Positions 1-64,000 of a stretch of 64,000 bases of DNA are shown here, piece by piece. Origin of the DNA: an uncultured Victivallaceae bacterium (GTDB taxonomy: Bacteria > Verrucomicrobiota > Lentisphaeria > Victivallales > Victivallaceae); contig CALXXL010000001.1 of assembly GCA_944392655.1 (NCBI GenBank), positions 1 through 64,000 of the forward strand, given 5' to 3'. Positions within the stretch are counted from its first letter, which is position 1; every line of letters begins with the position of its first letter. Both the position numbers and the translations under genes were made by a program. Below the pieces are notes generated by a model that had not been told where the DNA came from, searched no databases, and worked only from the letters and a program-made list of their open reading frames with translations.

Positions 1-27
1 TATCGCCTTTAAGCTGAAGCTATTCGG

Positions 28-58
28 CTACATACCGGCGCAGCCGGTAGTTTTTTTG
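28..58 (+). terminator. Rho-independent terminator of an upstream gene
   Basis: A perfect 7-bp stem (33-39 with 43-49, sequence TACCGGC/GCCGGTA) with a 3-nt loop is followed by a run of seven T at 51-57. On the plus strand this is a standard intrinsic terminator. It would end transcription of a gene lying to the left of the window, which cannot be seen. Confidence 0.7.
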
Positions 59-72
59 CGCTTAAGCTATAT

Positions 73-110
73 AAAAATTAAGCCGCAGAAAAATGATTCT
101 CTGCGGCTTA
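73..110 (-). terminator. Terminator of the tRNA-Thr gene
   Basis: An inverted repeat (79-89 with 100-110, core AAGCCGCAGA/TCTGCGGCTT) is followed, when read on the minus strand, by a T-rich tail. It starts about 12 nt beyond the 3' end of tRNA-Thr on the same strand, so it most likely terminates that transcript. Confidence 0.7.
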
Positions 111-122
111 AATATTCTTAAA

Positions 123-198
123 TGGAGCCATTGGCCGGAATCGAACCGGCGACCTGCTCATTACGAGTGAGCTGCTCTACCGACTGAGCCACAATGGC
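123..198 (-). tRNA. tRNA-Thr (anticodon CGT)
   Basis: The reverse complement folds as a 76-nt cloverleaf. The acceptor stem is GCCATTG pairing with CAATGGC, the anticodon stem is GCTCA/TGAGC with loop CTCGTAA (anticodon CGT, reading ACG Thr codons), and the T-arm carries GGTTCGATTCC. The discriminator base is T and the 3' CCA is encoded (123-125). A promoter-like sequence lies just upstream and a terminator just downstream, so it appears to be a single-gene transcript. Confidence 0.95.
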
Positions 199-209
199 AT
201 TGTCTAGAT

Positions 210-237
210 AATTTAGTTTTTTTTTATCAAATTTCAA
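210..237 (-). promoter_or_regulatory. Putative promoter of tRNA-Thr
   Basis: Read on the minus strand there is a TTGAAA -35 box (232-237) and a TAAATT -10 box (210-215) with a 16-bp spacer. The -10 ends about 12 nt before the mature tRNA 5' end. The boxes are visible; promoter activity is inferred. Confidence 0.45.
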
Positions 238-339
238 CTATTTATAAAAAATTATTTTATTTTTTGTTGATTTTACAGCTTTAAGCCGCCTTATAACATC
301 ATACCGTCGTTTATAAATCCTCATAAGACAGTCTATATA

Positions 340-358
340 ATTCTATTTAAAATAGAAT
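340..358. repeat. Perfect AT-rich inverted repeat upstream of the pseudopilin genes
   Basis: Two 9-nt arms (ATTCTATTT and AAATAGAAT) face each other around one central base. The element lies about 140 nt before the start codon of the first pseudopilin gene and directly follows a TATAAT-like hexamer (336-341), a plausible place for an operator. The rest of the 298-nt gap between the tRNA and the gene is AT-rich with no other feature that I can support. Confidence 0.35.
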
Positions 359-496
359 ATATTTATACTGTCGCTCTATAAATTACTAATGTTTTTTTAT
401 AATATATTAGTGTTTTTTTATTTGTATTATTTAATTTTAGGTGTTATCTATATCCACGGTAGAATTATATATTTCTTCACCCATGATAAAACTATT

Positions 497-1231
497 ATGA
501 AAACAAAATTTTTTACACTTCTTGAACTTCTTATTGTTATCGGCATTATAGCTATACTTATGGCAATTATTATACCATCGCTGAGTCGCGCCAAAGGCGA
601 TGCTATACAAACCCAGTGTGCATCAAATATGAGACAATGTTATAACGCATTGATTATGTATGCAGATACCAATGACCATTGGATTCCTGTTGTTGGCGCA
701 GACTACACTGGTTGGTTTCGTCAGCCGGGTATTCCGGAAACACTTGGTTTTATGATGCCACGGGAATATAAAGATCCTCACTCATACCGGGCCGTAACGC
801 TTTGTCCCGCCGGAGTCGATAATATTGAATGGGTCGGCAACGCTGCTTTTGGTATGCCAGCGTTTCTATACACTCCGGAAGACTATATTAATTATAAGTG
901 TGAAAATAATAATAATGGAGCGTTATATATAAAGATTACCGCGATTCCTTCTCATTCCGCTTACGCATTGTTGGCGGATTCCGCATTTACTAAATTTGAA
1001 CCTAAACCGCAAAATGCCCCTGGTGCCCAGTGCAGATTATTTTCACGCCGTGATGAAGGTGCGGCATCACCAATATGCCACGCAATTTGTGAAAGACATA
1101 ATGGCACTGCTAACATAACTTATGCCGATGGTCATATTGATACCAGCAAGAATAAAACAGCTATTCTGGATTCATCATATATTGGTGCTTATGTGGATAT
1201 GAGCGGACATGAATTGATTTATGTAGAATAA
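497..1231 (+). CDS. Pseudopilin-like protein with H-X9-DG C-terminal motif
   Basis: A 244-aa type IV pilin-like protein, probably inserted in the inner membrane and processed by a prepilin peptidase. It begins with a short basic stretch, then FTLLELLIVIGIIAILMAII, a class III (prepilin) signal with Glu at +5 and a roughly 20-residue hydrophobic helix. The residue before the predicted cleavage site is not Gly. Near the end, H-NGTANITYA-DG fits the H-X9-DG signature of pilin-like families that are strongly expanded in Lentisphaerae and Planctomycetes. The open frame extends upstream to 389, but Met497 is chosen because it places the basic n-region directly before the helix. No good ribosome binding site is visible. 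A paralogue follows after 12 nt. The substrate or pseudopilus role is unknown. Confidence 0.8.
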   Translation: MKTKFFTLLELLIVIGIIAILMAIIIPSLSRAKGDAIQTQCASNMRQCYNALIMYADTNDHWIPVVGADYTGWFRQPGIPETLGFMMPREYKDPHSYRAVTLCPAGVDNIEWVGNAAFGMPAFLYTPEDYINYKCENNNNGALYIKITAIPSHSAYALLADSAFTKFEPKPQNAPGAQCRLFSRRDEGAASPICHAICERHNGTANITYADGHIDTSKNKTAILDSSYIGAYVDMSGHELIYVE

Positions 1232-1243
1232 AGGAATTTTATC

Positions 1244-1987
1244 ATGAATTACTACCGTAATTTCCGTATGATTGAATTAATCATCCTTATCGTTATCTTA
1301 ATTATACTTGCAATTCTTACTGTTCCAATGATGTTCCATGCCGGAGAAAAAGCAAAAAAAGTCAGCTGTTCTGGAAATCTTAAACAGTGCGTCAATGCCC
1401 TAATAACTTATGGCGTCAGCAATAATAATATTATATGCACCTCGGGAAACAAATATTCCGGATGGTATGCGCAGGATGGTATTCCTCAATTGCTCGGAAT
1501 AAAAATAGATACAAACCGTTCTCCTCTTACTGCCCGTCCAGTTACCTTATGTCCTGATATATGGATAAATTCTCCATACAGAAACCCGGCTCAGGCTTAC
1601 GGAGCGGCGTGGTTTACGCAGAGAATGGATTATTCCGAGGAAGGATGCGATGTTGTAACTAACTTTCCGACCAATCAGGGACAATTGGTTTTATTAAATA
1701 AAATTCCAATTCCTGAAGATTATGTCCTTTTGGCCGATTCTGCTTATACTTCTACTGAAGCACCAGATATTATTCCAGGATTACAATGTATTCTTTTTGC
1801 CCGTCAAAAAGCAGGAGCAGTAAGCTATTTTCCAAGAGCTATCAGCTTGCGTCATGAAGGAGAAGCTAATGTTGGATATGCTGACGGTCATGTAGGAAAT
1901 ACCGCTGATCGGATGCAAATGCTAATAAAATCTAAAATTGGAGCATATATCGATCCTACCGGACGTATGCCTATCGTAACACAATAA
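1244..1987 (+). CDS. Second pseudopilin-like protein with H-X9-DG motif
   Basis: A 247-aa paralogue of the preceding gene, starting 12 nt after its stop with an AAGGA ribosome site, so the two form an operon ending in a terminator. Both share the middle and C-terminal pattern (a YSGWYAQDGIPQLLG segment, a short VTLCP motif, DYVLLADSAYTS, and H-EGEANVGYA-DG, an H-X9-DG motif). The N-terminus FRMIELIILIVILIILAIL keeps Glu at +5 but departs from the usual TLIEL core, so processing by a standard prepilin peptidase is less certain. Likely a membrane-anchored pseudopilin; the two may interact. Confidence 0.78.
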   Translation: MNYYRNFRMIELIILIVILIILAILTVPMMFHAGEKAKKVSCSGNLKQCVNALITYGVSNNNIICTSGNKYSGWYAQDGIPQLLGIKIDTNRSPLTARPVTLCPDIWINSPYRNPAQAYGAAWFTQRMDYSEEGCDVVTNFPTNQGQLVLLNKIPIPEDYVLLADSAYTSTEAPDIIPGLQCILFARQKAGAVSYFPRAISLRHEGEANVGYADGHVGNTADRMQMLIKSKIGAYIDPTGRMPIVTQ

Positions 1988-2019
1988 AAAACCGGAGTCT
2001 TTTATGACTCCGGCTTTAT
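1988..2019. terminator. Terminator between convergent genes
   Basis: An 8-bp stem (CCGGAGTC at 1992-1999 with GACTCCGG at 2006-2013) and a 6-nt loop has A-rich sequence on the left and TTTATA on the right. It can end the pseudopilin operon on the plus strand and probably also the DUF4434 gene coming from the minus strand. Confidence 0.75.
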
Positions 2020-2035
2020 AATGAAGTCTACGATA

Positions 2036-3007
2036 TCAGTAGATTTCTTCTTTCAGCATTTTCAATACCGGCTTATAATCGATATTGTAATATTCACAAT
2101 AACGTTTATAAAGTCCTAACGCCTGACGATAACTTGAGAACGGGCTCATGAAATGAGAAAATTCAAATGTAATTGCCTTTTCCAATCCGGCACGTTCGGC
2201 AGCCTGAAGTTTAAGCAGCATCTTTTCCCACTTGATCGGCAAAAACTTAATCGGCATGTCACGGTCAAAACTTTCACAGTTTGTCCAGCATTCCATGCCG
2301 TATTTAGAAGCTAATGTCTTATTTACGGTAAGATAATCTTCCAGTTCATCGTAATCGCAATGGCCATCCTGAAATGCAAGAATATCTACCGCGCCTTTGA
2401 TACCGCCAAGAATTTCATTCCACTCTTTTTCATGCTGGTCAATCGTTATAGCATTCTTGTTGGTAAGATCAGTGGTAAATGCATAACAATCTTTTTTGCC
2501 GGCAATATAAGGACTGATAAAAGTCGGAAGATTATTGGAAATTTCTTTGCAGAATCTTCCCATCTGAGAATATATATCGATAATTCCGGCAAATGCACGG
2601 CTTACTTCCTGATTGAGATACCATCCCTTGAAAGCCGGACTCTTGCCATACATATTCCAAACTTCTTCTACTACACGCTTATTGATCTCAACCTCTTTTT
2701 CCGGCTGTCCATTATGCCAGTAGTTACCGGAATCGTAAGTACCGAAGTAGAACCCAATATCATGTTTTTCAGCTAATTCAAGAAAGAGGCCGATCAAATC
2801 TATCGGCGGACGATAGCAATTTTCACGTTCCATCAAAACTTTACTTGGATAAGTTACCCAGCGACGATATCCGCAACGGATTACCGCTACGGTATCTATT
2901 CCCATCGCTTTCATCGCGGCAAAATCGCGATCCCACTCTTCACGACCCCAGTTCTGATGCGGAATGTCATGACTGATCTCATCCAGAAATGTTGCTGTAA
3001 TTCGCAT
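2036..3007 (-). CDS. DUF4434-like glycoside-hydrolase-type TIM-barrel protein
   Basis: A 323-aa soluble protein without a signal peptide. The opening ITATFLDEISHDIPHQNWG, then 'MKAMGIDTVAVIRCGYR', and later 'FYFGTYDSGNYW', 'FKGWYLNQEVS' and 'ILAFQDGHCDYDELEDYL' match what I know of the DUF4434 family, whose fold is that of glycoside hydrolases. Acidic residues at the ends of predicted strands (the Glu of LNQE, the Asp of FQDG) could be catalytic, but the family has no firm biochemical role. A ribosome site (AAAGGA) precedes Met. Its position upstream, on the same strand, of a GH38 mannosidase operon suggests a role in breakdown of host- or plant-derived glycans. Confidence 0.7.
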   Translation of the reverse strand: MRITATFLDEISHDIPHQNWGREEWDRDFAAMKAMGIDTVAVIRCGYRRWVTYPSKVLMERENCYRPPIDLIGLFLELAEKHDIGFYFGTYDSGNYWHNGQPEKEVEINKRVVEEVWNMYGKSPAFKGWYLNQEVSRAFAGIIDIYSQMGRFCKEISNNLPTFISPYIAGKKDCYAFTTDLTNKNAITIDQHEKEWNEILGGIKGAVDILAFQDGHCDYDELEDYLTVNKTLASKYGMECWTNCESFDRDMPIKFLPIKWEKMLLKLQAAERAGLEKAITFEFSHFMSPFSSYRQALGLYKRYCEYYNIDYKPVLKMLKEEIY

Positions 3008-3197
3008 TTTATTATCCTTTGTTATTTATAATTTATAAAAGGTTGCAAACCAGTATAATTTAATTCTCAATCAGTGTAAATCAAGTTATTGTTTAGGGCT
3101 TTTAATATGGAGATTACATTTTTCAACCGGAAAATAGTGCTACGTCAATATTCCGTCACTTTTTCGTCAATTACATAAATACATATTTATAAATTAA

Positions 3198-4055
3198 TTA
3201 CAATTCGTCAAATTCCATTATCATCCTTGATATTATTCTTCCGGTTTTATCTAAACTTTCGCGTGAAACATTCTCGGAATTATCGTGTGGAGTGTGCCAG
3301 AAACTGTTTCCAGGACCATAATTGAAATCAATTATATTAATTGACGGAATCCCAATATTTTTAAATGGAACATGATCATCCAATATAATACCATTTAAAA
3401 ATGTTACTGTTTTCTGAAGATTTTCTTTTTCCGCCGCTTTTTGTAATTTACGGTAAAGTTTTAAATCTGTATCTGCAGAAAGAGTATATTTTAGATCCTT
3501 GTCTCCGACCATATCAATATTTATCATGCAAACGCATTCTCTGTTTTCACCTGAACGATACAGCTTATCAGCATAATTACGGCTGCCGAATAATCCATCT
3601 GAATCATTATATTCTACTATGCATTCTTCCCCATCAAAAAAAAGCAATCTAACGTCATACGGAGGATCTTTTAAACTATCTGCCAAAGCCAGTAAGACAG
3701 ATGTTCCACTTAAACCGTCATTGGCTCCACTCATTGGTGGATTTAATTCTTTTATGTCATAATGTGTTCCGAGAATTATAAACCGATCCCGGTTTTTACC
3801 AGGAATAACCGCGATTATATTGGTCATATCACGGTCACCCAATGGCGTTGAAGCAACAAAAGAATCTTTATAAACGTTTAAACCTGATTTTTTTAATTGA
3901 CTATCGATATAGCTGCATTTATCGGCTATCGTCTCCATTTTTTTAAGATGTTTCCATGCAGAAAATGAGTCAAATCCATAATCATTATCCGCAGGAGAAC
4001 ATCCTGAAAAAATAGAAAATACAATAAATGCAATTATTACTGCAAATAATTTCAT
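3198..4055 (-). CDS. M28-family zinc peptidase or glutaminyl-cyclase-like lipoprotein
   Basis: A 285-aa secreted lipoprotein: an N-terminal hydrophobic stretch ends in the lipobox FSGC (Cys19). The rest fits the M28 fold of zinc aminopeptidases and bacterial or animal-type glutaminyl cyclases. Metal and catalytic motifs appear in order: GTHYDIK, GANDGLSGTSVLL, FFDGEEC, NIDMVGD and DDHVPF, followed by WHTPHDN. The DDHxPF and WHT-x-HD arrangement resembles glutaminyl cyclases, so peptidase versus cyclase activity cannot be decided here. The start codon overlaps the stop codon of the GH38 gene by 4 nt, so the two are translationally coupled. Confidence 0.82.
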   Translation of the reverse strand: MKLFAVIIAFIVFSIFSGCSPADNDYGFDSFSAWKHLKKMETIADKCSYIDSQLKKSGLNVYKDSFVASTPLGDRDMTNIIAVIPGKNRDRFIILGTHYDIKELNPPMSGANDGLSGTSVLLALADSLKDPPYDVRLLFFDGEECIVEYNDSDGLFGSRNYADKLYRSGENRECVCMINIDMVGDKDLKYTLSADTDLKLYRKLQKAAEKENLQKTVTFLNGIILDDHVPFKNIGIPSINIIDFNYGPGNSFWHTPHDNSENVSRESLDKTGRIISRMIMEFDEL

Positions 4056-7000
4056 ACCAGTTTGAATGTCCTTATTTCAAATGGTTTGAAATCAAGTTTA
4101 ATTTGCCCTGAACCGTTAGTCTCTAAAATTTCCCCTTCATTCCATTCTATAAAATTGACTTTTTGTAAACCATGGAATTCTTCATTAAGTTTCAGTTTAA
4201 TTGAACCTGATTTGCCACTTTGTTCAACCATACGGACAATCAAACTGTCTTCCTTATGAGCTTTTTTTACGACTTCAACAGTAACACTATCAGCAAAATC
4301 AACCATAAACGGCAGATTATTTGTTATTCTTCCATTGAATAACACTGGTTGACGATTTAATAAAGCAGCTTTGCTTATTACATCAGAATCAGCTAAATCG
4401 CCATCATGCGGCAATAATGAATATATTATGTGATGTTCTCCTATATCTGCAGTAAAATCAGGATATTTTGATGATTTAAGTAAATTCAAGTCAAAAAATC
4501 TCTCTTCAACATAACATCCGTATTTACAATCATTCAATAAAGCTAAACCGATATCTCGTTCTGACACATCAAAATATTTATGACAGCAGACTTCAAATTT
4601 TGCACTGTCCCAGCTGGTATTTTTGTAGACAGAACGTTTTATCACACCGTAATCCAAATCATAAGATGCTTCATCGCAAACAATATTATTTTCAAAACCA
4701 ACCCGGAGCATTTTCCGCGATTCATTCCAATCAACTATTGTTTCAAAACGCAATTCACGGCTTTCAGGTAATAAAACTATATTCTGTCTGATTTTACTTG
4801 AACCAATTTTATATTCAATCTCAAGAGCTGAAAATATACTTGATGATTTCTTTAATATCTTTAATGGTTCAGCTTCGCAAACTTTTGCATCACGAAAACT
4901 ATTATCAATTTCCCACGCCTCATATCTTACCGGATAATCAACGTACAGCGATAATATATTTCCACGCTGTCCCGGATCAAGAAATTCCCGCTTCAACTCT
5001 TTATCAAAAATTTTTATCAATTGCCCTGAATTATTGAATTGATAAATTATTTTATCATTTTCCAGAGTTAAATCACCATATTTTAACTGAACTTCCTCTT
5101 TTTGAGCTGCATCAATTCGATGCATAATCTTTGTTCCATAAGCCGGAATATTCGTCAATATTTTGCCATCTACAGCAGAAAACAGATTCCCGTATTCATC
5201 TTCTGCTCCACTCCAGTTTTCCGGAAGTTTTATCAATACATCATCAGAATAACCAAGTGTATTAATTATTGAAATATATTCGGAAGAGCAGTCAGACAAT
5301 TTATTTTCAAGTTTATTTAACAACCTTGAGCTGATCTCTTCCATTGCCTGATAATCTTCTTTGGTATCTTCATAAACTTCATGTATTGAAGATCCAGGCA
5401 AGATATCATGAAACTGATTGATTAAAAGAGTTTTCCATAATTCATTCAATACATTATCAGGGTAATCTTTTAATGGCAGCCTTGAATATAAATTTTCCAG
5501 CTCAACCAGTTTTTGCTCAAACTTACGATTAAAAAGTTTATTCTTTGCTTGAGTCGTAAGAGTTCCACGATGTAACTCTAAATAAAGTTCACCAACCCAT
5601 TTGGGATAATTATCATATTTTGATGCACGTTCAAAAAATTCATCAGCTCTGCCAAACTTTACCTTTGGAGCTCCCTCAAAATTATGCATTCTTAGCGCAC
5701 GTTCAACATATTCAGCCGATGGACCGCCGCCGCCGTCTCCCATACCATAGAGAGAAATAAATTCATTGTTTATTGTTATTTCATTATAATTATTCTCACC
5801 GTAGCAGAGACTTTTTACGCTCATTGGTGAATTATAGCCATCTTCCGGCGGAAGATGACATAAAACTTTACTTCCATCGATACCCTGCCAGTAAAAAGTA
5901 TGATATGGAAATTTATTGGTATCATTCCAGGAAATCTTCTGAGAAACAAAATAATCGCAACCGCACCCTTTTATAATTTGCGGCAAATTTGCCGAATAAC
6001 CAAATGTATCCGGAACCCATAAATTTTTTATCTCTATACCAAATTCATCCTTAAAGAAATTTTTACCATATAAAAATTGACGAATCTGTGATTCTCCAGA
6101 TGTTACATTGCAATCAGGTTCAACAAACATTCCCCCTTGAACCTCCCAGCGACCTGACGCAATCTTATCTTTAACCTTCAGGTATAAATCAGGATAATAG
6201 CGTTTAACAAACTCATAATGACACGCGGCAGAAGCTCCAAAAACATAATCTTTATACTCGTCCATCAGATTAACCATACATGCAAAAGTTCTGCCGCATT
6301 TTTTTATAGTCTGATCCAATGGCCATAACCAGGCAGTATCGATATGAGCATGACCAATCGCAGTAACATCCGCAGAACTTTTCCTGGCCGGCAATTCAAA
6401 CACCCATAAAAGCTCTTTGCGTGCTCTTACAGCGTTTCTGGAATCATCCGCGTATGCAGCAATAGAACGACGAACAGCAGCCTCCAGCTTTTTTGCTAAC
6501 GCTCCTCCAGCTTTCTGCTGTTCAATAAATCCTCCTACTATCATAAGATCATTGGCAAGCTGCCAAACTTCGCGATTAAATACTCCGAAGCGGGCAAATT
6601 TTACCGTTGCTGTAAAATCTCCATTCGAGGATATATGTTTTGCATCAGGATCATTATCCATATTTAATCCGAATGCTCCATTTGCAGTACTTTCAATGTA
6701 AAATGTAAAACTCTCTCCAGCTTTTGAAGATTTGGTCAAACATAGAAGATCTTTTTTAAATTCGGAATCAAATACTGATGCATCAGTAAGCATTGTCAAT
6801 TCATTGAGATTCTGGTCAAAAACCAGAGACTCTCCGGAAAAATTTAATTTTGCATAGATTTCCTTTCCGGCCCATTTTTCAGGAATTTGACATATAACTT
6901 TAAAAAAGCCGACTGTATAGTTTTGTCCCCATTCATCATTTTCGCTCATCGGGATATAATCTAGCAATGGTATTTCCTTTTTGCTTTCCATATCTTTTCC

Positions 7001-7084
7001 GGGAGTAAAGTATAGCTCAGCCTTTCTTAAATCTTCAAAAAAGTCACGACGTATACGTTTTAAAAAGAAGTCCAGTTCAATCAT
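4052..7084 (-). CDS. Alpha-mannosidase, glycoside hydrolase family 38
   Basis: A 1010-aa enzyme of the length usual for GH38 alpha-mannosidases. The catalytic domain starts near residue 240 with GHAHIDTAWLWP (zinc ligands His245, His247 and/or Asp249) and includes VEPDCNVTSGE and VPDTFGYSANLPQI, where Asp359 is the expected nucleophile. A middle helical domain carries NQFHDILPGSSI, and a C-terminal beta domain follows. No signal peptide is present, so it is probably cytoplasmic and would trim mannose from imported oligosaccharides. It is the first gene of a two-gene operon with the M28 protein. The roughly 210-nt region upstream is AT-rich and has a tandem CTTGTTAA repeat near 7132-7147 that could be regulatory. 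Confidence 0.93.
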   Translation of the reverse strand: MIELDFFLKRIRRDFFEDLRKAELYFTPGKDMESKKEIPLLDYIPMSENDEWGQNYTVGFFKVICQIPEKWAGKEIYAKLNFSGESLVFDQNLNELTMLTDASVFDSEFKKDLLCLTKSSKAGESFTFYIESTANGAFGLNMDNDPDAKHISSNGDFTATVKFARFGVFNREVWQLANDLMIVGGFIEQQKAGGALAKKLEAAVRRSIAAYADDSRNAVRARKELLWVFELPARKSSADVTAIGHAHIDTAWLWPLDQTIKKCGRTFACMVNLMDEYKDYVFGASAACHYEFVKRYYPDLYLKVKDKIASGRWEVQGGMFVEPDCNVTSGESQIRQFLYGKNFFKDEFGIEIKNLWVPDTFGYSANLPQIIKGCGCDYFVSQKISWNDTNKFPYHTFYWQGIDGSKVLCHLPPEDGYNSPMSVKSLCYGENNYNEITINNEFISLYGMGDGGGGPSAEYVERALRMHNFEGAPKVKFGRADEFFERASKYDNYPKWVGELYLELHRGTLTTQAKNKLFNRKFEQKLVELENLYSRLPLKDYPDNVLNELWKTLLINQFHDILPGSSIHEVYEDTKEDYQAMEEISSRLLNKLENKLSDCSSEYISIINTLGYSDDVLIKLPENWSGAEDEYGNLFSAVDGKILTNIPAYGTKIMHRIDAAQKEEVQLKYGDLTLENDKIIYQFNNSGQLIKIFDKELKREFLDPGQRGNILSLYVDYPVRYEAWEIDNSFRDAKVCEAEPLKILKKSSSIFSALEIEYKIGSSKIRQNIVLLPESRELRFETIVDWNESRKMLRVGFENNIVCDEASYDLDYGVIKRSVYKNTSWDSAKFEVCCHKYFDVSERDIGLALLNDCKYGCYVEERFFDLNLLKSSKYPDFTADIGEHHIIYSLLPHDGDLADSDVISKAALLNRQPVLFNGRITNNLPFMVDFADSVTVEVVKKAHKEDSLIVRMVEQSGKSGSIKLKLNEEFHGLQKVNFIEWNEGEILETNGSGQIKLDFKPFEIRTFKLV

Positions 7085-7298
7085 AATAGTTTCTTTATTC
7101 TTTAATTAAAGATTATTGATATTATTATAGCTTGTTAACTTGTTAATAAATACTGAAAATGAGCTTAAAAAATGTTTTTTTTGCTGTTTATAACTATGTT
7201 TGAAAAATCTTATTCGATTATTGATAAATAAAACGCACAGCCATTAAACAGAATCTTAACATTTTTTTAACAGGGTTAATAACAACGTTATTTCACTA

Positions 7299-8000
7299 TC
7301 AGTTTTCGTAAATTACAGTATTTTGAATACCGAATTGATGACATTTTACAATATAATTGACTGCTTCTTCTGCACTGTCGACCAGATGATAAAGCTCTTT
7401 ATCCGGTTCGCTTATCAGATTATTGGCAAGCAGATATTCATCAATCCAGTTTAACATAGGTTTCCAGAATTTTTTACCTACAAGAACAATGGGTATTCGA
7501 TTAATCTTTTTAGTTTGCACCAAAGTTAAAGATTCTGAAAGCTCATCCAGGGTGCCGAATCCTCCGGGAAAAATTACTGCACCTACAGCGTATTTTAAAA
7601 AACATACTTTACGAATGAAGAAATATCTGAATGATAAATCAAGAGTTTGATACGGATTAGGATGTTGTTCATGCGGCAGATCAATATTCAAACCTATAGA
7701 TACACCTTTAGCTTCAAAAGCACCTTTGTTGGCAGCTTCCATTATTCCGCCGCCACCACCAGTTAATACGCCGTATTTGTTTTCTACCAGCATGCGGCCT
7801 AATTTTTCCGCTTCCTGATAGTATAATTCTTCAGGTTTTGTTCTGGCTGAACCGAATACTGTTACCAGCATTTTATAATGTGACATTGATTCAAATGACT
7901 CGACAAATTCTGCCATTATACGGAATATACGCCAGGTATCACCTATCTGCATTTGCTGATGGATAAAATTTAACTCATCGTAATTGCAATTACCGCCCAT
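7299..8000 (-). CDS. LOG-family (TIGR00730-like) nucleotide phosphoribohydrolase
   Basis: A 233-aa Rossmann-fold protein of the LOG family, often mislabelled lysine decarboxylase. The motif PGGFGTLDELSE matches the family signature PGGxGTxxE, and GGGGGIMEAANKGAF is the nucleotide-binding stretch. Known members cleave nucleoside 5'-monophosphates to base and ribose 5-phosphate; the physiological substrate here is unknown. A strong AAGGAG site precedes the start. It stands alone: about 70 nt separate it from mntP upstream on the same strand, so readthrough from the arginine operon is possible. Confidence 0.88.
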   Translation of the reverse strand: MGGNCNYDELNFIHQQMQIGDTWRIFRIMAEFVESFESMSHYKMLVTVFGSARTKPEELYYQEAEKLGRMLVENKYGVLTGGGGGIMEAANKGAFEAKGVSIGLNIDLPHEQHPNPYQTLDLSFRYFFIRKVCFLKYAVGAVIFPGGFGTLDELSESLTLVQTKKINRIPIVLVGKKFWKPMLNWIDEYLLANNLISEPDKELYHLVDSAEEAVNYIVKCHQFGIQNTVIYEN

Positions 8001-8070
8001 GATATTCTCCTTTATTTATTATTCAAGTTTATTTATTGAGAATATAGCGGTTAGAATTGCAAAAGGCAAA

Positions 8071-8661
8071 TTATTTTCCAAATACAAGATGTTCTATCAA
8101 GATTTTTAATCCTATTAATATAATAACAGTGCCGCCAATTAGTTCCATTTTGAAGTTTAATAACTTTCCGGCAAGTTTGCCAGTTAAAACTCCTATAAAT
8201 GATATTAATCCTGTTATTATACCCATTAAAATGGATGCAGGAAGTAGAATCTTTATAAAATTATTTCCGGCAAGAATGATAGATGCTCCAACTGCCATTG
8301 CATCTATACTGGTTGCAATACCGAGAAGAAAAAGAATTTTTAAACCAAAAGGATTTTCTTCTGACTCAGTGAGTTCTGTTTGATCTTCAACATGTATTGA
8401 TTCCCAAATCATTTTTCCGCCGACCAATGCAAGAAGAATAAAGGCAATATAGTGATCGACAGAATAAAGAAATGGCCCGATAAAACTGCTTATCCAACCG
8501 CCTATCATTGGCATTACAAATTGAAATCCACCGAAAAAAAATGCTGCCGAAGCAGCATTTTTCCAAACCTTTTTGTGGCATATCATACTTCGTGATACCG
8601 ATACAGAAAAGGCATCAACAGACACACCAAGTGCCAATAAAATCATTTCTAAAACAGTCAT
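8071..8661 (-). CDS. mntP: Putative manganese efflux pump MntP
   Basis: A 196-aa inner-membrane protein with six predicted hydrophobic segments and the internal duplication typical of MntP. The first half has ALGVSVDAFSVSVS and the second GIATSIDAMAVGASI, each placing an Asp in the membrane as in the family. It would export Mn2+. It begins 17 nt after the argF stop on the same strand, so it is probably co-transcribed with argD-argF, although no functional tie is obvious. No yybP-ykoY-type manganese riboswitch could be placed in this short gap. Confidence 0.9.
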   Translation of the reverse strand: MTVLEMILLALGVSVDAFSVSVSRSMICHKKVWKNAASAAFFFGGFQFVMPMIGGWISSFIGPFLYSVDHYIAFILLALVGGKMIWESIHVEDQTELTESEENPFGLKILFLLGIATSIDAMAVGASIILAGNNFIKILLPASILMGIITGLISFIGVLTGKLAGKLLNFKMELIGGTVIILIGLKILIEHLVFGK

Positions 8662-8678
8662 AGCAAAATGTTACCAAA

Positions 8679-9590
8679 CTATTTATAGAAATTTTCAAAC
8701 AGCAGTGATAAAACCGCTTTCTGTACATGCAACCGGTTTTCAGCCTGATCAAATACAATTGAAGCCGGTGAATCCATAACATCAGCTGAAACTTCTTCCC
8801 CACGGTGTGCAGGAAGACAGTGAAGAAATTTTGCTTCAGGTTTCGCCTGATTCATAACCGCTTTATTAACCTGATATGGTTTTAAGATGGCCAAACGTTC
8901 TTTGGATTCATCTTCAAACCCCATTGATACATATACATCAGTATAAAGATAATCGGCATTTTCTGCAGCCTTCATGATATCTTTTTCCCATGTAACTTTG
9001 GGGGCAGAATTAAGAATATTTTCGCATGGCCGATATTCTTCAGGGGCAGCGACTACCAGGTTCATTCCGGTAAGCTTTGAAGCTAACATCAAAGAATTAC
9101 AGATATTTGAAGAACCATCTCCGGCAAATACCATTTTTATTTCATTTAAAGGCTTTTTAGAATGCTCTTTTACCGTCATCATATCTGCCAGAATCTGACA
9201 GGGATGATATTCATCAGTAAGTGCATTTATTACCGGAAAAGTAGCTTCTTTTGCCAAAGTTTCCACATCTGAATGACTGAAAGTACGAATTACCACTCCG
9301 TGCAGATAACGGCTGAGAACTTTTGCTGTATCTGCAATAGTTTCTCCCCGTCCAACCTGCATGGAAGCAGAGTTAAGATATAGAGGATTTCCTCCAAGTT
9401 CACGTATTCCAACTTCAAATGATACTCTGGTACGCGTTGATGATTTGGCAAAAATCATACCAACGCTTTTTCCTGATAATGGAAAATAGTTTGATTTACC
9501 GCGTTCTTTTTTAAGTTTTTCAGCTAGAGTAAATATCTGCTCCAGCTCGTCTATATTTATATCATTTAATGTTAAAAGATCTTTTTTCAT
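8679..9590 (-). CDS. argF: Ornithine carbamoyltransferase
   Basis: A 303-aa cytosolic enzyme that makes citrulline from ornithine and carbamoyl phosphate in arginine synthesis. It carries the carbamoyl-phosphate motif SSTRTRVSFE, the HPCQILADMMT motif and the ornithine-binding HCLPAHRGEEV. Length and motif order are those of normal OTCases; no variant residue is evident that would suggest an acetyl- or succinyl-ornithine enzyme. Its start overlaps the argD stop by 4 nt, indicating translational coupling. Confidence 0.95.
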   Translation of the reverse strand: MKKDLLTLNDINIDELEQIFTLAEKLKKERGKSNYFPLSGKSVGMIFAKSSTRTRVSFEVGIRELGGNPLYLNSASMQVGRGETIADTAKVLSRYLHGVVIRTFSHSDVETLAKEATFPVINALTDEYHPCQILADMMTVKEHSKKPLNEIKMVFAGDGSSNICNSLMLASKLTGMNLVVAAPEEYRPCENILNSAPKVTWEKDIMKAAENADYLYTDVYVSMGFEDESKERLAILKPYQVNKAVMNQAKPEAKFLHCLPAHRGEEVSADVMDSPASIVFDQAENRLHVQKAVLSLLFENFYK

Positions 9591-10804
9591 ATTTTACTCT
9601 CCTCACGTTTTAAGTCAGAGAACTCTTTCAATCCTTTTTCAATTGCTGCCAACGCTTCTTCGCACTCTTTTTCAGTTATAATTAAAGGCGGCACCAGACG
9701 CAATACTGTTTCTCCGGCAGTTAAAGTTATAAGATTGTATTTCATCAAAATTTTCTGTAACGGAGCAGCAGAAGAATCCAGAACAACTCCAATCATCAAC
9801 CCTTTACCGCGTACTTCCTGTACAAAGTCATATCCGGCAGTAATTTCGCGTAAACGATTTTGTAAATAATCTCCAATTTTCTTAACATGTTCAAGAATAT
9901 TGTCTTTCTTGATTGTATCTATTACAGCAATAGCAGCAGCAGCAGAAACAGCATTGCCGCCGAAAGTGGAAGCATGAGTTCCAACTGTTAAAATATCGGC
10001 GTATTTATGTGTTACCAAAAATGCTCCGATCGGCAATCCATTCCCAAGAGCTTTTGCTAATGAAAAGGCATCCGGTTCAACACCATAAAGCTGATGCGCA
10101 TATAGTTCGCCGACACGCCCAATTCCGCATTGAACTTCATCAAACAGCAACAGAATATTTTTTTCATCACAAAGCTGACGTACAGCTTTAATATATTCCG
10201 GTTTTCCCGGAATAATACCACCTTCTCCCTGTACAGGTTCCATCAGAACTGCACATGTTTTGGAAGTAATAGCTGCCTTCAGAGCTTCAATATCATTAAA
10301 TTTTACATGTTTAAAACCGGTTACATCCGGTTCGAAACCTTTCCGGTATTTACTGCGTCCGGTTGCCGCTAAAGTAGCAAGCGTTCTACCATGAAACGAG
10401 TCTTCCATGGCAATTATTTCATTTCTACCAGTCTGATTACCCCATTTCCGGGCAAATTTTATCAAACCTTCGTTTGCTTCCGCTCCGGAATTGCAGAAAA
10501 AAACCTTACCGTCAAATCCGCTTTCTATAAGTTTTTGAGCCAATTGCGGAGCTTTGGTATTCATGAAGAGATTTGATACATGCAGGAGCTCGCCAGCCTG
10601 TTTGCGAATGGCTTCGGTAATTGCCGGATGACAGTGTCCGAGATTGCATACAGCAATACCTGCAGCAAAGTCAAGATAACGGTTGCCTTCCGGATCAAAC
10701 AGATAAGCTCCTTCTCCACGTGCGAATACCAACTGCGGTGCGTAGGTGGGCATAACATATTCAGCAAACAGATTTTTAGTTGTTTCAGAACTGATTTTAT
10801 CCAT
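9587..10804 (-). CDS. argD: Acetylornithine aminotransferase
   Basis: A 405-aa class III PLP-dependent aminotransferase that converts N-acetylglutamate semialdehyde to N-acetylornithine. It shows GAEANEGLIKFARKW, DSFHGRTLATL, LLFDEVQCGIGR (the Asp contacting PLP) and SLAKALGNGLPIGA, where the Lys binds PLP. AAGGAG precedes the ATG. It is the first gene of argD-argF-mntP on the minus strand and is divergent from the polysaccharide locus. A TTGCTT/TATAGT pair about 50 nt upstream could be its promoter; no clear ArgR box was seen. Confidence 0.94.
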   Translation of the reverse strand: MDKISSETTKNLFAEYVMPTYAPQLVFARGEGAYLFDPEGNRYLDFAAGIAVCNLGHCHPAITEAIRKQAGELLHVSNLFMNTKAPQLAQKLIESGFDGKVFFCNSGAEANEGLIKFARKWGNQTGRNEIIAMEDSFHGRTLATLAATGRSKYRKGFEPDVTGFKHVKFNDIEALKAAITSKTCAVLMEPVQGEGGIIPGKPEYIKAVRQLCDEKNILLLFDEVQCGIGRVGELYAHQLYGVEPDAFSLAKALGNGLPIGAFLVTHKYADILTVGTHASTFGGNAVSAAAAIAVIDTIKKDNILEHVKKIGDYLQNRLREITAGYDFVQEVRGKGLMIGVVLDSSAAPLQKILMKYNLITLTAGETVLRLVPPLIITEKECEEALAAIEKGLKEFSDLKREESKI

Positions 10805-10976
10805 AATGAAAGCTCCTTAAATATACTGATAGAGAAAACGTTACTATAACCGATTTTTTTGTAAAAGCAATAAAAAAACAGTTTTTTCAGTAAAAATAAA
10901 TGCTTTAATTATATCTATATAGAACGAGGATTTACATTTTTTATGAAACAACCTCAGAATGTAAAAGTGAACAGGC

Positions 10977-11005
10977 TTGACTATTTAAGATAACAAGGTT
11001 ATATT
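10977..11005 (+). promoter_or_regulatory. Putative sigma70-type promoter of the polysaccharide locus
   Basis: TTGACT (10977-10982) and TATATT (11000-11005) are separated by exactly 17 bp, ahead of a roughly 80-nt leader for the first nucleotide-sugar gene. It lies in the divergent 285-nt region between argD and the polysaccharide genes. No RfaH-type ops sequence (GGCGGTAG) was seen in the leader. Confidence 0.6.
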
Positions 11006-11089
11006 AGTTCAATTTTTTATGACAGGAATAAAAGTCAATACTTCTTGAAAATCAAAGAGATTGTGCTTTTTATAAAATAGGCTTTCAAT

Positions 11090-12376
11090 ATGTTGCAGAT
11101 TACAGAATTGAAAAACTTTAAAATCGCGGTTATTGGATTGGGATATGTCGGATTGCCTCTGGCGGTTGAATTCGGGAAAAAATATGATACTGTTGGGTTT
11201 GACATAAAGAAATCCAGGCTTGACGCTTTGAAAAAATTCAATGATGTCACAAATGAGACAACTACGGAAGATTTACAATCAGCAAAAAAATTAAGATATT
11301 CAGATGACATTGCTGATCTGAAGGACCGCGATATATTTATAGTTACAGTTCCAACACCGGTTGATAAATTCAATCGGCCTGATTTGACTCCGCTTTATAA
11401 TGCCAGTGAAACTGTCGGGCGGGCAATGAAAAATGGAGCAATCGTGGTATATGAAAGTACTGTTTATCCTGGATGTACAGAGGAAGAGTGCGTTCCAGTA
11501 TTGGAAAAATTCAGCGGAATGAAATATAACAGAGATTTCTTCTGCGGATACAGTCCGGAGCGCATAAATCCTGGAGATAAAGAGCACACTCTGACAAAAA
11601 TACTGAAGATTACTTCCGGTTCAACCCCGGAAGTTGCAGATATCGTTGATAAATTGTATAATTCTATTCTCGAAAACGGCACCCATCGTGCCAGCAGTAT
11701 AAAAGTTGCTGAAGCAGCAAAAGTAATTGAAAATTCTCAACGCGATTTAAATATTGCGTTTGTTAATGAATTGGCAAAGATATTCAAATTAATAGGTATA
11801 GATACCAGCGAAGTTTTGGCCGCAGCGGCAACAAAATGGAATTTTCTTAACTTTAAGCCCGGATTGGTGGGAGGTCACTGCATTGGTGTCGATCCTTATT
11901 ATCTGACACACAAAGCACAATCATTAGGATATTTGCCTGAAGTTATCCTTGCCGGACGGAGAATTAATGACAGCATGGGCAAATATGTTGCGACAGAAGT
12001 AGTGAAACTGATGATAAAAAACGGCATCAAAGAGGCAAAGGCCAATGTTTTGCAACTTGGAATAACTTTTAAAGAAAACTGTTCAGACATCCGTAATTCC
12101 CATGCGGTTGATGTGGTATACGGTTTACAGGAATTCGGCTGTCATGTAGATGTATTTGACCCGATAGCAGATCCGGAAGAGGTTAAGAAAGAATACGGTA
12201 TTGTATCAAAAAATAACTTAACAGAATTACAGGAAAAAAGTTATGATGCTATTGTTCTGGCTGTTCCGCACCGGGAATTGATGAATTTCGATATCGGAAA
12301 ATATAAGAAATCCAATGGAATAGTATTTGATATCAAGGCTGTTCTGCCTAAAAACAAAAGTGACGGGAGACTTTGA
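11090..12376 (+). CDS. UDP-N-acetylhexosamine 6-dehydrogenase (TviB/WbpO-like)
   Basis: A 428-aa nucleotide-sugar dehydrogenase that oxidises C6 of a UDP-HexNAc to the uronic acid using NAD+. The N-terminal dinucleotide fold begins at VIGLGYVGLP (residues 14-23). The catalytic Cys264 sits in GGHCIGVDPYYLTHKAQSLG, the version typical of TviB/WbpO (GlcNAc/GalNAc type) rather than UDP-glucose dehydrogenase. The next gene is a TviC/WbpP-like 4-epimerase, the same pairing as in Vi antigen synthesis, so UDP-GalNAcA is the likely product. It is the first gene of the polysaccharide locus. Confidence 0.9.
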   Translation: MLQITELKNFKIAVIGLGYVGLPLAVEFGKKYDTVGFDIKKSRLDALKKFNDVTNETTTEDLQSAKKLRYSDDIADLKDRDIFIVTVPTPVDKFNRPDLTPLYNASETVGRAMKNGAIVVYESTVYPGCTEEECVPVLEKFSGMKYNRDFFCGYSPERINPGDKEHTLTKILKITSGSTPEVADIVDKLYNSILENGTHRASSIKVAEAAKVIENSQRDLNIAFVNELAKIFKLIGIDTSEVLAAAATKWNFLNFKPGLVGGHCIGVDPYYLTHKAQSLGYLPEVILAGRRINDSMGKYVATEVVKLMIKNGIKEAKANVLQLGITFKENCSDIRNSHAVDVVYGLQEFGCHVDVFDPIADPEEVKKEYGIVSKNNLTELQEKSYDAIVLAVPHRELMNFDIGKYKKSNGIVFDIKAVLPKNKSDGRL

Positions 12377-12383
12377 ATATAAA

Positions 12384-13382
12384 ATGGTTAATAAAATGAA
12401 AAACTCCCGGATTCTGGTTACCGGCGGTGCCGGATTTATAGGATCAAATCTGGTAAAAACACTGCTGGAGAGCGGCAATGAGGTTGTAGCTCTGGATAAT
12501 TTTATTACTGGAAAAAGAGAGAATATTTCCGCGTTTAGTAATTGTAAAAACTTTTATTTTATAGAAGGTGATATACGTGATGCGGATTTATGCCGTAAAG
12601 CGGTTGACGGTATAGATTATGTATTGCATCAGGCCGCACTTGGTGCGATACCACGCTCTATAAAAGACCCGGCAACAACGACACAAATCAATATTTGCGG
12701 TTTTGTCAACATGCTTCATGCTGCAAAAGATGCAGGCGTGAAAAGATTTATTTATGCTTCAAGTTCATCGGTATACGGGGATAATAAAACTCTTCCCAAA
12801 CAGGAACATCTGATCGGAAAACCTTTAAATCCATATGCTATAACCAAATATACCAATGAGCTTTTTGCGGAAAATTTTTACTCTTTATATGGGATAGAAA
12901 CCATAGGGTTGCGTTATTTTAATGTTTTTGGCCCCAACCAGGATTCTAATGGCGCTTACGCGGCAGTAATACCAAAATTTGCTGATGCGTTAATTAATCA
13001 TAATTCTCCCAGAATAAACGGAGACGGTTCATATTCCAGAGATTTTACTTATATTGATAATGTTGTAAAAGCCAATATTCTTGCTATGACAGTTAAAGAT
13101 CCGCAGGCGGTAAATCAGGTATATAATATCGCCGCCGGTAAACGAACTACGATATTGGAATTATTTAAAATACTGAGAGATGAACTGACCAAATATGATT
13201 CTGAAATTATAAAAATAGAGCCATTGTTTGGGAATATCAGGACGGGCGATATTCCGCACAGTTCAGCAAGCATAGAAAAAGCAGAGAATATGTTGGGGTA
13301 TTCTCCGGAAATTGATGTAGAAACCGGTATCAGAAAAACAATTCCGTTCTGGCTGGGGCAGAAAAAGGAGATTGTACAGTGA
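12384..13382 (+). CDS. UDP-N-acetylglucosamine 4-epimerase (TviC/WbpP-like)
   Basis: A 332-aa extended short-chain dehydrogenase. It has the NAD+ motif TGGAGFIGS, the catalytic motif YAITK (Tyr-x3-Lys) preceded by ASSSSVYGD, and [14 protein letters not shown], a sequence typical of the GlcNAc/GalNAc-specific WbpP group. It would supply UDP-GalNAc or UDP-GalNAcA together with the dehydrogenase before it. Met at 12384, 7 nt after the previous stop, is chosen; Met at 12396 is an alternative, and the open frame continues upstream inside the previous gene. Its stop overlaps the GTG start of rfbB. Confidence 0.9.
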
Positions 13383-14419
13383 GAAGAATTATTGTTACCG
13401 GAGGAGCCGGGTTCATCGGCTCGGCATTAATCAGATTTCTTATTCGTGAGACTGATTGCGAAGTATTGAATCTGGATAAACTAACCTACGCCGGAAATCT
13501 GGAAAGTCTGCGCGAAATCGAAGATTCCAGTCGTTATCATTTTGTGCAGATGGATATCTGCTCTCCGGATGTTGCGGACGTTTTTGAACAATTTCAACCG
13601 GATTCCATAATGCATCTTGCCGCGGAATCTCATGTGGATCGTTCTATCGATGAACCTTTGGCATTTGTGAAAACCAATGTGCTTGGTACGGCAAATTTAT
13701 TGAATATAGCTACAGAATACTGGAGGAAAAGTCAAAAAGATTTCCGTTTTCAGCACATCTCAACCGATGAAGTTTTCGGTTCGCTTGGCAAAGATGGATT
13801 TTTTTCAGAAACAACGCCATATGATCCGCGGTCGCCTTATTCCGCCAGCAAAGCATCCAGTGATCATATGGTTAGAGCATGGTTTCACACTTTCGGATTG
13901 CCGACTTTAATAAGCAACTGTTCCAATAATTACGGGCCGTATCATTTTCCGGAAAAACTCATTCCTCTCATTATACTTAATGCACTGGATGGAAAACCTC
14001 TTCCAATATATGGAAAAGGGGACAACATTCGCGACTGGCTGTATGTTGACGACCATGCCAGAGCTTTATGGTTGATTAACCAGAAAGGCGTTCCCGGAGA
14101 GACTTATAATGTCGGAGGACATAACGAACGCACAAATTTGGAAGTAGTTCAGACTATTTGCCGTATTTTGGACGAAGAGAAACCCAAGGCAAACGGTTCT
14201 TATTCCGAGCAGATTACTTTTGTTACAGATCGCCCGGGTCACGACCGCAGGTATGCCATTGATTCATCTAAGCTGTGCCGAGAGTTAGGTTGGAAGCCGC
14301 AGGAAGATTTTGACACAGGAATCCGTAAAACGGTGGAGTGGTATTTGAATAATGAATGGTGGTGGCGTCCGATCCGGGAAAATAAATATTCCGGAGACCG
14401 TTTGGGAAAGGGCAGATAA
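13379..14419 (+). CDS. rfbB: dTDP-glucose 4,6-dehydratase
   Basis: A 346-aa extended SDR enzyme, the second step of dTDP-L-rhamnose synthesis. Visible motifs are [14 protein letters not shown], the dehydratase triad region [10 protein letters not shown] (Thr-Asp-Glu) and [12 protein letters not shown] (Tyr-x3-Lys). The start is GTG, in a GTGA overlap with the previous gene and with GGAG 8 nt upstream; homologues begin at the same place ([12 protein letters not shown]). It begins an uninterrupted rfbB-A-C-D block. Confidence 0.96.
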
Positions 14420-14421
14420 AA

Positions 14422-15300
14422 ATGGTAAAAGGAATAGTCCTTGCCGGCGGTGCTGGATCGCGGCTTCATCCAATCACACTTGGTGTTTCAAAGCAGCTTT
14501 TAGGCGTTTATGACAAGCCAATGATCTATTATCCGCTTTCCGTTTTAATGCTGGCGGGAATAAGAGACATCTTAATTATTACAACGCCGGAAGACCAGGC
14601 GGGATTTAAACGGCTTTTAGGAAATGGCGAGGGGTTTGGCGTAAAACTTTCTTATGCGGTTCAACCAAAACCCAATGGTTTGGCCGAAGCATTTATTATC
14701 GGCGCTGATTTTATTGGCGGCGACAGAGTGGCCATGGTGTTGGGGGATAATATTTTCTACGGCGCCAATCTTTCGCAATTATTGAAAAAGGCGGCAGCAA
14801 GAGAGGATATGGCAACGATTTTCGGATATTATGTACGCGATCCGGAGAGATTTGGCGTAGTGGAGTTTGACCATAACGGCAAAGCGGTTTCCATAGAAGA
14901 AAAACCGGAAATACCCAAATCTCACTATGCTGTTACCGGATTATATTTTTATGATAATCAAGTTGTTGATATTGCCAAAACAATAAGACCGTCTGCCCGT
15001 GGTGAACTTGAAATTACCGCGGTGAACAATATCTATCTTGAACAGGGCAGGTTGCATGTTGAAAAACTCGGTCGCGGCTATGCCTGGCTGGATACCGGAA
15101 CCCATCAAAGTATGCTTGAGGCGGCAAACTTTATACAGACAATTCAGGCGCGTCAGGGATTGCAGGTTGCCTGTTTGCCGGAAATAGCTTATCAGAATGG
15201 CTGGATGAGCAGGGAAGAGATTTTTGACGCGGTAAAAGATATGCGGAAAACCGAGTACGGACAATATATTCTGCGCATGATTGAACGGGAAGAAAAATGA
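14422..15300 (+). CDS. rfbA: Glucose-1-phosphate thymidylyltransferase
   Basis: A 292-aa nucleotidyltransferase forming dTDP-glucose from glucose 1-phosphate and dTTP. The N-terminal signature [18 protein letters not shown] is followed by [20 protein letters not shown]-type metal motif VLGDNIFYG and, towards the end, [18 protein letters not shown]. Length matches RmlA. It starts 2 nt after rfbB and overlaps rfbC by 4 nt. Confidence 0.96.
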
Positions 15301-15869
15301 ATGTAGTTAAAACAGCAATTCCGGAAGTAGTGATTATAGAACCTAAGATATTTGGCGATGCAAGAGGTTATTTCTTTGAATCGTGGAATCAGGCAAAATA
15401 TGAAGAGTTGGGTATAAAAGCTGATTTTATACAGGATAATGAGTCAAAATCAAGATTTGGGGTTTTGCGCGGATTGCATTATCAGGCTGCTCCATATACA
15501 CAGGCCAAGCTGGTACGGGTTATTTCCGGCGCGGTGTTCGATGTTGCGGTGGATATCCGCAAGGGATCTCCGACATTTGGCAAATATGTTGCAGTGGAAC
15601 TCTCCGGAGAAAATAAGCGGCAGTTATTTGTACCACGCGGATTTGCTCACGGTTTTGTCGTTTTGTCTGAAGAGGTGATTTTCGCTTACAAGTGTGATAA
15701 CAAATATATGCCGAGCCACGAGAGAGGGATTGCGTTTGACGATCCGGCCCTGGGAATAGATTGGAAAGTAAACTTGAAAGAGTATATTTTATCGCCAAAA
15801 GATACAGTAAATCCCAAACTCGCGGACGCGGAACTTTTTGATTATAATAATCCGGAGTATTTGTTATGA
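15297..15869 (+). CDS. rfbC: dTDP-4-dehydrorhamnose 3,5-epimerase
   Basis: A 190-aa cupin-fold epimerase acting on dTDP-4-keto-6-deoxyglucose. Characteristic sequences are [22 protein letters not shown] (catalytic His), [15 protein letters not shown] and [15 protein letters not shown]. It overlaps both neighbours by 4 nt (ATGA), typical of tightly coupled rml operons. Confidence 0.96.
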
Positions 15870-16711
15870 AGATATTGCTGACCGGAGGAAATGGTATGCT
15901 GGGGCGTACTTTACGCCATCAGTGGCAGGATTTTGATGTGGTTTCAACCGACTTGCCGGACGCAGATATTACCAATGCTGCCGGAATAGATAAAATCATC
16001 AGCGGAATAAAACCGGATGCTGTTGTTCATTGTGCGGCAATGACTGCCGTGGATAAATGTGAAAGCGAACAGGAAACGGCATACCGGCTTAACGCATTTG
16101 GTTCCGGCAACGTGGCGGCAGCTTGTTATCGTCACAATGTCAGGCTTATTGCTATTTCAACCGACTATGTTTTTGACGGTTCGCTGAATCGTCCATATCA
16201 CGAATTTGATAATGCGAATGGCGGCAATACCGTTTACGGGCAAACTAAATTTGCCGGAGAAGAGCTGATCCGGCGCTATATGCCAAACCACGTTATCGCC
16301 CGTATTTCATGGTTATATGGAGCTGGAGGCCCGAGTTTTGTTCATGCGATGATGGCTCTGGCAGATGGTTCCAGGCCGGAATTGAAGGTTGTGAATGATC
16401 AGATTGGCAATCCGACATCCACTTTAGCCGTCGCAGAAGGGCTTAGATCTATCTTGCTTGCTCCGGAAGTAGTAGGAACTGTTCATTTAACGTGTGAAGG
16501 CGAAGCAACGTGGTTTGATTTTGCGCAGGAAATTTTCCGTCTGGCAGGGAAGAGCCAGAAAGTAATTCCATGTAAAACCAGTGAATTTCCCCGTCCTGCT
16601 CCCCGCCCCGCTAATTCAAGGCTGGAAAAGCGGATGCTGAAGTTTTACGGTCTTCCCGCTATGCCCGATTGGCATGAGGCGTTAAGAGAATTTATGTCGG
16701 AAGAGTTTTAA
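15866..16711 (+). CDS. rfbD: dTDP-4-dehydrorhamnose reductase
   Basis: A 281-aa SDR enzyme that makes dTDP-L-rhamnose with NAD(P)H. It shows LLTGGNGMLGRTL, DAVVHCAAMTAVDKCE, STDYVFDG and YGQTKFAGEE (catalytic Tyr-x3-Lys). It closes the rml block; an 88-nt gap to the next gene contains no clear terminator. Confidence 0.95.
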   Translation: MKILLTGGNGMLGRTLRHQWQDFDVVSTDLPDADITNAAGIDKIISGIKPDAVVHCAAMTAVDKCESEQETAYRLNAFGSGNVAAACYRHNVRLIAISTDYVFDGSLNRPYHEFDNANGGNTVYGQTKFAGEELIRRYMPNHVIARISWLYGAGGPSFVHAMMALADGSRPELKVVNDQIGNPTSTLAVAEGLRSILLAPEVVGTVHLTCEGEATWFDFAQEIFRLAGKSQKVIPCKTSEFPRPAPRPANSRLEKRMLKFYGLPAMPDWHEALREFMSEEF

Positions 16712-16799
16712 GAGCGAGTCCAATAGTTGAGGTTTGCTAAATAATTTAAAGATGGTATATTAAACCATTATAATAAAGAATAGAGTTGAGCAGCAGAAA

Positions 16800-17948
16800 T
16801 TGAAAAAGATAATGATGGTTTTCGGGACACGTCCCGAAGCAATAAAAATGGCGCCTCTGGTTAAGGCTTTGCAGCGGGAAACAAGTGAATTTGAGACCAT
16901 CGTCTGTGTGACCGGCCAGCATCGGCAAATGTTGGACCAGGTGTTGAAGCTGTTTGAGATCACCCCGGATTTCGACCTTAACATTATGAAATCCGGGCAG
17001 GATTTATACGATATAAGCAGTCGTGTTCTCTTGGGAATGAGAGATGTTTTTGCGGAGGTTCGTCCAGATTTGCTGATGGTTCATGGCGATACCACTACCA
17101 GCATGGCGGCGGCACTGGCGGCATTTTATCAACATATTCCGGTGGCTCATGTGGAGGCGGGACTGCGTACCTGGAACTTAGAAAGTCCCTGGCCGGAGGA
17201 GTTGAATCGCCAGATTACCGGCAGAATTGCCAGATATAACTTTGCTCCCACGCCTAAAAGCCGGGAAAACCTGTTGTTGGAACATGTGCCGGAAGAGAGT
17301 ATTTTTGTAACAGGCAACACGGTTATAGATGCGCTGCACTGGGTAGTGGAGCGATTGCAGTCTTCCGAAGAGTTGCGGCAGGAACAGATTGAGTTCTTGA
17401 AAATCAATGGATATGATACAGGCCGTTTGAGTGAAGGGAAAAAACTGGTGCTGATAACCGGTCACCGCAGGGAAAACTTCGGCGAAGGGTTTTTATCAAT
17501 ATGCCGGGCAATAAAATATTTGGGGAAAACATTTCCGGAAGTGGATTTTGTCTATCCCATGCATTTGAATCCCAATGTTCGCAGTGCAATAAAAACAGTT
17601 TTCGGTGATGAAAAAAACAGTAATATGTTTTTTATAGAGCCATTGGATTATCTTCCGTTTGTTTTTCTGATGGAAAAATCTTATCTTGTTCTTACTGATT
17701 CCGGCGGAGTTCAGGAGGAAGCGCCGGGATTAGGCAAGCCAGTTCTGGTGATGCGCGACACAACGGAACGGCCTGAGGCGCTGGCCGCCGGGACAGTGAA
17801 GCTGGTTGGAACAGATTATGATAAAATCGTGTCAGAGGTTTCTAATCTTATTACTTCGCCAGAGGCGTATAAAAAAATGAGTCTGGCTCAAAATCCTTAT
17901 GGCGACGGGCAGGCCTGCCGCAGAATAATTGATGCGATAAAACAATAA
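16800..17948 (+). CDS. wecB: UDP-N-acetylglucosamine 2-epimerase (non-hydrolysing)
   Basis: A 382-aa GT-B-fold enzyme that interconverts UDP-GlcNAc and UDP-ManNAc. It carries [14 protein letters not shown] at the N-terminus, then [31 protein letters not shown]-like [10 protein letters not shown] and [20 protein letters not shown]. Translation appears to start at TTG 16800 (ATG codons at 16812 and 16815 would shorten the protein by four or five residues); no strong ribosome site is seen. No UDP-ManNAc dehydrogenase is next to it, so ManNAc may be used directly. Confidence 0.93.
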
Positions 17949-17980
17949 AACGGTGATCTTCACAAGAAGGTATTTGGCCA

Positions 17981-19057
17981 ATGGAAAAAAATTCTCTTTT
18001 TGCAGTAATAATGGCCGGGGGGCGCGGATTGCGCTTTTGGCCCAAAGGCAGAAATGCCAAACCGAAACAGCTCTTGACGCTTTTCGGAGAAGCAACGATG
18101 CTGGAAGCAACTGTTTTCCGGTTGCAGCCGCTCATTACATTGGAAAATATTATTATAGTTACAAATAAAGAGTTTCAAGGTCAGATACAACAGCTTCTGC
18201 CAATTCCGGCAGAAAATGTGTTGGCAGAACCGGTCGGACGCAACACCGCACCATGTGTGGCGCTGGCCGCCGCATTTATAAAAAGAAAACTCGGCGGAAC
18301 CTCTGGTACAATGGTGCTTTTGCCGGCTGATCATATTATAACTCCGGCCAAAGAGCTGCAAAATGTATTAAACACAGCAAAAGATGTGGCGGAAAAAGAA
18401 CCGGAATCTCTGCTTACTATCGGTATAAATCCTACCTATCCGGCTACCGGATATGGTTATATTCAATGTGGGAAACTTTATGGTAACGGTGTTTATAAAG
18501 TAGATTCTTTTAAGGAAAAGCCGGATCACAAAACTGCGGAAAAGTTTATTGCCGCCGGTAATTATAAATGGAACAGCGGAATGTTTGTCTGGACCGTAGA
18601 GAGCATTGAACACGAATTCCGGAAATATTCTCCTCAGTTATACGATTTTATACAGCAATATGTGGTCTCTGACAATCCGGAGACATTTGTGGAAACGCAT
18701 TTTCCGGAATGCCCGAATATTTCAATCGATTATGCAATTCTGGAAAAAGCCGAGAATATATTTGTTTGTGAAGCGGAATTTTACTGGAATGATATCGGAA
18801 GTTGGAGTTCATTACGCGGATTGATTCCAGAAGATGAAAAACAAAATACCGTTCAGGGCAAAAGCGTTCTCCTGGATGTAAATAACAGTGTTATCATTAA
18901 TGACGATCCGGATTTGATGATCGGTGTAGTCGGTATGAGCGAAATCGCGGTGGTAAAATCCGGAAACGGTTTGCTGATTTGTCCGCTGGCTGAAGAACAG
19001 AAAGTGCGCGATCTGGTGGCGGAGTTGAAAAATAGAAATGACAATGAATATATATAA
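17981..19057 (+). CDS. manC: Mannose-1-phosphate guanylyltransferase
   Basis: A 358-aa enzyme making GDP-mannose from mannose 1-phosphate and GTP. The signature AVIMAGGRGLRFWPKGR is followed by KPKQLL, EPVGRNTAPC, LLPADHII, FKEKPD and WNSGMFVW. It is the short form without the C-terminal phosphomannose isomerase domain. No phosphomannomutase gene is in the window, so mannose 1-phosphate must come from elsewhere. It feeds gmd and fcl downstream. Confidence 0.95.
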   Translation: MEKNSLFAVIMAGGRGLRFWPKGRNAKPKQLLTLFGEATMLEATVFRLQPLITLENIIIVTNKEFQGQIQQLLPIPAENVLAEPVGRNTAPCVALAAAFIKRKLGGTSGTMVLLPADHIITPAKELQNVLNTAKDVAEKEPESLLTIGINPTYPATGYGYIQCGKLYGNGVYKVDSFKEKPDHKTAEKFIAAGNYKWNSGMFVWTVESIEHEFRKYSPQLYDFIQQYVVSDNPETFVETHFPECPNISIDYAILEKAENIFVCEAEFYWNDIGSWSSLRGLIPEDEKQNTVQGKSVLLDVNNSVIINDDPDLMIGVVGMSEIAVVKSGNGLLICPLAEEQKVRDLVAELKNRNDNEYI

Positions 19058-19072
19058 ACAGAGGTACATAAG

Positions 19073-20128
19073 ATGACCAAAAAAGCATTGATTACCGGCA
19101 TTACCGGACAGGATGGTTCCTATTTGGCTGAACTCCTGTTGGACAAAGGGTATGAAGTTCACGGGATTATCCGCCGTGCCAGTTCTTTCAACACCAAAAG
19201 AATAGACCATATTTACCAGGATCCGCACAATAAAGATGTGCGGTGTTTTCTTCATTACGGAGATTTGACCGACTCTAGCAATTTGAATCGCTTGATAGAA
19301 AAAATTGTCCCGGATGAGATTTATAATCTTGGCGCGCAGTCCCATGTACAGGTCTCATTTGAAGTGCCAGAGTATACCGCCGAGACCGATGCGCTGGCGG
19401 TTTTGCGTTTACTGGATGCAATTAAAGATACCGGTGTTCCCGCGAGATTTTATCAGGCTTCGACCTCGGAATTGTTCGGTCAGGTAGTAGAGGTTCCGCA
19501 GAAAGAGACAACGCCATTTTATCCCCGCAGCCCCTACGCTGTTGCGAAGCTCTATGGATATTGGATTACCAAAAACTACCGCGAAGCCTATAATATCCAC
19601 GCCTCTAACGGCATTCTGTTCAATCACGAGTCCCCCCGCCGCGGCGAAACGTTTGTGACCCGGAAAATCACCATGGCAGTGGCGAGGATTCATCGCGGGT
19701 TGCAGGATTGCTTCTATATGGGCAATATTGACGCCCGGCGCGACTGGGGATATGCTCCAGATTATGTGCGGATGATGTGGATGATGCTTCAGCAGGACAA
19801 ACCGGACGATTACGTTGTGGCTACTGGTGAAATGCATACCGTGCGTGAATTTATCGAGAAATCTTTTGAGTGCGTTGGGCGCAAAATCGAGTGGCAGGGG
19901 AAGGGCGTGGATGAGGTCGGCATAGATTCAACCACCGGCAAGGTGGTAATGCGTATAGACAAGCGTTATTTCCGTCCCACCGAAGTGGAACAATTGCTTG
20001 GAGACCCGAGTAAGGCCAAGCGCCAATTGGGTTGGGAGCCGCAAGTGAAATTTGAAGAGCTGGTAAAGATTATGACAGAAGCAGATCTGATCTTGCTTGA
20101 TAATCCCGGTTATAAAAAAGGATTTTAA
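19073..20128 (+). CDS. gmd: GDP-mannose 4,6-dehydratase
   Basis: A 351-aa SDR enzyme converting GDP-mannose to GDP-4-keto-6-deoxymannose. It shows [39 protein letters not shown] (Thr-Ser-Glu triad), [12 protein letters not shown] (Tyr-x3-Lys) and [24 protein letters not shown] precedes the ATG and it starts 15 nt after manC. The base composition of this gene and fcl is clearly more GC-rich than the block from 22.6 kb onward. Confidence 0.97.
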
Positions 20129-20131
20129 GCG

Positions 20132-21058
20132 ATGATGGATAAAAATGCAAAAATCTTTATCTGCGGACACCGCGGTATGGTCGGCAGCGCATGTTTGCGC
20201 AAGTTTCAGAAAGAAGGCTATACCAATATCGTTACCCGGACTCATGCGGAGCTTGATTTGCGCAATCAGGCTGCGGTTAAAGAGTTCTTTGAATGCGAAA
20301 AGCCGGAATATGTTATTTTGGCCGGCGCAAAAGTTGGCGGCATTATGGCAAACAAGACTCATCCGGCAGAGTTCTTGCTGGAGAACCTGGAAATACAGAA
20401 TAACGTCATAAACCAGAGTTTCCTCAATAAAGTAAAAAAATTCTGCTTTCTTGGGTCTAGTTGTATATATCCATGCAAAGCGCAGCAGCCGATAAAAGAG
20501 GATTATCTGCTTACGGGCCCGTTGGAACCGACTAATGAAGGATACGCTCTGGCAAAGATCGCCGGCTATAAACTTTGTTATTATCTGGCCAAGCAATACG
20601 GTTTTAATGCAGTAAGTTTGATGCCGTGCAACCTTTACGGAACCAACGATAATTATGATCCGGAGAACAGCCATGTTTTTCCGGCGTTTATCCGTCGATT
20701 TGTCGAAGCGGCGGCCAATAATACTCCGGAAATTACACTTTGGGGAACCGGGGCGCCGTTACGGGAGTTTCTGCATGTAGATGATGTTGCCAACGCGGTT
20801 TACTTTTTTATGCAGAACCATAATGATCCGGAAGTGGTTAATATTGGCTACGGTTCAGATATAACGATAAAAGAATTGGCCGAAATGATCGCATCTGCCG
20901 CCGGATATAAGGGAAAAATTTTGTGGGATGCTTCCCGTCCGGATGGGATGTACCGTAAACTTATGGATTCAAGCCGGGCGCATGAACTTGGTTGGCAGCC
21001 ACAGATCACGCTTGAAGAGGGTATTCGCCGTACTATAATGGAATATAAAGCCAGATAA
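20132..21058 (+). CDS. fcl: GDP-L-fucose synthase
   Basis: A 308-aa bifunctional 3,5-epimerase/4-reductase making GDP-L-fucose. It carries ICGHRGMVGSACLR, AKVGGIMANKTHPAEF, FLGSSCIYP, the catalytic YALAKIAGYKLC and MPCNLYGTNDNYDPENSHV. It starts 3 nt after gmd; tandem ATG codons leave one residue of doubt. It ends the nucleotide-sugar half of the locus and is convergent with the next gene, without an obvious terminator in the 16-nt gap. Confidence 0.96.
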   Translation: MMDKNAKIFICGHRGMVGSACLRKFQKEGYTNIVTRTHAELDLRNQAAVKEFFECEKPEYVILAGAKVGGIMANKTHPAEFLLENLEIQNNVINQSFLNKVKKFCFLGSSCIYPCKAQQPIKEDYLLTGPLEPTNEGYALAKIAGYKLCYYLAKQYGFNAVSLMPCNLYGTNDNYDPENSHVFPAFIRRFVEAAANNTPEITLWGTGAPLREFLHVDDVANAVYFFMQNHNDPEVVNIGYGSDITIKELAEMIASAAGYKGKILWDASRPDGMYRKLMDSSRAHELGWQPQITLEEGIRRTIMEYKAR

Positions 21059-21074
21059 AATATAGATTAACAGA

Positions 21075-22235
21075 CTAATTCTGCCGATCTATATAATCCT
21101 GTATCTTTACCACAGTTTTACTGCCTTGAGTGTTTTCCTGAGGCAGTTCTTTTTTTAGATAACTTCTTATCTTAAAAAACTTCTTGACTCTGATAAAAAA
21201 TGTTTTTATAAAGAAATAGGGATAAAAGCAAATTGTCTTTCGTTTAGATATTTTAAATCTAAGAGATAGGCGAAAAGGAGTAAATGGTTTTAAAATATCA
21301 CAAGTTGTCTTTATAAAATATTTCCAATTGCGCCTAAAGAAAACTGAAACATAAAATGGATTGTTAATCGAGCGTATTTTACTAAAAGATATTCTTTTAA
21401 ACGCATCCTTTATTTCCTGTGGGGTGTCTGGTTCATAAATTAAACCACACGGAGCAAAAAATTCAGGGTATGAATTTAAAAATAACTTCAACAAACCTCT
21501 GCATTTAAAAGATTTTTCTAAATATTTAAAATAATCCCAATCAATGTTTTTCTGTTTTAAAATAAAACCAACATCAATAATCGCAGTTTCAATATTTAAA
21601 AAATCATGATGCCGGGTCGCATGATTTAAGACATGAAGTAAAATCAATTCTAAGTTGACATCTTTGCGATCAAATTCCTTCCATAGAAAATCATTTTCAT
21701 GTTTTATGGTGCCCAATAAAGAGGTGTGAATTTCCAGCGCTACCTGTTTTTTAGTCTGTTGCGGCAGGTGATGTTCTGTCTGATCATGAAAATCCCGTGT
21801 AGAAAGCCACCCATGTGCGGTCGTTATATCAAAAGCACGCCTCGAGTCAGAATTTCTTATCAGTAGATCAATGTCGCAACTATATCGCAGAGCCGGATGC
21901 GGATAGATGCCGGAGGCCAGAAAAGCCCCCTTTACAAGCCTGAAGTCAATTTTATTATCATTAAAAATATGTTGCAGATCAGCAATCGCTTTTTCTCTTT
22001 GCATTGATTTTGCTGCAAATGTGACAAAATCGATTTTGCTTGGGCGAATAATTTCTTTAGGAAAAAGTTCTTTCAAATAATAATATAAAAGTCGTCTAAG
22101 ATTAAAGTTATCTGCTTCGGCAATAAGCTCAATCTGTTGCTTATGAGATAATATCTGCCACCCTGTTTCTGGATGTTTGTCAAAAATACAATCCGAAAGA
22201 GTTTTTAAGAGTATTTTTGTTATTTTATTTTGCAT
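21075..22235 (-). CDS. Uncharacterised nucleotidyltransferase (NTP_transf_5-like)
   Basis: A 386-aa protein whose motif KGAFLASGIYPHPALRYSCDIDLLI fits the nucleotidyltransferase pattern of the PF14907 family (Asp-x-Asp after a Ser/Tyr-rich loop); an earlier segment FNLRRLLYYYLKE and a later HxLPQQ/EIHTSLL stretch also suit it. Such proteins recur in polysaccharide loci but their substrate is unknown. It is the only minus-strand gene inside the locus and separates the sugar-nucleotide genes from the assembly genes. AT-rich, unlike gmd and fcl next to it. Confidence 0.65.
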   Translation of the reverse strand: MQNKITKILLKTLSDCIFDKHPETGWQILSHKQQIELIAEADNFNLRRLLYYYLKELFPKEIIRPSKIDFVTFAAKSMQREKAIADLQHIFNDNKIDFRLVKGAFLASGIYPHPALRYSCDIDLLIRNSDSRRAFDITTAHGWLSTRDFHDQTEHHLPQQTKKQVALEIHTSLLGTIKHENDFLWKEFDRKDVNLELILLHVLNHATRHHDFLNIETAIIDVGFILKQKNIDWDYFKYLEKSFKCRGLLKLFLNSYPEFFAPCGLIYEPDTPQEIKDAFKRISFSKIRSINNPFYVSVFFRRNWKYFIKTTCDILKPFTPFRLSLRFKISKRKTICFYPYFFIKTFFIRVKKFFKIRSYLKKELPQENTQGSKTVVKIQDYIDRQN

Positions 22236-22629
22236 ATCGAAAGACCTATTAATTTTACCCCAATAATATACTGTATGTTTTTTTCTCTAAGAGGCAATAG
22301 AAAAGTTAAAGAAAAAACCAATAAAAATAAAGAATAAACACAAAAATCTGCCTCGTATGTAAAACCAGAATAAAAATAACATTTCATGGCAAACCATATT
22401 GTTAAATGTGTTCAAGCAAAATAGATTATAAAAAAATGTTCATATTTGAAAAAAATGGATTTGCATCTATATTAATTAAGGAATAGACAAACGGACAGCT
22501 CTCTTGAAAAATCAATCAAAAAATCGTTTATAATATTGCAGTTGACTCGTAAAAAGTTATAAAGCAAATTAATGTTTCTAAAAAAGTAAGTAGATTATCA
22601 GTTAAATTAAAGAATTGGAGAAAAGGGAA
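22236..22629. other. AT-rich divergent intergenic region in the polysaccharide locus
   Basis: About 390 nt without a gene, between the minus-strand nucleotidyltransferase and the plus-strand aminotransferase. It is strongly AT-rich with many short A runs. The one element I can point to is a promoter-like pair (TTGAAA at 22504-22509, TATAAT at 22529-22534, 19-bp spacer) reading to the right. A second promoter could make the assembly block independent of the first part of the locus. Confidence 0.45.
22504..22534 (+). promoter_or_regulatory. Candidate promoter of the assembly block
   Basis: A perfect TATAAT -10 hexamer at 22529-22534 is preceded by TTGAAA with a 19-bp spacer, longer than the usual 17. 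It lies about 95 nt before the aminotransferase start. Visible boxes only; activity is inferred. Confidence 0.4.
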
Positions 22630-23880
22630 ATGGCGTTTCGTTTATCAGAAAAAATAAAGCCATTTGAGAAGAAAATATATTTGTCCTCTCCGACGATGCA
22701 TGGCGAAGAATTACAATATGTATCTGATGCTTATCGAACTAATTGGATGTCAACGGTAGGCGCAAATATAAACGAGATAGAACGCATTGTGGCAGAAAAA
22801 TTGGATTGTGGACATGCGGTTGCCTTAGCTTCTGGGACTGCAGCATTGCATTGTGCAATAAAACTTGCAGGCGTTAAACGCGGCGACAAGGTTTTTTGTA
22901 GCGATATAACATTTAGTGCAACAGTAAATCCAGTAGTTTATGAAGGTGGGGTTCCTGTTTTTATTGATACAGAACAAGACACCTGGAATATGGATCCAAA
23001 AGCGTTAGAAAAAGCTTTTGAAATCTATCCGGATGTTAAAGTTATAGTTGTTGCCAATCTATATGGAGTGCCGGGGAAAATGGCTGAATTGCGTGCCGTG
23101 GCAGATGCTCATAATGCAATTTTGATAGAAGATGCGGCAGAGTCATTAGGTGCAACTTATTGTGGCAGACAGACTGGAACATTTGGCGATGTTGCTGTAA
23201 TAAGTTTTAATGGGAATAAAATTATTACCGGGTCATCTGGCGGAATGTTGTTGACGAATCTTCTGAACCAGGCAGATAAGGTTCGGAAATGGTCTACACA
23301 AAGTCGTGAAAATGCGCCATGGTATCAACATGAGGAAATCGGATACAATTACCGGATGAGTAATGTAATTGCCGGGGTTGTTCGAGGGCAATTGCTCCAC
23401 CTGGAAGAACATATCGCCCAGAAGAAAGCAATATATGAACGATACAAAGAAGGCTTTAAAGCGCTTCCAGTAAAAATGAATCCTTTTGATGCAGAAAGGA
23501 GTGTGCCTAATTATTGGCTTTCATGTATGATTATAGATCCTCAAGCCATGTGTCGTCAGGTTTATGGAGAACGTAACGCGCTGTATATTCCGGAAAACGG
23601 CAAATCATGTCCGATGGAAATTTTGGATGTTCTCGCAAAGCATAATGCGGAAGGACGCCCAATTTGGAAGCCAATGCACATGCAGCCTATTTTTCGAATG
23701 AACGATTTTATTACCAGAAATGGGAGCGGGCGGGCATCAACAAATGCATATATTGCCGGGCAAATTGAAGATATTGGATGGGATATTTTTGAAAGAGGTT
23801 TGTGTCTTCCAAGCGATAATAAGATTACAAAGGAAGAACAGGATAGAATAATTGAAATAATTAAAGCCTGTTTTGAATAA
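22630..23880 (+). CDS. DegT/DnrJ/EryC1-family sugar aminotransferase
   Basis: A 416-aa PLP-dependent aminotransferase that would add an amino group to a keto sugar nucleotide. The start region YLSSPTMHGEELQYVSDAY, then SGTAALHCAIKLAGV, EDAAESLGATY and ISFNGNKIITGSSGGM are family signatures; Lys197 of NGNK should bind PLP. The sequence resembles PglE/PglC-cluster aminotransferases that act on UDP-4-keto-6-deoxy-GlcNAc. With the PglC-like gene next door and the PglF/CapD-like dehydratase at 41.5 kb, a UDP-4-amino-4,6-dideoxy-GlcNAc product is likely. Start: ATG 22630 with GGAG upstream; an in-frame TTG at 22615 is less likely. Confidence 0.88.
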   Translation: MAFRLSEKIKPFEKKIYLSSPTMHGEELQYVSDAYRTNWMSTVGANINEIERIVAEKLDCGHAVALASGTAALHCAIKLAGVKRGDKVFCSDITFSATVNPVVYEGGVPVFIDTEQDTWNMDPKALEKAFEIYPDVKVIVVANLYGVPGKMAELRAVADAHNAILIEDAAESLGATYCGRQTGTFGDVAVISFNGNKIITGSSGGMLLTNLLNQADKVRKWSTQSRENAPWYQHEEIGYNYRMSNVIAGVVRGQLLHLEEHIAQKKAIYERYKEGFKALPVKMNPFDAERSVPNYWLSCMIIDPQAMCRQVYGERNALYIPENGKSCPMEILDVLAKHNAEGRPIWKPMHMQPIFRMNDFITRNGSGRASTNAYIAGQIEDIGWDIFERGLCLPSDNKITKEEQDRIIEIIKACFE

Positions 23881-23883
23881 AAA

Positions 23884-24579
23884 ATGTTGTATCTTGGTTT
23901 TTTCAAGCGTTTCTTTGATTTTTTTTGTGCATTATTTGCGATTATTGGTTTGTCGCCTGTATTTTTGGTGCTTTCTCTGTTGGGGGCAATTAAGATGAAA
24001 GGGAATCCGTTTTTTACGCAGCTTCGTCCAGGCAAGAATGAAAAAGTTTTTAGACTTATCAAGTTTCGAACTATGACAAATGAAACAGATTCGCAAGGAA
24101 CGTTGTTGCCAGATGAAAAACGTTTAACAAAATACGGTATATTTTTACGCTCTACCAGCTTGGATGAGCTCCCGGAGTTATTTAACATTCTTATCGGGAA
24201 AATGTCTATTGTTGGGCCGCGGCCTCAACTAATACGCGATATGGTTTTTATGAATCAGCAGCAGCGACAGCGCCATAGGGTTCTTCCTGGATTAACCGGT
24301 TTAGCTCAAGTGTGTGGCAGAAATAATATTACATGGGAACAGAAATTTGAGTTTGATTTAGAATATATTCAAAAAGTAACTTTATTTTATGATATAAAAA
24401 TTATTTTTAGAACAATTGGAAAGGTGTTGGCTCGTCGTGATATTGTTCGTGAGGGCACTGCCTCAGATATGGATTTGGGGGATTGGCTGCTGCAATGCGA
24501 GCAGATTTCAGAAGAAGAATATAGAGCAAAATTGCTGGAGGCTAGGGATATTTTGAATGTCGTGGAGGGGACGCATTGA
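23884..24579 (+). CDS. Initiating phosphoglycosyltransferase (PglC/WcaJ-type bacterial sugar transferase)
   Basis: A 231-aa monotopic membrane enzyme that transfers a sugar phosphate from UDP-sugar to undecaprenyl phosphate, the first step of repeat-unit assembly. It has an N-terminal hydrophobic re-entrant helix (FFDFFCALFAIIGLSPVFL), FKLIKFRTM-type LIKFRTM, the catalytic Asp-Glu in LRSTSLDELPELFNIL, GKMSIVGPRPQL and PGLTGLAQV. It is of the short PglC size without the long N-terminal domain of WcaJ. It starts 3 nt after the aminotransferase; the next gene's TTG start overlaps its stop. Confidence 0.92.
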   Translation: MLYLGFFKRFFDFFCALFAIIGLSPVFLVLSLLGAIKMKGNPFFTQLRPGKNEKVFRLIKFRTMTNETDSQGTLLPDEKRLTKYGIFLRSTSLDELPELFNILIGKMSIVGPRPQLIRDMVFMNQQQRQRHRVLPGLTGLAQVCGRNNITWEQKFEFDLEYIQKVTLFYDIKIIFRTIGKVLARRDIVREGTASDMDLGDWLLQCEQISEEEYRAKLLEARDILNVVEGTH

Positions 24580-25727
24580 AAAAGGTTCTTGTCGTTGCCA
24601 GTGTGATATCGTTCATAGAATGGTTTAACAAAGAAAATATTGATTTTTTACAGGAAAAATTATCCTGTGAAGTTCATATTGCCTGTAATTTTGATTATGT
24701 TGCAGACACGGATGAATTGCGCACAAAAGAATATATTGAAAAGATTAGGGCACAAGGAGTTGTGTTACACAATATTGCTTTTGCCCGTAACCCTTTGAGC
24801 AGAGCAAATATTAAAGCATATAAAGAATTAAGAAAAATAATTAACGCAGAATCATTTGATCTGATACATTGCCATACGCCTGCGGTGGCCATGTTGACGC
24901 GGATTGCAGCCCGGACTGCTCGCCGTAGTGGAAGCGTAGTGATGTACACTTGTCATGGATTTCATTTTCATAGAGCCTCAGCTATTAAAAATTGGTTGAT
25001 ATATTATCCCGTTGAATATTTTTTGTCAAGATATTGCGATTATATATTAACCATCAATAAAGAAGATTTTTGTCGCGCCAAGACTTTTCATTGTAGAAAT
25101 GTGCGTTATATTCCTGGGGTTGGTGTGGATATCAGACGAATCCAGCAACTAGCAGTAGATAAAGCAACCAAAAAATCTTCTATTGGAATCCCGCCGGACA
25201 AACTCATGATACTTTCTGTCGGGGAGTTAATTCCCCGAAAAAATCATGAAGTGATCATTCGGGCATTGGCTAAAATTAAAAATCAGGAGATATATTATGC
25301 CATCGCAGGAAAAGGGCCTTTGCGAGAATATTTGAGCGATTTAGCTTCTAAACTTGGTGTTATAGACCGCGTGCTTTTTTTGGGGTTTAGAACAGATATA
25401 TTTGAGCTTTATCATGCGGCTGACATAAGTGCGTTTCCTTCAAAAATAGAGGGACTTGGATTAGCAGGAATAGAGGCAATGGCGGCAGGAGTTCCTTTGG
25501 TGTCTTCTAATGTTCATGGTATATTGGATTATGTGATAGATGGAGAGACGGGTTATGCTGTTGCTCCAAATAATGTGATTGGGTTTGCTTGTGCGATAGA
25601 ACAATTGGCTGAAGATGAATCTTTGCGTAATAAAATGAGTCAAAACTGCTTAAAGGCTGTTGAGCAATTTGAAATTACCAATGCATTATCTGCAATGTGG
25701 AATATATATCAAGAAATATTAGTATAA
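24576..25727 (+). CDS. Glycosyltransferase family 4
   Basis: A 383-aa GT-B glycosyltransferase, resembling the PglA/EpsD-type enzymes that add the second sugar. The C-terminal half has LSVGELIPRKNHEVIIRALA, IAGKGPLREYL, LGFRTDIFELYHAADI and PSKIEGLGLAGIEAMAAGVPLV, the E-x7-E donor motif. N-terminal HCHTPAVAMLTRIAAR and YTCHGFHFHRA are acceptor-domain motifs. Translation starts at TTG overlapping the previous stop (ATTGA), with GGAGGGG a few bases upstream. Sugar specificity cannot be read. Confidence 0.9.
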   Translation: MKKVLVVASVISFIEWFNKENIDFLQEKLSCEVHIACNFDYVADTDELRTKEYIEKIRAQGVVLHNIAFARNPLSRANIKAYKELRKIINAESFDLIHCHTPAVAMLTRIAARTARRSGSVVMYTCHGFHFHRASAIKNWLIYYPVEYFLSRYCDYILTINKEDFCRAKTFHCRNVRYIPGVGVDIRRIQQLAVDKATKKSSIGIPPDKLMILSVGELIPRKNHEVIIRALAKIKNQEIYYAIAGKGPLREYLSDLASKLGVIDRVLFLGFRTDIFELYHAADISAFPSKIEGLGLAGIEAMAAGVPLVSSNVHGILDYVIDGETGYAVAPNNVIGFACAIEQLAEDESLRNKMSQNCLKAVEQFEITNALSAMWNIYQEILV

Positions 25728-25742
25728 GGGTTTTTGTAAATA

Positions 25743-26537
25743 ATGGCACGATACACATATCATGAAATCACGGCATCATTGACGAAGAAGAAAAATAGCA
25801 GAAGCTCATTTTGGGTACGTCTCTGGGTGCGCAAAGCATCTTTTCCGGTAACGTATTTGTTCATCAATGCTGGCTGGAGTGCCAATATGGTTTCAGTTCT
25901 ATCTTGGATTTTGATTTTTGTAGCAGCGGTTTTGCTTAGCATCAATAATTTCAGTAGCATGTTGTGTGGGGTGATTTTAACGAACTTTTGGTTGGTGTTG
26001 GATTGTGTAGACGGCAACATTGCAAGAGTAAAAAAAATCAAGACTTTTATGGGTGATTTTTATGATGCTATAGCAGGGTATGGGCCATTTTCGTTTACGA
26101 CAATTGCTTTGGGAATGGCTGCATATCACACATCTTTGATTGTGCCAACGGAATATAAATATTGTCTTATTTTGATAGGAGGAGCAGGCGCTGTTGCCAA
26201 TATTTATATGAGATTGATTCATCAAAAATATCTTAATTGTTTTTTTGCAGGAAAAAAAATAATAGGTGAACTTGATGATATAACCCTGCAAGATACAGAG
26301 GACAAGAAAAGTTTTGCATATATAAGAGAACAAATTGATAAAAATTTTGGGGTATCCGGTTTATTCATGCCATGGCTTTTCATTGCATTGTTTACAAAAA
26401 CATTTGACATTATGCTTATGTGCTATAGCCTTTATTATGTTTTGTCATTTTTAGCAATTTGTGTTATATATTGTTTGCGTGCAAGTTCTTTTGAAAAAGA
26501 GGCTCAAGGGAAAATACTTTTAAACACAAGGAAGTGA
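25743..26537 (+). CDS. CDP-alcohol phosphatidyltransferase-like membrane enzyme, fourth motif Asp replaced
   Basis: A 264-aa integral membrane protein with the CDP-alcohol transferase motif starting at Asp87: D-C-V-D-G-N-I-A-R, then eight residues, Gly104, three residues, Asp108, three residues, and Gly112. In the canonical motif the last position is Asp, thought to act as base; here it is Gly. The rest (hydrophobic helices, LVLDCVDGNIAR) fits PF01066. It is followed after 4 nt by a TagD-like cytidylyltransferase, so the pair probably makes and uses a CDP-activated alcohol for a phosphodiester decoration of the glycan or a lipid. The missing Asp makes the reaction uncertain. Confidence 0.8.
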   Translation: MARYTYHEITASLTKKKNSRSSFWVRLWVRKASFPVTYLFINAGWSANMVSVLSWILIFVAAVLLSINNFSSMLCGVILTNFWLVLDCVDGNIARVKKIKTFMGDFYDAIAGYGPFSFTTIALGMAAYHTSLIVPTEYKYCLILIGGAGAVANIYMRLIHQKYLNCFFAGKKIIGELDDITLQDTEDKKSFAYIREQIDKNFGVSGLFMPWLFIALFTKTFDIMLMCYSLYYVLSFLAICVIYCLRASSFEKEAQGKILLNTRK

Positions 26538-26541
26538 TAAT

Positions 26542-26955
26542 ATGATAATAGGATATACCACTGGTGTGTATGATATGTTTCACATAGGGCATCTCAATAT
26601 ATTAAAACGTGCAAAAGAACAGTGTGATTACTTAATTGTTGGTGTTAGCACAGATGAACTGGTGCAGCATGATAAGCACAAAACACCGATAATTCCTTTT
26701 ATAGAAAGATGTGCAATTGTTCAGGCAATAAGATATGTTGATAAAGTTGTTCCGCAACTTGATAAAAACAAGTTAGCGGCATGGGAAAAATATAAATTTA
26801 AAAAGATGTTCGTTGGCTCTGATTGGCAGGGAACACCGCAGTGGAAAGAGTTTGAAAGACAATTTACTCCTCTAGGCGTTGAGATAGTCTACTTAAAACA
26901 TACAGATGGAATTTCTTCTACAGCACTCAGAGCAAAAATTTTGAAAGAATATTAA
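26542..26955 (+). CDS. Glycerol-3-phosphate cytidylyltransferase-like protein (TagD-like)
   Basis: A 137-aa cytidylyltransferase of the size of TagD. It has GVYDMFHIGHLNILKRAKE with the HxGH nucleotide-binding motif, VGVSTDELV, the WXG-type GSDWQGTPQWKEFE and the terminal GISSTALRAKIL (the RTxGISTT-like site). TagD makes CDP-glycerol; other members of this group use different alcohol phosphates, so CDP-glycerol is the best guess, not proven. AAGGAAG precedes the start. It forms a pair with the CDP-alcohol transferase before it. Confidence 0.87.
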   Translation: MIIGYTTGVYDMFHIGHLNILKRAKEQCDYLIVGVSTDELVQHDKHKTPIIPFIERCAIVQAIRYVDKVVPQLDKNKLAAWEKYKFKKMFVGSDWQGTPQWKEFERQFTPLGVEIVYLKHTDGISSTALRAKILKEY

Positions 26956-26956
26956 A

Positions 26957-27931
26957 ATGAATTATCATCCTAAGGTTTCTATTATCATTCCAGTTTATAA
27001 CGGCAGCAATTTTTTATCTGAAGCAATTGATGCTGCTATCGCGCAGACATATGATAATTGTGAGATTCTAGTTATAAACGATGGTTCCAAAGATGATGGT
27101 GCAAGTGAAAAAATAGCGTTATCTTATGGAGACAGGATAAGATATTATTGCAAAAAAAATGGTGGTGTATCGTCTGCTCTTAATTTTGCATTTGGAAAAA
27201 TGACAGGAGAATGGTTTTCATGGCTTTCTCATGATGATCTGTATTATCCAGAAAAAATAGAAAAACAAATAAAATTTATAAATGATTTGTTATTAAAATC
27301 TCCAAAGATCAATTTAAGAAGAATTACTGTCAGGACAGCAACAGAGTCTATAGATAAACATGGCAAAGTAATAAAGACGCCGTCTTATCGCGATGTGCCA
27401 GAACATGAAAAAACAATAGATACTATTTTAAACAATATTTTAAACTATCGCTTATCAGGTTGTTCTTTTTTATTACCAACGTCCTGCTTGTCTGATGTCG
27501 GCAAATTCAATGAAAGCATTCGTACAGTATCTGATGTTGAATATTGGTATCGTTTGTTATTTGCAGGTTATGAATTTTATTGTTTAAAAAATGACATTTT
27601 AGTGCAGAATCGTTCACATGGTAAACAGGTTGGAAAAAATAAAGTACAGCTGTTTAATCAAGAAATGAATGATTTATTTATTTGGATTGCCGACCAGATG
27701 AATAGCAACGCAGAATACAATACGATTTCTAATAATGAAAAAATGTATTATTATTTAATCAGAAGAAGATGTTGTTATGCGGCTCAATATGTGAAGGAAA
27801 ATTACTTAAAAAACAAATCAGCCAGCATAAAATATTATTTAAAATATCCTTTTATCGCCCAATATCATGCATTGCTTGGGGAAATGAGAAATCTTGCAAG
27901 GCGTGTTTATAGGAAAATATATGTGAAATAA
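26957..27931 (+). CDS. Glycosyltransferase family 2
   Basis: A 324-aa GT-A enzyme. The N-terminus VSIIIPVYNGSNFLSEAIDA, ILVINDGSKDDG and the metal-binding WLSHDDLYYPEKIEKQI (Asp-Asp) are family signatures; SDVEYWYRLLFAGYEFY is the second conserved region. It would transfer one sugar at the cytoplasmic face during repeat-unit assembly. It starts 1 nt after the cytidylyltransferase stop. Confidence 0.9.
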   Translation: MNYHPKVSIIIPVYNGSNFLSEAIDAAIAQTYDNCEILVINDGSKDDGASEKIALSYGDRIRYYCKKNGGVSSALNFAFGKMTGEWFSWLSHDDLYYPEKIEKQIKFINDLLLKSPKINLRRITVRTATESIDKHGKVIKTPSYRDVPEHEKTIDTILNNILNYRLSGCSFLLPTSCLSDVGKFNESIRTVSDVEYWYRLLFAGYEFYCLKNDILVQNRSHGKQVGKNKVQLFNQEMNDLFIWIADQMNSNAEYNTISNNEKMYYYLIRRRCCYAAQYVKENYLKNKSASIKYYLKYPFIAQYHALLGEMRNLARRVYRKIYVK

Positions 27932-27973
27932 GCATTTTCTGCACACATGATAAAGTGGGAATCTTGCAAGAGC

Positions 27974-29185
27974 ATGAAAATAGTAGAAATAAATTACGGA
28001 ATACACGGGAGTACCGGAAATATTATGTTGGAATTGGCTCGCTTTGTGCGCGCCCAAGGAGAAACAGCATATACTTTTTCTGCATCCAGAAAAACAATTG
28101 CACCAATAGGTCATGAATTTTTCGGCTATACATGGGAAAATCTTGCGCATAGGATTATTGGAATGAGTACTGGGATAAGCGGGAAAGGCTCTGTATGTGG
28201 AACGAGAAATTTATTGAGAAAAATAAAGCAAATCCAACCAGATATAATTCATCTGCATAACTTGCATGGCTGGTTTATTAATATACCTATGCTATTTGAA
28301 TTTATTCGTGAGAATAAAATAAAAACGGTGTGGACATTACATGATTGTTGGAGTTTTACGGCACAGTGTTCTCATTTTGTTATGGAGGGATGCTATAAGT
28401 GGCGAGAAGGCTGTTGTCAATGTCCGCGATATCGTCTATATCCCAACTCTTATGTCGATCGGACACCAAAGATGTATAAGCTTAAAAAACAATGGTTTAG
28501 CAATATAGAAAACCTGATATTAGTCTCGCCCTCCAACTGGTTATCTGATCTCGCAAGACAATCTTTTTTAAAAAATTATCCAGTTAAAGTTATTCCAAAC
28601 GGGATTGATTTAAACATTTTTAAACCGACATATAGTGATTTTAAGAAACGGTATAACTGTTTAACAAAAAAGATTATATTGGGTGTTGCTTCTCCTTGGG
28701 GATATCGAAAAGGATTAGATGTCTTTATTGAACTTGCTAATTCTTTAGATAAAAAAAGTTATCAAATTGTTTTAGTCGGTACAGACGAACGAGTAGATGG
28801 GCAATTGCCTTCCAATATCATTTCCATTCACAGGACTAGCAACAAAAAAGAGCTGGCCGAGATATATACCGCCGCGGATTTATTTGTAAATCCGACCAGA
28901 GAAGATAATTATCCCACTGTCAATATGGAGGCGTTGGCCTGCGGAACTCCCGTATTAACTTTTGAAACAGGTGGGAGCCCGGAGATTATAGATAAAAGTT
29001 GTGGGAGCGTGATTGCTCCAGGAGATTCAGCTGTACTAAAAAAAGAAATAGAGAGAATGCTATCAAATATGATATATTCACAACATGCATGTCTAACGCG
29101 GGCAAAAGAGTTTGAACAAACCAAAATATATGAGATGTATTTGAATTTATATAGAAAAAATTTTGATTTAGAGTGGAATAGATAG
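27974..29185 (+). CDS. Glycosyltransferase family 4
   Basis: A 403-aa GT-B glycosyltransferase. It opens with MKIVEINYGIHGSTGNIMLEL and continues with IIHLHNLHGWFINIP and VWTLHDCWSFTAQCSHF, a pattern seen in colanic-acid-type WcaC-like enzymes. The donor domain has LGVASPWGYRKGLDVFIEL and NPTREDNYPTVNMEALACG (E-x7-E). A Cys-rich insert, CYKWREGCCQCPRY, is typical of this subgroup. Met27974 is chosen over an upstream in-frame Met at 27947 because homologues begin at MKI. Confidence 0.9.
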   Translation: MKIVEINYGIHGSTGNIMLELARFVRAQGETAYTFSASRKTIAPIGHEFFGYTWENLAHRIIGMSTGISGKGSVCGTRNLLRKIKQIQPDIIHLHNLHGWFINIPMLFEFIRENKIKTVWTLHDCWSFTAQCSHFVMEGCYKWREGCCQCPRYRLYPNSYVDRTPKMYKLKKQWFSNIENLILVSPSNWLSDLARQSFLKNYPVKVIPNGIDLNIFKPTYSDFKKRYNCLTKKIILGVASPWGYRKGLDVFIELANSLDKKSYQIVLVGTDERVDGQLPSNIISIHRTSNKKELAEIYTAADLFVNPTREDNYPTVNMEALACGTPVLTFETGGSPEIIDKSCGSVIAPGDSAVLKKEIERMLSNMIYSQHACLTRAKEFEQTKIYEMYLNLYRKNFDLEWNR

Positions 29186-29190
29186 ACGCG

Positions 29191-30288
29191 ATGGCTCCAT
29201 ATATTTTATATATTTTTTCTCCATTAATAGTGGCTTGTTTTGTTGCCTTATTTACACGATCTACAATAAATGGTAGTGAGCAGAATAAAAAGTGCTATTT
29301 ATGGATTTGCGGTATAATAATGGCATTTATTATCGGGGCTCGGCACTATAGCAATGGATCTGGAGACTCTGGAGTTTATTATGATAATTGGCTATTTATG
29401 TCGCAGGTTCCGCTTTCAATGATATGGAATACGGTTCAAAATATTGATCTTGAACCCGGATATCTTTATACCGTATGGGGATTATCCCATATTTTTAAAG
29501 ATCCACAATTTGTTTTTATTTTCACCGGAATATTTTTCACCGTTACAATTTGTGTATTTGTTGCGCGTAACTGTTCTAATGTTGTGTTAGGCTTGTTGAT
29601 ATTCAATTGTTTTGGCGAGTTTAATTTTTTGGTTCAAGGTTTGCGTCAAGGCGTGGCTATGTGTATTTGTTTATGGGCATTAGAAAAATGTAAAAAACAA
29701 CAGTTTTGGTCATTTATATTATTGATTGGACTGGCAATGTTGTTTCATGCCAGTGCTGTTGTATTTTTTCCGATGTATTTTCTGGCGAGATTGCAATTAA
29801 AAGTTAAGAGTGTGTTGTTATTTATCGCCGGTTGCACTGTGGGGATATTGTCTCTTTCGATAATATTTGACGTAATTAATTTTTTGATAAATGATGATTA
29901 TAAATTGAATGAAGGTATTGATGATGGTTCTGGGGTAATAACTTTATCTATACATACATTAATTATAGTTGCAGGATTTTTGTTCTATAAGATGGGTATG
30001 CGGGACGATCCAATAAAAAATAAAACCTATGCCCTCTTTTTTTATATGACTTGTTTAGCAGCAGTTACTTTTGCAATGCGCAATATGATATCAGGGATTG
30101 CAGAGCGGGTAAGTTATTATTTTGCCTTTGCTGAAATGATAATAGTACCGAACAGTTTTGATTATTTAAAAGATGAAAAAATAAAAATAATATTAACAGT
30201 AATAGTAATTTTGTTTTTTGTGCTATTGGCTTTACACAAGGCAACATTTACTACTTTAATTCCGTATAATTTTTGTTGGAAATTGTAA
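29191..30288 (+). CDS. EpsG-family membrane protein, likely Wzy-type polymerase
   Basis: A 365-aa integral membrane protein with about ten hydrophobic segments. The segment NFLVQGLRQGVAMCICLWAL and the following LLIGLAMLFHASAVVFFPMY match the EpsG family (a conserved RQ...A and FHxSA pattern). EpsG proteins are the probable polymerases in Wzx/Wzy-type loci. It lies between a glycosyltransferase and a pyruvyltransferase in the same operon. Assignment as polymerase is inference from family and context. Confidence 0.85.
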   Translation: MAPYILYIFSPLIVACFVALFTRSTINGSEQNKKCYLWICGIIMAFIIGARHYSNGSGDSGVYYDNWLFMSQVPLSMIWNTVQNIDLEPGYLYTVWGLSHIFKDPQFVFIFTGIFFTVTICVFVARNCSNVVLGLLIFNCFGEFNFLVQGLRQGVAMCICLWALEKCKKQQFWSFILLIGLAMLFHASAVVFFPMYFLARLQLKVKSVLLFIAGCTVGILSLSIIFDVINFLINDDYKLNEGIDDGSGVITLSIHTLIIVAGFLFYKMGMRDDPIKNKTYALFFYMTCLAAVTFAMRNMISGIAERVSYYFAFAEMIIVPNSFDYLKDEKIKIILTVIVILFFVLLALHKATFTTLIPYNFCWKL

Positions 30289-30307
30289 ATCAAAAGAGGA
30301 AAGATCA

Positions 30308-31435
30308 ATGTTAAAAAAATTAAAAATTAAGATAAAGGAAAATAAATTACTGTCTTTTCCTGTCGTTTTCATATATCGGTTGTTAAAAAAAATATACATA
30401 ATTCCTCACGAGATACGCTTATATAAAACAACAAAAATACGTTTAGAAAATCTAGACGAAAGGAAAAAAGTATTTTATATTGGGATTCCGGCGCATGCAA
30501 ATTTAGGTGATTTAGCCCAAGGGGTGTGCATTAGAAGATGGATAAAAAGGCATTATCCAGAGCGGCAACTGATAGAAATTGAAACAAATGCGCTAGTCAA
30601 CACACATTTCAGTTTACTAAAAATGTTAAAAGCGACTTACAGTGATGGGGATATTATAATATTTCAAAGTGGTTACACCACTACAGACCTTGGTGGGTTT
30701 GCAGATGAAATGCATTGCCAAGTCATAAAAGCTCTACCTGATGCAAAAATATTGATGATGCCTCAGACGATATTCTTTGAAAGAGAAAATCGCAGAAAAC
30801 GCACTGCGCAAATATATAACAGTAACCCCAATATGTTGTTTTTGGCACGAGATAAGGTTTCATATGAAATGGCCTTGTCTATGTTTCCTGATTTAACAGT
30901 CATGCTTTATCCTGATATTGTTACAACTTTAATTGGCACTAAATTTTATGCCAACGACCGTGATGGGATTTTATTTTGTTGCCGAGATGACAGCGAAAAA
31001 TTTTACAGTGATGCGGAAATAAATAATTTAATGGAACAATGTTCTGCTTATGCGCAGGTTCAAAGAACAGATACAACGAAAAATGTTGATTGCAAAAATA
31101 TTATAAAAAATGCGTCGGATTATATATTGGCAGAGATAGAACAATTCTCGCATTACAAAGTTATTATTACAGACCGCTATCATGGAACGATTTTTTCATT
31201 GATTGCCGGAACCCCGGTAATTATTATAAAGACGACAGATCATAAAGTAACGACAGGTGCTGAATGGTTCAAGGGAATCTATGATGATTATGTATATGTA
31301 TCAGAATCACTAGATGAGGCGGCAGCGTTGGCCCGTCAAATATACAATAGAGAATTCAGTCACCGCCTTCCGGCGTATTTTGAGGCAGAATACTATGATA
31401 AGTTGCCGGATGTTTTTAAGAAAAATAACTGTTAA
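30308..31435 (+). CDS. Polysaccharide pyruvyltransferase family protein
   Basis: A 375-aa protein of the PF04230 family, which adds pyruvate ketals to sugars from phosphoenolpyruvate. Seen are IGIPAHANLGDLAQGVCI near the N-terminus, FQSGYTTTDLGG, MMPQTIFFE, LARDKVSYEMAL and, near the C-terminus, ITDRYHGTIFSLIAGTPVI, the strongest family signature. AGAGGAAAG precedes the start. The glycan is therefore probably acidic. Some family members have other activities, so pyruvylation is the likely rather than certain reaction. Confidence 0.88.
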   Translation: MLKKLKIKIKENKLLSFPVVFIYRLLKKIYIIPHEIRLYKTTKIRLENLDERKKVFYIGIPAHANLGDLAQGVCIRRWIKRHYPERQLIEIETNALVNTHFSLLKMLKATYSDGDIIIFQSGYTTTDLGGFADEMHCQVIKALPDAKILMMPQTIFFERENRRKRTAQIYNSNPNMLFLARDKVSYEMALSMFPDLTVMLYPDIVTTLIGTKFYANDRDGILFCCRDDSEKFYSDAEINNLMEQCSAYAQVQRTDTTKNVDCKNIIKNASDYILAEIEQFSHYKVIITDRYHGTIFSLIAGTPVIIIKTTDHKVTTGAEWFKGIYDDYVYVSESLDEAAALARQIYNREFSHRLPAYFEAEYYDKLPDVFKKNNC

Positions 31436-31453
31436 AATAGGTTGGAGATAAAT

Positions 31454-33217
31454 ATGAATTCTAGTTTTCGCAGCATACAAATATTAATAGATCTTTTAAA
31501 GCAGTATGGAATAAAAGATGTTGTTTTGTCGCCAGGTGGCAGTGATATTCCTTTAATTCATTCCATAGAAACGGATGAATTTTTCAAATGTTATTCTGTT
31601 GTAGATGAACGCAGTGCCGCATATTTTGCAATGGGGGCTGCCCAGCAGAAGAGGCGTCCCGCAGCTTGTATTTGTACTTCTGGAACGGCTGTGTGCAACT
31701 ATTTGGCTGGAATTACTGAGGCATTCTATCAAAGCGTGCCGGTATTGGCTATTACTGCGGATAAAAATCCTTACTATCAAGGACAGTTGGAAATTCAAAA
31801 AATCGAACAGACAAATATTTTTAATGGCGTTATAAAAAAGAGTGTTAATTTGCCTATAATTCAATCCTCTGAAGATGAATGGCTTTGTAATCGCTTGGTA
31901 AATGAGGCGCTTATTGCTCTTAATCATCATGGTACAGGTCCTGTTCATATAAATATTCCGATTGTAGGCAGAACAGATCTTTATGATAATCGTGTATTGG
32001 CTCCTGAGCGGCGTATTCGGATGGTAGACAATAGTTCTACAGAAGAAGAATGGCAAAACTATGCTCGAAAGTTGGCTACAACAAAGCGAGTTATGTTTGT
32101 AATTGGCCAAAATATTGATTTTAATAAAAATACAATTAATCTGCTGAATATAATATTTGCAAAGTGTAATTGTATATTTGCTGTAGAACATTTGTCCAAT
32201 TTGCATTGCGACGGATGTGTTTACACTTATCCAGTGTCAGAGATCAATGGGGCAACAACCTTGGAAACATTAGTCCCGGATTTAGTAATTTCGATGGGAA
32301 ACAATCTCTCGGCATATAATTTGCGGCCATTTCTGCGCCGGCATTATAAGACAACAGATAACTGGTTGATATCTGCCAGCGGAGAGATTCGTGATGCGTA
32401 TAAGTGTTTAAGTACTGTTTTTGAAGTAGGAATTGAGGAGTTTTTACAAAAAATAGTTGCATTTTTACCACAAGAGGCTCAAAATTCTGGAGACTATAAA
32501 AGGCGTTGGGATATAGAGGTGGCTCAAATTAAAATTAATCCACTTCCTTTTTCCAATATGTATGTGGCTGGGAAGCTTGCTCCAATAATTCCAGCGAATT
32601 CAGTATTGCATTTGGCAATACTGAATAGTACACGAATAATGCAATTTTATAAATTAGCGGATGGAGTAAAAACGTATAGCAATGTTGGTGCACTTGGCAT
32701 TGACGGATGTATGTCAACATTTGCCGGTCAAGCTGCGTCGACTTCAGAATTGGCTTTTCTTATAATAGGCGACTTGAGTTTTTTCTATGATATGAATGCA
32801 GCTGGCTTACGCAGCATTGGAGCCAATGTTAGAATTATTTTACTGAATAATGGAGGCGGCTCCGAGTTCCACTTTTTTATGGGAAAAGAAAAAATACCAA
32901 GCATCAATGATTATGTTTGTGCAGAACATGCTAATGTTGCAGCGGGGTGGATAACGTCTCTAGGGTATGATTATTATTCTGCGTCAACTCCAGAGGAACT
33001 GGATGCTGTGATTGGAAAATTTGGAGAAAAATCAGATCGGCCAATGTTTTTAGAAGTTCTGACAGATATGGAAGAAGATGCTCGAATAACAAAAGATTTT
33101 TACAAAGAAAACTTTAAAAATATTCCGCAGTCGCTTGCGAAAACGATTGCTAGAAGTCTGTTGAATGGCAAACAAATAGATAAAATAAAGAAAATAATAA
33201 AGATGCTAAAAGAATAG
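31454..33217 (+). CDS. MenD-like thiamine-diphosphate-dependent enzyme
   Basis: A 587-aa TPP enzyme with the fold order of MenD. The N-terminal SPGGSDIPL resembles the MenD SPGSR-x-PL motif, Glu52 in VVDERSAAYFAMG is the expected TPP-activating Glu, then CTSGTAVCNYLAGITEAF and LAITADKNP. The C-terminal domain has IIGDLSFFYDMNA and ILLNNGGG, the cofactor/Mg site. No other menaquinone gene is present; it sits among glycan assembly genes and upstream of an SDR reductase. An analogy is YerE, a TPP enzyme that adds a two-carbon branch to a sugar, but the sequence is nearer to MenD than to acetolactate synthase. Start: ATG 31454 with GGAG 6 nt upstream; TTG 31442 rejected. Confidence 0.82.
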   Translation: MNSSFRSIQILIDLLKQYGIKDVVLSPGGSDIPLIHSIETDEFFKCYSVVDERSAAYFAMGAAQQKRRPAACICTSGTAVCNYLAGITEAFYQSVPVLAITADKNPYYQGQLEIQKIEQTNIFNGVIKKSVNLPIIQSSEDEWLCNRLVNEALIALNHHGTGPVHINIPIVGRTDLYDNRVLAPERRIRMVDNSSTEEEWQNYARKLATTKRVMFVIGQNIDFNKNTINLLNIIFAKCNCIFAVEHLSNLHCDGCVYTYPVSEINGATTLETLVPDLVISMGNNLSAYNLRPFLRRHYKTTDNWLISASGEIRDAYKCLSTVFEVGIEEFLQKIVAFLPQEAQNSGDYKRRWDIEVAQIKINPLPFSNMYVAGKLAPIIPANSVLHLAILNSTRIMQFYKLADGVKTYSNVGALGIDGCMSTFAGQAASTSELAFLIIGDLSFFYDMNAAGLRSIGANVRIILLNNGGGSEFHFFMGKEKIPSINDYVCAEHANVAAGWITSLGYDYYSASTPEELDAVIGKFGEKSDRPMFLEVLTDMEEDARITKDFYKENFKNIPQSLAKTIARSLLNGKQIDKIKKIIKMLKE

Positions 33218-33275
33218 TATGAATTTTACTATTAGCGATGTTATCGCGTTAATAGATATAAAAATAGGCTTTTTT

Positions 33276-33878
33276 ATGAATCTAAAGAAAATGGTGCGGG
33301 AAATTTGGCGTTATCCCTTCCGCATGACAATGAAAGGACGCCTTAAGAATCATAATTTTTCTATTATAAGCTCTAACTGTCTGGGGGGCGTATTATGCCA
33401 TGATTGCAACGAAGAGTTTCGTTCTCCGACAATTAATCTTACGGTTAAGAATTTTGGGAAATTTGCAAAAAACATAAAATATTATTTGTCTCTGGAGTTG
33501 AAAAGCGCAGGTTATAATAAGCGAAATATACCGCTTGCCGTTTTGGATGACGTTGAAATAGTTGGGGTGCATTATTCAGATTTTACTTCGCTAAAAAAGG
33601 CTTGGGAGCGCCGACGGGAAAGAGTTAATTTTGACAATATTTTTATTATGGCCACAGATCTTGAATTAAAGCCATGCGAATATGAAATATTTGATACGCT
33701 TCCGTATCCCAAGGTATGCTTTACCTCTAGAAAGGATACTAAATATGACTGGATGTGTTACTTACCGGCATTTGAAGGCAAGGAGTCTGTCGGCGACACG
33801 TTGCAATATGTAAATTTTTACGGGCAAAGAATGTTTGAAAAATATTTTGATTGCATAAAATGGTTAAATAATAACTAA
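33276..33878 (+). CDS. DUF1919 family protein (exopolysaccharide biosynthesis)
   Basis: A 200-aa protein with FSIISSNCLGGVLCHD, EFRSPTINLTV, FAKNIKYYLSLEL, IVGVHYSDFTSLKKAWERR and YDWMCYLPAFEGK, which fit the DUF1919 family found in exopolysaccharide and capsule loci. Members are thought to be transferases, but no activity is established to my knowledge. The frame is open from an earlier Met at 33219; Met33276 is preferred because it puts the FSIIS motif about 28 residues from the start, as usual, although neither start has a strong ribosome site. Confidence 0.72.
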   Translation: MNLKKMVREIWRYPFRMTMKGRLKNHNFSIISSNCLGGVLCHDCNEEFRSPTINLTVKNFGKFAKNIKYYLSLELKSAGYNKRNIPLAVLDDVEIVGVHYSDFTSLKKAWERRRERVNFDNIFIMATDLELKPCEYEIFDTLPYPKVCFTSRKDTKYDWMCYLPAFEGKESVGDTLQYVNFYGQRMFEKYFDCIKWLNNN

Positions 33879-33989
33879 AAAATTTGGCAGTATGATTAAA
33901 TAACTTTTATAATTATGAACTGGTCTTAATAGGATATATAAGACTAAGAGTAATGAAAATAGCGATGTGCGGGGGATAATAAGGGCATT

Positions 33990-34814
33990 ATGATAAATAA
34001 ATTAAAGAACTTTATACGAGAACATATATTAATAAAAAAAATTGTACCGAAAGATATTCCTGTTTATAGCAATACGCTTTTAGCCAACAAAGTGGCATTG
34101 ATAATTGGCGGTAGCGGAGGCATTGGTGTTGCAATCGCCAAAGCATTTGTTGCAAGTGGAGCACAGGTGGTAATTTCTGGAACTAAAAAAGAAAAACTTA
34201 CTGCAATTTGCGAAAAACTAGGTACAGATAAAGCAAAGTTTGTAATTGCAGACGTAAGAAACATTGGAGAGATTAAAAAAACTTTAGACACCGCAGTAAA
34301 TCTTTTTGGCAAGTTAGATATTTTTGTTTACAGCGCAGGAATTCACTGCTCAGATCAATTTGGCAATGTAACAGAGAGCACCTGGGCCAATGTGCTGGAT
34401 ATTAACTTAAGGGGGATGTATTTTTATTGTCAAAATGTCGCAAACTATATGATTGAGAACAAAATCAATGGTCATATTTTAACAATAAGCTCTGCATCCA
34501 GTGCAAAGCCAGGTTGGACTCCATACGAGATATCTAAATGGGGAGTAAAAGCGCTGACTCTTGGATTTGCTGACAAATTAGCAGGATACGGTATTGTGGT
34601 AAATAGCATTGCTCCAGGACCGGTAGCAACTGATATGTTACAGCGTGGAAATGAAGACAATATATGTTGGCCTGGAAATCCTACCGGCAGGATGTGTACT
34701 CCGGCAGAGATAGCAAATTGGGCAGTTCTACTGGTTAGTGGAATAGGAGATATGGTGGTTGGCGATACATTTTATGTATCGGGCGGTTCCGGAACTGTTT
34801 GTTTGAATAAGTGA
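33990..34814 (+). CDS. Short-chain dehydrogenase/reductase
   Basis: A 274-aa classical SDR. It has the cofactor motif IIGGSGGIGVAIAKAF, the structural NAG-like SAGIH, NLRG-type DINLRGMYFYC and the catalytic Ser in ISSASSAKPG with Tyr-x3-Lys in YEISKWG. A roughly 30-residue N-terminal extension (INKLKNFIREHILIKK) precedes the Rossmann fold, which is unusual. It probably reduces a keto sugar or a keto product of the upstream TPP enzyme; the pairing is inference. 111 nt separate it from the DUF1919 gene. Confidence 0.87.
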   Translation: MINKLKNFIREHILIKKIVPKDIPVYSNTLLANKVALIIGGSGGIGVAIAKAFVASGAQVVISGTKKEKLTAICEKLGTDKAKFVIADVRNIGEIKKTLDTAVNLFGKLDIFVYSAGIHCSDQFGNVTESTWANVLDINLRGMYFYCQNVANYMIENKINGHILTISSASSAKPGWTPYEISKWGVKALTLGFADKLAGYGIVVNSIAPGPVATDMLQRGNEDNICWPGNPTGRMCTPAEIANWAVLLVSGIGDMVVGDTFYVSGGSGTVCLNK

Positions 34815-35056
34815 TTATAACATCAGCTGAATTGGCTACTAATTCTTATTTAGCATTTTTAACGTCATGACAGATTCATTCTGTATAACCGTAGATGCAA
34901 GAGAAAGCAGATCTGAAACTTGTAAGCGGAAGCTAAAAATAGATGAGTTTATCCAAGGCAAATTGCTATAATAAGATAACATTGCTTTTTAAGTGATATG
35001 AGAATAAATGAAAATTTTAACACTATTTAGAATAAAATTCTAAAGATAGGAAAAAT

Positions 35057-36241
35057 ATGGAAACCAAGCTTGATTATTCAAATGTAAAATGGCAGGAAAA
35101 CGGTAAATTGAAACTATTGATTATCGTTGGTACACGCCCGGAAATTATTCGTCTTGCTGCCGTTATCAATAAATGCAGAAAGTATTTTGATTGTCTTTTA
35201 GCTCATACAGGACAAAACTATGACTACAATTTAAATGGAATATTTTTCAAAGATTTAAAACTTGTGGCGCCTGATGTATATATGGAAGCAGTTGGAGATG
35301 ACTTGGGCGCAACCATGGGGAATATCATTAACTGCTCTTATAAACTTATGGATAAAATAAGACCAGATGCACTGCTGATTTTGGGCGATACCAATTCGTG
35401 TCTTTCCGCTATTTCAGCAAAGAGACTGCATATTCCGATTTTTCATATGGAAGCGGGTAATCGCTGTAAGGACGAGTGTTTGCCGGAAGAAACCAATCGC
35501 AGAATTGTCGACATTATTTCTGATGTGAATTTGGCCTATTCAGAACATGCAAGGCGATATCTTGCAGATTGCGGATTACCCAAAGAGCGTACTTATGTAA
35601 CAGGGTCTCCAATGGCAGAAGTTTTGCACCAAAATCTTGCAGAAATTGAAGCGAGTGATATTCATGCCCGCCTTGGCCTTGAAAAAGGAAAATATATTTT
35701 GCTTTCTGCTCACAGAGAGGAGAATATTGATACAGAAAAGAACTTTTTATCTCTTTTCAATGCCATTAATGCACTCGCCGAAAAATATGATGTGCCGATT
35801 TTGTATTCATGTCATCCCAGAAGCAGAAATAGACTTAAAACAAGTGGATTTAAACTCGATAAGAGAGTAATCCAACACGAACCTCTCGGATTTCACGATT
35901 ATAATTGTTTGCAAATGAATGCTTTCGCTGTTGTTTCTGATAGCGGCACACTTCCCGAAGAAAGTTCTTTCTTTACAAGCGTGGGGCATCCTTTCCCTGC
36001 GGTGTGCATTCGCACCTCAACTGAACGTCCCGAAGCTCTTGATAAGGCTTGCTTTTTCATTGCTGGTATTGACGAAAAATCTCTTTTACAAGCAGTAACA
36101 ACAGCAGTTAACATGAATCAAAGTGGCGATTATGGCATTCCTGTTCCTGATTATATCGAAGAAAATGTTTCCACCAAGGTTGTAAAACTCATTCAGAGTT
36201 ATACTGGTATTGTTGATAAAATGGTTTGGAGAAAAAATTAA
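35057..36241 (+). CDS. UDP-N-acetyl-L-fucosamine synthase-like 2-epimerase (CapG/WbjD/FnlC-like)
   Basis: A 394-aa relative of WecB, but of the CapG/WbjD/FnlC subgroup that makes UDP-L-FucNAc from UDP-L-TalNAc-type precursors. Typical for this subgroup are IVGTRPEIIRLAAVI, LAHTGQNYDYNLNGIFF, LILGDTNSCLSAISAKR, HMEAGNRCKDECLPEETNR, YSEHARRYL and SDSGTLPEESSF. The partner CapE lies at 38.5 kb; the middle enzyme CapF is not in the window. GGAAAA precedes the start. Confidence 0.85.
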   Translation: METKLDYSNVKWQENGKLKLLIIVGTRPEIIRLAAVINKCRKYFDCLLAHTGQNYDYNLNGIFFKDLKLVAPDVYMEAVGDDLGATMGNIINCSYKLMDKIRPDALLILGDTNSCLSAISAKRLHIPIFHMEAGNRCKDECLPEETNRRIVDIISDVNLAYSEHARRYLADCGLPKERTYVTGSPMAEVLHQNLAEIEASDIHARLGLEKGKYILLSAHREENIDTEKNFLSLFNAINALAEKYDVPILYSCHPRSRNRLKTSGFKLDKRVIQHEPLGFHDYNCLQMNAFAVVSDSGTLPEESSFFTSVGHPFPAVCIRTSTERPEALDKACFFIAGIDEKSLLQAVTTAVNMNQSGDYGIPVPDYIEENVSTKVVKLIQSYTGIVDKMVWRKN

Positions 36242-36836
36242 TCCCGATATCAAATAGGAGTAACATTGCTGGAGTAGCAATAGTATATTGTCTGTATAAT
36301 AGTCTTGAAGAAAATTGAATTTATTATGAAATGTAAAGATGATTAATCATCGATAATTGCAAACACAATATGATTATATTAGGAAATATCACACATAAAA
36401 GGAATGCAATTCATATATACTGATGTTGCATCCGTTGTTGTGGTGGTTGTAGTTAATTACGACGATTTGAAGAAGAATCTTGGGCATCTGCAATTGAATT
36501 TGTTATTGAAATGAGGTTTTAGTAGTTTCTGACACGTTGTGGTTATAGGGGCAACTTTTTATAGTGCTGTATTGGGACTAATTATAAAATATACCAACGA
36601 ATCTAAATGTTGATGCTGGTGCCAGATTGTCGTTGCTTCATCTTGGAATATAACATTATGGAAATACAGTTGGGGTTATTTTTTGCCGTATCAAATCTCC
36701 GATGAAGTCTATTTTTTCTATTTGCAATCATTGACCACTGGGGTATATTAAGGAAATGTTTTTTCACCAATCATTTAAATAAAAAGTTGCCTAATTTAGG
36801 CGAGAGGCGCATTGTACTTTTAGACATAGATTGAAA
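36242..36836. other. Gene-free AT-rich stretch, possibly a decayed gene
   Basis: About 595 nt between the CapG-like gene and the flippase have no open frame that I trust. One stretch near 36420-36505 reads SVVVVVVVNYDDLKKNLG, which resembles the start of a family 2 glycosyltransferase, before hitting stop codons. This may be the remains of a gene (or of the missing capF, for which I see no similarity), but short matches of this kind also arise by chance. Confidence 0.3.
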
Positions 36837-38369
36837 ATGAAACAAAGAAATATCGGAATAATTTTATCATATACCAATATCTTTTTAGGAATAGCCACCG
36901 GGATGTTTCTATCTGTATTCCTGTTAAGAAGATTAGGAGCGATTGACTACGGGGTTTATCAGGCAGTTGGGGCATTTGTTCATTGCCTTGTGCTATTGGA
37001 ATTTGGTACTGGCACCGTCATGGTTAGAAATCTTGTAGCATGTCTTGCCGGGGGACGCGATGATGATGCAATAAGACGTAATATCTCAACTATCTGGATA
37101 ATATCCTGTTTTTTAAACGCAATTATTTTTATTGTTTCTGTGGTTTTTTATTGTTCAATGGATTACATATATGCAAAATCTATGACGACGCCACAAATAG
37201 ATGAAGCTAAAAATATATTTATTTTTATGGTTTTATATCTGATGATGTCCTTTGCGATGCAAACTCTCAGTGGAATGGCATTGGCATTTGAGGATTATTC
37301 TTTTAAAGCCAAATTATTTATATTCAGAAACGTTTCTCGAACTATTTTTATTGTTGCTATGATCTTTTGGATTAATAAAGCAATTGTAATTGCTGTTGTT
37401 GATGCTTGCATATCAATATTATTGTTTTTATATACCTTTTTCTATTGCAAGGCAAAATTTAAAGTTCATATAGATTTTTCTCATTTTGATAAAGAAATTT
37501 TAAAAATGACGCTGCCTTTTTGTTTTGCTCTTTTTTTGCAAGTAATTGTCAATCAGTCCAATAGTACTGTTGGTAAGTTTATTATAAGCGTAATGCTATC
37601 TCCGGATAATGTGACATTGTATTCGCTTGGACTATATATATTTGAAATGTCTTCAGCGATTGCGACAATTCCTCTGAGCATGTATATGCCACAGATTGGT
37701 AAAGATGTCTGTGCCGGTATTGAGGGATTGGATTTAACAAAGCGTCTAATACAACCATCCCGTCTGATTGTCATTATCGCCGGGACAGTTGTCTTTGGGT
37801 TTGTTGCGACAGGCCGTCAGTTTATGAGCATAATGTACGGAGAAGAATACATCGGTGCTTGGATAATTGCTATATTATTGTTGATCCCCATGTTTATTAA
37901 TATGTCCGGAGTGTTGGTAATTAATGTTGTAGATATTAAAAACAAACGACATATATGTTCTATGATTATGGTAATAAGTACTTTAATAAACATTGTGGTT
38001 ATATTAATGATTATAAAACGGTTTGGCGTCATTAGCGTAGCTTGGGCCACTGGCGGCTCTATCATTTTAATGACTATGTTAACAAATTGGTATTATTCAA
38101 AAGGTATTGGTATAAAGGTTTTGTATCTATATTGGCACGCAAACAAAGGAATTTTATGTTATCAGATAATTGGCGCACTTATTGGATATGCGGTCGGAAT
38201 GGCTATTCATAATATATATTGCTCTTTTATTGCTAGTGGGGTGGTGTATTTGCTAGTGTCTTTTGGCGGATTCTGGCTTCGGGGTATGAATCCTGTTGAA
38301 AGAAATCTTTCTAAACAGCTGATTTTACGCATCAAAACAATTTATAATAAGAAGTTTAATTATAACTGA
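36837..38369 (+). CDS. Wzx-type flippase / oligosaccharide repeat-unit transporter
   Basis: A 510-aa polytopic membrane protein with about 12-14 hydrophobic segments. The opening RNIGIILSYTNIFLGIATGM and FLLRRLGAIDYGVYQAVGAF is typical of the MOP-superfamily polysaccharide exporters, as is GEEYIGAWIIAILLLIPMF further on. It would flip the undecaprenyl-linked repeat unit to the periplasmic side, working with the EpsG-like polymerase. Start: ATG 36837 (an in-frame TTG at 36831 adds two residues). No clear ribosome site. Confidence 0.88.
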   Translation: MKQRNIGIILSYTNIFLGIATGMFLSVFLLRRLGAIDYGVYQAVGAFVHCLVLLEFGTGTVMVRNLVACLAGGRDDDAIRRNISTIWIISCFLNAIIFIVSVVFYCSMDYIYAKSMTTPQIDEAKNIFIFMVLYLMMSFAMQTLSGMALAFEDYSFKAKLFIFRNVSRTIFIVAMIFWINKAIVIAVVDACISILLFLYTFFYCKAKFKVHIDFSHFDKEILKMTLPFCFALFLQVIVNQSNSTVGKFIISVMLSPDNVTLYSLGLYIFEMSSAIATIPLSMYMPQIGKDVCAGIEGLDLTKRLIQPSRLIVIIAGTVVFGFVATGRQFMSIMYGEEYIGAWIIAILLLIPMFINMSGVLVINVVDIKNKRHICSMIMVISTLINIVVILMIIKRFGVISVAWATGGSIILMTMLTNWYYSKGIGIKVLYLYWHANKGILCYQIIGALIGYAVGMAIHNIYCSFIASGVVYLLVSFGGFWLRGMNPVERNLSKQLILRIKTIYNKKFNYN

Positions 38370-38466
38370 TAACATTAGATATTTCGCGGTTTTATATTAT
38401 GATTAAAGAAAGAATATTTTGGGTTATTAATATTTAAATATAATATTAAAGACAGGAGAAATTGCC

Positions 38467-39495
38467 ATGTTTAATGATAAAGTTCTGCTTATTACCGGAG
38501 GAACCGGGTCGTTTGGGAATGCCGTTTTACGCCGTTTTTTGAATTCTGATATTCGTGAGATTCGCATATTTTCACGCGATGAGAAGAAACAGGACGATAT
38601 GCGCCATGAATTACAGAATCCCAAAGTTAAATTTTATATAGGCGATGTTCGCGATCGGCAGAGCATAGACGGCGTTATGAATGGCGTAGATTATGTTTTT
38701 CATGCTGCAGCTCTTAAACAAGTTCCAAGTTGCGAATTTTTCCCGTTGCAGGCTGTTCAGACCAATGTTTTGGGAACCAATAATGTTCTTGAGTCGGCCG
38801 TTGTTCACGGGATAAAGAATATAGTTGTTTTATCAACAGATAAGGCGGCATATCCTATTAATGCAATGGGAATATCAAAAGCAATGATGGAAAAGGTTGC
38901 CACTGCTAAAGGGCGGGCGTTAGGTAAAAATGCCAAGACTACGGTATGTTGTACCCGTTATGGCAATGTTATGGCATCGCGTGGCTCCGTTATTCCTTTA
39001 TGGGTTGATCAAATCAAGGCAGGAAAACCAATTACAATTACAGATCCTTCAATGACGCGTTTTATGATGACCCTTGATGATGCAGTTGATTTGGTTATTT
39101 ATGCTTGGCAACATGGAGAAAATGGCGATTTGTTTGTACAAAAGGCTCCTGCTGCCACATTGACCACATTAGCTACCGCGCTAAAAGAGTTGTATAATTC
39201 AAATACGGAAATCCGTATAATTGGTACACGTCATGGAGAAAAACTTTATGAAACGCTTGTTACCAGAGAGGAAATGGCAAAAGCGGTTGATATGGGCAAC
39301 TACTATCGCATTCCATGTGACTCGCGTGATTTGAATTATGATAAATATTTTATCGAAGGTTCTGAGGATGTGGCAAAAATTCAGGACTATCACTCTCACA
39401 ATACACTTCGTTTAGATGTCGCGGCCATGAAAAAATTACTGTTGAAATTATCTTTTATCAGAGAAGACTTGGGGATTGATTCAGAAAAAATCTAA
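38467..39495 (+). CDS. UDP-GlcNAc 4,6-dehydratase (5-inverting), CapE/WbjB/FnlA-like
   Basis: A 342-aa extended SDR that begins UDP-L-FucNAc synthesis. It has LITGGTGSFGNAVLRRF, IFSRDEKKQDDMRHE, VFHAAALKQVPSCEFFP, LSTDKAAYPINAMGISKAMME (Met in place of Tyr in the usual Tyr-x3-Lys, as in this subgroup) and CCTRYGNVMASRGSVIP. AGGAG precedes the ATG. The CapG-like partner is 2.2 kb upstream. Without CapF the end product may differ from FucNAc. Confidence 0.9.
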   Translation: MFNDKVLLITGGTGSFGNAVLRRFLNSDIREIRIFSRDEKKQDDMRHELQNPKVKFYIGDVRDRQSIDGVMNGVDYVFHAAALKQVPSCEFFPLQAVQTNVLGTNNVLESAVVHGIKNIVVLSTDKAAYPINAMGISKAMMEKVATAKGRALGKNAKTTVCCTRYGNVMASRGSVIPLWVDQIKAGKPITITDPSMTRFMMTLDDAVDLVIYAWQHGENGDLFVQKAPAATLTTLATALKELYNSNTEIRIIGTRHGEKLYETLVTREEMAKAVDMGNYYRIPCDSRDLNYDKYFIEGSEDVAKIQDYHSHNTLRLDVAAMKKLLLKLSFIREDLGIDSEKI

Positions 39496-39518
39496 GATAC
39501 GATCTGTACTTGTGCCTT

Positions 39519-40325
39519 ATGAAAAAATTTCTGTTGCGGGAATACTTCGATACAATATCGGCAGGGAGCAATGTGTATTGGCCTAAAAAAATATGCATTG
39601 GTTTATTAATATTTTGTGTGGTGTTGGGAGGTATTTTCCGTTTTCTTGCTTGGTGGCAGGATCCGGTTATTTCCCGCGATGGGCTTGTGTATATTCAATG
39701 GGCAGAAGATTTACAGTCCTACGGCGGGGATTTTGAGCTGCTTTCACGAACTCTTGGGCAATATCCTCAATCACCTTTATTTATTTCAATTTTGGCTTAT
39801 AATGTCGGTGGTATTTCGCCTCATGGCATTGGTGTTGCAATGAATATTATATTAGGGAGCTGCTTCCCGATATTGATTTTTGGAATATTGTATCAGATTG
39901 CCCGAGCGCCGGTGATTGGATTGACAGGTGCATTTTTCGCTGCAATTCATCCGACATTGATAAATTATTCTATAGAGCTGCAGCGAGAAATGGGATACCT
40001 GTTTTTTGTAGGATGTTTTTTTTGTTGTATCTTATATGAATTTCGCTATAGCAACTGGTATGCTGCTGCCGGTGCAGGAATATCTGCAGTTATAGCATTC
40101 TTTTTCCGCTATGAGGGGATAGAATTATTTCTTTTTGCTGTAATAGTTTTTGTCACAATGTTTTGCTGGAAAAAAGTTACACTGAAAGAGATATTCAATC
40201 ATGTTATCATATTTATTGTTGCTTCATGTTTATGTATCGGGGGCGTTCTGGCAATAACAGGAAAAGCACCCAAGGCATGGCTTCGAGACGATCTTAAAAA
40301 AATAGAGAAATATATTCATGTTTAA
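39519..40325 (+). CDS. GT39-like membrane glycosyltransferase, N-terminal half of a split gene
   Basis: A 268-aa membrane protein with about seven hydrophobic segments. The first periplasmic loop has WWQDPVISRDGLVYIQWAEDL, with an Asp as expected for GT-C enzymes that use undecaprenyl-phosphate sugars. It ends at a TAA (40323-40325). The frame then continues without any shift: 7 sense codons lead to the Met of the next ORF at 40347. Read through, the product would be about 665 aa, a normal length for this family. ATG 39519 is chosen over the TTG at 39510. Confidence 0.75.
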   Translation: MKKFLLREYFDTISAGSNVYWPKKICIGLLIFCVVLGGIFRFLAWWQDPVISRDGLVYIQWAEDLQSYGGDFELLSRTLGQYPQSPLFISILAYNVGGISPHGIGVAMNIILGSCFPILIFGILYQIARAPVIGLTGAFFAAIHPTLINYSIELQREMGYLFFVGCFFCCILYEFRYSNWYAAAGAGISAVIAFFFRYEGIELFLFAVIVFVTMFCWKKVTLKEIFNHVIIFIVASCLCIGGVLAITGKAPKAWLRDDLKKIEKYIHV

Positions 40326-40346
40326 ATTACGCGGATAGCTGTCAAT

Positions 40347-41516
40347 ATGTTATCGAATATTATAGATGTAGCGTTTGAACCTTTTCTTATCTCATCGCTC
40401 GTGGGCATAATTCTTATTTGTATCACCCATGAAAAGGGGGAGAAGTTGCGGTTGCATAGGTTGTTGTTAATAATCCTAATCTTAATGTTATCATGGCGAT
40501 TTATATTGGGGACAAAGTCAAGTCGTCATTGGGCTGTTATCATATTTCCTATTTTGACTTATAGTGGGATTTTCTGTTGGAGTATTGCTCGAAATTGGAA
40601 AATTTCGCTACTGCTGATAATAATTATAGGAGGTATTGCCATAGGAAAAAATCTACATATAAATCCATATAGCAAGTATCTGCTAAACGCATCAGAGGCA
40701 ATAATTGCAGATGCCAAGAACTATAAACACCCAATTATTATAGAGGCAGGAGATTCCAGTGTGTCTAGATTAAAATATTATACAGGTATGCCTGCTATAT
40801 ATGATGATTTTTCCGCAGATTATATGCAGCATGAAATGCAGGGGTTGCGTGGGCTTTATGACGTTGTCTATTTGGTATTTAATGCATCTGATCGTTTAAA
40901 TGTAAATAAATCCCTGGAACTGCAGCGATTTAATGCTGAATTAATATTTGAGCAATTTCGTAATCGGAAAGAAAAAGATAAAATTTATATTTATCGAATT
41001 CCGGTGGAAAAAATGTCAGAACCGCTTTATGGTGGAGAAATATTATTTCGCAATGGAGATTTTGAAGAATTAGCGCCGCAACAAATACCAGGAGGAAGTA
41101 AACCCAAATTATGGGGTACAACATATGGGCTGGGGGTACCGTTGGAGTGTCAGACAACAACAGAAAATGTCATTAACGGAACACGTTCATTGTATTTACA
41201 ATACTTTCTTAAATTCACCTTATTTCCTCTTACCAGAGTAAAAATTTCAGACGATGGCATTTTCTCTTTCTGGATAGCTAATGCTGATGGTGCTACATTA
41301 TGGGTAAGAGTTCATGTTGTTGGAGCCAATGGAAAGCTTAGACGCGTTGACCATTTAGTACAGGTCCCTATTAATACTAACCAAAAGCATCAATTCCAAT
41401 TCTATCTTAAGGCAGATGACTATTTGCCAGATGATACAATTAGTGTACACTGGTCTATCATGTCTCCCGAAGGATGTCAAATGGACGATATAGAGTTTTA
41501 TAGGAATACTAATTAA
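40347..41516 (+). CDS. C-terminal half of the split GT39-like gene, with a CBM-like tail
   Basis: A 389-aa ORF in the same frame as the preceding gene, beginning 21 nt after its stop. It starts with three or four hydrophobic segments (SSLVGIILICITHEK, LLLIILILMLSWRFILG, LLLIIIIGGIAIGK) and LGTKSSRHWAVIIFPILTYSG, the second membrane block seen in GT39-type enzymes. From about residue 230 a soluble domain begins with FRNGDFEELAPQQ, the sort of sequence that opens carbohydrate-binding (CBM4/9-like) jelly rolls. No ribosome site precedes its ATG, which argues that it is part of a once continuous gene. It may be untranslated today. Confidence 0.65.
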   Translation: MLSNIIDVAFEPFLISSLVGIILICITHEKGEKLRLHRLLLIILILMLSWRFILGTKSSRHWAVIIFPILTYSGIFCWSIARNWKISLLLIIIIGGIAIGKNLHINPYSKYLLNASEAIIADAKNYKHPIIIEAGDSSVSRLKYYTGMPAIYDDFSADYMQHEMQGLRGLYDVVYLVFNASDRLNVNKSLELQRFNAELIFEQFRNRKEKDKIYIYRIPVEKMSEPLYGGEILFRNGDFEELAPQQIPGGSKPKLWGTTYGLGVPLECQTTTENVINGTRSLYLQYFLKFTLFPLTRVKISDDGIFSFWIANADGATLWVRVHVVGANGKLRRVDHLVQVPINTNQKHQFQFYLKADDYLPDDTISVHWSIMSPEGCQMDDIEFYRNTN

Positions 41517-41536
41517 CGATGTAACCGAGGTGTAAA

Positions 41537-43453
41537 TTATCGGAGACTGGCAGGATGGTATGTTGTTACAATTCGTTGGAGATATTCTCGCAGTTTTTCT
41601 TCGTTATTGATAATAATAATTTCGTTAAGTTCCGGTAAACTCTTTTCAAGTAAGATTTTATAATCAAACGGTAACTGATGGCTGATGAAGATCTTTTCAT
41701 GTGTAGTGGAGTCCTGGCCTTCTTCGGCAAGATTCAGTTCTTCATATAGCTTTTCTCCCGGACGTAATCCGCAGAATTCTATTGGAATATCTTCGTATGG
41801 GCGCAATCCGGAAAGTCGGATCAGGTTTTCTGCCAGCTCGACAATTTTAACCGGTTTACCCATATCAAGAATAAATATTTCACCGCCTTTTGCCATAGCA
41901 CCCGCTTGAAGTACCAACCGTGCTGCTTCTGGAATTGTCATGAAATAACGAACAATATCAGGATGGGTGACAGGTAAAGGCTTGCCGGCTTTTATCAATC
42001 GTGTGAATAGGGGGATGACACTGCCGTTGCTGCCAAGTACATTGCCAAAACGTACTGCGGCAAATTCCGTTTTCCCCGGTTCATTAAGCGATTGAATCAC
42101 CATTTCACATAATCTTTTACTGGCCCCCATTACATTAGTTGGGTTGACAGCTTTGTCCGTAGAAATAAGGACAAATCTTTTCGCTCCCCATTTTTTTGCG
42201 GATATAGCGGTATTATAGGTACCAAAAACATTATTTTTGATAGCTTCTTTAGGAGAATCCTCCATTAATGGGACGTGCTTGTGGGCTGCGGCATGGAATA
42301 CTACTTCCGGGCGGAATTTTGCAAACACATCATCCATACGGTTCAGATCTCTTACTGAACCAATTAAAATTTTTATCGGCAGATCCGGGTGGGAGAGTTT
42401 CAATTCCTGCTGTAAATCATAGGCGTTGTTTTCATAGATATCGAAAACAACCAGGAGCTTGGGGGCGAAATTGGCAATCTGGCGGCATAATTCAGAACCG
42501 ATTGAGCCGCCTCCTCCGGAGACCAGAATGACCTTGCCGGAAAGAAAACTCTTCACCTGGTCAAGATTCAGCAAAGATTCCTCGCGTCCCAGGAGATCGG
42601 TAATTTTAACTTCCCGAATTTGATTTATGGTAATCTGTTCTTCAACGATTTCGCGGAGGCTTGGAACTGTCAATAGCCGGCATTTAGTCTTGTTGCATAT
42701 TTCCAGAATCTTTTTCCGTTCTGCGTTTGAGCAAGACGGCATAGAAAGGATAATAAGCTTCACATGATATTTTCTTACCGCTACTGGGATCATATCGCGT
42801 CCGCCGATAATTGGTACTCCGTCCAGCTTCATGCCTTTTTTAAGAGGATCATCATCAATGATTACCACGGGATTGGCTTTTAATTTTGTATCATATCCGA
42901 TTTCAGCCAATAATTTTCTTCCGGCATATCCGGCTCCGATAATCATAGTTGGAGTACCTTCAAAATCCGGATTTATTCCGCGGCTTAACGGCCATTTGCG
43001 GTAGTTGCCCCAATATACTTTCAGGACTCTCGATATTCGTATGCTGAGTCGCGGTGCCAGCAAAAGAATGGTATCAAAAATAAATAATAATGGGTAAATG
43101 CCGTTTGGGATATTGAAGTCGGCAAGGACCCAAATACAGGAAACGGTGAATATAACTACACCAATAAAGTTCCATATTACTTCAGATAGAAATTCTGGAA
43201 TACTGGCAAAACTCCAAATATTGCGGTAAATTCCACCCAGCACGAAAAGAATAAGTTGTACTCCTATCCATGAGAGTACATATGGGAAATAAAAATTCAC
43301 ACCAATTTGAAAGCCGCTGGATGATATTGCCAAGTTGTTACAAATTAAAAGCGCCATGAAATAGGCGACATTCAAAAAGAAAAAGTCAACAAATAACCAG
43401 CCGAAGCGCAATACGGTGCCGAACCAGGATCTGTTAATAAATTGAATACTCAT
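41537..43453 (-). CDS. UDP-GlcNAc 4,6-dehydratase, membrane type (PglF/CapD/WbpM-like)
   Basis: A 638-aa protein with four N-terminal membrane helices, a CoA-binding-like domain (MIIGAGYAGRKLLAEIG, about residue 170) and a C-terminal SDR domain. The SDR part has VSGGGGSIGSELCRQI, FHAAAHKHVPLMEDSP, ISTDKAVNPTNVMGASKRLCE and RFGNVLGSNGSVIPLF. Such enzymes form UDP-4-keto-6-deoxy-GlcNAc, the substrate of the aminotransferase at 22.6 kb. It is on the minus strand, 24 nt downstream of the NusG-like gene, and meets the main locus end-to-end with a 20-nt gap and no terminator. Confidence 0.93.
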   Translation of the reverse strand: MSIQFINRSWFGTVLRFGWLFVDFFFLNVAYFMALLICNNLAISSSGFQIGVNFYFPYVLSWIGVQLILFVLGGIYRNIWSFASIPEFLSEVIWNFIGVVIFTVSCIWVLADFNIPNGIYPLLFIFDTILLLAPRLSIRISRVLKVYWGNYRKWPLSRGINPDFEGTPTMIIGAGYAGRKLLAEIGYDTKLKANPVVIIDDDPLKKGMKLDGVPIIGGRDMIPVAVRKYHVKLIILSMPSCSNAERKKILEICNKTKCRLLTVPSLREIVEEQITINQIREVKITDLLGREESLLNLDQVKSFLSGKVILVSGGGGSIGSELCRQIANFAPKLLVVFDIYENNAYDLQQELKLSHPDLPIKILIGSVRDLNRMDDVFAKFRPEVVFHAAAHKHVPLMEDSPKEAIKNNVFGTYNTAISAKKWGAKRFVLISTDKAVNPTNVMGASKRLCEMVIQSLNEPGKTEFAAVRFGNVLGSNGSVIPLFTRLIKAGKPLPVTHPDIVRYFMTIPEAARLVLQAGAMAKGGEIFILDMGKPVKIVELAENLIRLSGLRPYEDIPIEFCGLRPGEKLYEELNLAEEGQDSTTHEKIFISHQLPFDYKILLEKSLPELNEIIIINNEEKLREYLQRIVTTYHPASLR

Positions 43454-43477
43454 TGTCTCCTCATCAATTATTGTATT

Positions 43478-44047
43478 TCAAGCAGTTATTTTCTCTAATA
43501 TTTCAGCGGAAACGGGATATTCTATATTACGATTCAAAATAGATATATTTACTACAATAGAATCGCACTCATCATTTCTCCGGATTACCTCTGTTGTTAA
43601 TCCTTTTAATGGACCTTCTGTAATTAGAACCCGGTCGCCTTTCTGGATACCGGGGTTGATTAAAACTCTTTCTTTCTGAGCCAGGAGTTCAAATCTGCGT
43701 AGTGCATTTAACTCTTCAATTAATTTATTTTCGGCGGCAGCAGAACGTAAAAGCTCAATATGGATAATGTTGTTATCAGTTTTCTTAAGTTCCGTCCGTT
43801 CTTCGTCATTGACCGCCAGAAATATATATCCCGGCAGCATCGGTTTCTGAGATATTACCTTTGTGCCGTGATGCATTCTGCCGACGGCCATTAGTGGCAG
43901 ATAGCACATGATACCTTTGCCGTTTAAACTGAGCGCGGTTTTTTTTTCAGAACGTGGACGCAAATAAGCGAACCCCCAATATTTTTGGGGAACTTTATTT
44001 ATATATTGACTTTCAGAAAGATCTTCAAAAACCACAAATTTCTCCAT
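43478..44047 (-). CDS. NusG/RfaH-family transcription antiterminator
   Basis: A 189-aa protein with an N-terminal NGN domain (WGFAYLRPRSEKKTALSL, CYLPLMAVGRMHHGTKVISQ, LPGYIFLAV) and a C-terminal KOW domain (INPGIQKGDRVLITEGPLKGLTTEV). The sequence suits the specialised paralogues RfaH, UpxY or LoaP that help RNA polymerase through long polysaccharide operons. It is co-directional with the dehydratase next to it, but opposite to the main locus, so it would have to act in trans there. No ribosome site is obvious. Confidence 0.88.
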   Translation of the reverse strand: MEKFVVFEDLSESQYINKVPQKYWGFAYLRPRSEKKTALSLNGKGIMCYLPLMAVGRMHHGTKVISQKPMLPGYIFLAVNDEERTELKKTDNNIIHIELLRSAAAENKLIEELNALRRFELLAQKERVLINPGIQKGDRVLITEGPLKGLTTEVIRRNDECDSIVVNISILNRNIEYPVSAEILEKITA

Positions 44048-44330
44048 GCCGCAGCACCGTCATAGGAAATACAATTTCCAATGACGATCTGATTAAAAAA
44101 TTTTTCACAGGCCATATCACATTATGATAAATGCAACATCGCAGTTACAAAAGGTACAGGGAGCATTTTTTAACAAAAAATTTATTGCTGAAAATATATG
44201 CTTTAAAAAGCACCTGTACACAACTACCGATTAATATAACGTTCAATAACTGAAATAGCAAATCTGAATTATTGGAATGAGGTTATAAATTAAGAAAATA
44301 CAGCTTTTATTCTGTTTTGTGTATATTAAG

Positions 44331-44528
44331 TTAATAAACAGATGGCACATTATAACGACGTTGTATTTCCGGAGTAAAAGAGGGACGTGAAACCGGCATG
44401 TCAGGCACCATTTTGGACCCTGATACATGATTTTCTCCTCTTCCGGCCGCTTTGTGGCCTGTATTATCGTGCAAAACATGACCGGATTTCACTTCCCGCC
44501 AGTTATAATACTGTTCGCAGTAGGTCAA
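44331..44528 (-). CDS. Doubtful small ORF between the glycyl radical operon and the antiterminator
   Basis: The 545 nt between 44048 and 44592 hold no long gene. On the minus strand a 65-codon frame (TTG start) runs to 44331; it reads RGENHVSGSKMVPDMPVSRP and ends RRYNVPSVY. A shorter 26-residue peptide could start at an internal ATG (44411). An overlapping frame has a better ribosome site (AGGAG before an ATG at 44429) but a less protein-like product. I do not recognise any of them. The remainder of the gap is AT-rich and probably carries the promoter of the NusG-like gene. Confidence 0.25.
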   Translation of the reverse strand: MTYCEQYYNWREVKSGHVLHDNTGHKAAGRGENHVSGSKMVPDMPVSRPSFTPEIQRRYNVPSVY

Positions 44529-44592
44529 ATTATGTCATAGCAATTGAAATCCGGTTGCAAAAATATAAAAAAATCAATATTTATATTTTTTC

Positions 44593-45474
44593 TTACGCCA
44601 AATAAAAGTTACCGAGTATATTTTGATAACGTTTCAGCTCATTGTCATCTGCAACAGGAAATGGCGGCTGTGGCGAATGGCAGAGACGAATCAGTTTATC
44701 CTGTCCGAATGGATGATACGGTTCCGGGTGAATTCCTGTAACATTACATAATTTCCCGGCAAGTTCGACCAATTGCAGTATATCATGATCGTCGTCATTC
44801 ACTCCATGGATCAATGGAGTCCGCAGCTCTATAACAGCTCCAGTCTCATTTAATTTATGGAGATTTTCAAGTATTATTGAGTTATCCACTCCGGTAAATG
44901 CCAGGTGTTTATCCGGAGCAATACATTTTACATCATACAGCCACAAGTCGACAAGTGGGAGAATTTGCCTGATAATATCCCAATTGGCATAGCCGCAGGT
45001 TTCCACTGCCGTATGCCAGTTTTTCTCTTTTGCAAGTTTCAGAAGGGCAATAGAGAATTTCGGTTGAAATAAAGGCTCTCCTCCGGATAGGGTTATGCCG
45101 CCGCCGTTATTATAGTATGCTGAATCTTTTTCTAATGTGTCAATAACATTTTCCGCCGTCACTGTTTGACCGGAAACAGTTAATGCCTTAGTTGGGCAAA
45201 CTTTGGCACATTGTCCGCATCCTTTACAAGGGTTCGGAGTAAACTGATGGATGCGAGAAGCGAGTGTATGACAACCGCACGCACAGTATTTCTCGCATAA
45301 ACCGCAATTAAGACACTTTTCTTTAAAAAACATGATTTCCGGTTTAATTGAGTGTGACTCCGGATTATGACACCATTGGCAGCGCAATGGGCATCCTTTG
45401 AAAAAGACAACGCTTCTGATGCCTGGCCCATCGGTAAGTGCAAACCTGGCAATATCAAATATCACGCCTGTCAT
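44593..45474 (-). CDS. Glycyl-radical enzyme activating enzyme (radical SAM)
   Basis: A 293-aa PFL-activase-type protein that makes the glycyl radical on its partner enzyme using S-adenosylmethionine. The radical SAM cluster motif is in FFKGCPLRCQWCHNPES (C-x3-C-x2-C). Two further [4Fe-4S] ferredoxin-like motifs follow (CLNCGLCEKYC and CKGCGQCAKVC), as in the activases of glycerol dehydratase-type enzymes, and then GGITLSGGEPLFQP. It starts 1 nt after the partner gene's stop, so the two are co-translated. Confidence 0.95.
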   Translation of the reverse strand: MTGVIFDIARFALTDGPGIRSVVFFKGCPLRCQWCHNPESHSIKPEIMFFKEKCLNCGLCEKYCACGCHTLASRIHQFTPNPCKGCGQCAKVCPTKALTVSGQTVTAENVIDTLEKDSAYYNNGGGITLSGGEPLFQPKFSIALLKLAKEKNWHTAVETCGYANWDIIRQILPLVDLWLYDVKCIAPDKHLAFTGVDNSIILENLHKLNETGAVIELRTPLIHGVNDDDHDILQLVELAGKLCNVTGIHPEPYHPFGQDKLIRLCHSPQPPFPVADDNELKRYQNILGNFYLA

Positions 45475-45475
45475 A

Positions 45476-47626
45476 TCATGCTTCGAGTTCAGTACGGTTG
45501 ATTATCATATCCTGCCACTCTTTGGACAAAGATGCAAATCGTGCCGACCAACCGGATATCCGTACTACCAGATTGGGGAAGCGATCCGGATCTTTTTGGG
45601 CTTCCCTGAGAGTCGCCGCATCGACAGTATCCAGCTGCAGATAGAACCCGCCCTGTTCAAGGAATGCTTTGAACAAAGTAACCAGAATATCCGGCGCGTT
45701 CGGCAGCTTTCGCATTCCGGCGGATAGGCGCAAATCAAGCGGGCATCCATTCGGCGTACCGGAGAAATCCATTTTGCAATATGAATTCAGCACTGCGGTC
45801 AGTGCATTTTTTTCTGTTCCAGGCGTGGGGCTCATGTTCGGAGCCAGATATTCTCCGGCATATTTTCCGAATGCGGTGGCTTTTCTATATGGAGCAAATT
45901 CAATTTCACGTCCGAAGGTACTGATCCCGGCAGGAGTCAGCACTCCGGGAATCGGTTCGGAGGCGGCGACAATTTCAGCGTAATCATCAAAAGCCGTTTT
46001 AGTCATGGCATCAGCTTCATCGTCGTCGTTGCCGTAATACAGAATAGAATTGGCGAATTCCTGTCGTAACAGTTCATTGCCGTTCCAGTTGTCTTTCAGG
46101 ATTTTTACCAACTCGGAAAGGGGGAGTCTATGTTCTTCAAAAATCTTCTTTTTTATTGCTAAAAGGCTGTTTGCCACATCAGGCAACCCTCCGGCGTGAA
46201 GTGCATTTATAGTATATGATGTGCCTAAATTATAATATGGCCGACCGCTCTGGCGGCATGATGGCATAACTAAAGAGAGTACAGCCTCCGGAGCCGGATC
46301 GAAATGCTTAAAAACTTTCTTACCGGTTACCGGGTCGGTTGATTCGGCATAATGGCGGTTAAAAACTGTTTGCCGCCAATCTTTTACATATTGCCGGAGG
46401 CATTCCAGATAACGCTGATACAATTCGTCAAAACTTTCCGGGATATTGGGTGAGAACAGAGCATGTTGGAATACTTGCAAAAGATCGAACGGGGTATAGG
46501 AAAAAGCGGTTTTTCCCGGGAAAATCACTTCCCAGCAGCCGTCATTGGTAAAGTTTACGATTTCCTTTTCCGGGAATCCCATTTGGCGCAGACCATTCAT
46601 GACAACATCTTCATTATATATGGAGACAATACCGCCGCCAAGAAGTTGTACATCGGCAATGCGCCGCAAGAGTTTCTGTGAGGTTTGACGATTAATCCGT
46701 ACGGCAACCGGATAATCACTTATATGTAATTCTTCAATTACGTCAAGAACAAGATAAGTTGCGGCATTTTCAATATTTAGTCCGTTTTCGTCTATTCCGC
46801 TGAGGATAATATTCTGATAGTGCTGGGCATCTCCGGAGCCTGGTTCGCCGGGGTTGTACTTGCGTAGTCCGTAACACCATTCTGTGCCTTTTATCCAGAA
46901 GTGTGCAATCAACTCCCTGGCTTCGTCCAGCTGAATTTTTCCTGTTTGCAAATCATTTTCCAGATATGGGCCGAGAATCTGGTCAAATCGTCCGAGTCCA
47001 CTCCAATTGCCACATAATCTTTGAAATTCAAAAAAGAGCCAGAACGACTGTAATGCTTCGCGAAAATCGGATGGTGGATTTTCCGGTACATTTTGTAATG
47101 TTTTCAGGATTGACTTAATATTTTCAGGGTTTGGCGAGTCTGAATGCCGGCGGCACAAATCCACATATCGTGCAACCCATATCCGCATTGCGGTAATTAC
47201 CTGTAATAAAGCGTTCCGGAAGTTCGCCTCTTCCTGGGTTTCATTGGAGTAATTATGTAATTCGCGTTCAAGTCCGGAGAGCCCTTTGCGGATTGCATCG
47301 CCGAAATCCGCGGTGGTGTGGCTGATGGAGTAACGTCCTTTCATGCCTGGAACCTGATGCATCATTGCCGGGATAAGCGGAGCCGATCCTGCTATTTTCT
47401 CCTCTGGGCGGAAAATAAGCGGAGATTTTTGGGCGATCAATATCGCCATCATGGCATGGCGTTCAATGGGCGAAATATTGTCTGGTAGATCAAGGTCATC
47501 AATAGAAAAATCCGGCATTTGCAGTTCCTTACGGAATTGCCCGCTTAAGTATTGGGTTGCCAATGTTCTGGTTTTATCAGACAACCGGTTAACATTTTTT
47601 CTTTCCAAAGGATTTAATTCGATCAT
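45476..47626 (-). CDS. Glycyl radical enzyme of unassigned substrate
   Basis: A 716-aa oxygen-sensitive enzyme of the pyruvate formate-lyase superfamily. The radical-bearing Gly692 lies in VVRISGWSARFASLS, and the active-site Cys364 in FTNDGCWEVIFPGKTAF. Cys-x-Glu (C364, E366) resembles the GCVE of eliminases such as diol dehydratases, but NDGCWE differs from the well-known subgroups, and the protein is shorter than most of them (about 780-840 aa). No microcompartment, kinase or transport gene is adjacent, so the substrate cannot be guessed. It forms an operon with its activase and is divergent from the first AIDA-repeat gene. Confidence 0.9.
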   Translation of the reverse strand: MIELNPLERKNVNRLSDKTRTLATQYLSGQFRKELQMPDFSIDDLDLPDNISPIERHAMMAILIAQKSPLIFRPEEKIAGSAPLIPAMMHQVPGMKGRYSISHTTADFGDAIRKGLSGLERELHNYSNETQEEANFRNALLQVITAMRIWVARYVDLCRRHSDSPNPENIKSILKTLQNVPENPPSDFREALQSFWLFFEFQRLCGNWSGLGRFDQILGPYLENDLQTGKIQLDEARELIAHFWIKGTEWCYGLRKYNPGEPGSGDAQHYQNIILSGIDENGLNIENAATYLVLDVIEELHISDYPVAVRINRQTSQKLLRRIADVQLLGGGIVSIYNEDVVMNGLRQMGFPEKEIVNFTNDGCWEVIFPGKTAFSYTPFDLLQVFQHALFSPNIPESFDELYQRYLECLRQYVKDWRQTVFNRHYAESTDPVTGKKVFKHFDPAPEAVLSLVMPSCRQSGRPYYNLGTSYTINALHAGGLPDVANSLLAIKKKIFEEHRLPLSELVKILKDNWNGNELLRQEFANSILYYGNDDDEADAMTKTAFDDYAEIVAASEPIPGVLTPAGISTFGREIEFAPYRKATAFGKYAGEYLAPNMSPTPGTEKNALTAVLNSYCKMDFSGTPNGCPLDLRLSAGMRKLPNAPDILVTLFKAFLEQGGFYLQLDTVDAATLREAQKDPDRFPNLVVRISGWSARFASLSKEWQDMIINRTELEA

Positions 47627-47749
47627 CGAACCGCACTCTTAATTTTTCATTTATATAATCATATGATAAGATACAGAAACAATAGCTATTATGCAAGAAA
47701 ATAAATATCTCTTAATGATATTTTTTTTATTTGAACCGTAAAATCAATT

Positions 47750-47816
47750 TTTTACTTAAAAAACAAGACGGTTATTTATTTACCATATTGACATTAAACT
47801 AAAAATATGCTATATA
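47750..47816 (+). promoter_or_regulatory. Promoter and upstream box of cassette 1
   Basis: TTGACA (47788-47793) and TATATA (47811-47816) with a 17-bp spacer form an almost ideal sigma70-type promoter. About 33 bp upstream of the -35 is the box TTTTACTTAAAAAA (47750-47763). The same box and the same TTGACATTAAA start recur before cassette 2. Distance from -10 to the ATG is about 75 nt. A further shared 11-mer, TATGATAAGAT, is at 47662-47672. Confidence 0.7.
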
Positions 47817-47890
47817 CACTAATGTGAAATTTATTTTATATTTTCGAGGATCATTTGTATAAGACCTTTTTTATTGAAAGGATTGGAGAG

Positions 47891-50800
47891 ATGACAATTT
47901 ACAGCGGAACAGTCGTAAGCGGAGCATTGGAACTTTCATCTGGCGATATCGGATTAAATATTTTTGTCGATGGTGGCGGAAAATTAATTCTGTCAAGCGG
48001 AGGGATGGCAAACGATGTTGTCATTGAAGGACTGGTTATAGTTCAGCGTGGCGGAGTGGTGGAAAACGTTGAAGCCGTAGGACCTTTTTATCCATATTGT
48101 GACGGAGGTATAAATATTTATTCCGGTGGCAGCGGCAGGAATATAACCATACATTCCGGCTATGCCATCAATGGATTTCGATTATTGGAAGAAACACATT
48201 TTGATAATGTTGAAAATGGGGTAGTTCATATTTCCGGAGCGCTTGTAGAAGATTACTGTTTCGCGGACGCATTTATTTCCAGTGGCAGTACCGCGCGCGA
48301 TGTTACTGTTAGCGGTGAGGTTAAATTACATATATATGATGGTGGCAGTGCGGCGGAGGTAGACGTTAACACATGGGGGCGCGTATATGTGTCAAGCGGT
48401 GGTTTTCTGTCGGATTCAGTTGTGTCTGGTAATGCTCGGTTATTCGCCGACGAAGGAAGTGTTTTAAACAATATTTTGATTAAATCCGGAGGCTCTCTTA
48501 ATGGTTTTGTCATGAAAAATGACAGCTCATTTTCTGCCATTTATGATGGTGAGTTCAATACTTCCGGCACTATATTGGAAAATTACACGGTATTAATTGA
48601 TCAAGGCAAGGAAATTAATGATGTTGATGTTGGCTACAGTGGTCAGCTGAATATCGGAGACGGAGGGAAGGCTAATAATATTCTTGCGAGCGTGGGTGGT
48701 CGAGTGATTCTCACCAGTGGTGCAGAGGTGAATAATGTCATTAATAAAACTGGCTATATAATAGTTTATGATGGCGCGAAAATAAATACTATTACTAGTG
48801 AGAATAGTGAAATAATAATTTCTGGCAGTGCGGAGATAAATAATTTTACTAATAATAACGGCAAAATAATAGTTTCTGGTGGTGCGATTGTTAATGGATT
48901 CTCTCAGAGTGCAGGGAGCGCAACCTTTATGGCCGGTGCCAGGATAAACAGTGCGTATATATTGGGCTTCGGAACCGTTTATGACGATGTAGTGCTTAAT
49001 GATGTGAGAACTGGCGCTTATCTTAAGGTTTCAGGAGGTGTTCTGAATAATGTGCAGAATCTCCGCTCTCTTGGTTTGTACAGCGGTTCGGAAGTTAATA
49101 ATCTTTTAATCGGAGATTATATTACAAATAGCTACGCATCTACATATTTATACGAAGGAGCTGTTGCCAGTAATGTTGAAATTAGCAGCCATTCCAAGTT
49201 GTATATTTCTGGAGGGATAGCTTATGATGTGCAGGCTGGCGGGGTTTTTAGTGAAATTAGAGTATCCAGTGGCGGGAGGCTTGAGCGGGCAGCCATCTCG
49301 AACAATGCATTTGTGTATAGTTACGATGGAAGCACTATTTCCAATCTTACTGTCTATTATGGAGGATTTGCCGAAATTTGCAAAGGGGAAGATATCCGGG
49401 TTGAGAAGGGCGGACTGGTATATGTTGATGCGGGCGCCGTTGGGCTTAAAGATATAACTCTTGCCGGTGGGAAAATGCAACTATCAGGAGATGATTCAAA
49501 GCAGGCTTATATTGATGAGATTACTTTTGAATTGTCAGGAAGATTGGCTGATCCACTGATAGATGCAGATATATCCAGGATTACCTGTTCGCAATATTAT
49601 CTTTCGGTGGCGGAAGATAACAACTCGCAGGAATATATTCTTTGCAGCAACAGCAATGGTTTCTCCCAGAGCATCACTGTGACCAACAGCATGGGTGATG
49701 AGCTTGGGGTATTAACGGCAGGCGAAACGCTTGTCGGGGATCGTGGTAAATACAGTCTCAGTGAAGAAAACGGTCAGCTGTTGTTGAACTACACCGCTTT
49801 TGTGGTGAATGAAAATATCAGCGGATTGACTGTGACGATAAAATCAGCGGAAGAGCTTGCAGCAGGTGATAGCTTGACTTTAACTTCGGTAAATTATACC
49901 ATAAGCGACAGCCAGATCGGCGTATTTTCCGCAACGAACGGCGTATTGAATGGCGGAGCCGCGAATGTCGCCGGTACAGTCGCAGTAACCGTGACTTCCA
50001 CCTCCGGGGATGGAATTGGAGCGATCTACGGCGGCGGACTTGGTTTGAACCAGAGCATTGGTGAAGATGTATTGCTGACGCTTGAAGGCGGGACCTATGG
50101 CTATATCTATACAGGAGGTTACTCAGCGGTATCCGGCAACGTAAAAACCGTCATCGGCGATGTTACGGTAAATAATAACATCTATGGCGGCACGGCTTAT
50201 ACTAATCCGGACAGCTTCATAAATAACGTTGGCGGTTCGACAACTGTTGAAATCTCTTCCGGCGTGATCTTGAACCAGGTCTATGCGGGTAACTATGTCA
50301 ATTGCGACAACTCCGGCGGTGAAGTAAAGAGTACGGTATCCGGCGGGAGTTATCTGAATATTTCCGGCGGAACATTCACCGGTCCGGTAGTTATGGCCGG
50401 TGGTGTAGGCGTGGCAACCGGATCCGGCAGTAATTATGTAATCTCCGAAGTAAACGGAGGTACGCATATAAATGTGACCGGCGGGGAGATTTCCTATCTC
50501 TATGGCGGCGGCCGCGGCGGCGCCTCGACGGTGAATGCTGATTACGGTGCCAGTGTGGTAAATGACGGTTCGCATATCACGATATCCGGTGGCGATATAA
50601 AAGTGGTTTATGGCGGTGGCTATTGTGATGCCGGTTACAGTTATGTCAACGGCGGAGCGTCGATAACGTTGAATGCCGGCACGATCGGGACGGTCTTCGG
50701 CGGCGGCAGTGGAACCGGCGGAGCTGCTCGAAACAGTATTGTAGACAATGTGAACATCACTGTGGATGCGACAGGCGACCTGTCGATTGCCGACATCTAT

Positions 50801-51472
50801 GGAGGCGGTAACGGGCGCGCGCAGGTAAGTGGGGATGTAACGATAACGCTTCATGGTGCGAACGGCCATAATCTGTCGATAAATGGCTTAATCTCCGGCG
50901 GCGGTCGCAATGGCGTCAGTGGAGTTGGTGGAGATCGTACCCTGCAATTTGAAGATTATCAAGGCTCGCTTGATGCGACGATTGCCAACTTCACCACTAT
51001 TCGAGTGAATGAGTACACAGAAGTTGCGTTAAGCAAGGTACAAGATTTCAGCACCGTAGATACGTTTATCTTTGATGCCCCGATGCAGGCGTACGATGCA
51101 ACGGCCGGAATGCTTTTAAGCGGCGATACCGTATGGGGAGGCTCGAAGCTGTTGAAGTTGAATGTGGATTCCGGTGTCTACGATGCCGAGATCGTGTTGC
51201 TCAGCAATCTTGGTAATGATATCTCGAGTTTTGCGGATGCGAATTACGAATTCAACGTATTGGGAACGCTTGAAGATGGCTATTCGTCTGGCGTAATGAG
51301 TGGAATAGATCTTGAAAGCGGTCTTGGTTCTGCGTGGTATAACGAGATAGATGAAGCCTATTATCGTCTTGAAATCGGAGAATTTGATACTTTGGCCGGG
51401 TTAGATCTCCGGTTGAAAGTGATAGATGCTTATAGTGACGAAGGCTTGCAGCTTAAGGCGCAGTTGGCATAA
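47891..51472 (+). CDS. Large AIDA-repeat beta-helix protein, cassette 1
   Basis: A 1193-aa repeat protein. The N-terminal 560 residues are made of AIDA-type repeats (units such as SGGSGRNITIHSG and GGSAAEVDVNTWGRVYVSSGG), predicted to stack as a beta-helix. A slower repeat marked by INGF or LNGF is laid over them. From about residue 558 begins a 636-residue constant domain, nearly identical to that of the protein in cassette 2, with glycine-rich motifs (IYGGGLGLNQS, YLYGGGRGGAS). No signal peptide, no LPxTG and no C-terminal outer-membrane barrel ending in Phe is seen, so the export route is unclear. Met47891 is chosen because the paralogue starts with the same MTIYSGTVV; an in-frame upstream start at 47855 is less likely. 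The peptide gene follows after 91 nt. Confidence 0.85.
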   Translation: MTIYSGTVVSGALELSSGDIGLNIFVDGGGKLILSSGGMANDVVIEGLVIVQRGGVVENVEAVGPFYPYCDGGINIYSGGSGRNITIHSGYAINGFRLLEETHFDNVENGVVHISGALVEDYCFADAFISSGSTARDVTVSGEVKLHIYDGGSAAEVDVNTWGRVYVSSGGFLSDSVVSGNARLFADEGSVLNNILIKSGGSLNGFVMKNDSSFSAIYDGEFNTSGTILENYTVLIDQGKEINDVDVGYSGQLNIGDGGKANNILASVGGRVILTSGAEVNNVINKTGYIIVYDGAKINTITSENSEIIISGSAEINNFTNNNGKIIVSGGAIVNGFSQSAGSATFMAGARINSAYILGFGTVYDDVVLNDVRTGAYLKVSGGVLNNVQNLRSLGLYSGSEVNNLLIGDYITNSYASTYLYEGAVASNVEISSHSKLYISGGIAYDVQAGGVFSEIRVSSGGRLERAAISNNAFVYSYDGSTISNLTVYYGGFAEICKGEDIRVEKGGLVYVDAGAVGLKDITLAGGKMQLSGDDSKQAYIDEITFELSGRLADPLIDADISRITCSQYYLSVAEDNNSQEYILCSNSNGFSQSITVTNSMGDELGVLTAGETLVGDRGKYSLSEENGQLLLNYTAFVVNENISGLTVTIKSAEELAAGDSLTLTSVNYTISDSQIGVFSATNGVLNGGAANVAGTVAVTVTSTSGDGIGAIYGGGLGLNQSIGEDVLLTLEGGTYGYIYTGGYSAVSGNVKTVIGDVTVNNNIYGGTAYTNPDSFINNVGGSTTVEISSGVILNQVYAGNYVNCDNSGGEVKSTVSGGSYLNISGGTFTGPVVMAGGVGVATGSGSNYVISEVNGGTHINVTGGEISYLYGGGRGGASTVNADYGASVVNDGSHITISGGDIKVVYGGGYCDAGYSYVNGGASITLNAGTIGTVFGGGSGTGGAARNSIVDNVNITVDATGDLSIADIYGGGNGRAQVSGDVTITLHGANGHNLSINGLISGGGRNGVSGVGGDRTLQFEDYQGSLDATIANFTTIRVNEYTEVALSKVQDFSTVDTFIFDAPMQAYDATAGMLLSGDTVWGGSKLLKLNVDSGVYDAEIVLLSNLGNDISSFADANYEFNVLGTLEDGYSSGVMSGIDLESGLGSAWYNEIDEAYYRLEIGEFDTLAGLDLRLKVIDAYSDEGLQLKAQLA

Positions 51473-51507
51473 AGATTAAAAAGGAGTTATATTAAAGGAC
51501 TAACTTT

Positions 51508-51535
51508 TCCGGCAGGGGGAATCACCTCTGCCGGA
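51508..51535 (+). promoter_or_regulatory. Intercistronic hairpin between AIDA protein and peptide gene, cassette 1
   Basis: TCCGGCAG (51508-51515) pairs with CTGCCGGA (51528-51535); three inner pairs extend the stem to about 11 bp with a 6-nt loop. No T run follows, so it is not a normal terminator. It could stabilise the upstream mRNA, slow polymerase or set the ratio of the two products. Cassette 2 has a hairpin at the same place with another sequence. Confidence 0.5.
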
Positions 51536-51563
51536 TCAACCTGTCAGAAAGAAGGGATAAGAG

Positions 51564-51683
51564 ATGATAGATTACAAGAAGCCGGAATTGAAAGGCTTTA
51601 ACGGTTGGGGAGAATTTGTAGAAGGCAGTACAGGAACGCCGCCGCCATTCAACTGCCAGAATGCGCCTTTGGATGAAGACTGA
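51564..51683 (+). CDS. 39-aa putative RiPP precursor peptide, cassette 1
   Basis: A 39-residue peptide with a good ribosome site (AAGGGA, 6 nt upstream of ATG). The N-terminal half MIDYKKPELKGFNGWGEF holds Y4-x2-P7-x-L9, the motif by which RiPP recognition domains bind many leader peptides. The second half is rich in small, acidic and proline residues: GSTGTPPPFNCQNAPLDED, with one Cys (31), three consecutive Pro (26-28) and Trp15. The gene lies between the AIDA-repeat gene and a radical SAM/SPASM gene whose start overlaps its last codons. The peptide is repeated with a single change (Asn30 to Asp) in cassette 2. Leader/core division and modified residues are unknown. Confidence 0.72.
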   Translation: MIDYKKPELKGFNGWGEFVEGSTGTPPPFNCQNAPLDED

Positions 51684-52692
51684 CAACTTACATGCAATTC
51701 TCTCCGCTCCGGAGTTATTGCGGATACATCTTACCGGAAGATGTAATCTCAACTGTCGGTATTGTTATGTAGATAAAAGCGTACAGGATTTGCCGTTGTC
51801 GGCATGGCTGAGATTATTGACGGATGCCCGTGCAATGCGGGTTTTCCGCCTTTCGCTTTCCGGAGGAGAAGTATTATGCTGCAATTACTGGCGGGATTTC
51901 ATATCAGAGGCGGTTGCCTCTTCGATGAGGTTTTCTCTGGCGACCAACGGAGTTTTATTGGATGCAGCTGCCGTGAATTTTATTTCTGAAACCAAACGTT
52001 GTGATCGTGTAATAATTTCGCTGGACGGAACGCGTGAGATGCATGACTCTATGCGTGGTTCGGGTACATTTGATGCTGCCTGGCGCGCAATTGAACGTTG
52101 CCGAGAGGCAGGAATTAAAGTAGTTCCCAAATTAACGATTGGGAAACACAATTTTAATTTTTTAGAGGAGATTTTTGATTTCTTTTTTCATCAGAATTCT
52201 CTGCCGCCAATAACCATCAATATCGGTTGGAAAATTAATTCACGTTGTGATGGGACATTGCCGTTAGATGATATTGTAATTGTGCGCAATAAGATTGAGT
52301 CTCTGGCGGAAAAATATTCCGGAAATATGTTGAAAGAGGGAGCGTTGAAAAGTTTTCTGCACTGGCGTGACGTGGAATCTGGAATAATTGATGGAGGTAG
52401 AGATTACGCTTGTGGAGGTGTTTTTACCCGTTTAACTATAATGGAAAACGGAGATATAAAACCTTGTACGCAACATAATGAAGTGCTGGGTAATATTACC
52501 AGGGATGCTCTGCAAAAGGTTTGGCTTGAAGCTCCGGCTCTTAATGCAATGCGAAACAATTTCGGCTCTTCATTGGTGCGGTATGCCAGCTGCAAACACT
52601 GTCGTTATATAAATCGCTGTACCGGAACATGTCCGCTTACTCCAGAGTTTTGTGCCGGTAAGTTTGCTGAAAAGGCAAGTCATATTCATTAA
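51661..52692 (+). CDS. Radical SAM/SPASM peptide maturase
   Basis: A 343-aa enzyme (339 aa if the in-frame ATG at 51673 is used; both ATGs also exist in the truncated copy). Cys28, Cys32 and Cys35 form the C-x3-C-x2-C radical SAM site in LTGRCNLNCRYCYVDK; LSLSGGE at 64-70 contacts S-adenosylmethionine. The C-terminus has the full seven-Cys SPASM pattern: Cys251, Gly264-x4-Cys269, Cys311-x2-Cys314-x5-Cys320-x3-Cys324-x6-Cys331, which binds auxiliary iron-sulfur clusters. This build is shared by RiPP maturases (PqqE, sactionine and thioether enzymes) and anaerobic sulfatase maturases. No sulfatase lies nearby and the overlapping partner is a tiny peptide, so the peptide is the probable substrate. 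No N-terminal RRE domain is present. Confidence 0.9.
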   Translation: MRLWMKTDNLHAILSAPELLRIHLTGRCNLNCRYCYVDKSVQDLPLSAWLRLLTDARAMRVFRLSLSGGEVLCCNYWRDFISEAVASSMRFSLATNGVLLDAAAVNFISETKRCDRVIISLDGTREMHDSMRGSGTFDAAWRAIERCREAGIKVVPKLTIGKHNFNFLEEIFDFFFHQNSLPPITINIGWKINSRCDGTLPLDDIVIVRNKIESLAEKYSGNMLKEGALKSFLHWRDVESGIIDGGRDYACGGVFTRLTIMENGDIKPCTQHNEVLGNITRDALQKVWLEAPALNAMRNNFGSSLVRYASCKHCRYINRCTGTCPLTPEFCAGKFAEKASHIH

Positions 52693-52791
52693 AATTAAGC
52701 TATCATATTATTAAGATATTATTTGATAATTGTTATTAAAAAAATAGAATATTTCTGTTTTTAGATTGATTTGTTGTATTGTATGATAAGA

Positions 52792-52857
52792 TTTTACTTA
52801 AAAAAAACTTCATTTTTTATTTTGTCTATTGACATTAAATGAAAAATACATTATAAC
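52792..52857 (+). promoter_or_regulatory. Promoter and upstream box of cassette 2
   Basis: TTGACA (52829-52834) and TATAAC (52852-52857) with a 17-bp spacer. The box TTTTACTTAAAAAA at 52792-52805 sits 32 bp ahead of the -35 (same alignment as cassette 1, one base shorter). TATGATAAGAT directly precedes the box (52782-52792). The promoter gives the second AIDA gene its own transcript; about 70 nt separate -10 and ATG. Confidence 0.7.
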
Positions 52858-52924
52858 AAATAATGAAAGATTATTTTTTCTTTAATAGCAGGCTATAAAA
52901 ATCTTTTACAGGGGAAGTGAGAAA

Positions 52925-55900
52925 ATGACGATTTACAGTGGTACGGTTGTTGATGGCGAATTCGGACTTTTATCTGGCGATAGCGGTATTGACATGCTTG
53001 TTCAGTCTGGTGGGCGTTTAATATTGTCAAGCGGGGCGCTTGCAGAGTCGACTACAGTATCAGGAAACGGCTCAGTAATTGCCTCATCAGGAGCAAAAGT
53101 TGTTGGCACCGTTGTCTCTTCCGGTGAGTTGCACATTAATGGGGAGGCCGCAGACACAACAATTGGTTCAGAAGGTTTCTTGTATGTGAATGGTTCCGGA
53201 ACAACTACAAATACCGAGCTATACGGCGATATGAGAGTTTCCCAGAGTGCGACCATGTATAATACAAATATAAGATATGATGGAATTCTTAAAACTTTCG
53301 ATGCAACGGTTACAGCTAGCAGCACAGTTGTTTTCAAGGGAGGAGAGCTTCACGCATTTGGTGGTGGATTGTTCTTTGACACCACGGTAAGTGGAGGTAG
53401 TGCGCATATCGCAAATGGCACAGTGGCCAGCAATAATAATATAATAAGTGGAGCACTGATCGTTAATACCTCCGGGATGGCAATTGGAAATACAGTGGAA
53501 CTTGGAACCATGTATGTTTCTGCCACCGGCAGTGCAGTTGACACGACGGTTAATTCCGGAGGCGGTATATATGCATATGGGACGTTAAGCGATTTAACTG
53601 TGGTCAGTGGGGCTGAGTTGAATGGTTTTGTTTTACAGGAAGAGCTGTATTTTTCATCCGTTGAAAATGGCGTATTTGAATTTGCCAATGTATTAGTATC
53701 GGATAGCAAAGCATTTATAAACAGCGGCTGTACTGTAAGTGACATATACATTCTTTCTAACGGCGGAGTGCAGGTTTTGGATGGTGGCACTGCAAGTGCT
53801 ATGATAATATCTTCCGGCGGGTATTGCAGCAATTATGATGGCGGGATAATTAATGAAATAACGGTATCGTCAGGTGGGAGTATCTATGTTTCAAGTCAAG
53901 GGGGGCTTTATGATTTAACCATACATGCCGGAGGTTCTATCAATGGTTTTATTTTGTCTTCCGATAATTACTTTGCGACCGTTGTTAATGGAGTTTTAAA
54001 TCTGTCGGATGTTGAATTAAGAAAATATGGAATGGTTGTATTGTCAAGTGGCAGTACGATAAACAATATCTCAATTATTGGCAATGGCATAATAGATATT
54101 CTTGCCGGTGCAACCGTGACCGATATTGATGTAGGCTGGGGAACGATTGTTATTGAGCAAGATAGTGTAGTTGATGGCGTATATGTTGCAATGGATGGTG
54201 AGATTAATATCAATGATGGTGGTATTGCAACAGATGTAACTATTGCTTCAGGTGGTATTATAAACGGATTTGTTTTGGAAAAAGAAATGTATTCTTCATC
54301 GTTAAGGTTCGGAGAAATTCATATTTCCGGGGCATATACCTACGGAGAAGTGATGCTTGCCGGCGGTAATACGGCAGAAGATATATCATTAATAGAGAGT
54401 CGTGCTCTACTCGATGTTGTCAGCGGCGGCTCTGCCGCCGGAGTACAGGTGGACAGTTACGCCAGGCTTAATGTTTATCAGGGCGGTAATGTGTCAGATG
54501 TGACGATGGGATTCGGCAGTTATATAAATGGATTCTTTTTATTCGAACAAACTTATTTTGAGTCGATAAATGATGGAGTGGTTCATCTCTCTTCCGTTGC
54601 TGCTGGCAGTAACGCATTTGTCGGCAACGGCAGTACGGTTAAGGATTTTGATGTCGGTATAAATGTCAGTGTATATAATGGAGGTGTTGCTGACAGTGGT
54701 TATATTATGGATTCAGCCACTGCGTGTGTTTACAGTGGTGGAATTATGAATAATACCACTGTCGCCTCAGGCGGTAGTCTTTTAGTGTATAATGGCGCAG
54801 ATTTAAATAATACATGGATTGCGGCAGGAGGCTCTCTGAATGGCTTTATTATGGAAGAAGACAGTACTTTTTCCGTTCTCGGAAAGGGCAAAGTTTATAT
54901 TTCCGGCGCTCTTGTGCAAGATTCCGCATTTGTTGATGAAGGAGTAATAGTCAGCGATATTATTGTTAGTAACAGTATTTTGGATAGTAGTGCTGTATTG
55001 AATATTAATTATAATGGAGAGGCCAATGACGTTACTCTTCTGGAGGGTGGCGAGGTTTTAATTAACAGTGGCGCAACGGTTAATGTCCTTGCCAACTCTG
55101 GAGGTATATTAACCATCTCCAGTGGAGGGGTTTTAAATAATTATATCCATAGCGGCTATTCTGACAAGATCGTTGTCGAGTCTGGTGCCAAGATTAACGG
55201 GTTATCCACAGAAAGATTTGGATGGCTGGAGATTTCCGGTGGTGGTGAGGTAAATGATGCTCAAATAAATACTGGTATCATTTCTATTTACGGCGGCGTA
55301 ATTAATGGCTTTGATAATGATGGTTCTATCTGGTTGTATAGCGGGGCGGTTATAAAAGATGGAATCATGAGAAGCAGCATGAATATGCAGCAGGGAACGA
55401 GTGCCAGTAATATTAATATTACAAAAGGAGGAAACGTCAACGTTTATGATGGAGCAATCATACAAGACGTTGTTCTTAGTGGCGTAATGACCATTTGGGA
55501 GGGAGGATCCGGGGCACAAATAATTTTGAAGGACAATGCATTTTTGAGTGTCAGCAATGATGCTTATATTTCAAATCTCATTGTAGAGTCCGGCGGTTTT
55601 GCTCACGTTTGCCAGGGAGAAGACATACTGATTAAAGACGGTGGTATGCTTTCCGTTGGCGGGACAGAGGAAGGGATAAAAGATATAACTCTTGCCGGCG
55701 GTAGTATGGAGTTGTTTGCTATGAATCCGTTGCCGATCCGTTGCGATAGTATTACTTTCGAGTTGTCCGGCGAAATGCCCAACGCCATGATAAATGCAGA
55801 TATATCAAAGGTTACCTGTTCGCAATATTATCTTTCGGTGGCGGAAGGCAACAGCTCACAGGAATACATCCTCTGTAGCAACAGTAATGGATTCTCTCAA

Positions 55901-57703
55901 AGCATTACGGTGATCAACAGCTCCGGCGATGAGCTTGGCGCGTTGAAGGTTGGTGAAACGCTTTCTACGAATTATGGAGAATACAGTCTTACAGAGGCTG
56001 ACGGAAAATTATTATTGAGTTATAATGCCACTGTGATAAATGAAGCTGTTTCCGGACTGACCGCGACGATAAAATCAGCGGAAGAGCTTGCAGCAGGTGA
56101 TAGCTTGACTTTAACTTCGGTAAATTATACTGTAAGCGACAGCCAGATCGGCGTATTTTCCGCAACGAACGGCGTGTTGAATGGCGGAGCTATGAATGTT
56201 ACTGGTAATGTCAAGGTGACGGTTACCTCCACCTCCGGGGATGTAATCGGAGCGATCTACGGGGGCGGACTTGGTTTGAACCAGAGCATTGGAGAAGATG
56301 TATTGCTGACGCTTGAAGGCGGAACCTATGGCTATATCTATACAGGCGGTTATTCAGCGGTATCCGGCAACATAAAAACCGTTATTGGCGATGTTACTGT
56401 AAATAAGAACATCTATGGCGGAACAGCTTATACTAATCCGGACAGCGTCATGAATAACGTTGGCGGTTCGACAACTGTTGAAGTCTCCTCCGGCGTGATC
56501 TTGAACCAGGTCTATGCCGGTAACTATGTCAATTGCGACAACTTCGGCGGTGAAGTAAAGAGTACGGTATCCGGCGGAAGTTATCTGAATATTTCCGGCG
56601 GAACATTCACCGGTCCGGTAGTTATGGCCGGTGGAGTTGGAGTTGCCACTGGTTCCGGTAGCAGTTATGTCATCTCCGAAGTAAATGGAGGTACACATGT
56701 AAACGTTACCGGTGGAGAGATCGCCTATCTCTATGGCGGGGGGCGCGGCGGCGCCTCGACGGTGAATGCAGATTACGGAGCGAGTGTGGTAAATGACGGT
56801 TCGCATATCACGATCTCCGGCGGCGATATAAAAGTAGTCTACGGTGGAGGCTATTGTGATGCCGGTTACAGTTATGTCAACGGCGGAGCGTCGATAACGT
56901 TGACTGCCGGCACGATCGGGACGGTCTTCGGCGGTGGCAGTGGAACCGGCGGAGCTGCTCGAAACAGCATTGTAGACAATGTAAACATCACTGTGGATGC
57001 GACAGGCGACCTGTCGATTGCCGACATCTATGGAGGCGGCAACGGCCGTGCGCAGGTAAGCGGCGATGTAACGATAACGCTTCATGGCTCGAACGGCCAT
57101 AATCTGTCGATTAATGGTTTAATCTCTGGTGGAGGGCGCAATGGCGTCAGTGGCGTTGGCGGAGATCGCACCCTGCAAATTGAAGATTATCAAGGCTCGC
57201 TTGATGCGACCATAGTCAACTTCAATACAATCCGTATCAATGAATATACAGAGGTTGCGTTAAGCAAGGTACAAGATTTCAGCACCGTAGATACGTTTAT
57301 CTTTGATGCCCCGATGCAGGCGTACGATGCAACGGCCGGAATGCTTTTAAGCGGCGATACCGTATGGGGAGGCTCGAAGCTGTTGAAGTTGAATGTGGAT
57401 TCCGGTGTCTACGATGCCGAGATCGTGTTGCTCAGCAATCTTGGTAATGATATCTCGAGTTTTGCGGATGCGAATTACGAATTCAACGTATTGGGAACGC
57501 TTGAAGATGGCTATTCGTCTGGCGTAATGAGTGGAATAGATCTTGAAAGCGGCCTTGGTTCTGCGTGGTATAACGAGATAGATGAAGCCTACTATCGTCT
57601 TGAAATTGGTGAATTTGACACCTTGGCCGGTTTAGATCTCCGGTTGAAAGTGATAGATGCTTATAGTGATGAAGGTTTGCAGCTTAAGGCGCAACTGGCA
57701 TAA
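52925..57703 (+). CDS. Large AIDA-repeat beta-helix protein, cassette 2
   Basis: A 1592-aa paralogue of the cassette 1 protein, about 400 residues longer in its N-terminal repeat region. It begins with the same MTIYSGTVV and a first repeat SGGRLILSSGA, then many AIDA units (for example SGGYCSNYDGGIINEITVSS). The (I/L)NGF marker recurs at nucleotide positions near 53619, 53942, 54263, 54527 and 54839, each followed by a Phe/Tyr-rich turn and an NGV-type strand, giving a super-repeat of roughly 90-110 residues. From about residue 957 the 636-residue constant domain is almost identical to cassette 1. No signal peptide or barrel is seen. Probably a surface or shell protein; the export route is unknown. 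Confidence 0.85.
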   Translation: MTIYSGTVVDGEFGLLSGDSGIDMLVQSGGRLILSSGALAESTTVSGNGSVIASSGAKVVGTVVSSGELHINGEAADTTIGSEGFLYVNGSGTTTNTELYGDMRVSQSATMYNTNIRYDGILKTFDATVTASSTVVFKGGELHAFGGGLFFDTTVSGGSAHIANGTVASNNNIISGALIVNTSGMAIGNTVELGTMYVSATGSAVDTTVNSGGGIYAYGTLSDLTVVSGAELNGFVLQEELYFSSVENGVFEFANVLVSDSKAFINSGCTVSDIYILSNGGVQVLDGGTASAMIISSGGYCSNYDGGIINEITVSSGGSIYVSSQGGLYDLTIHAGGSINGFILSSDNYFATVVNGVLNLSDVELRKYGMVVLSSGSTINNISIIGNGIIDILAGATVTDIDVGWGTIVIEQDSVVDGVYVAMDGEININDGGIATDVTIASGGIINGFVLEKEMYSSSLRFGEIHISGAYTYGEVMLAGGNTAEDISLIESRALLDVVSGGSAAGVQVDSYARLNVYQGGNVSDVTMGFGSYINGFFLFEQTYFESINDGVVHLSSVAAGSNAFVGNGSTVKDFDVGINVSVYNGGVADSGYIMDSATACVYSGGIMNNTTVASGGSLLVYNGADLNNTWIAAGGSLNGFIMEEDSTFSVLGKGKVYISGALVQDSAFVDEGVIVSDIIVSNSILDSSAVLNINYNGEANDVTLLEGGEVLINSGATVNVLANSGGILTISSGGVLNNYIHSGYSDKIVVESGAKINGLSTERFGWLEISGGGEVNDAQINTGIISIYGGVINGFDNDGSIWLYSGAVIKDGIMRSSMNMQQGTSASNINITKGGNVNVYDGAIIQDVVLSGVMTIWEGGSGAQIILKDNAFLSVSNDAYISNLIVESGGFAHVCQGEDILIKDGGMLSVGGTEEGIKDITLAGGSMELFAMNPLPIRCDSITFELSGEMPNAMINADISKVTCSQYYLSVAEGNSSQEYILCSNSNGFSQSITVINSSGDELGALKVGETLSTNYGEYSLTEADGKLLLSYNATVINEAVSGLTATIKSAEELAAGDSLTLTSVNYTVSDSQIGVFSATNGVLNGGAMNVTGNVKVTVTSTSGDVIGAIYGGGLGLNQSIGEDVLLTLEGGTYGYIYTGGYSAVSGNIKTVIGDVTVNKNIYGGTAYTNPDSVMNNVGGSTTVEVSSGVILNQVYAGNYVNCDNFGGEVKSTVSGGSYLNISGGTFTGPVVMAGGVGVATGSGSSYVISEVNGGTHVNVTGGEIAYLYGGGRGGASTVNADYGASVVNDGSHITISGGDIKVVYGGGYCDAGYSYVNGGASITLTAGTIGTVFGGGSGTGGAARNSIVDNVNITVDATGDLSIADIYGGGNGRAQVSGDVTITLHGSNGHNLSINGLISGGGRNGVSGVGGDRTLQIEDYQGSLDATIVNFNTIRINEYTEVALSKVQDFSTVDTFIFDAPMQAYDATAGMLLSGDTVWGGSKLLKLNVDSGVYDAEIVLLSNLGNDISSFADANYEFNVLGTLEDGYSSGVMSGIDLESGLGSAWYNEIDEAYYRLEIGEFDTLAGLDLRLKVIDAYSDEGLQLKAQLA

Positions 57704-57731
57704 AGCTTAAACAAGAGTTATATTAAATAAT

Positions 57732-57754
57732 CGGTGGAGTGCAATGCTCCGCCG
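57732..57754 (+). promoter_or_regulatory. Intercistronic hairpin between AIDA protein and peptide gene, cassette 2
   Basis: CGGTGGAG (57732-57739) pairs with CTCCGCCG (57747-57754), with one G-T pair, around a 7-nt loop. Position matches the cassette 1 hairpin (about 30 nt after the AIDA stop codon and about 28 nt before the peptide ATG) although the stem sequence differs, while the flanking GAGTTATATTAAA is shared. Confidence 0.5.
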
Positions 57755-57782
57755 TTTAAAAACCTAACGAAAGGGATAAGAG

Positions 57783-57902
57783 ATGATAGATTACAAGAAG
57801 CCGGAATTGAAAGGCTTTAACGGTTGGGGAGAATTTGTGGAAGGCAGTACAGGAACCCCGCCGCCGTTTGACTGTCAGAATGCGCCGTTGGATGAAGACT
57901 GA
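57783..57902 (+). CDS. 39-aa putative RiPP precursor peptide, cassette 2
   Basis: Second copy of the peptide, identical to cassette 1 except Asp for Asn at residue 30 (PPPFDCQNAP). The ribosome site AAGGGA and start context are conserved. All remaining nucleotide differences are silent, which suggests selection on the peptide. Its own maturase gene is cut short, so it would depend on the enzyme from cassette 1 or elsewhere. Confidence 0.7.
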   Translation: MIDYKKPELKGFNGWGEFVEGSTGTPPPFDCQNAPLDED

Positions 57903-57981
57903 TACCTTAAATGCAATCCCTTCCGCCCCGGAGTTATTGCGGATACATCTTACCGGCAGATGCAATTTTTTAGTGCATTAG
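57880..57981 (+). pseudogene. Truncated radical SAM/SPASM gene
   Basis: The first 29 codons match the cassette 1 maturase (MKTD, then AIPSAPELLRIHLTGRCN) up to the first Cys of the C-x3-C-x2-C motif; then four unrelated codons (FLVH) and TAG follow. The start again overlaps the end of the peptide gene, with both candidate ATGs (57880 and 57892) conserved. It cannot make an active enzyme. Confidence 0.85.
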
Positions 57982-58000
57982 TTTTTTAATTGCGTACGCC

Positions 58001-58045
58001 AAGCAGGACTTATGACAATTTGCATGTCCTGCTTGCTTTTTTTTT
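58001..58045 (+). terminator. Terminator of cassette 2
   Basis: AAGCAGGAC (58001-58009) pairs with GTCCTGCTT (58026-58034), followed by GC and nine T. A strong intrinsic terminator that ends the second cassette shortly after the broken radical SAM gene. Confidence 0.8.
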
Positions 58046-58127
58046 AAAGTTTAACCATTGCATTGATATTAGGTTTGTCATCCGATTATTTGAATTAAGG
58101 CATATCAATATCTCTGGATTATAATTG

Positions 58128-58166
58128 TAAAAAAATAGGACTTATGGCTATATAACCATAAGTCCT
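58128..58166 (-). terminator. Terminator downstream of tRNA-Leu
   Basis: A 10-bp perfect stem (GGACTTATGG/CCATAAGTCC) followed, on the minus strand, by a run of seven T. It ends the lemA - M48 protease - tRNA-Leu transcript. Confidence 0.8.
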
Positions 58167-58175
58167 TAATTATCA

Positions 58176-58261
58176 TGGTACCCGGAGAGGGACTCGAACC
58201 CTCACGTCCTTGCGGACAACGGATTTTAAGTCCGTTGCGTCTGCCATTCCGCCACCCGGGC
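58176..58261 (-). tRNA. tRNA-Leu (anticodon TAA)
   Basis: The reverse complement gives an 86-nt class II tRNA with a long variable arm (TGTCCGCAAGGACGT). The anticodon stem ACGGA/TCCGT encloses CTTAAAA, anticodon TAA, reading TTA codons. The T-arm has GGTTCGAGTCC and the 3' CCA is encoded (58176-58178). Its 5' end lies only 5 nt after the stop codon of the M48 protease gene on the same strand, so it may be co-transcribed and processed from that mRNA. Confidence 0.95.
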
Positions 58262-58266
58262 GTATA

Positions 58267-59205
58267 TCAATACATACTGCGAAGTACTCTGACCCGTTCT
58301 TCTATCGGAGGATGGGTTGAAAACAACTCTCCTCCGGGAAAGTTTATATACATACAAGCCAACTCTCTTCCACCCAGCGATTCCACCTCTTTTTTGGTGT
58401 ACTCCTTACCGCCGAGTTTTTCCAGAGCCCGTGCTAAACCTTCATTGTAGCTGCACAGTCTTACGGCCTCGGCATCAGCTGCAAATTCGCGCTTGCGGCT
58501 GATAGCCATTTGTAAAAGCTGCGCAATCAATATTGCCAATGGTCGAATCAGTATTGCAACCAATATCAATATCGCAATTGCTGAACCGCCGTTATCGTTA
58601 CGATCTCGGCGATCTCCGTGAATTGATTTCAGCAACAGCACCCTTTCCAATATCACTGCTAATATTAAAATAACACTGATTAGCCCAACTACAAGTTGAT
58701 TCAGCATAATATCCCGGTGAATAATGTGAGAAACTTCATGTGCAAGCACACCTTCAAGCTCCTGCTCATCCATCATATCAAGGAGACCCTGCGTTACAGC
58801 CACAAATGCTCCGGCTTCTGTCAACCCGGATGCAAAGGCATTGGGAACCTGCGATGGAATGATATAAAGATCCGGGGTACGGCTGAGTCCGGCAGAAATC
58901 GCCAACCCTTCCAGGAGCTGCATGGCTCTACGTTCTGCCAAAATTTCCGGATTTGCTGCTTTTCCGCGCGCCATTCCCAGAATTGCCCATTTGGCGGTCA
59001 TAATCTGAATCGGGATTACCACAAAAGAGACAATAACACCGATACCCAATCCCATTCTTACATCGCCGAGTTCAGCTCCGATCCAGTAGGATAATCCCAA
59101 CACAATCGCTATAAGGATTATGATAAGAAAGAGGCTTTTCCAATAATTTTTGCGAACCTCTTCCTGCGCGAACACCGCAGAACCAATTTCCGAGTAATCA
59201 ACCAT
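58267..59205 (-). CDS. M48-family membrane zinc metalloprotease (HtpX-like)
   Basis: A 312-aa integral membrane protease. Two N-terminal membrane helices are followed by the zinc site GVLAHEVSHIIHRD (HExxH), two more hydrophobic segments (VVGLISVILILAVILERVL and a second at IAILILVAILIRPLAILIA) and the third-ligand region SRKREFAADAEAVRL. The C-terminal STHPPIEERVRVL is usual for HtpX. It lies 22 nt after lemA, a very common pairing. It probably removes damaged membrane proteins. Confidence 0.93.
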   Translation of the reverse strand: MVDYSEIGSAVFAQEEVRKNYWKSLFLIIILIAIVLGLSYWIGAELGDVRMGLGIGVIVSFVVIPIQIMTAKWAILGMARGKAANPEILAERRAMQLLEGLAISAGLSRTPDLYIIPSQVPNAFASGLTEAGAFVAVTQGLLDMMDEQELEGVLAHEVSHIIHRDIMLNQLVVGLISVILILAVILERVLLLKSIHGDRRDRNDNGGSAIAILILVAILIRPLAILIAQLLQMAISRKREFAADAEAVRLCSYNEGLARALEKLGGKEYTKKEVESLGGRELACMYINFPGGELFSTHPPIEERVRVLRSMY

Positions 59206-59227
59206 AAAATCTCCGGATCAAACGATA

Positions 59228-59791
59228 TTACAGCTGACTTATCCGCATATCGTCAGTATCTTTACGTACTGTTTCAGATATCTCAAACATTGGTTCAGCT
59301 TCCAGGCGCATCATTCCTGCAACAATATTATTCGGAATCGATACAATATCCATATTGTAGCGGGATACCGAAATATTATAACGGTTTCTGGCGTATGCAA
59401 TTTTATCTTCTGCGTCGCGGATATCACCCATTAACCGCAGGAACGATTCGTTTGTTCCAAGGGTCGGATAATTTTCCGCGACAGCGTTGATAGATGGCAT
59501 CAATGCATTAATCTGTTCATTAGCTTTTATCGCCTCCGCGTGATCATCGCTGGCCAGTCCGCCGCGCAGTTCGGTCAATTTTTTCAGCAGATCACTTTCA
59601 AAGTTCATCTGCATTTTTATTGAGTCGACCAAGTTGGGAATGATATTAGCTTTACGTTTAAGTTGTACATCTATTCCCGACCACGCTTCCTGAATCATCA
59701 CCTTCATCCGGCGGAATTTATTATAAGTTAAAATATACCACAGGACAATAACAACAATGATCGCAACCGGAATCCATACAGCCAAATGCAT
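59228..59791 (-). CDS. lemA: LemA family protein
   Basis: A 187-aa protein with one N-terminal membrane helix (VWIPVAIIVVIVLWYIL) and a helical domain. YNKFRRMKVMIQEAWSGIDVQLKRK, LIPNLV-type NIIPNLVDSIK, ARNRYNISVSRYN and the C-terminal 'EAEPMFEISE' are clear family signatures. GGAGG precedes the ATG. LemA proteins commonly go with M48 proteases; the exact role is not known. Confidence 0.95.
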   Translation of the reverse strand: MHLAVWIPVAIIVVIVLWYILTYNKFRRMKVMIQEAWSGIDVQLKRKANIIPNLVDSIKMQMNFESDLLKKLTELRGGLASDDHAEAIKANEQINALMPSINAVAENYPTLGTNESFLRLMGDIRDAEDKIAYARNRYNISVSRYNMDIVSIPNNIVAGMMRLEAEPMFEISETVRKDTDDMRISQL

Positions 59792-59877
59792 TTTCCATCC
59801 TCCATTGTTTCAAAGGGAAAAAATCCCCTTTAAGGGGGTTATAAATTTAACGCCTTGTGCCGAGATGAAATCAGTGC

Positions 59878-60231
59878 TCAGCAGTGGCATTCGCCTTCAC
59901 AATCACAGCCGGCATCGCCATAGTAGGCATCAGCGAGTTCAGTTGCTTCAAACTCTTTAATTTCATCTTTTGCTGCGGCGATAAAGTCGACAAATTTCTG
60001 GCGTGCAGCTTCGTTGTCTTTGCCGGCGAGACCGGTATTGACAAAAATCTCAAACTCTTCAGCGTTATAACCGCCGCCGCACTGCATATTGTTTTCTTCC
60101 GCAAACTGAATTATACGTTCAAAGAACATATCCAGAGCGGGATCATCAATTTTATTAAAGGTTCCGGCAACAAAAAATCCCAGTTCCTGAAATTCGGCCA
60201 GCTTTAATTTTTTACGCAAACGTTTTTTCAT
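59878..60231 (-). CDS. YggL-family (DUF469) 50S ribosome-binding protein
   Basis: A 117-aa protein opening with MKKRLRKKLKLAEFQELGF, the typical start of the YggL family, which associates with the large ribosomal subunit. The start chosen has GGAG 8 nt upstream; an in-frame ATG 7 codons earlier is unlikely. The C-terminus GDAGCDCEGECHC carries four Cys and one His in nine residues, a tail not usual in the family and possibly metal binding. Confidence 0.85.
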   Translation of the reverse strand: MKKRLRKKLKLAEFQELGFFVAGTFNKIDDPALDMFFERIIQFAEENNMQCGGGYNAEEFEIFVNTGLAGKDNEAARQKFVDFIAAAKDEIKEFEATELADAYYGDAGCDCEGECHC

Positions 60232-60341
60232 TTTTTCATCTCCATTATACAATTATACTAAACAATCCGTCTGAAATTACAGATAATATAGACCGCATAT
60301 AATAAAACTGCAAACCTGCGCCGGAATAAAAATTTAAACTA

Positions 60342-60370
60342 TTGCTTTTTAATCCGGTTTATGCTATATT
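60342..60370 (+). promoter_or_regulatory. Putative promoter of the zinc-ribbon gene
   Basis: TTGCTT (60342-60347) and TATATT (60365-60370) with a 17-bp spacer, 46 nt ahead of the ATG. Boxes are visible; activity is inferred. Confidence 0.55.
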
Positions 60371-60416
60371 TATAAATGTTTGGATACAATTGCGTATCCG
60401 GCAGGAGGTGATAGGT

Positions 60417-60653
60417 ATGGTCAGAAAATATAAATTTGCATCACATGAAGATGTTTTAGGACGGTTTATTCATTGTCCAAAATGCAATGAACTTCTTTCT
60501 CCGTCCGATTTAGACTCTTTTAACTGCTGTCCTTACTGTAATTTTGTACTTGAACGCAATAATGAATTGGAAGATTTTGTGGTTGAGCCGATTGTTCAGG
60601 TATGGTTGAACCATTTCAGTAATACCCGTCCGGACGGCAGGTCATCAAGGTAA
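60417..60653 (+). CDS. Small zinc-ribbon protein of unknown function
   Basis: A 78-aa protein. CPKCNELLSPSDLDSFNCCPYC gives two C-x2-C knuckles about 15 residues apart, as in zinc ribbons. The strongest ribosome site of the window, AGGAGGTGA, precedes ATG 60417 by about 6 nt, so the frame that is open upstream to 60342 is not used. Own promoter and terminator imply a single, well-expressed gene. I do not recognise a family. Confidence 0.7.
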   Translation: MVRKYKFASHEDVLGRFIHCPKCNELLSPSDLDSFNCCPYCNFVLERNNELEDFVVEPIVQVWLNHFSNTRPDGRSSR

Positions 60654-60662
60654 AGATCCTAC

Positions 60663-60692
60663 AAGGCCCGGTATTTAAAGCCGGGCTTTTTT
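60663..60692. terminator. Terminator between zinc-ribbon gene and tRNA nucleotidyltransferase
   Basis: GCCCGG (60666-60671) pairs with CCGGGC (60681-60686) and six T follow. It terminates the zinc-ribbon gene; the convergent tRNA nucleotidyltransferase gene ends inside its T run, so it may serve both directions. Confidence 0.75.
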
Positions 60693-62076
60693 ATTTTGAG
60701 AATAATTTATGCAAATAGGCGTTGGCGCTTTCCGGTGAATCAAATTCGCCATCCAGTTGTGCTTCGTAGCAGCGATGTACCATTTCCCCGAGTTCACGTC
60801 CCGGTTTCATTCCGAATGCGATAAGGTGACGTCCCTTTATTAATGGTTCCGGAGCCGCATCGGCAACTTTTAATTCTTCAATTTTATGTCTGAACCATTC
60901 AAGTGGCGGCATATCAACCGGTGTGGGAGGTCGTCCGGCGGAATCGCTTTGTGCGACGGCAAGCAGAAGATCCAGCCGTTTTACTTTCAATGCCAACCGT
61001 CGGATTGCCTTGTCCGAGGCTTTTTGCGAGAAAAATGAATATGGTTTCAAATGATTTTCCACCAGTGGAACTACCTGATCCGCAAGTTTTGCATCACGCC
61101 ATAGCCGGGCGATGAATGATCTAGTGGGATCGGCTCCTGCCTCTTCATGGCCGCGACTGGTTATGCGACCGTCCTGTTCAAACACGGTTGTGGCAGGCTT
61201 GCCCAGGTCATGACACAGTACTGCCAGCATCATGATCCGGTCATCTTCACGCTTTCCGGTTCTCAGTTCTGCTGCTGCGTCCAGACAGTGCAGCGTATGC
61301 CGCCAGACATTGCCTTCCGGGTGCCATTTCGGATATTGAGGACAACGGTTCAGCGCTGCCAGTTCCGGATAGTAGTCGAGCCAGTTGCATTGCTCCAGAA
61401 AATCCAGGCCTGCCGATGGTTTCAGGCCTTGTAGCAATAATTTCTCCCACTCTGCACCCACTCTTTCTACCGCCAATCCTTCCGGGGTCATGCTTTGGCA
61501 CAGTTCAATCAGTTCCGGAGCAGGAGAAAATTTGAAGCGGGCAAGGAACTGCATTCCGCGCAGAACCCGCAATGGATCTTCAACAAACGCGGGACTGACA
61601 TGACGTAAAATACCATTTTGCAGATCGTTCATACCACCGTGAAAATCGAGTAATTCTCCTGAAAAAACATCCCACATCATGGCATTTACAGTGAAATCCC
61701 GTCGTGCTGAGGCATCCTGTGGAGACAGCTCTGAATCCGGAGTAATTAAAAATCCCCGATGTCCGCGTCCGGTCTTATTTTCGCGGCGTGGCAGAGAGAC
61801 ATCCACATCCACTCCGGATATCTTGATAACTCCGAATGACATGCCGACTAAATTAAGCGTGAATTCCCGGCTGAGCAGTTCAATAATCTGTTCCGCGGAA
61901 AGGCCGTAAAGCTCCATATCCAGATCCACGGGCGGTACGCCGCGCATGGCATCACGCACACCTCCACCAACCAGAAAAGCTCTCCCTCCGGCCTGATGAA
62001 TCAGTTGACCAATGCGGAATGCACATTCCGCATTGGCCGGCGATTTTGCCCGCGCCATTGCCAGAATATCAGGCAT
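60691..62076 (-). CDS. tRNA nucleotidyltransferase / poly(A) polymerase family protein with HD domain
   Basis: A 461-aa class II nucleotidyltransferase. The N-terminal head has AFLVGGGVRDAMRGVPPVDLDME (GGxVRD and Asp-x-Asp metal site) and ARRDFTVNAMMWD; 'EDPLRVLRGMQFLARF' is the neck. An HD domain follows (HTLHCLDAAAEL and LCHDLGKPATT, about residues 265-300). It would add or repair the CCA end of tRNAs; both tRNAs in this window already encode CCA, so repair is the likely role. It overlaps the Nudix gene by 8 nt and AGGAG precedes the start. Confidence 0.88.
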   Translation of the reverse strand: MPDILAMARAKSPANAECAFRIGQLIHQAGGRAFLVGGGVRDAMRGVPPVDLDMELYGLSAEQIIELLSREFTLNLVGMSFGVIKISGVDVDVSLPRRENKTGRGHRGFLITPDSELSPQDASARRDFTVNAMMWDVFSGELLDFHGGMNDLQNGILRHVSPAFVEDPLRVLRGMQFLARFKFSPAPELIELCQSMTPEGLAVERVGAEWEKLLLQGLKPSAGLDFLEQCNWLDYYPELAALNRCPQYPKWHPEGNVWRHTLHCLDAAAELRTGKREDDRIMMLAVLCHDLGKPATTVFEQDGRITSRGHEEAGADPTRSFIARLWRDAKLADQVVPLVENHLKPYSFFSQKASDKAIRRLALKVKRLDLLLAVAQSDSAGRPPTPVDMPPLEWFRHKIEELKVADAAPEPLIKGRHLIAFGMKPGRELGEMVHRCYEAQLDGEFDSPESANAYLHKLFSK

Positions 62077-62644
62077 GGAAGAACTCCTGCGCCATCATAA
62101 AAGTAAGCAGCTTTGAATCAATCCCATCTCCACGGGCAATGGCCTGATTGATAAAATCATGCAGTTCCGCTGTTTTCACTGCGAATATTTCGATGTTCTC
62201 CGAATCTTCCTGGTGTGGGGTTGGCGCTCCGGCGGCGAAGTCATAGTCATTAATCTCGACAATCGCAATATTGGTGGCTTCTCCGGATAACCCGGCCGAT
62301 GAGTATACCGGACATGAGCAGAATGTCAATAATCCGTGATAACCAGTCTCTTCCAGCAGTTCCCGTTTGGCAGTTGCTTCCGGGGCTTCGCCCGGATCTA
62401 TCAGCCCAGCCGGGAATTCAAGGACATATTTCCCGGTAGGCGGGCGGAATTGACGGGTAATCAATATCCGGTTGGACGGCATCAGGTGACCGATAATCAT
62501 TACTGCGCCTTTTGTGTTCAGGCGGTCAGCGCTCTCCCATTCGCGTTTTCTTCCACGTTCATCGACGAATATTACTTTATTCAATGCGATAAACCGCCCT
62601 TCGCTTATAGCTATATGTTTTTCCCGGAATGCGGAATTATTCAT
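62069..62644 (-). CDS. Nudix hydrolase (ADP-ribose pyrophosphatase-like)
   Basis: A 191-aa protein with a complete Nudix box, GLIDPGEAPEATAKRELLEE followed by TG (G-x5-E-x7-REUxEExGU). Upstream ITRQFRPPTGKYVLEFPAG is the stretch typical of ADP-ribose pyrophosphatases (YffH/NudF-like). The substrate is probably ADP-ribose or another nucleoside diphosphate sugar. It forms a two-gene operon with the tRNA nucleotidyltransferase and is divergent from coaE. Confidence 0.9.
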   Translation of the reverse strand: MNNSAFREKHIAISEGRFIALNKVIFVDERGRKREWESADRLNTKGAVMIIGHLMPSNRILITRQFRPPTGKYVLEFPAGLIDPGEAPEATAKRELLEETGYHGLLTFCSCPVYSSAGLSGEATNIAIVEINDYDFAAGAPTPHQEDSENIEIFAVKTAELHDFINQAIARGDGIDSKLLTFMMAQEFFHA

Positions 62645-62671
62645 ATTTTCCTCACGCTAACGTAAATAAAT

Positions 62672-62699
62672 TTGCATTTTAAAAAAATTGTGCTAAAAT
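62672..62699 (+). promoter_or_regulatory. Putative promoter of coaE
   Basis: TTGCAT (62672-62677) and TAAAAT (62694-62699), spacer 16 bp, with a TGC extended -10. It lies about 165 nt before coaE, leaving a long leader in which no further element was recognised. Confidence 0.4.
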
Positions 62700-62865
62700 A
62701 TACACAGAGAATCAAAACTAAGCAAATTTAATTCCGCTTTTTACCCTTTCCGGATTATCCGGTGTTCCTGATAGACAAGTTCACGTTTTTTCAATGTATG
62801 TGATTTGTCGCTCGTAACTTAAAATATTTTTGAGGGTAAAGCGTTGGAGCGTCAAGAATATATCC

Positions 62866-63444
62866 ATGAATATCGCGATAACCGGCGGCATTGGCTGCGG
62901 CAAAAGCACCGTGGGAAAATGTTTTAAAAAACTGGGTGCAGCAGTATATAATGCTGATGAAATATGTCACGAGGCGATAGAGTATTCTCATATAAAAGAG
63001 CAATTATCTGCCAGGTGGGGAAATAAGATTCTGAACAGCGATAGTTCAGTCAACCGCCGTGAAGTGGCAAAAATAGTTTTCAATAATGAAAGTGAATTGG
63101 ATTTTCTTACCGGGATTATTTATAATGAATTATTTAAAATACTGGATGAGAAAATACTCGATAGCGCAATGCAATGGAAATTTTTTGAAATTCCGCTGTT
63201 ATATGAGGAAAATCTGGCAGACCGGTTTGATCGGGTAATTTCAGTATGGGCTCCGCACGAACTGGTTTTAAGACGTACGGCAAACTGGCCGGATGGCGAA
63301 TTGGAGCGCCGTTCCGCCAGGCAGTGGGCGTCTGAGCGCAAACTTGAGTGCGCTGATTTTGGAATTGTCAATGCCGGCGGAATTGATGAACTTGAATTAC
63401 AATGTTCCAGGTTGGCTCTGCAGCTTGGAATGAATAGTCTATAA
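62866..63444 (+). CDS. coaE: Dephospho-CoA kinase
   Basis: A 192-aa P-loop kinase that carries out the last step of coenzyme A synthesis. The N-terminus MNIAITGGIGCGKSTVGKCF contains the Walker A motif; VYNADEICHEAI (family DxD/E), FFEIPLLYE and RRSARQ follow, all in the expected order. Met62866 is chosen because the P-loop begins six residues later, as in homologues; the frame is open upstream to 62830. The rho-like gene follows 20 nt later, the order common in Lentisphaerae and Verrucomicrobia. Confidence 0.92.
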   Translation: MNIAITGGIGCGKSTVGKCFKKLGAAVYNADEICHEAIEYSHIKEQLSARWGNKILNSDSSVNRREVAKIVFNNESELDFLTGIIYNELFKILDEKILDSAMQWKFFEIPLLYEENLADRFDRVISVWAPHELVLRRTANWPDGELERRSARQWASERKLECADFGIVNAGGIDELELQCSRLALQLGMNSL

Positions 63445-63464
63445 AATAAATCTGGAAAAATTCT

Positions 63465-64000
63465 ATGGAAGAACAAGAGTTAAATTTATCCTCGCCAGCC
63501 GCAGAGGCAACCCCTGAACCCGCTACTCCCAAAAAACGCCGTGGGCGTCCACCAAAAGCAAAAGCTGCTGTAACTGAATCTGCTGAGTCTGTCAAGCAGA
63601 CGGATGTCGTAAATAATACTATGGAAAAAACGGTACAGCCTGAAGTAATTCCGGAGCAGCCCAAGCGACTTGAACCGATGTTTGATGAACAGAAGCCTGA
63701 AGAAAAGACGGAGGTTAAACCCCAGCGTCCGGAACCGATGTTTGACGATAATGCTGAAGCTGTACGGCAGGAGTATGCTAATTTTAATACCGCAGATGAA
63801 CGTCCGCGGCAGAAGTTCCGTAATAACAAGATGCGTCGCCGCAACAACAATAATAACAATTCCGAAAACGGCAATAATAATCAGCGCAGATACAGCAATG
63901 GTAATAGCGGGAAAAATGACGGTGAAAACAGCTCTGTACCGCATCATGAACACAATAATGTTGACGAAATGGCCGAACAGGCGGCGGATCAGATAAATAT
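63465..64000 (+). CDS. N-terminal part of a probable transcription termination factor Rho
   Basis: A partial gene, open to the window edge (178 codons seen). The sequence is low in complexity: an AT-hook-like PKKRRGRPPKAKA at residues 22-34, then two copies of a short motif (RLEPMFDE and RPEPMFDD, about 20 residues apart), then an Asn/Arg-rich stretch (RRRNNNNNNNSENGNNNQRR). Rho proteins of several bacterial groups have such insertions before the RNA-binding domain, and coaE-rho is a common gene order, so Rho is the best guess. No Rho catalytic motif is within the window. Confidence 0.6.
   Translation, partial: MEEQELNLSSPAAEATPEPATPKKRRGRPPKAKAAVTESAESVKQTDVVNNTMEKTVQPEVIPEQPKRLEPMFDEQKPEEKTEVKPQRPEPMFDDNAEAVRQEYANFNTADERPRQKFRNNKMRRRNNNNNNSENGNNNQRRYSNGNSGKNDGENSSVPHHEHNNVDEMAEQAADQIN

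Follow-up and report, generated by a model that had tools for sequence, protein, structure and literature searches.

Introduction

Linear polyphosphorylated peptides (LPPs) have recently been described from Bacillota (PMC13381572). The precursors of the LPPs and of Bsf dock on a discrete recognition domain through a YxxP leader, and Ser3 of their core is the phosphorylation site of an HprK-like kinase (PMC13381572, PMC10368454). LppK rejects Thr at core position 3 (PMC13381572).

Further points of comparison are the SynChlorMet cassettes, represented in NCBIfam by TIGR04248-TIGR04252 (ScmA, ScmC, ScmD, ScmE, ScmF), and radical SAM/SPASM peptide maturases with solved structures. Among the latter, SuiB, SkfB and CteB are longer and have a recognition domain at the N-terminus.

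Here, a stretch of 64,000 nucleotides from an uncultured bacterium of the family Victivallaceae, class Lentisphaeria, was analysed (GenBank assembly GCA_944392655.1, contig CALXXL010000001.1; hereafter, the window). An earlier note, made from the letters alone, had proposed that a 39-aa peptide encoded in the window is the substrate of a radical SAM/SPASM enzyme encoded by an overlapping gene. Our preferred reading, to which we assign a probability of about 0.76, is that the peptide is the precursor of a ribosomally synthesized and post-translationally modified peptide (RiPP) and that the overlapping gene encodes its dedicated maturase, with the recognition domain supplied in trans.

Results

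The peptide gene and the overlapping enzyme gene

Both open reading frames of the proposed pair were confirmed (Table 1). They overlap by 23 nt if the enzyme starts at ATG 51661 (343 aa) and by 11 nt if it starts at ATG 51673 (339 aa), the latter being the predicted start that fits better with the N-termini of the relatives. The product of the first peptide gene is MIDYKKPELKGFNGWGEFVEGSTGTPPPFNCQNAPLDED; its ribosome site, AGAAGGG, located ~9 nt upstream, had been called strong and is graded here as moderate. The peptide has no match in Pfam or NCBIfam. G21 stands 17 residues after the Tyr of the leader motif, and if the core starts at this residue, the predicted core is GSTGTPPPF.

The complete C-x3-C-x2-C and seven-Cys SPASM motifs reported for the enzyme are all present, and the protein scores above the Pfam cut-offs for Radical_SAM and SPASM. 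In an alignment of six sequences, the CxxxCxxC cysteines (C28, C32, C35) and the seven SPASM cysteines (C251, C269, C311, C314, C320, C324, C331) are invariant. In NCBIfam, the enzyme is matched best by TIGR04250 (ScmE of SynChlorMet), at 194.2 bits vs a curated cut-off of 400. An AlphaFold model (pLDDT 75, six sequences) matches SuiB, anSME, SkfB, CteB and PqqE by fold. The closest solved structures comprise four peptide maturases and, by fold, anSME. Because the model starts at the radical SAM core, the enzyme has no N-terminal recognition domain.

Table 1. Features of the locus in the window and gene orders of related loci
Feature	Position or locus	Strand	Basis or gene order
Giant AIDA-like repeat protein 1	47891..51472	+	ORF 47855-51472; start ATG 47891 by match to copy 2
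RNA hairpin, 11 bp, between giant 1 and peptide copy 1	51508..51535	+	
Precursor-like peptide gene, copy 1, 39 aa	51564..51683	+	ORF, homologues, synonymous-biased divergence from copy 2
Leader motif Y4-x2-P7-x-L9, predicted recognition-domain docking site	51573..51590	+	Y and P invariant in 15 aligned members
G21-S22-T23, predicted core start (G1-x-T3)	51624..51632	+	G-x-[ST] common in the peptide family
ScmE-like radical SAM/SPASM maturase	51673..52692	+	TIGR04250 (2.8e-57), Pfam, alignment, fold match to SuiB
Giant AIDA-like repeat protein 2	52925..57703	+	ORF; 76% identical to giant 1, C-terminal 897 aa
RNA hairpin, 9 bp, between giant 2 and peptide copy 2	57732..57754	+	
Peptide gene, copy 2, 39 aa, N30D	57783..57902	+	
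Truncated remnant of second maturase gene	57892..57981	+	Breaks after TGRCN
tRNA-Leu gene	58176-58261	-	
Related locus	L120		giant-peptide-HprK-PqqD-ABC-S26
Related locus	L068		giant-peptide-radical SAM-HprK-PqqD
Related locus	L067		giant-peptide-radical SAM-HprK
Related locus	L069		peptide-radical SAM-HprK-PqqD
Related loci	L101, L138		giant-peptide-HprK-PqqD
Related loci	G027, G100, G127, G128		separate PqqD-S26-radical SAM-HprK locus
Loci of the window genus			peptide-radical SAM alone

A diverged tandem copy in the window

To the earlier note the analysis adds a second copy of the peptide gene with a truncated enzyme remnant, and a giant AIDA-like protein encoded before each copy. Between the two peptide genes, 6 of about 23 synonymous sites and 1 of about 94 non-synonymous sites have changed (binomial p = 3e-4); given this synonymous-biased divergence, the peptide has been kept as a protein by purifying selection. 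The second maturase gene is reduced to its first ~25 codons, broken off ahead of the tRNA-Leu gene; the ORF that covers the remnant (57835-57981) encodes MKTDTLNAIPSAPELLRIHLTGRCNFLVH, and DNA similarity to the first copy stops near 57966.

Giant 1 has an NCBIfam match to the AIDA-I autotransporter (2.6e-11), ends in ...KAQLA and shows no evident signal peptide. The ends of the two giant genes (51007-51476 vs 57238-57707) are near-identical DNA with long stretches free of differences; since the spacer and the peptide gene that follow have diverged, recent gene conversion is suggested. The opposite strand encodes a glycyl-radical enzyme and its radical SAM activating enzyme immediately upstream of the gene for giant 1 (44593-47626).

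A strong hairpin lies between giant and peptide in both tandem copies, in an equivalent place and with differing stem sequences, and could be an attenuator or a processing site. As a general feature of giant-peptide spacers it was dropped, most pairs having short spacers only; clear hairpins were found in the window, at two other loci of the same genome and on C4 of G024.

A peptide family across Lentisphaeria

Searching the window's own genome (G000) with the single peptide sequence retrieved two further homologues, on contigs C2 and C6. In relatives, the single-sequence search returned only the copies of the own genome, and profiles were needed. A four-sequence profile, run over 137 genomes of the order, added a homologue on C3 of the own genome, loci in G001, G028 and G019, and weaker candidates; a second profile built from 15 sequences found members in many genomes, the best of them strong. 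The peptide lies directly upstream of a radical SAM gene on C6 and C3 of the own genome, at two loci of G001 and in G019. A profile built from these enzymes then revealed another four radical SAM genes that are immediately preceded by a peptide with the leader motif. These peptides were recognised from gene position, without the peptide profile, at three loci in G033 and at one in G130, where two peptides precede the ScmE-like enzyme. The adjacency is therefore more than chance, since the pairing of homologous peptides in front of homologous enzymes recurs at other loci and in other genomes. Conservation of the ORF at neighbouring positions in related genomes, suggested in the earlier note as a check, was found.

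The 41 members collected share the consensus Y-x-[KE]-P-x-L near the start, a variable stretch, G-x-[ST] and a variable, often acidic tail; in the group of the window peptide, the variable stretch contains GW. The reading of Y4-x2-P7-x-L9 as a leader motif, made from one peptide, is borne out by the family alignment (Table 1). In 35 of the 41 peptides, G-x-[ST] follows the Tyr at a distance of 15-20 residues, 17 being the commonest, compared with 6.6 +/- 2.3 (maximum 16) in shuffled tails, a count that is inflated because part of the 41 were gathered with a profile already containing the Gly column; the motif is also present in five out of five position-found peptides of G033 and G130. The single Cys to which attention had been drawn is there in the window peptide; it is not a feature of the family, 15 of whose 41 members have none. 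Because the cores vary and these 15 lack Cys, no single cross-link would explain the whole family.

A conserved Trp was considered as a marker of a radical SAM partner and dropped: W is also found in the peptides of G024 and G028, two genomes without a strong ScmE-like match. At L134:287-983 and L126:425-921, two or three different YxxPxL peptides with cores of the CYIDC type are encoded in tandem; one of these arrays lies behind a giant, and for both the PqqD-S26-radical SAM-HprK locus is elsewhere in the genome.

Relationships of the enzyme

The search for related loci with the single window enzyme sequence found nothing. With the enzyme alignment, mainly generic SPASM loci and one Lentisphaeria record were retrieved, together with four loci from other phyla whose ScmE-like genes belong to SynChlorMet-type cassettes. 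In the enzyme tree, the ScmE proteins of SynChlorMet-type cassettes form one clade (99/98), which contains none of the enzymes from the peptide pairs. The longest branch of the tree (2.03) is that of the window enzyme, whose function may therefore have drifted.

ScmE proteins above the cut-off occur in the same order (e.g. L081, 562 bits), and assemblies from Anaerolineales, deltaproteobacteria, Nitrospirae and Chloroflexi also contain ScmE-clade enzymes, the assignment being based on profile score and position in the tree. ScmE-clade loci have PqqD directly upstream and ScmF downstream, several of them with HprK-like, peptidase and ABC genes and Cys/Gly-repeat precursor candidates. Candidate SynChlorMet precursors were noticed at L073:8341-8631, L081:9270-9557, L076:6226-6528, L079:1470-1769 and L142:2524-2724; they have a leader of the Y-x2-P type and repeated C...G..A units, and fall below the ScmA cut-off in a scan with the ScmA model that covered all but the Nitrospirae candidate.

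A toolkit in varying gene orders and a proposed recognition domain in trans

Related peptides are found with several combinations of genes (Table 1). In G027 and G100, peptides stand behind giants elsewhere in the genome (L126, L135), and in relatives an S24/S26-type peptidase is encoded beside PqqD. The best NCBIfam match is ScmC for the HprK proteins (L068, L120) and ScmD for PqqD (L120), in each case below the cut-off.

In the window's genome, HprK-PqqD pairs are encoded on C3 and C14, and no PqqD gene was found beside any of the peptide-radical SAM pairs. That the recognition domain neither adjoins the window pair nor forms part of the enzyme counts against the precursor-maturase reading. 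An ScmD-type PqqD (78.8 bits vs a cut-off of 100), which matches the lasso recognition protein TbiB1 in PDB (5v1u), is encoded on contig 10 and followed by an MsbA-type ABC exporter. The order of PqqD and exporter is kept in G001, a genome of the same genus, with an exporter 49% identical. ScmD-type PqqD is present in 17 of 17 genomes taken as peptide-bearing (picked from the profile matches by E-value and frame, the doubtful G134 omitted) vs 45 of 137 in the order. The hypergeometric probability is 5e-10 in the order and 4e-9 within the family, whose size was counted from the genome handles, and the test is inflated by shared ancestry.

Linkage to giant AIDA-like proteins

Across the peptide family, a giant AIDA-like protein is the neighbour found most regularly. 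The peptide is encoded directly behind a giant, on the same strand, twice in the window, on C2 of the own genome, at three loci each of G024 and G033, on C13 of G001, and in G028, G034, G027, G019, G100, G012, G003, G126 and G069. The spacers are mostly <50 nt, and the identification of giants in other genomes relied solely on length and residue composition. Of seven giants examined in the own genome, three have no peptide; peptide-radical SAM pairs with no adjoining giant were found on C6 and C3 of the own genome, on C2 and C33 of G001 and at one locus of G019.

On C14 of the own genome (L084:6975-8276), a giant is followed by a Y-x2-P-x-I ORF (MKEKYEAPEIVVMESDIKDVIAVSATHEGFEEEEYEW), missed by the peptide profile, an HprK-like gene and a lasso-type PqqD. 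This locus is a second, kinase-type version of the peptide system.

Giant AIDA-like proteins of several genera end in ...LA-COOH in 18 of 22 cases (KAQLA, KGALA, LSKLA, VAKLA) and have no obvious N-terminal signal peptide; this end is possibly an unrecognised C-terminal sorting or secretion signal. The survey covered the giants ending at 51472 and 57703 in the window and those of L032, L084, L086, L087, L028, L033, L067, L068, L119, L120, L124, L126, L132, L135-L138, L101 and L102.

Discussion

Proposed pathway and alternative readings

If the peptide is a precursor with a dedicated maturase, its residues 1-20 would be the leader, and Y4-x2-P7-x-L9 is predicted to dock on a discrete PqqD-type protein encoded elsewhere (contig 10, beside the MsbA-type exporter), which would present the peptide to the maturase. 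The radical chemistry of the maturase probably acts on the core, or on residues from W15 onward into the core. Cleavage of the leader is predicted in front of G21, and the product would be exported. The unit belongs to a Lentisphaeria family with precursors mostly encoded directly behind giants and with varying subsets of one toolkit: an ScmE-like radical SAM enzyme, an ScmC-like HprK kinase, an ScmD-like recognition domain, an S24/S26-type peptidase and an exporter. Docking, cleavage site, export and a tie to the function of the giant are inferred from the genomes, as is the identity of the substrate, for which the genomic evidence is strong. The proposal of the earlier note that the peptide is the substrate gains support from the repeated adjacency, from the conservation of the leader motif, from purifying selection, and from relatives whose operons combine this type of peptide with a RiPP recognition domain and an HprK-type kinase. 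The G21-S22-T23 of the window peptide shares its distance from the Tyr with the LPP and Bsf precursors, and G-x-[ST] of the family stands where HprK kinases phosphorylate Ser3 in those precursors (PMC13381572, PMC10368454). Counting against the precursor-maturase reading, besides the distant recognition domain, are the long branch of the window enzyme, the variable and partly Cys-free cores, and the Thr of the window peptide at core position 3.

A wider proposal, which we put forward tentatively while leaning somewhat against it, is a RiPP system dedicated to giant surface-type proteins. Each such giant would be made together with a short precursor, using a shared, partly trans-acting toolkit, and the modified peptide would serve the giant as an anchor, cap, co-secreted partner or production signal, and not as a free antibiotic-like product.

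Among the alternatives, the most serious, although in our estimate unlikely, accepts the peptide as a RiPP precursor and considers the radical SAM enzyme auxiliary: the main modification would be HprK-type phosphorylation at core position 3, as in LPP, and the radical step an add-on in some genomes. This would agree with the giant-peptide operons L120, L138 and L101, which have HprK and PqqD and no radical SAM gene, with G-x-[ST] being the best conserved feature after the leader motif, and with the HprK-PqqD pairs of the own genome. However, the own genome and its nearest relative have peptide-radical SAM pairs with no adjoining kinase, and position 3 of the window peptide is Thr, which makes its phosphorylation uncertain, given that LppK rejects this residue.

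It is improbable that the enzyme acts on the giant protein or on a sulfatase, the peptide being a regulatory or translational-coupling ORF. Overlapping genes would permit such coupling and anSME is among the fold matches, but the peptide is conserved as a protein in many loci, also where no enzyme adjoins it. The 25 best NCBIfam matches of the enzyme include no anaerobic sulfatase-maturase model, and no sulfatase-like ORF was recognised among its neighbours, which are giant proteins and the glycyl-radical enzyme pair; the sulfatase partner that the first reading of the locus had named as a possible counter-indication is thus absent from its side.

An assignment to lasso peptide precursors is far less credible still. 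The Y-x2-P-x-L motif with Gly 17 residues after the Tyr corresponds to lasso leader geometry (PMC10368454), and the PqqD of C14 in the own genome resembles a lasso PqqD. Lasso membership was nevertheless rejected, since positions 7-9 of a core beginning with G21 are PPF, without the ring-forming Asp/Glu, and the B2 protease PF13471 has a best E of 0.5 in the own genome, below the cut-off; nor does a cyclase gene adjoin the peptide. Finally, a chance ORF or decayed duplicate, as the truncated second enzyme and hence rearranged locus might suggest, is refuted by the conservation of the peptide, with synonymous-biased divergence of the copies and homologues in many genomes, and the first enzyme is intact.

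Significance

Literature searches retrieved no account of RiPP precursors associated with giant AIDA-like proteins, nor of the present system in Lentisphaeria, and SynChlorMet is not mentioned in the literature searched. The parts are of known kinds; their combination and the linkage to giants appear new to us, pointing to an undescribed branch of RiPP biology tied to giant repeat proteins. If the precursor-maturase reading is true, it would identify the precursors of a Lentisphaeria branch, so far unstudied, within the group formed by radical SAM/SPASM, SynChlorMet and LPP systems, and link RiPP chemistry to giant repeat proteins, and one recognition domain with one exporter may serve several scattered peptide-maturase pairs per genome. 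Units of the window type, with two or three genes, are small systems for testing how ScmE-type enzymes act.

Comparison with known systems

With SuiB, SkfB, CteB and PqqE, the window enzyme has the fold and the cluster-binding cysteines in common; unlike SuiB, SkfB and CteB, it starts directly at the radical SAM core. Sactipeptides and ranthipeptides have core cysteines that form thioethers; the window peptide has one Cys, and 15 of the 41 family members have none. The phosphorylated lasso peptides Bsf and paeninodin (PMC10368454) resemble the system in YxxPxL at -17 to -12, the recognition domain B1, an HprK-like kinase and an ABC exporter, whereas the window system is without a cyclase, a B2 protease and the ring-forming Asp/Glu.

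The likeness to LPP lies in relatives such as L120, with a discrete recognition domain, HprK-like kinase, MsbA-like transporter and peptidase, and in the Y-x2-P leader with Ser/Thr at predicted core position 3 of the peptide family. Of the LPP motif YxxPxVLxHQxIxFETxxS, the window peptide has YxxPxL and Thr at predicted position 3, without the HQ/FET part. In the own genome, a discrete recognition domain and an MsbA-like exporter are encoded side by side on contig 10, away from the window pair, an arrangement kept in G001; the HprK-like genes of C3 and C14 have counterparts adjacent to related peptides in other genomes. LPP systems have an SpI-type leader peptidase, and in relatives the gene beside PqqD encodes a peptidase of S24/S26 type. 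In contrast, the LPP core gene set has no radical SAM enzyme and no giant-protein linkage, and an NTP transferase was not noticed in the giant-linked operons examined.

From SynChlorMet, the window locus differs in falling below the TIGR04250 cut-off and in having, at 51564-58000, no second intact radical SAM gene corresponding to the ScmF of such cassettes (e.g. L073). No ScmD/PqqD gene adjoins the pair, the ScmD-type protein of contig 10 being below its cut-off. The window peptide was rejected as an ScmA precursor, as it has no match to TIGR04252 at E 1, and no ScmA above the cut-off was found in the own genome; moreover, it is without Cys/Gly repeats and is encoded behind a giant protein. 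Nevertheless, ScmE is the closest named family to the window enzyme, an ScmC-like kinase and an ScmD-like PqqD accompany relatives of the peptide, and SynChlorMet cassettes are present in the same order as well as in other phyla, their precursor candidates often beginning with a similar Y-x2-P leader. The best reading places the window system between the SynChlorMet cassettes and the linear polyphosphorylated peptides.
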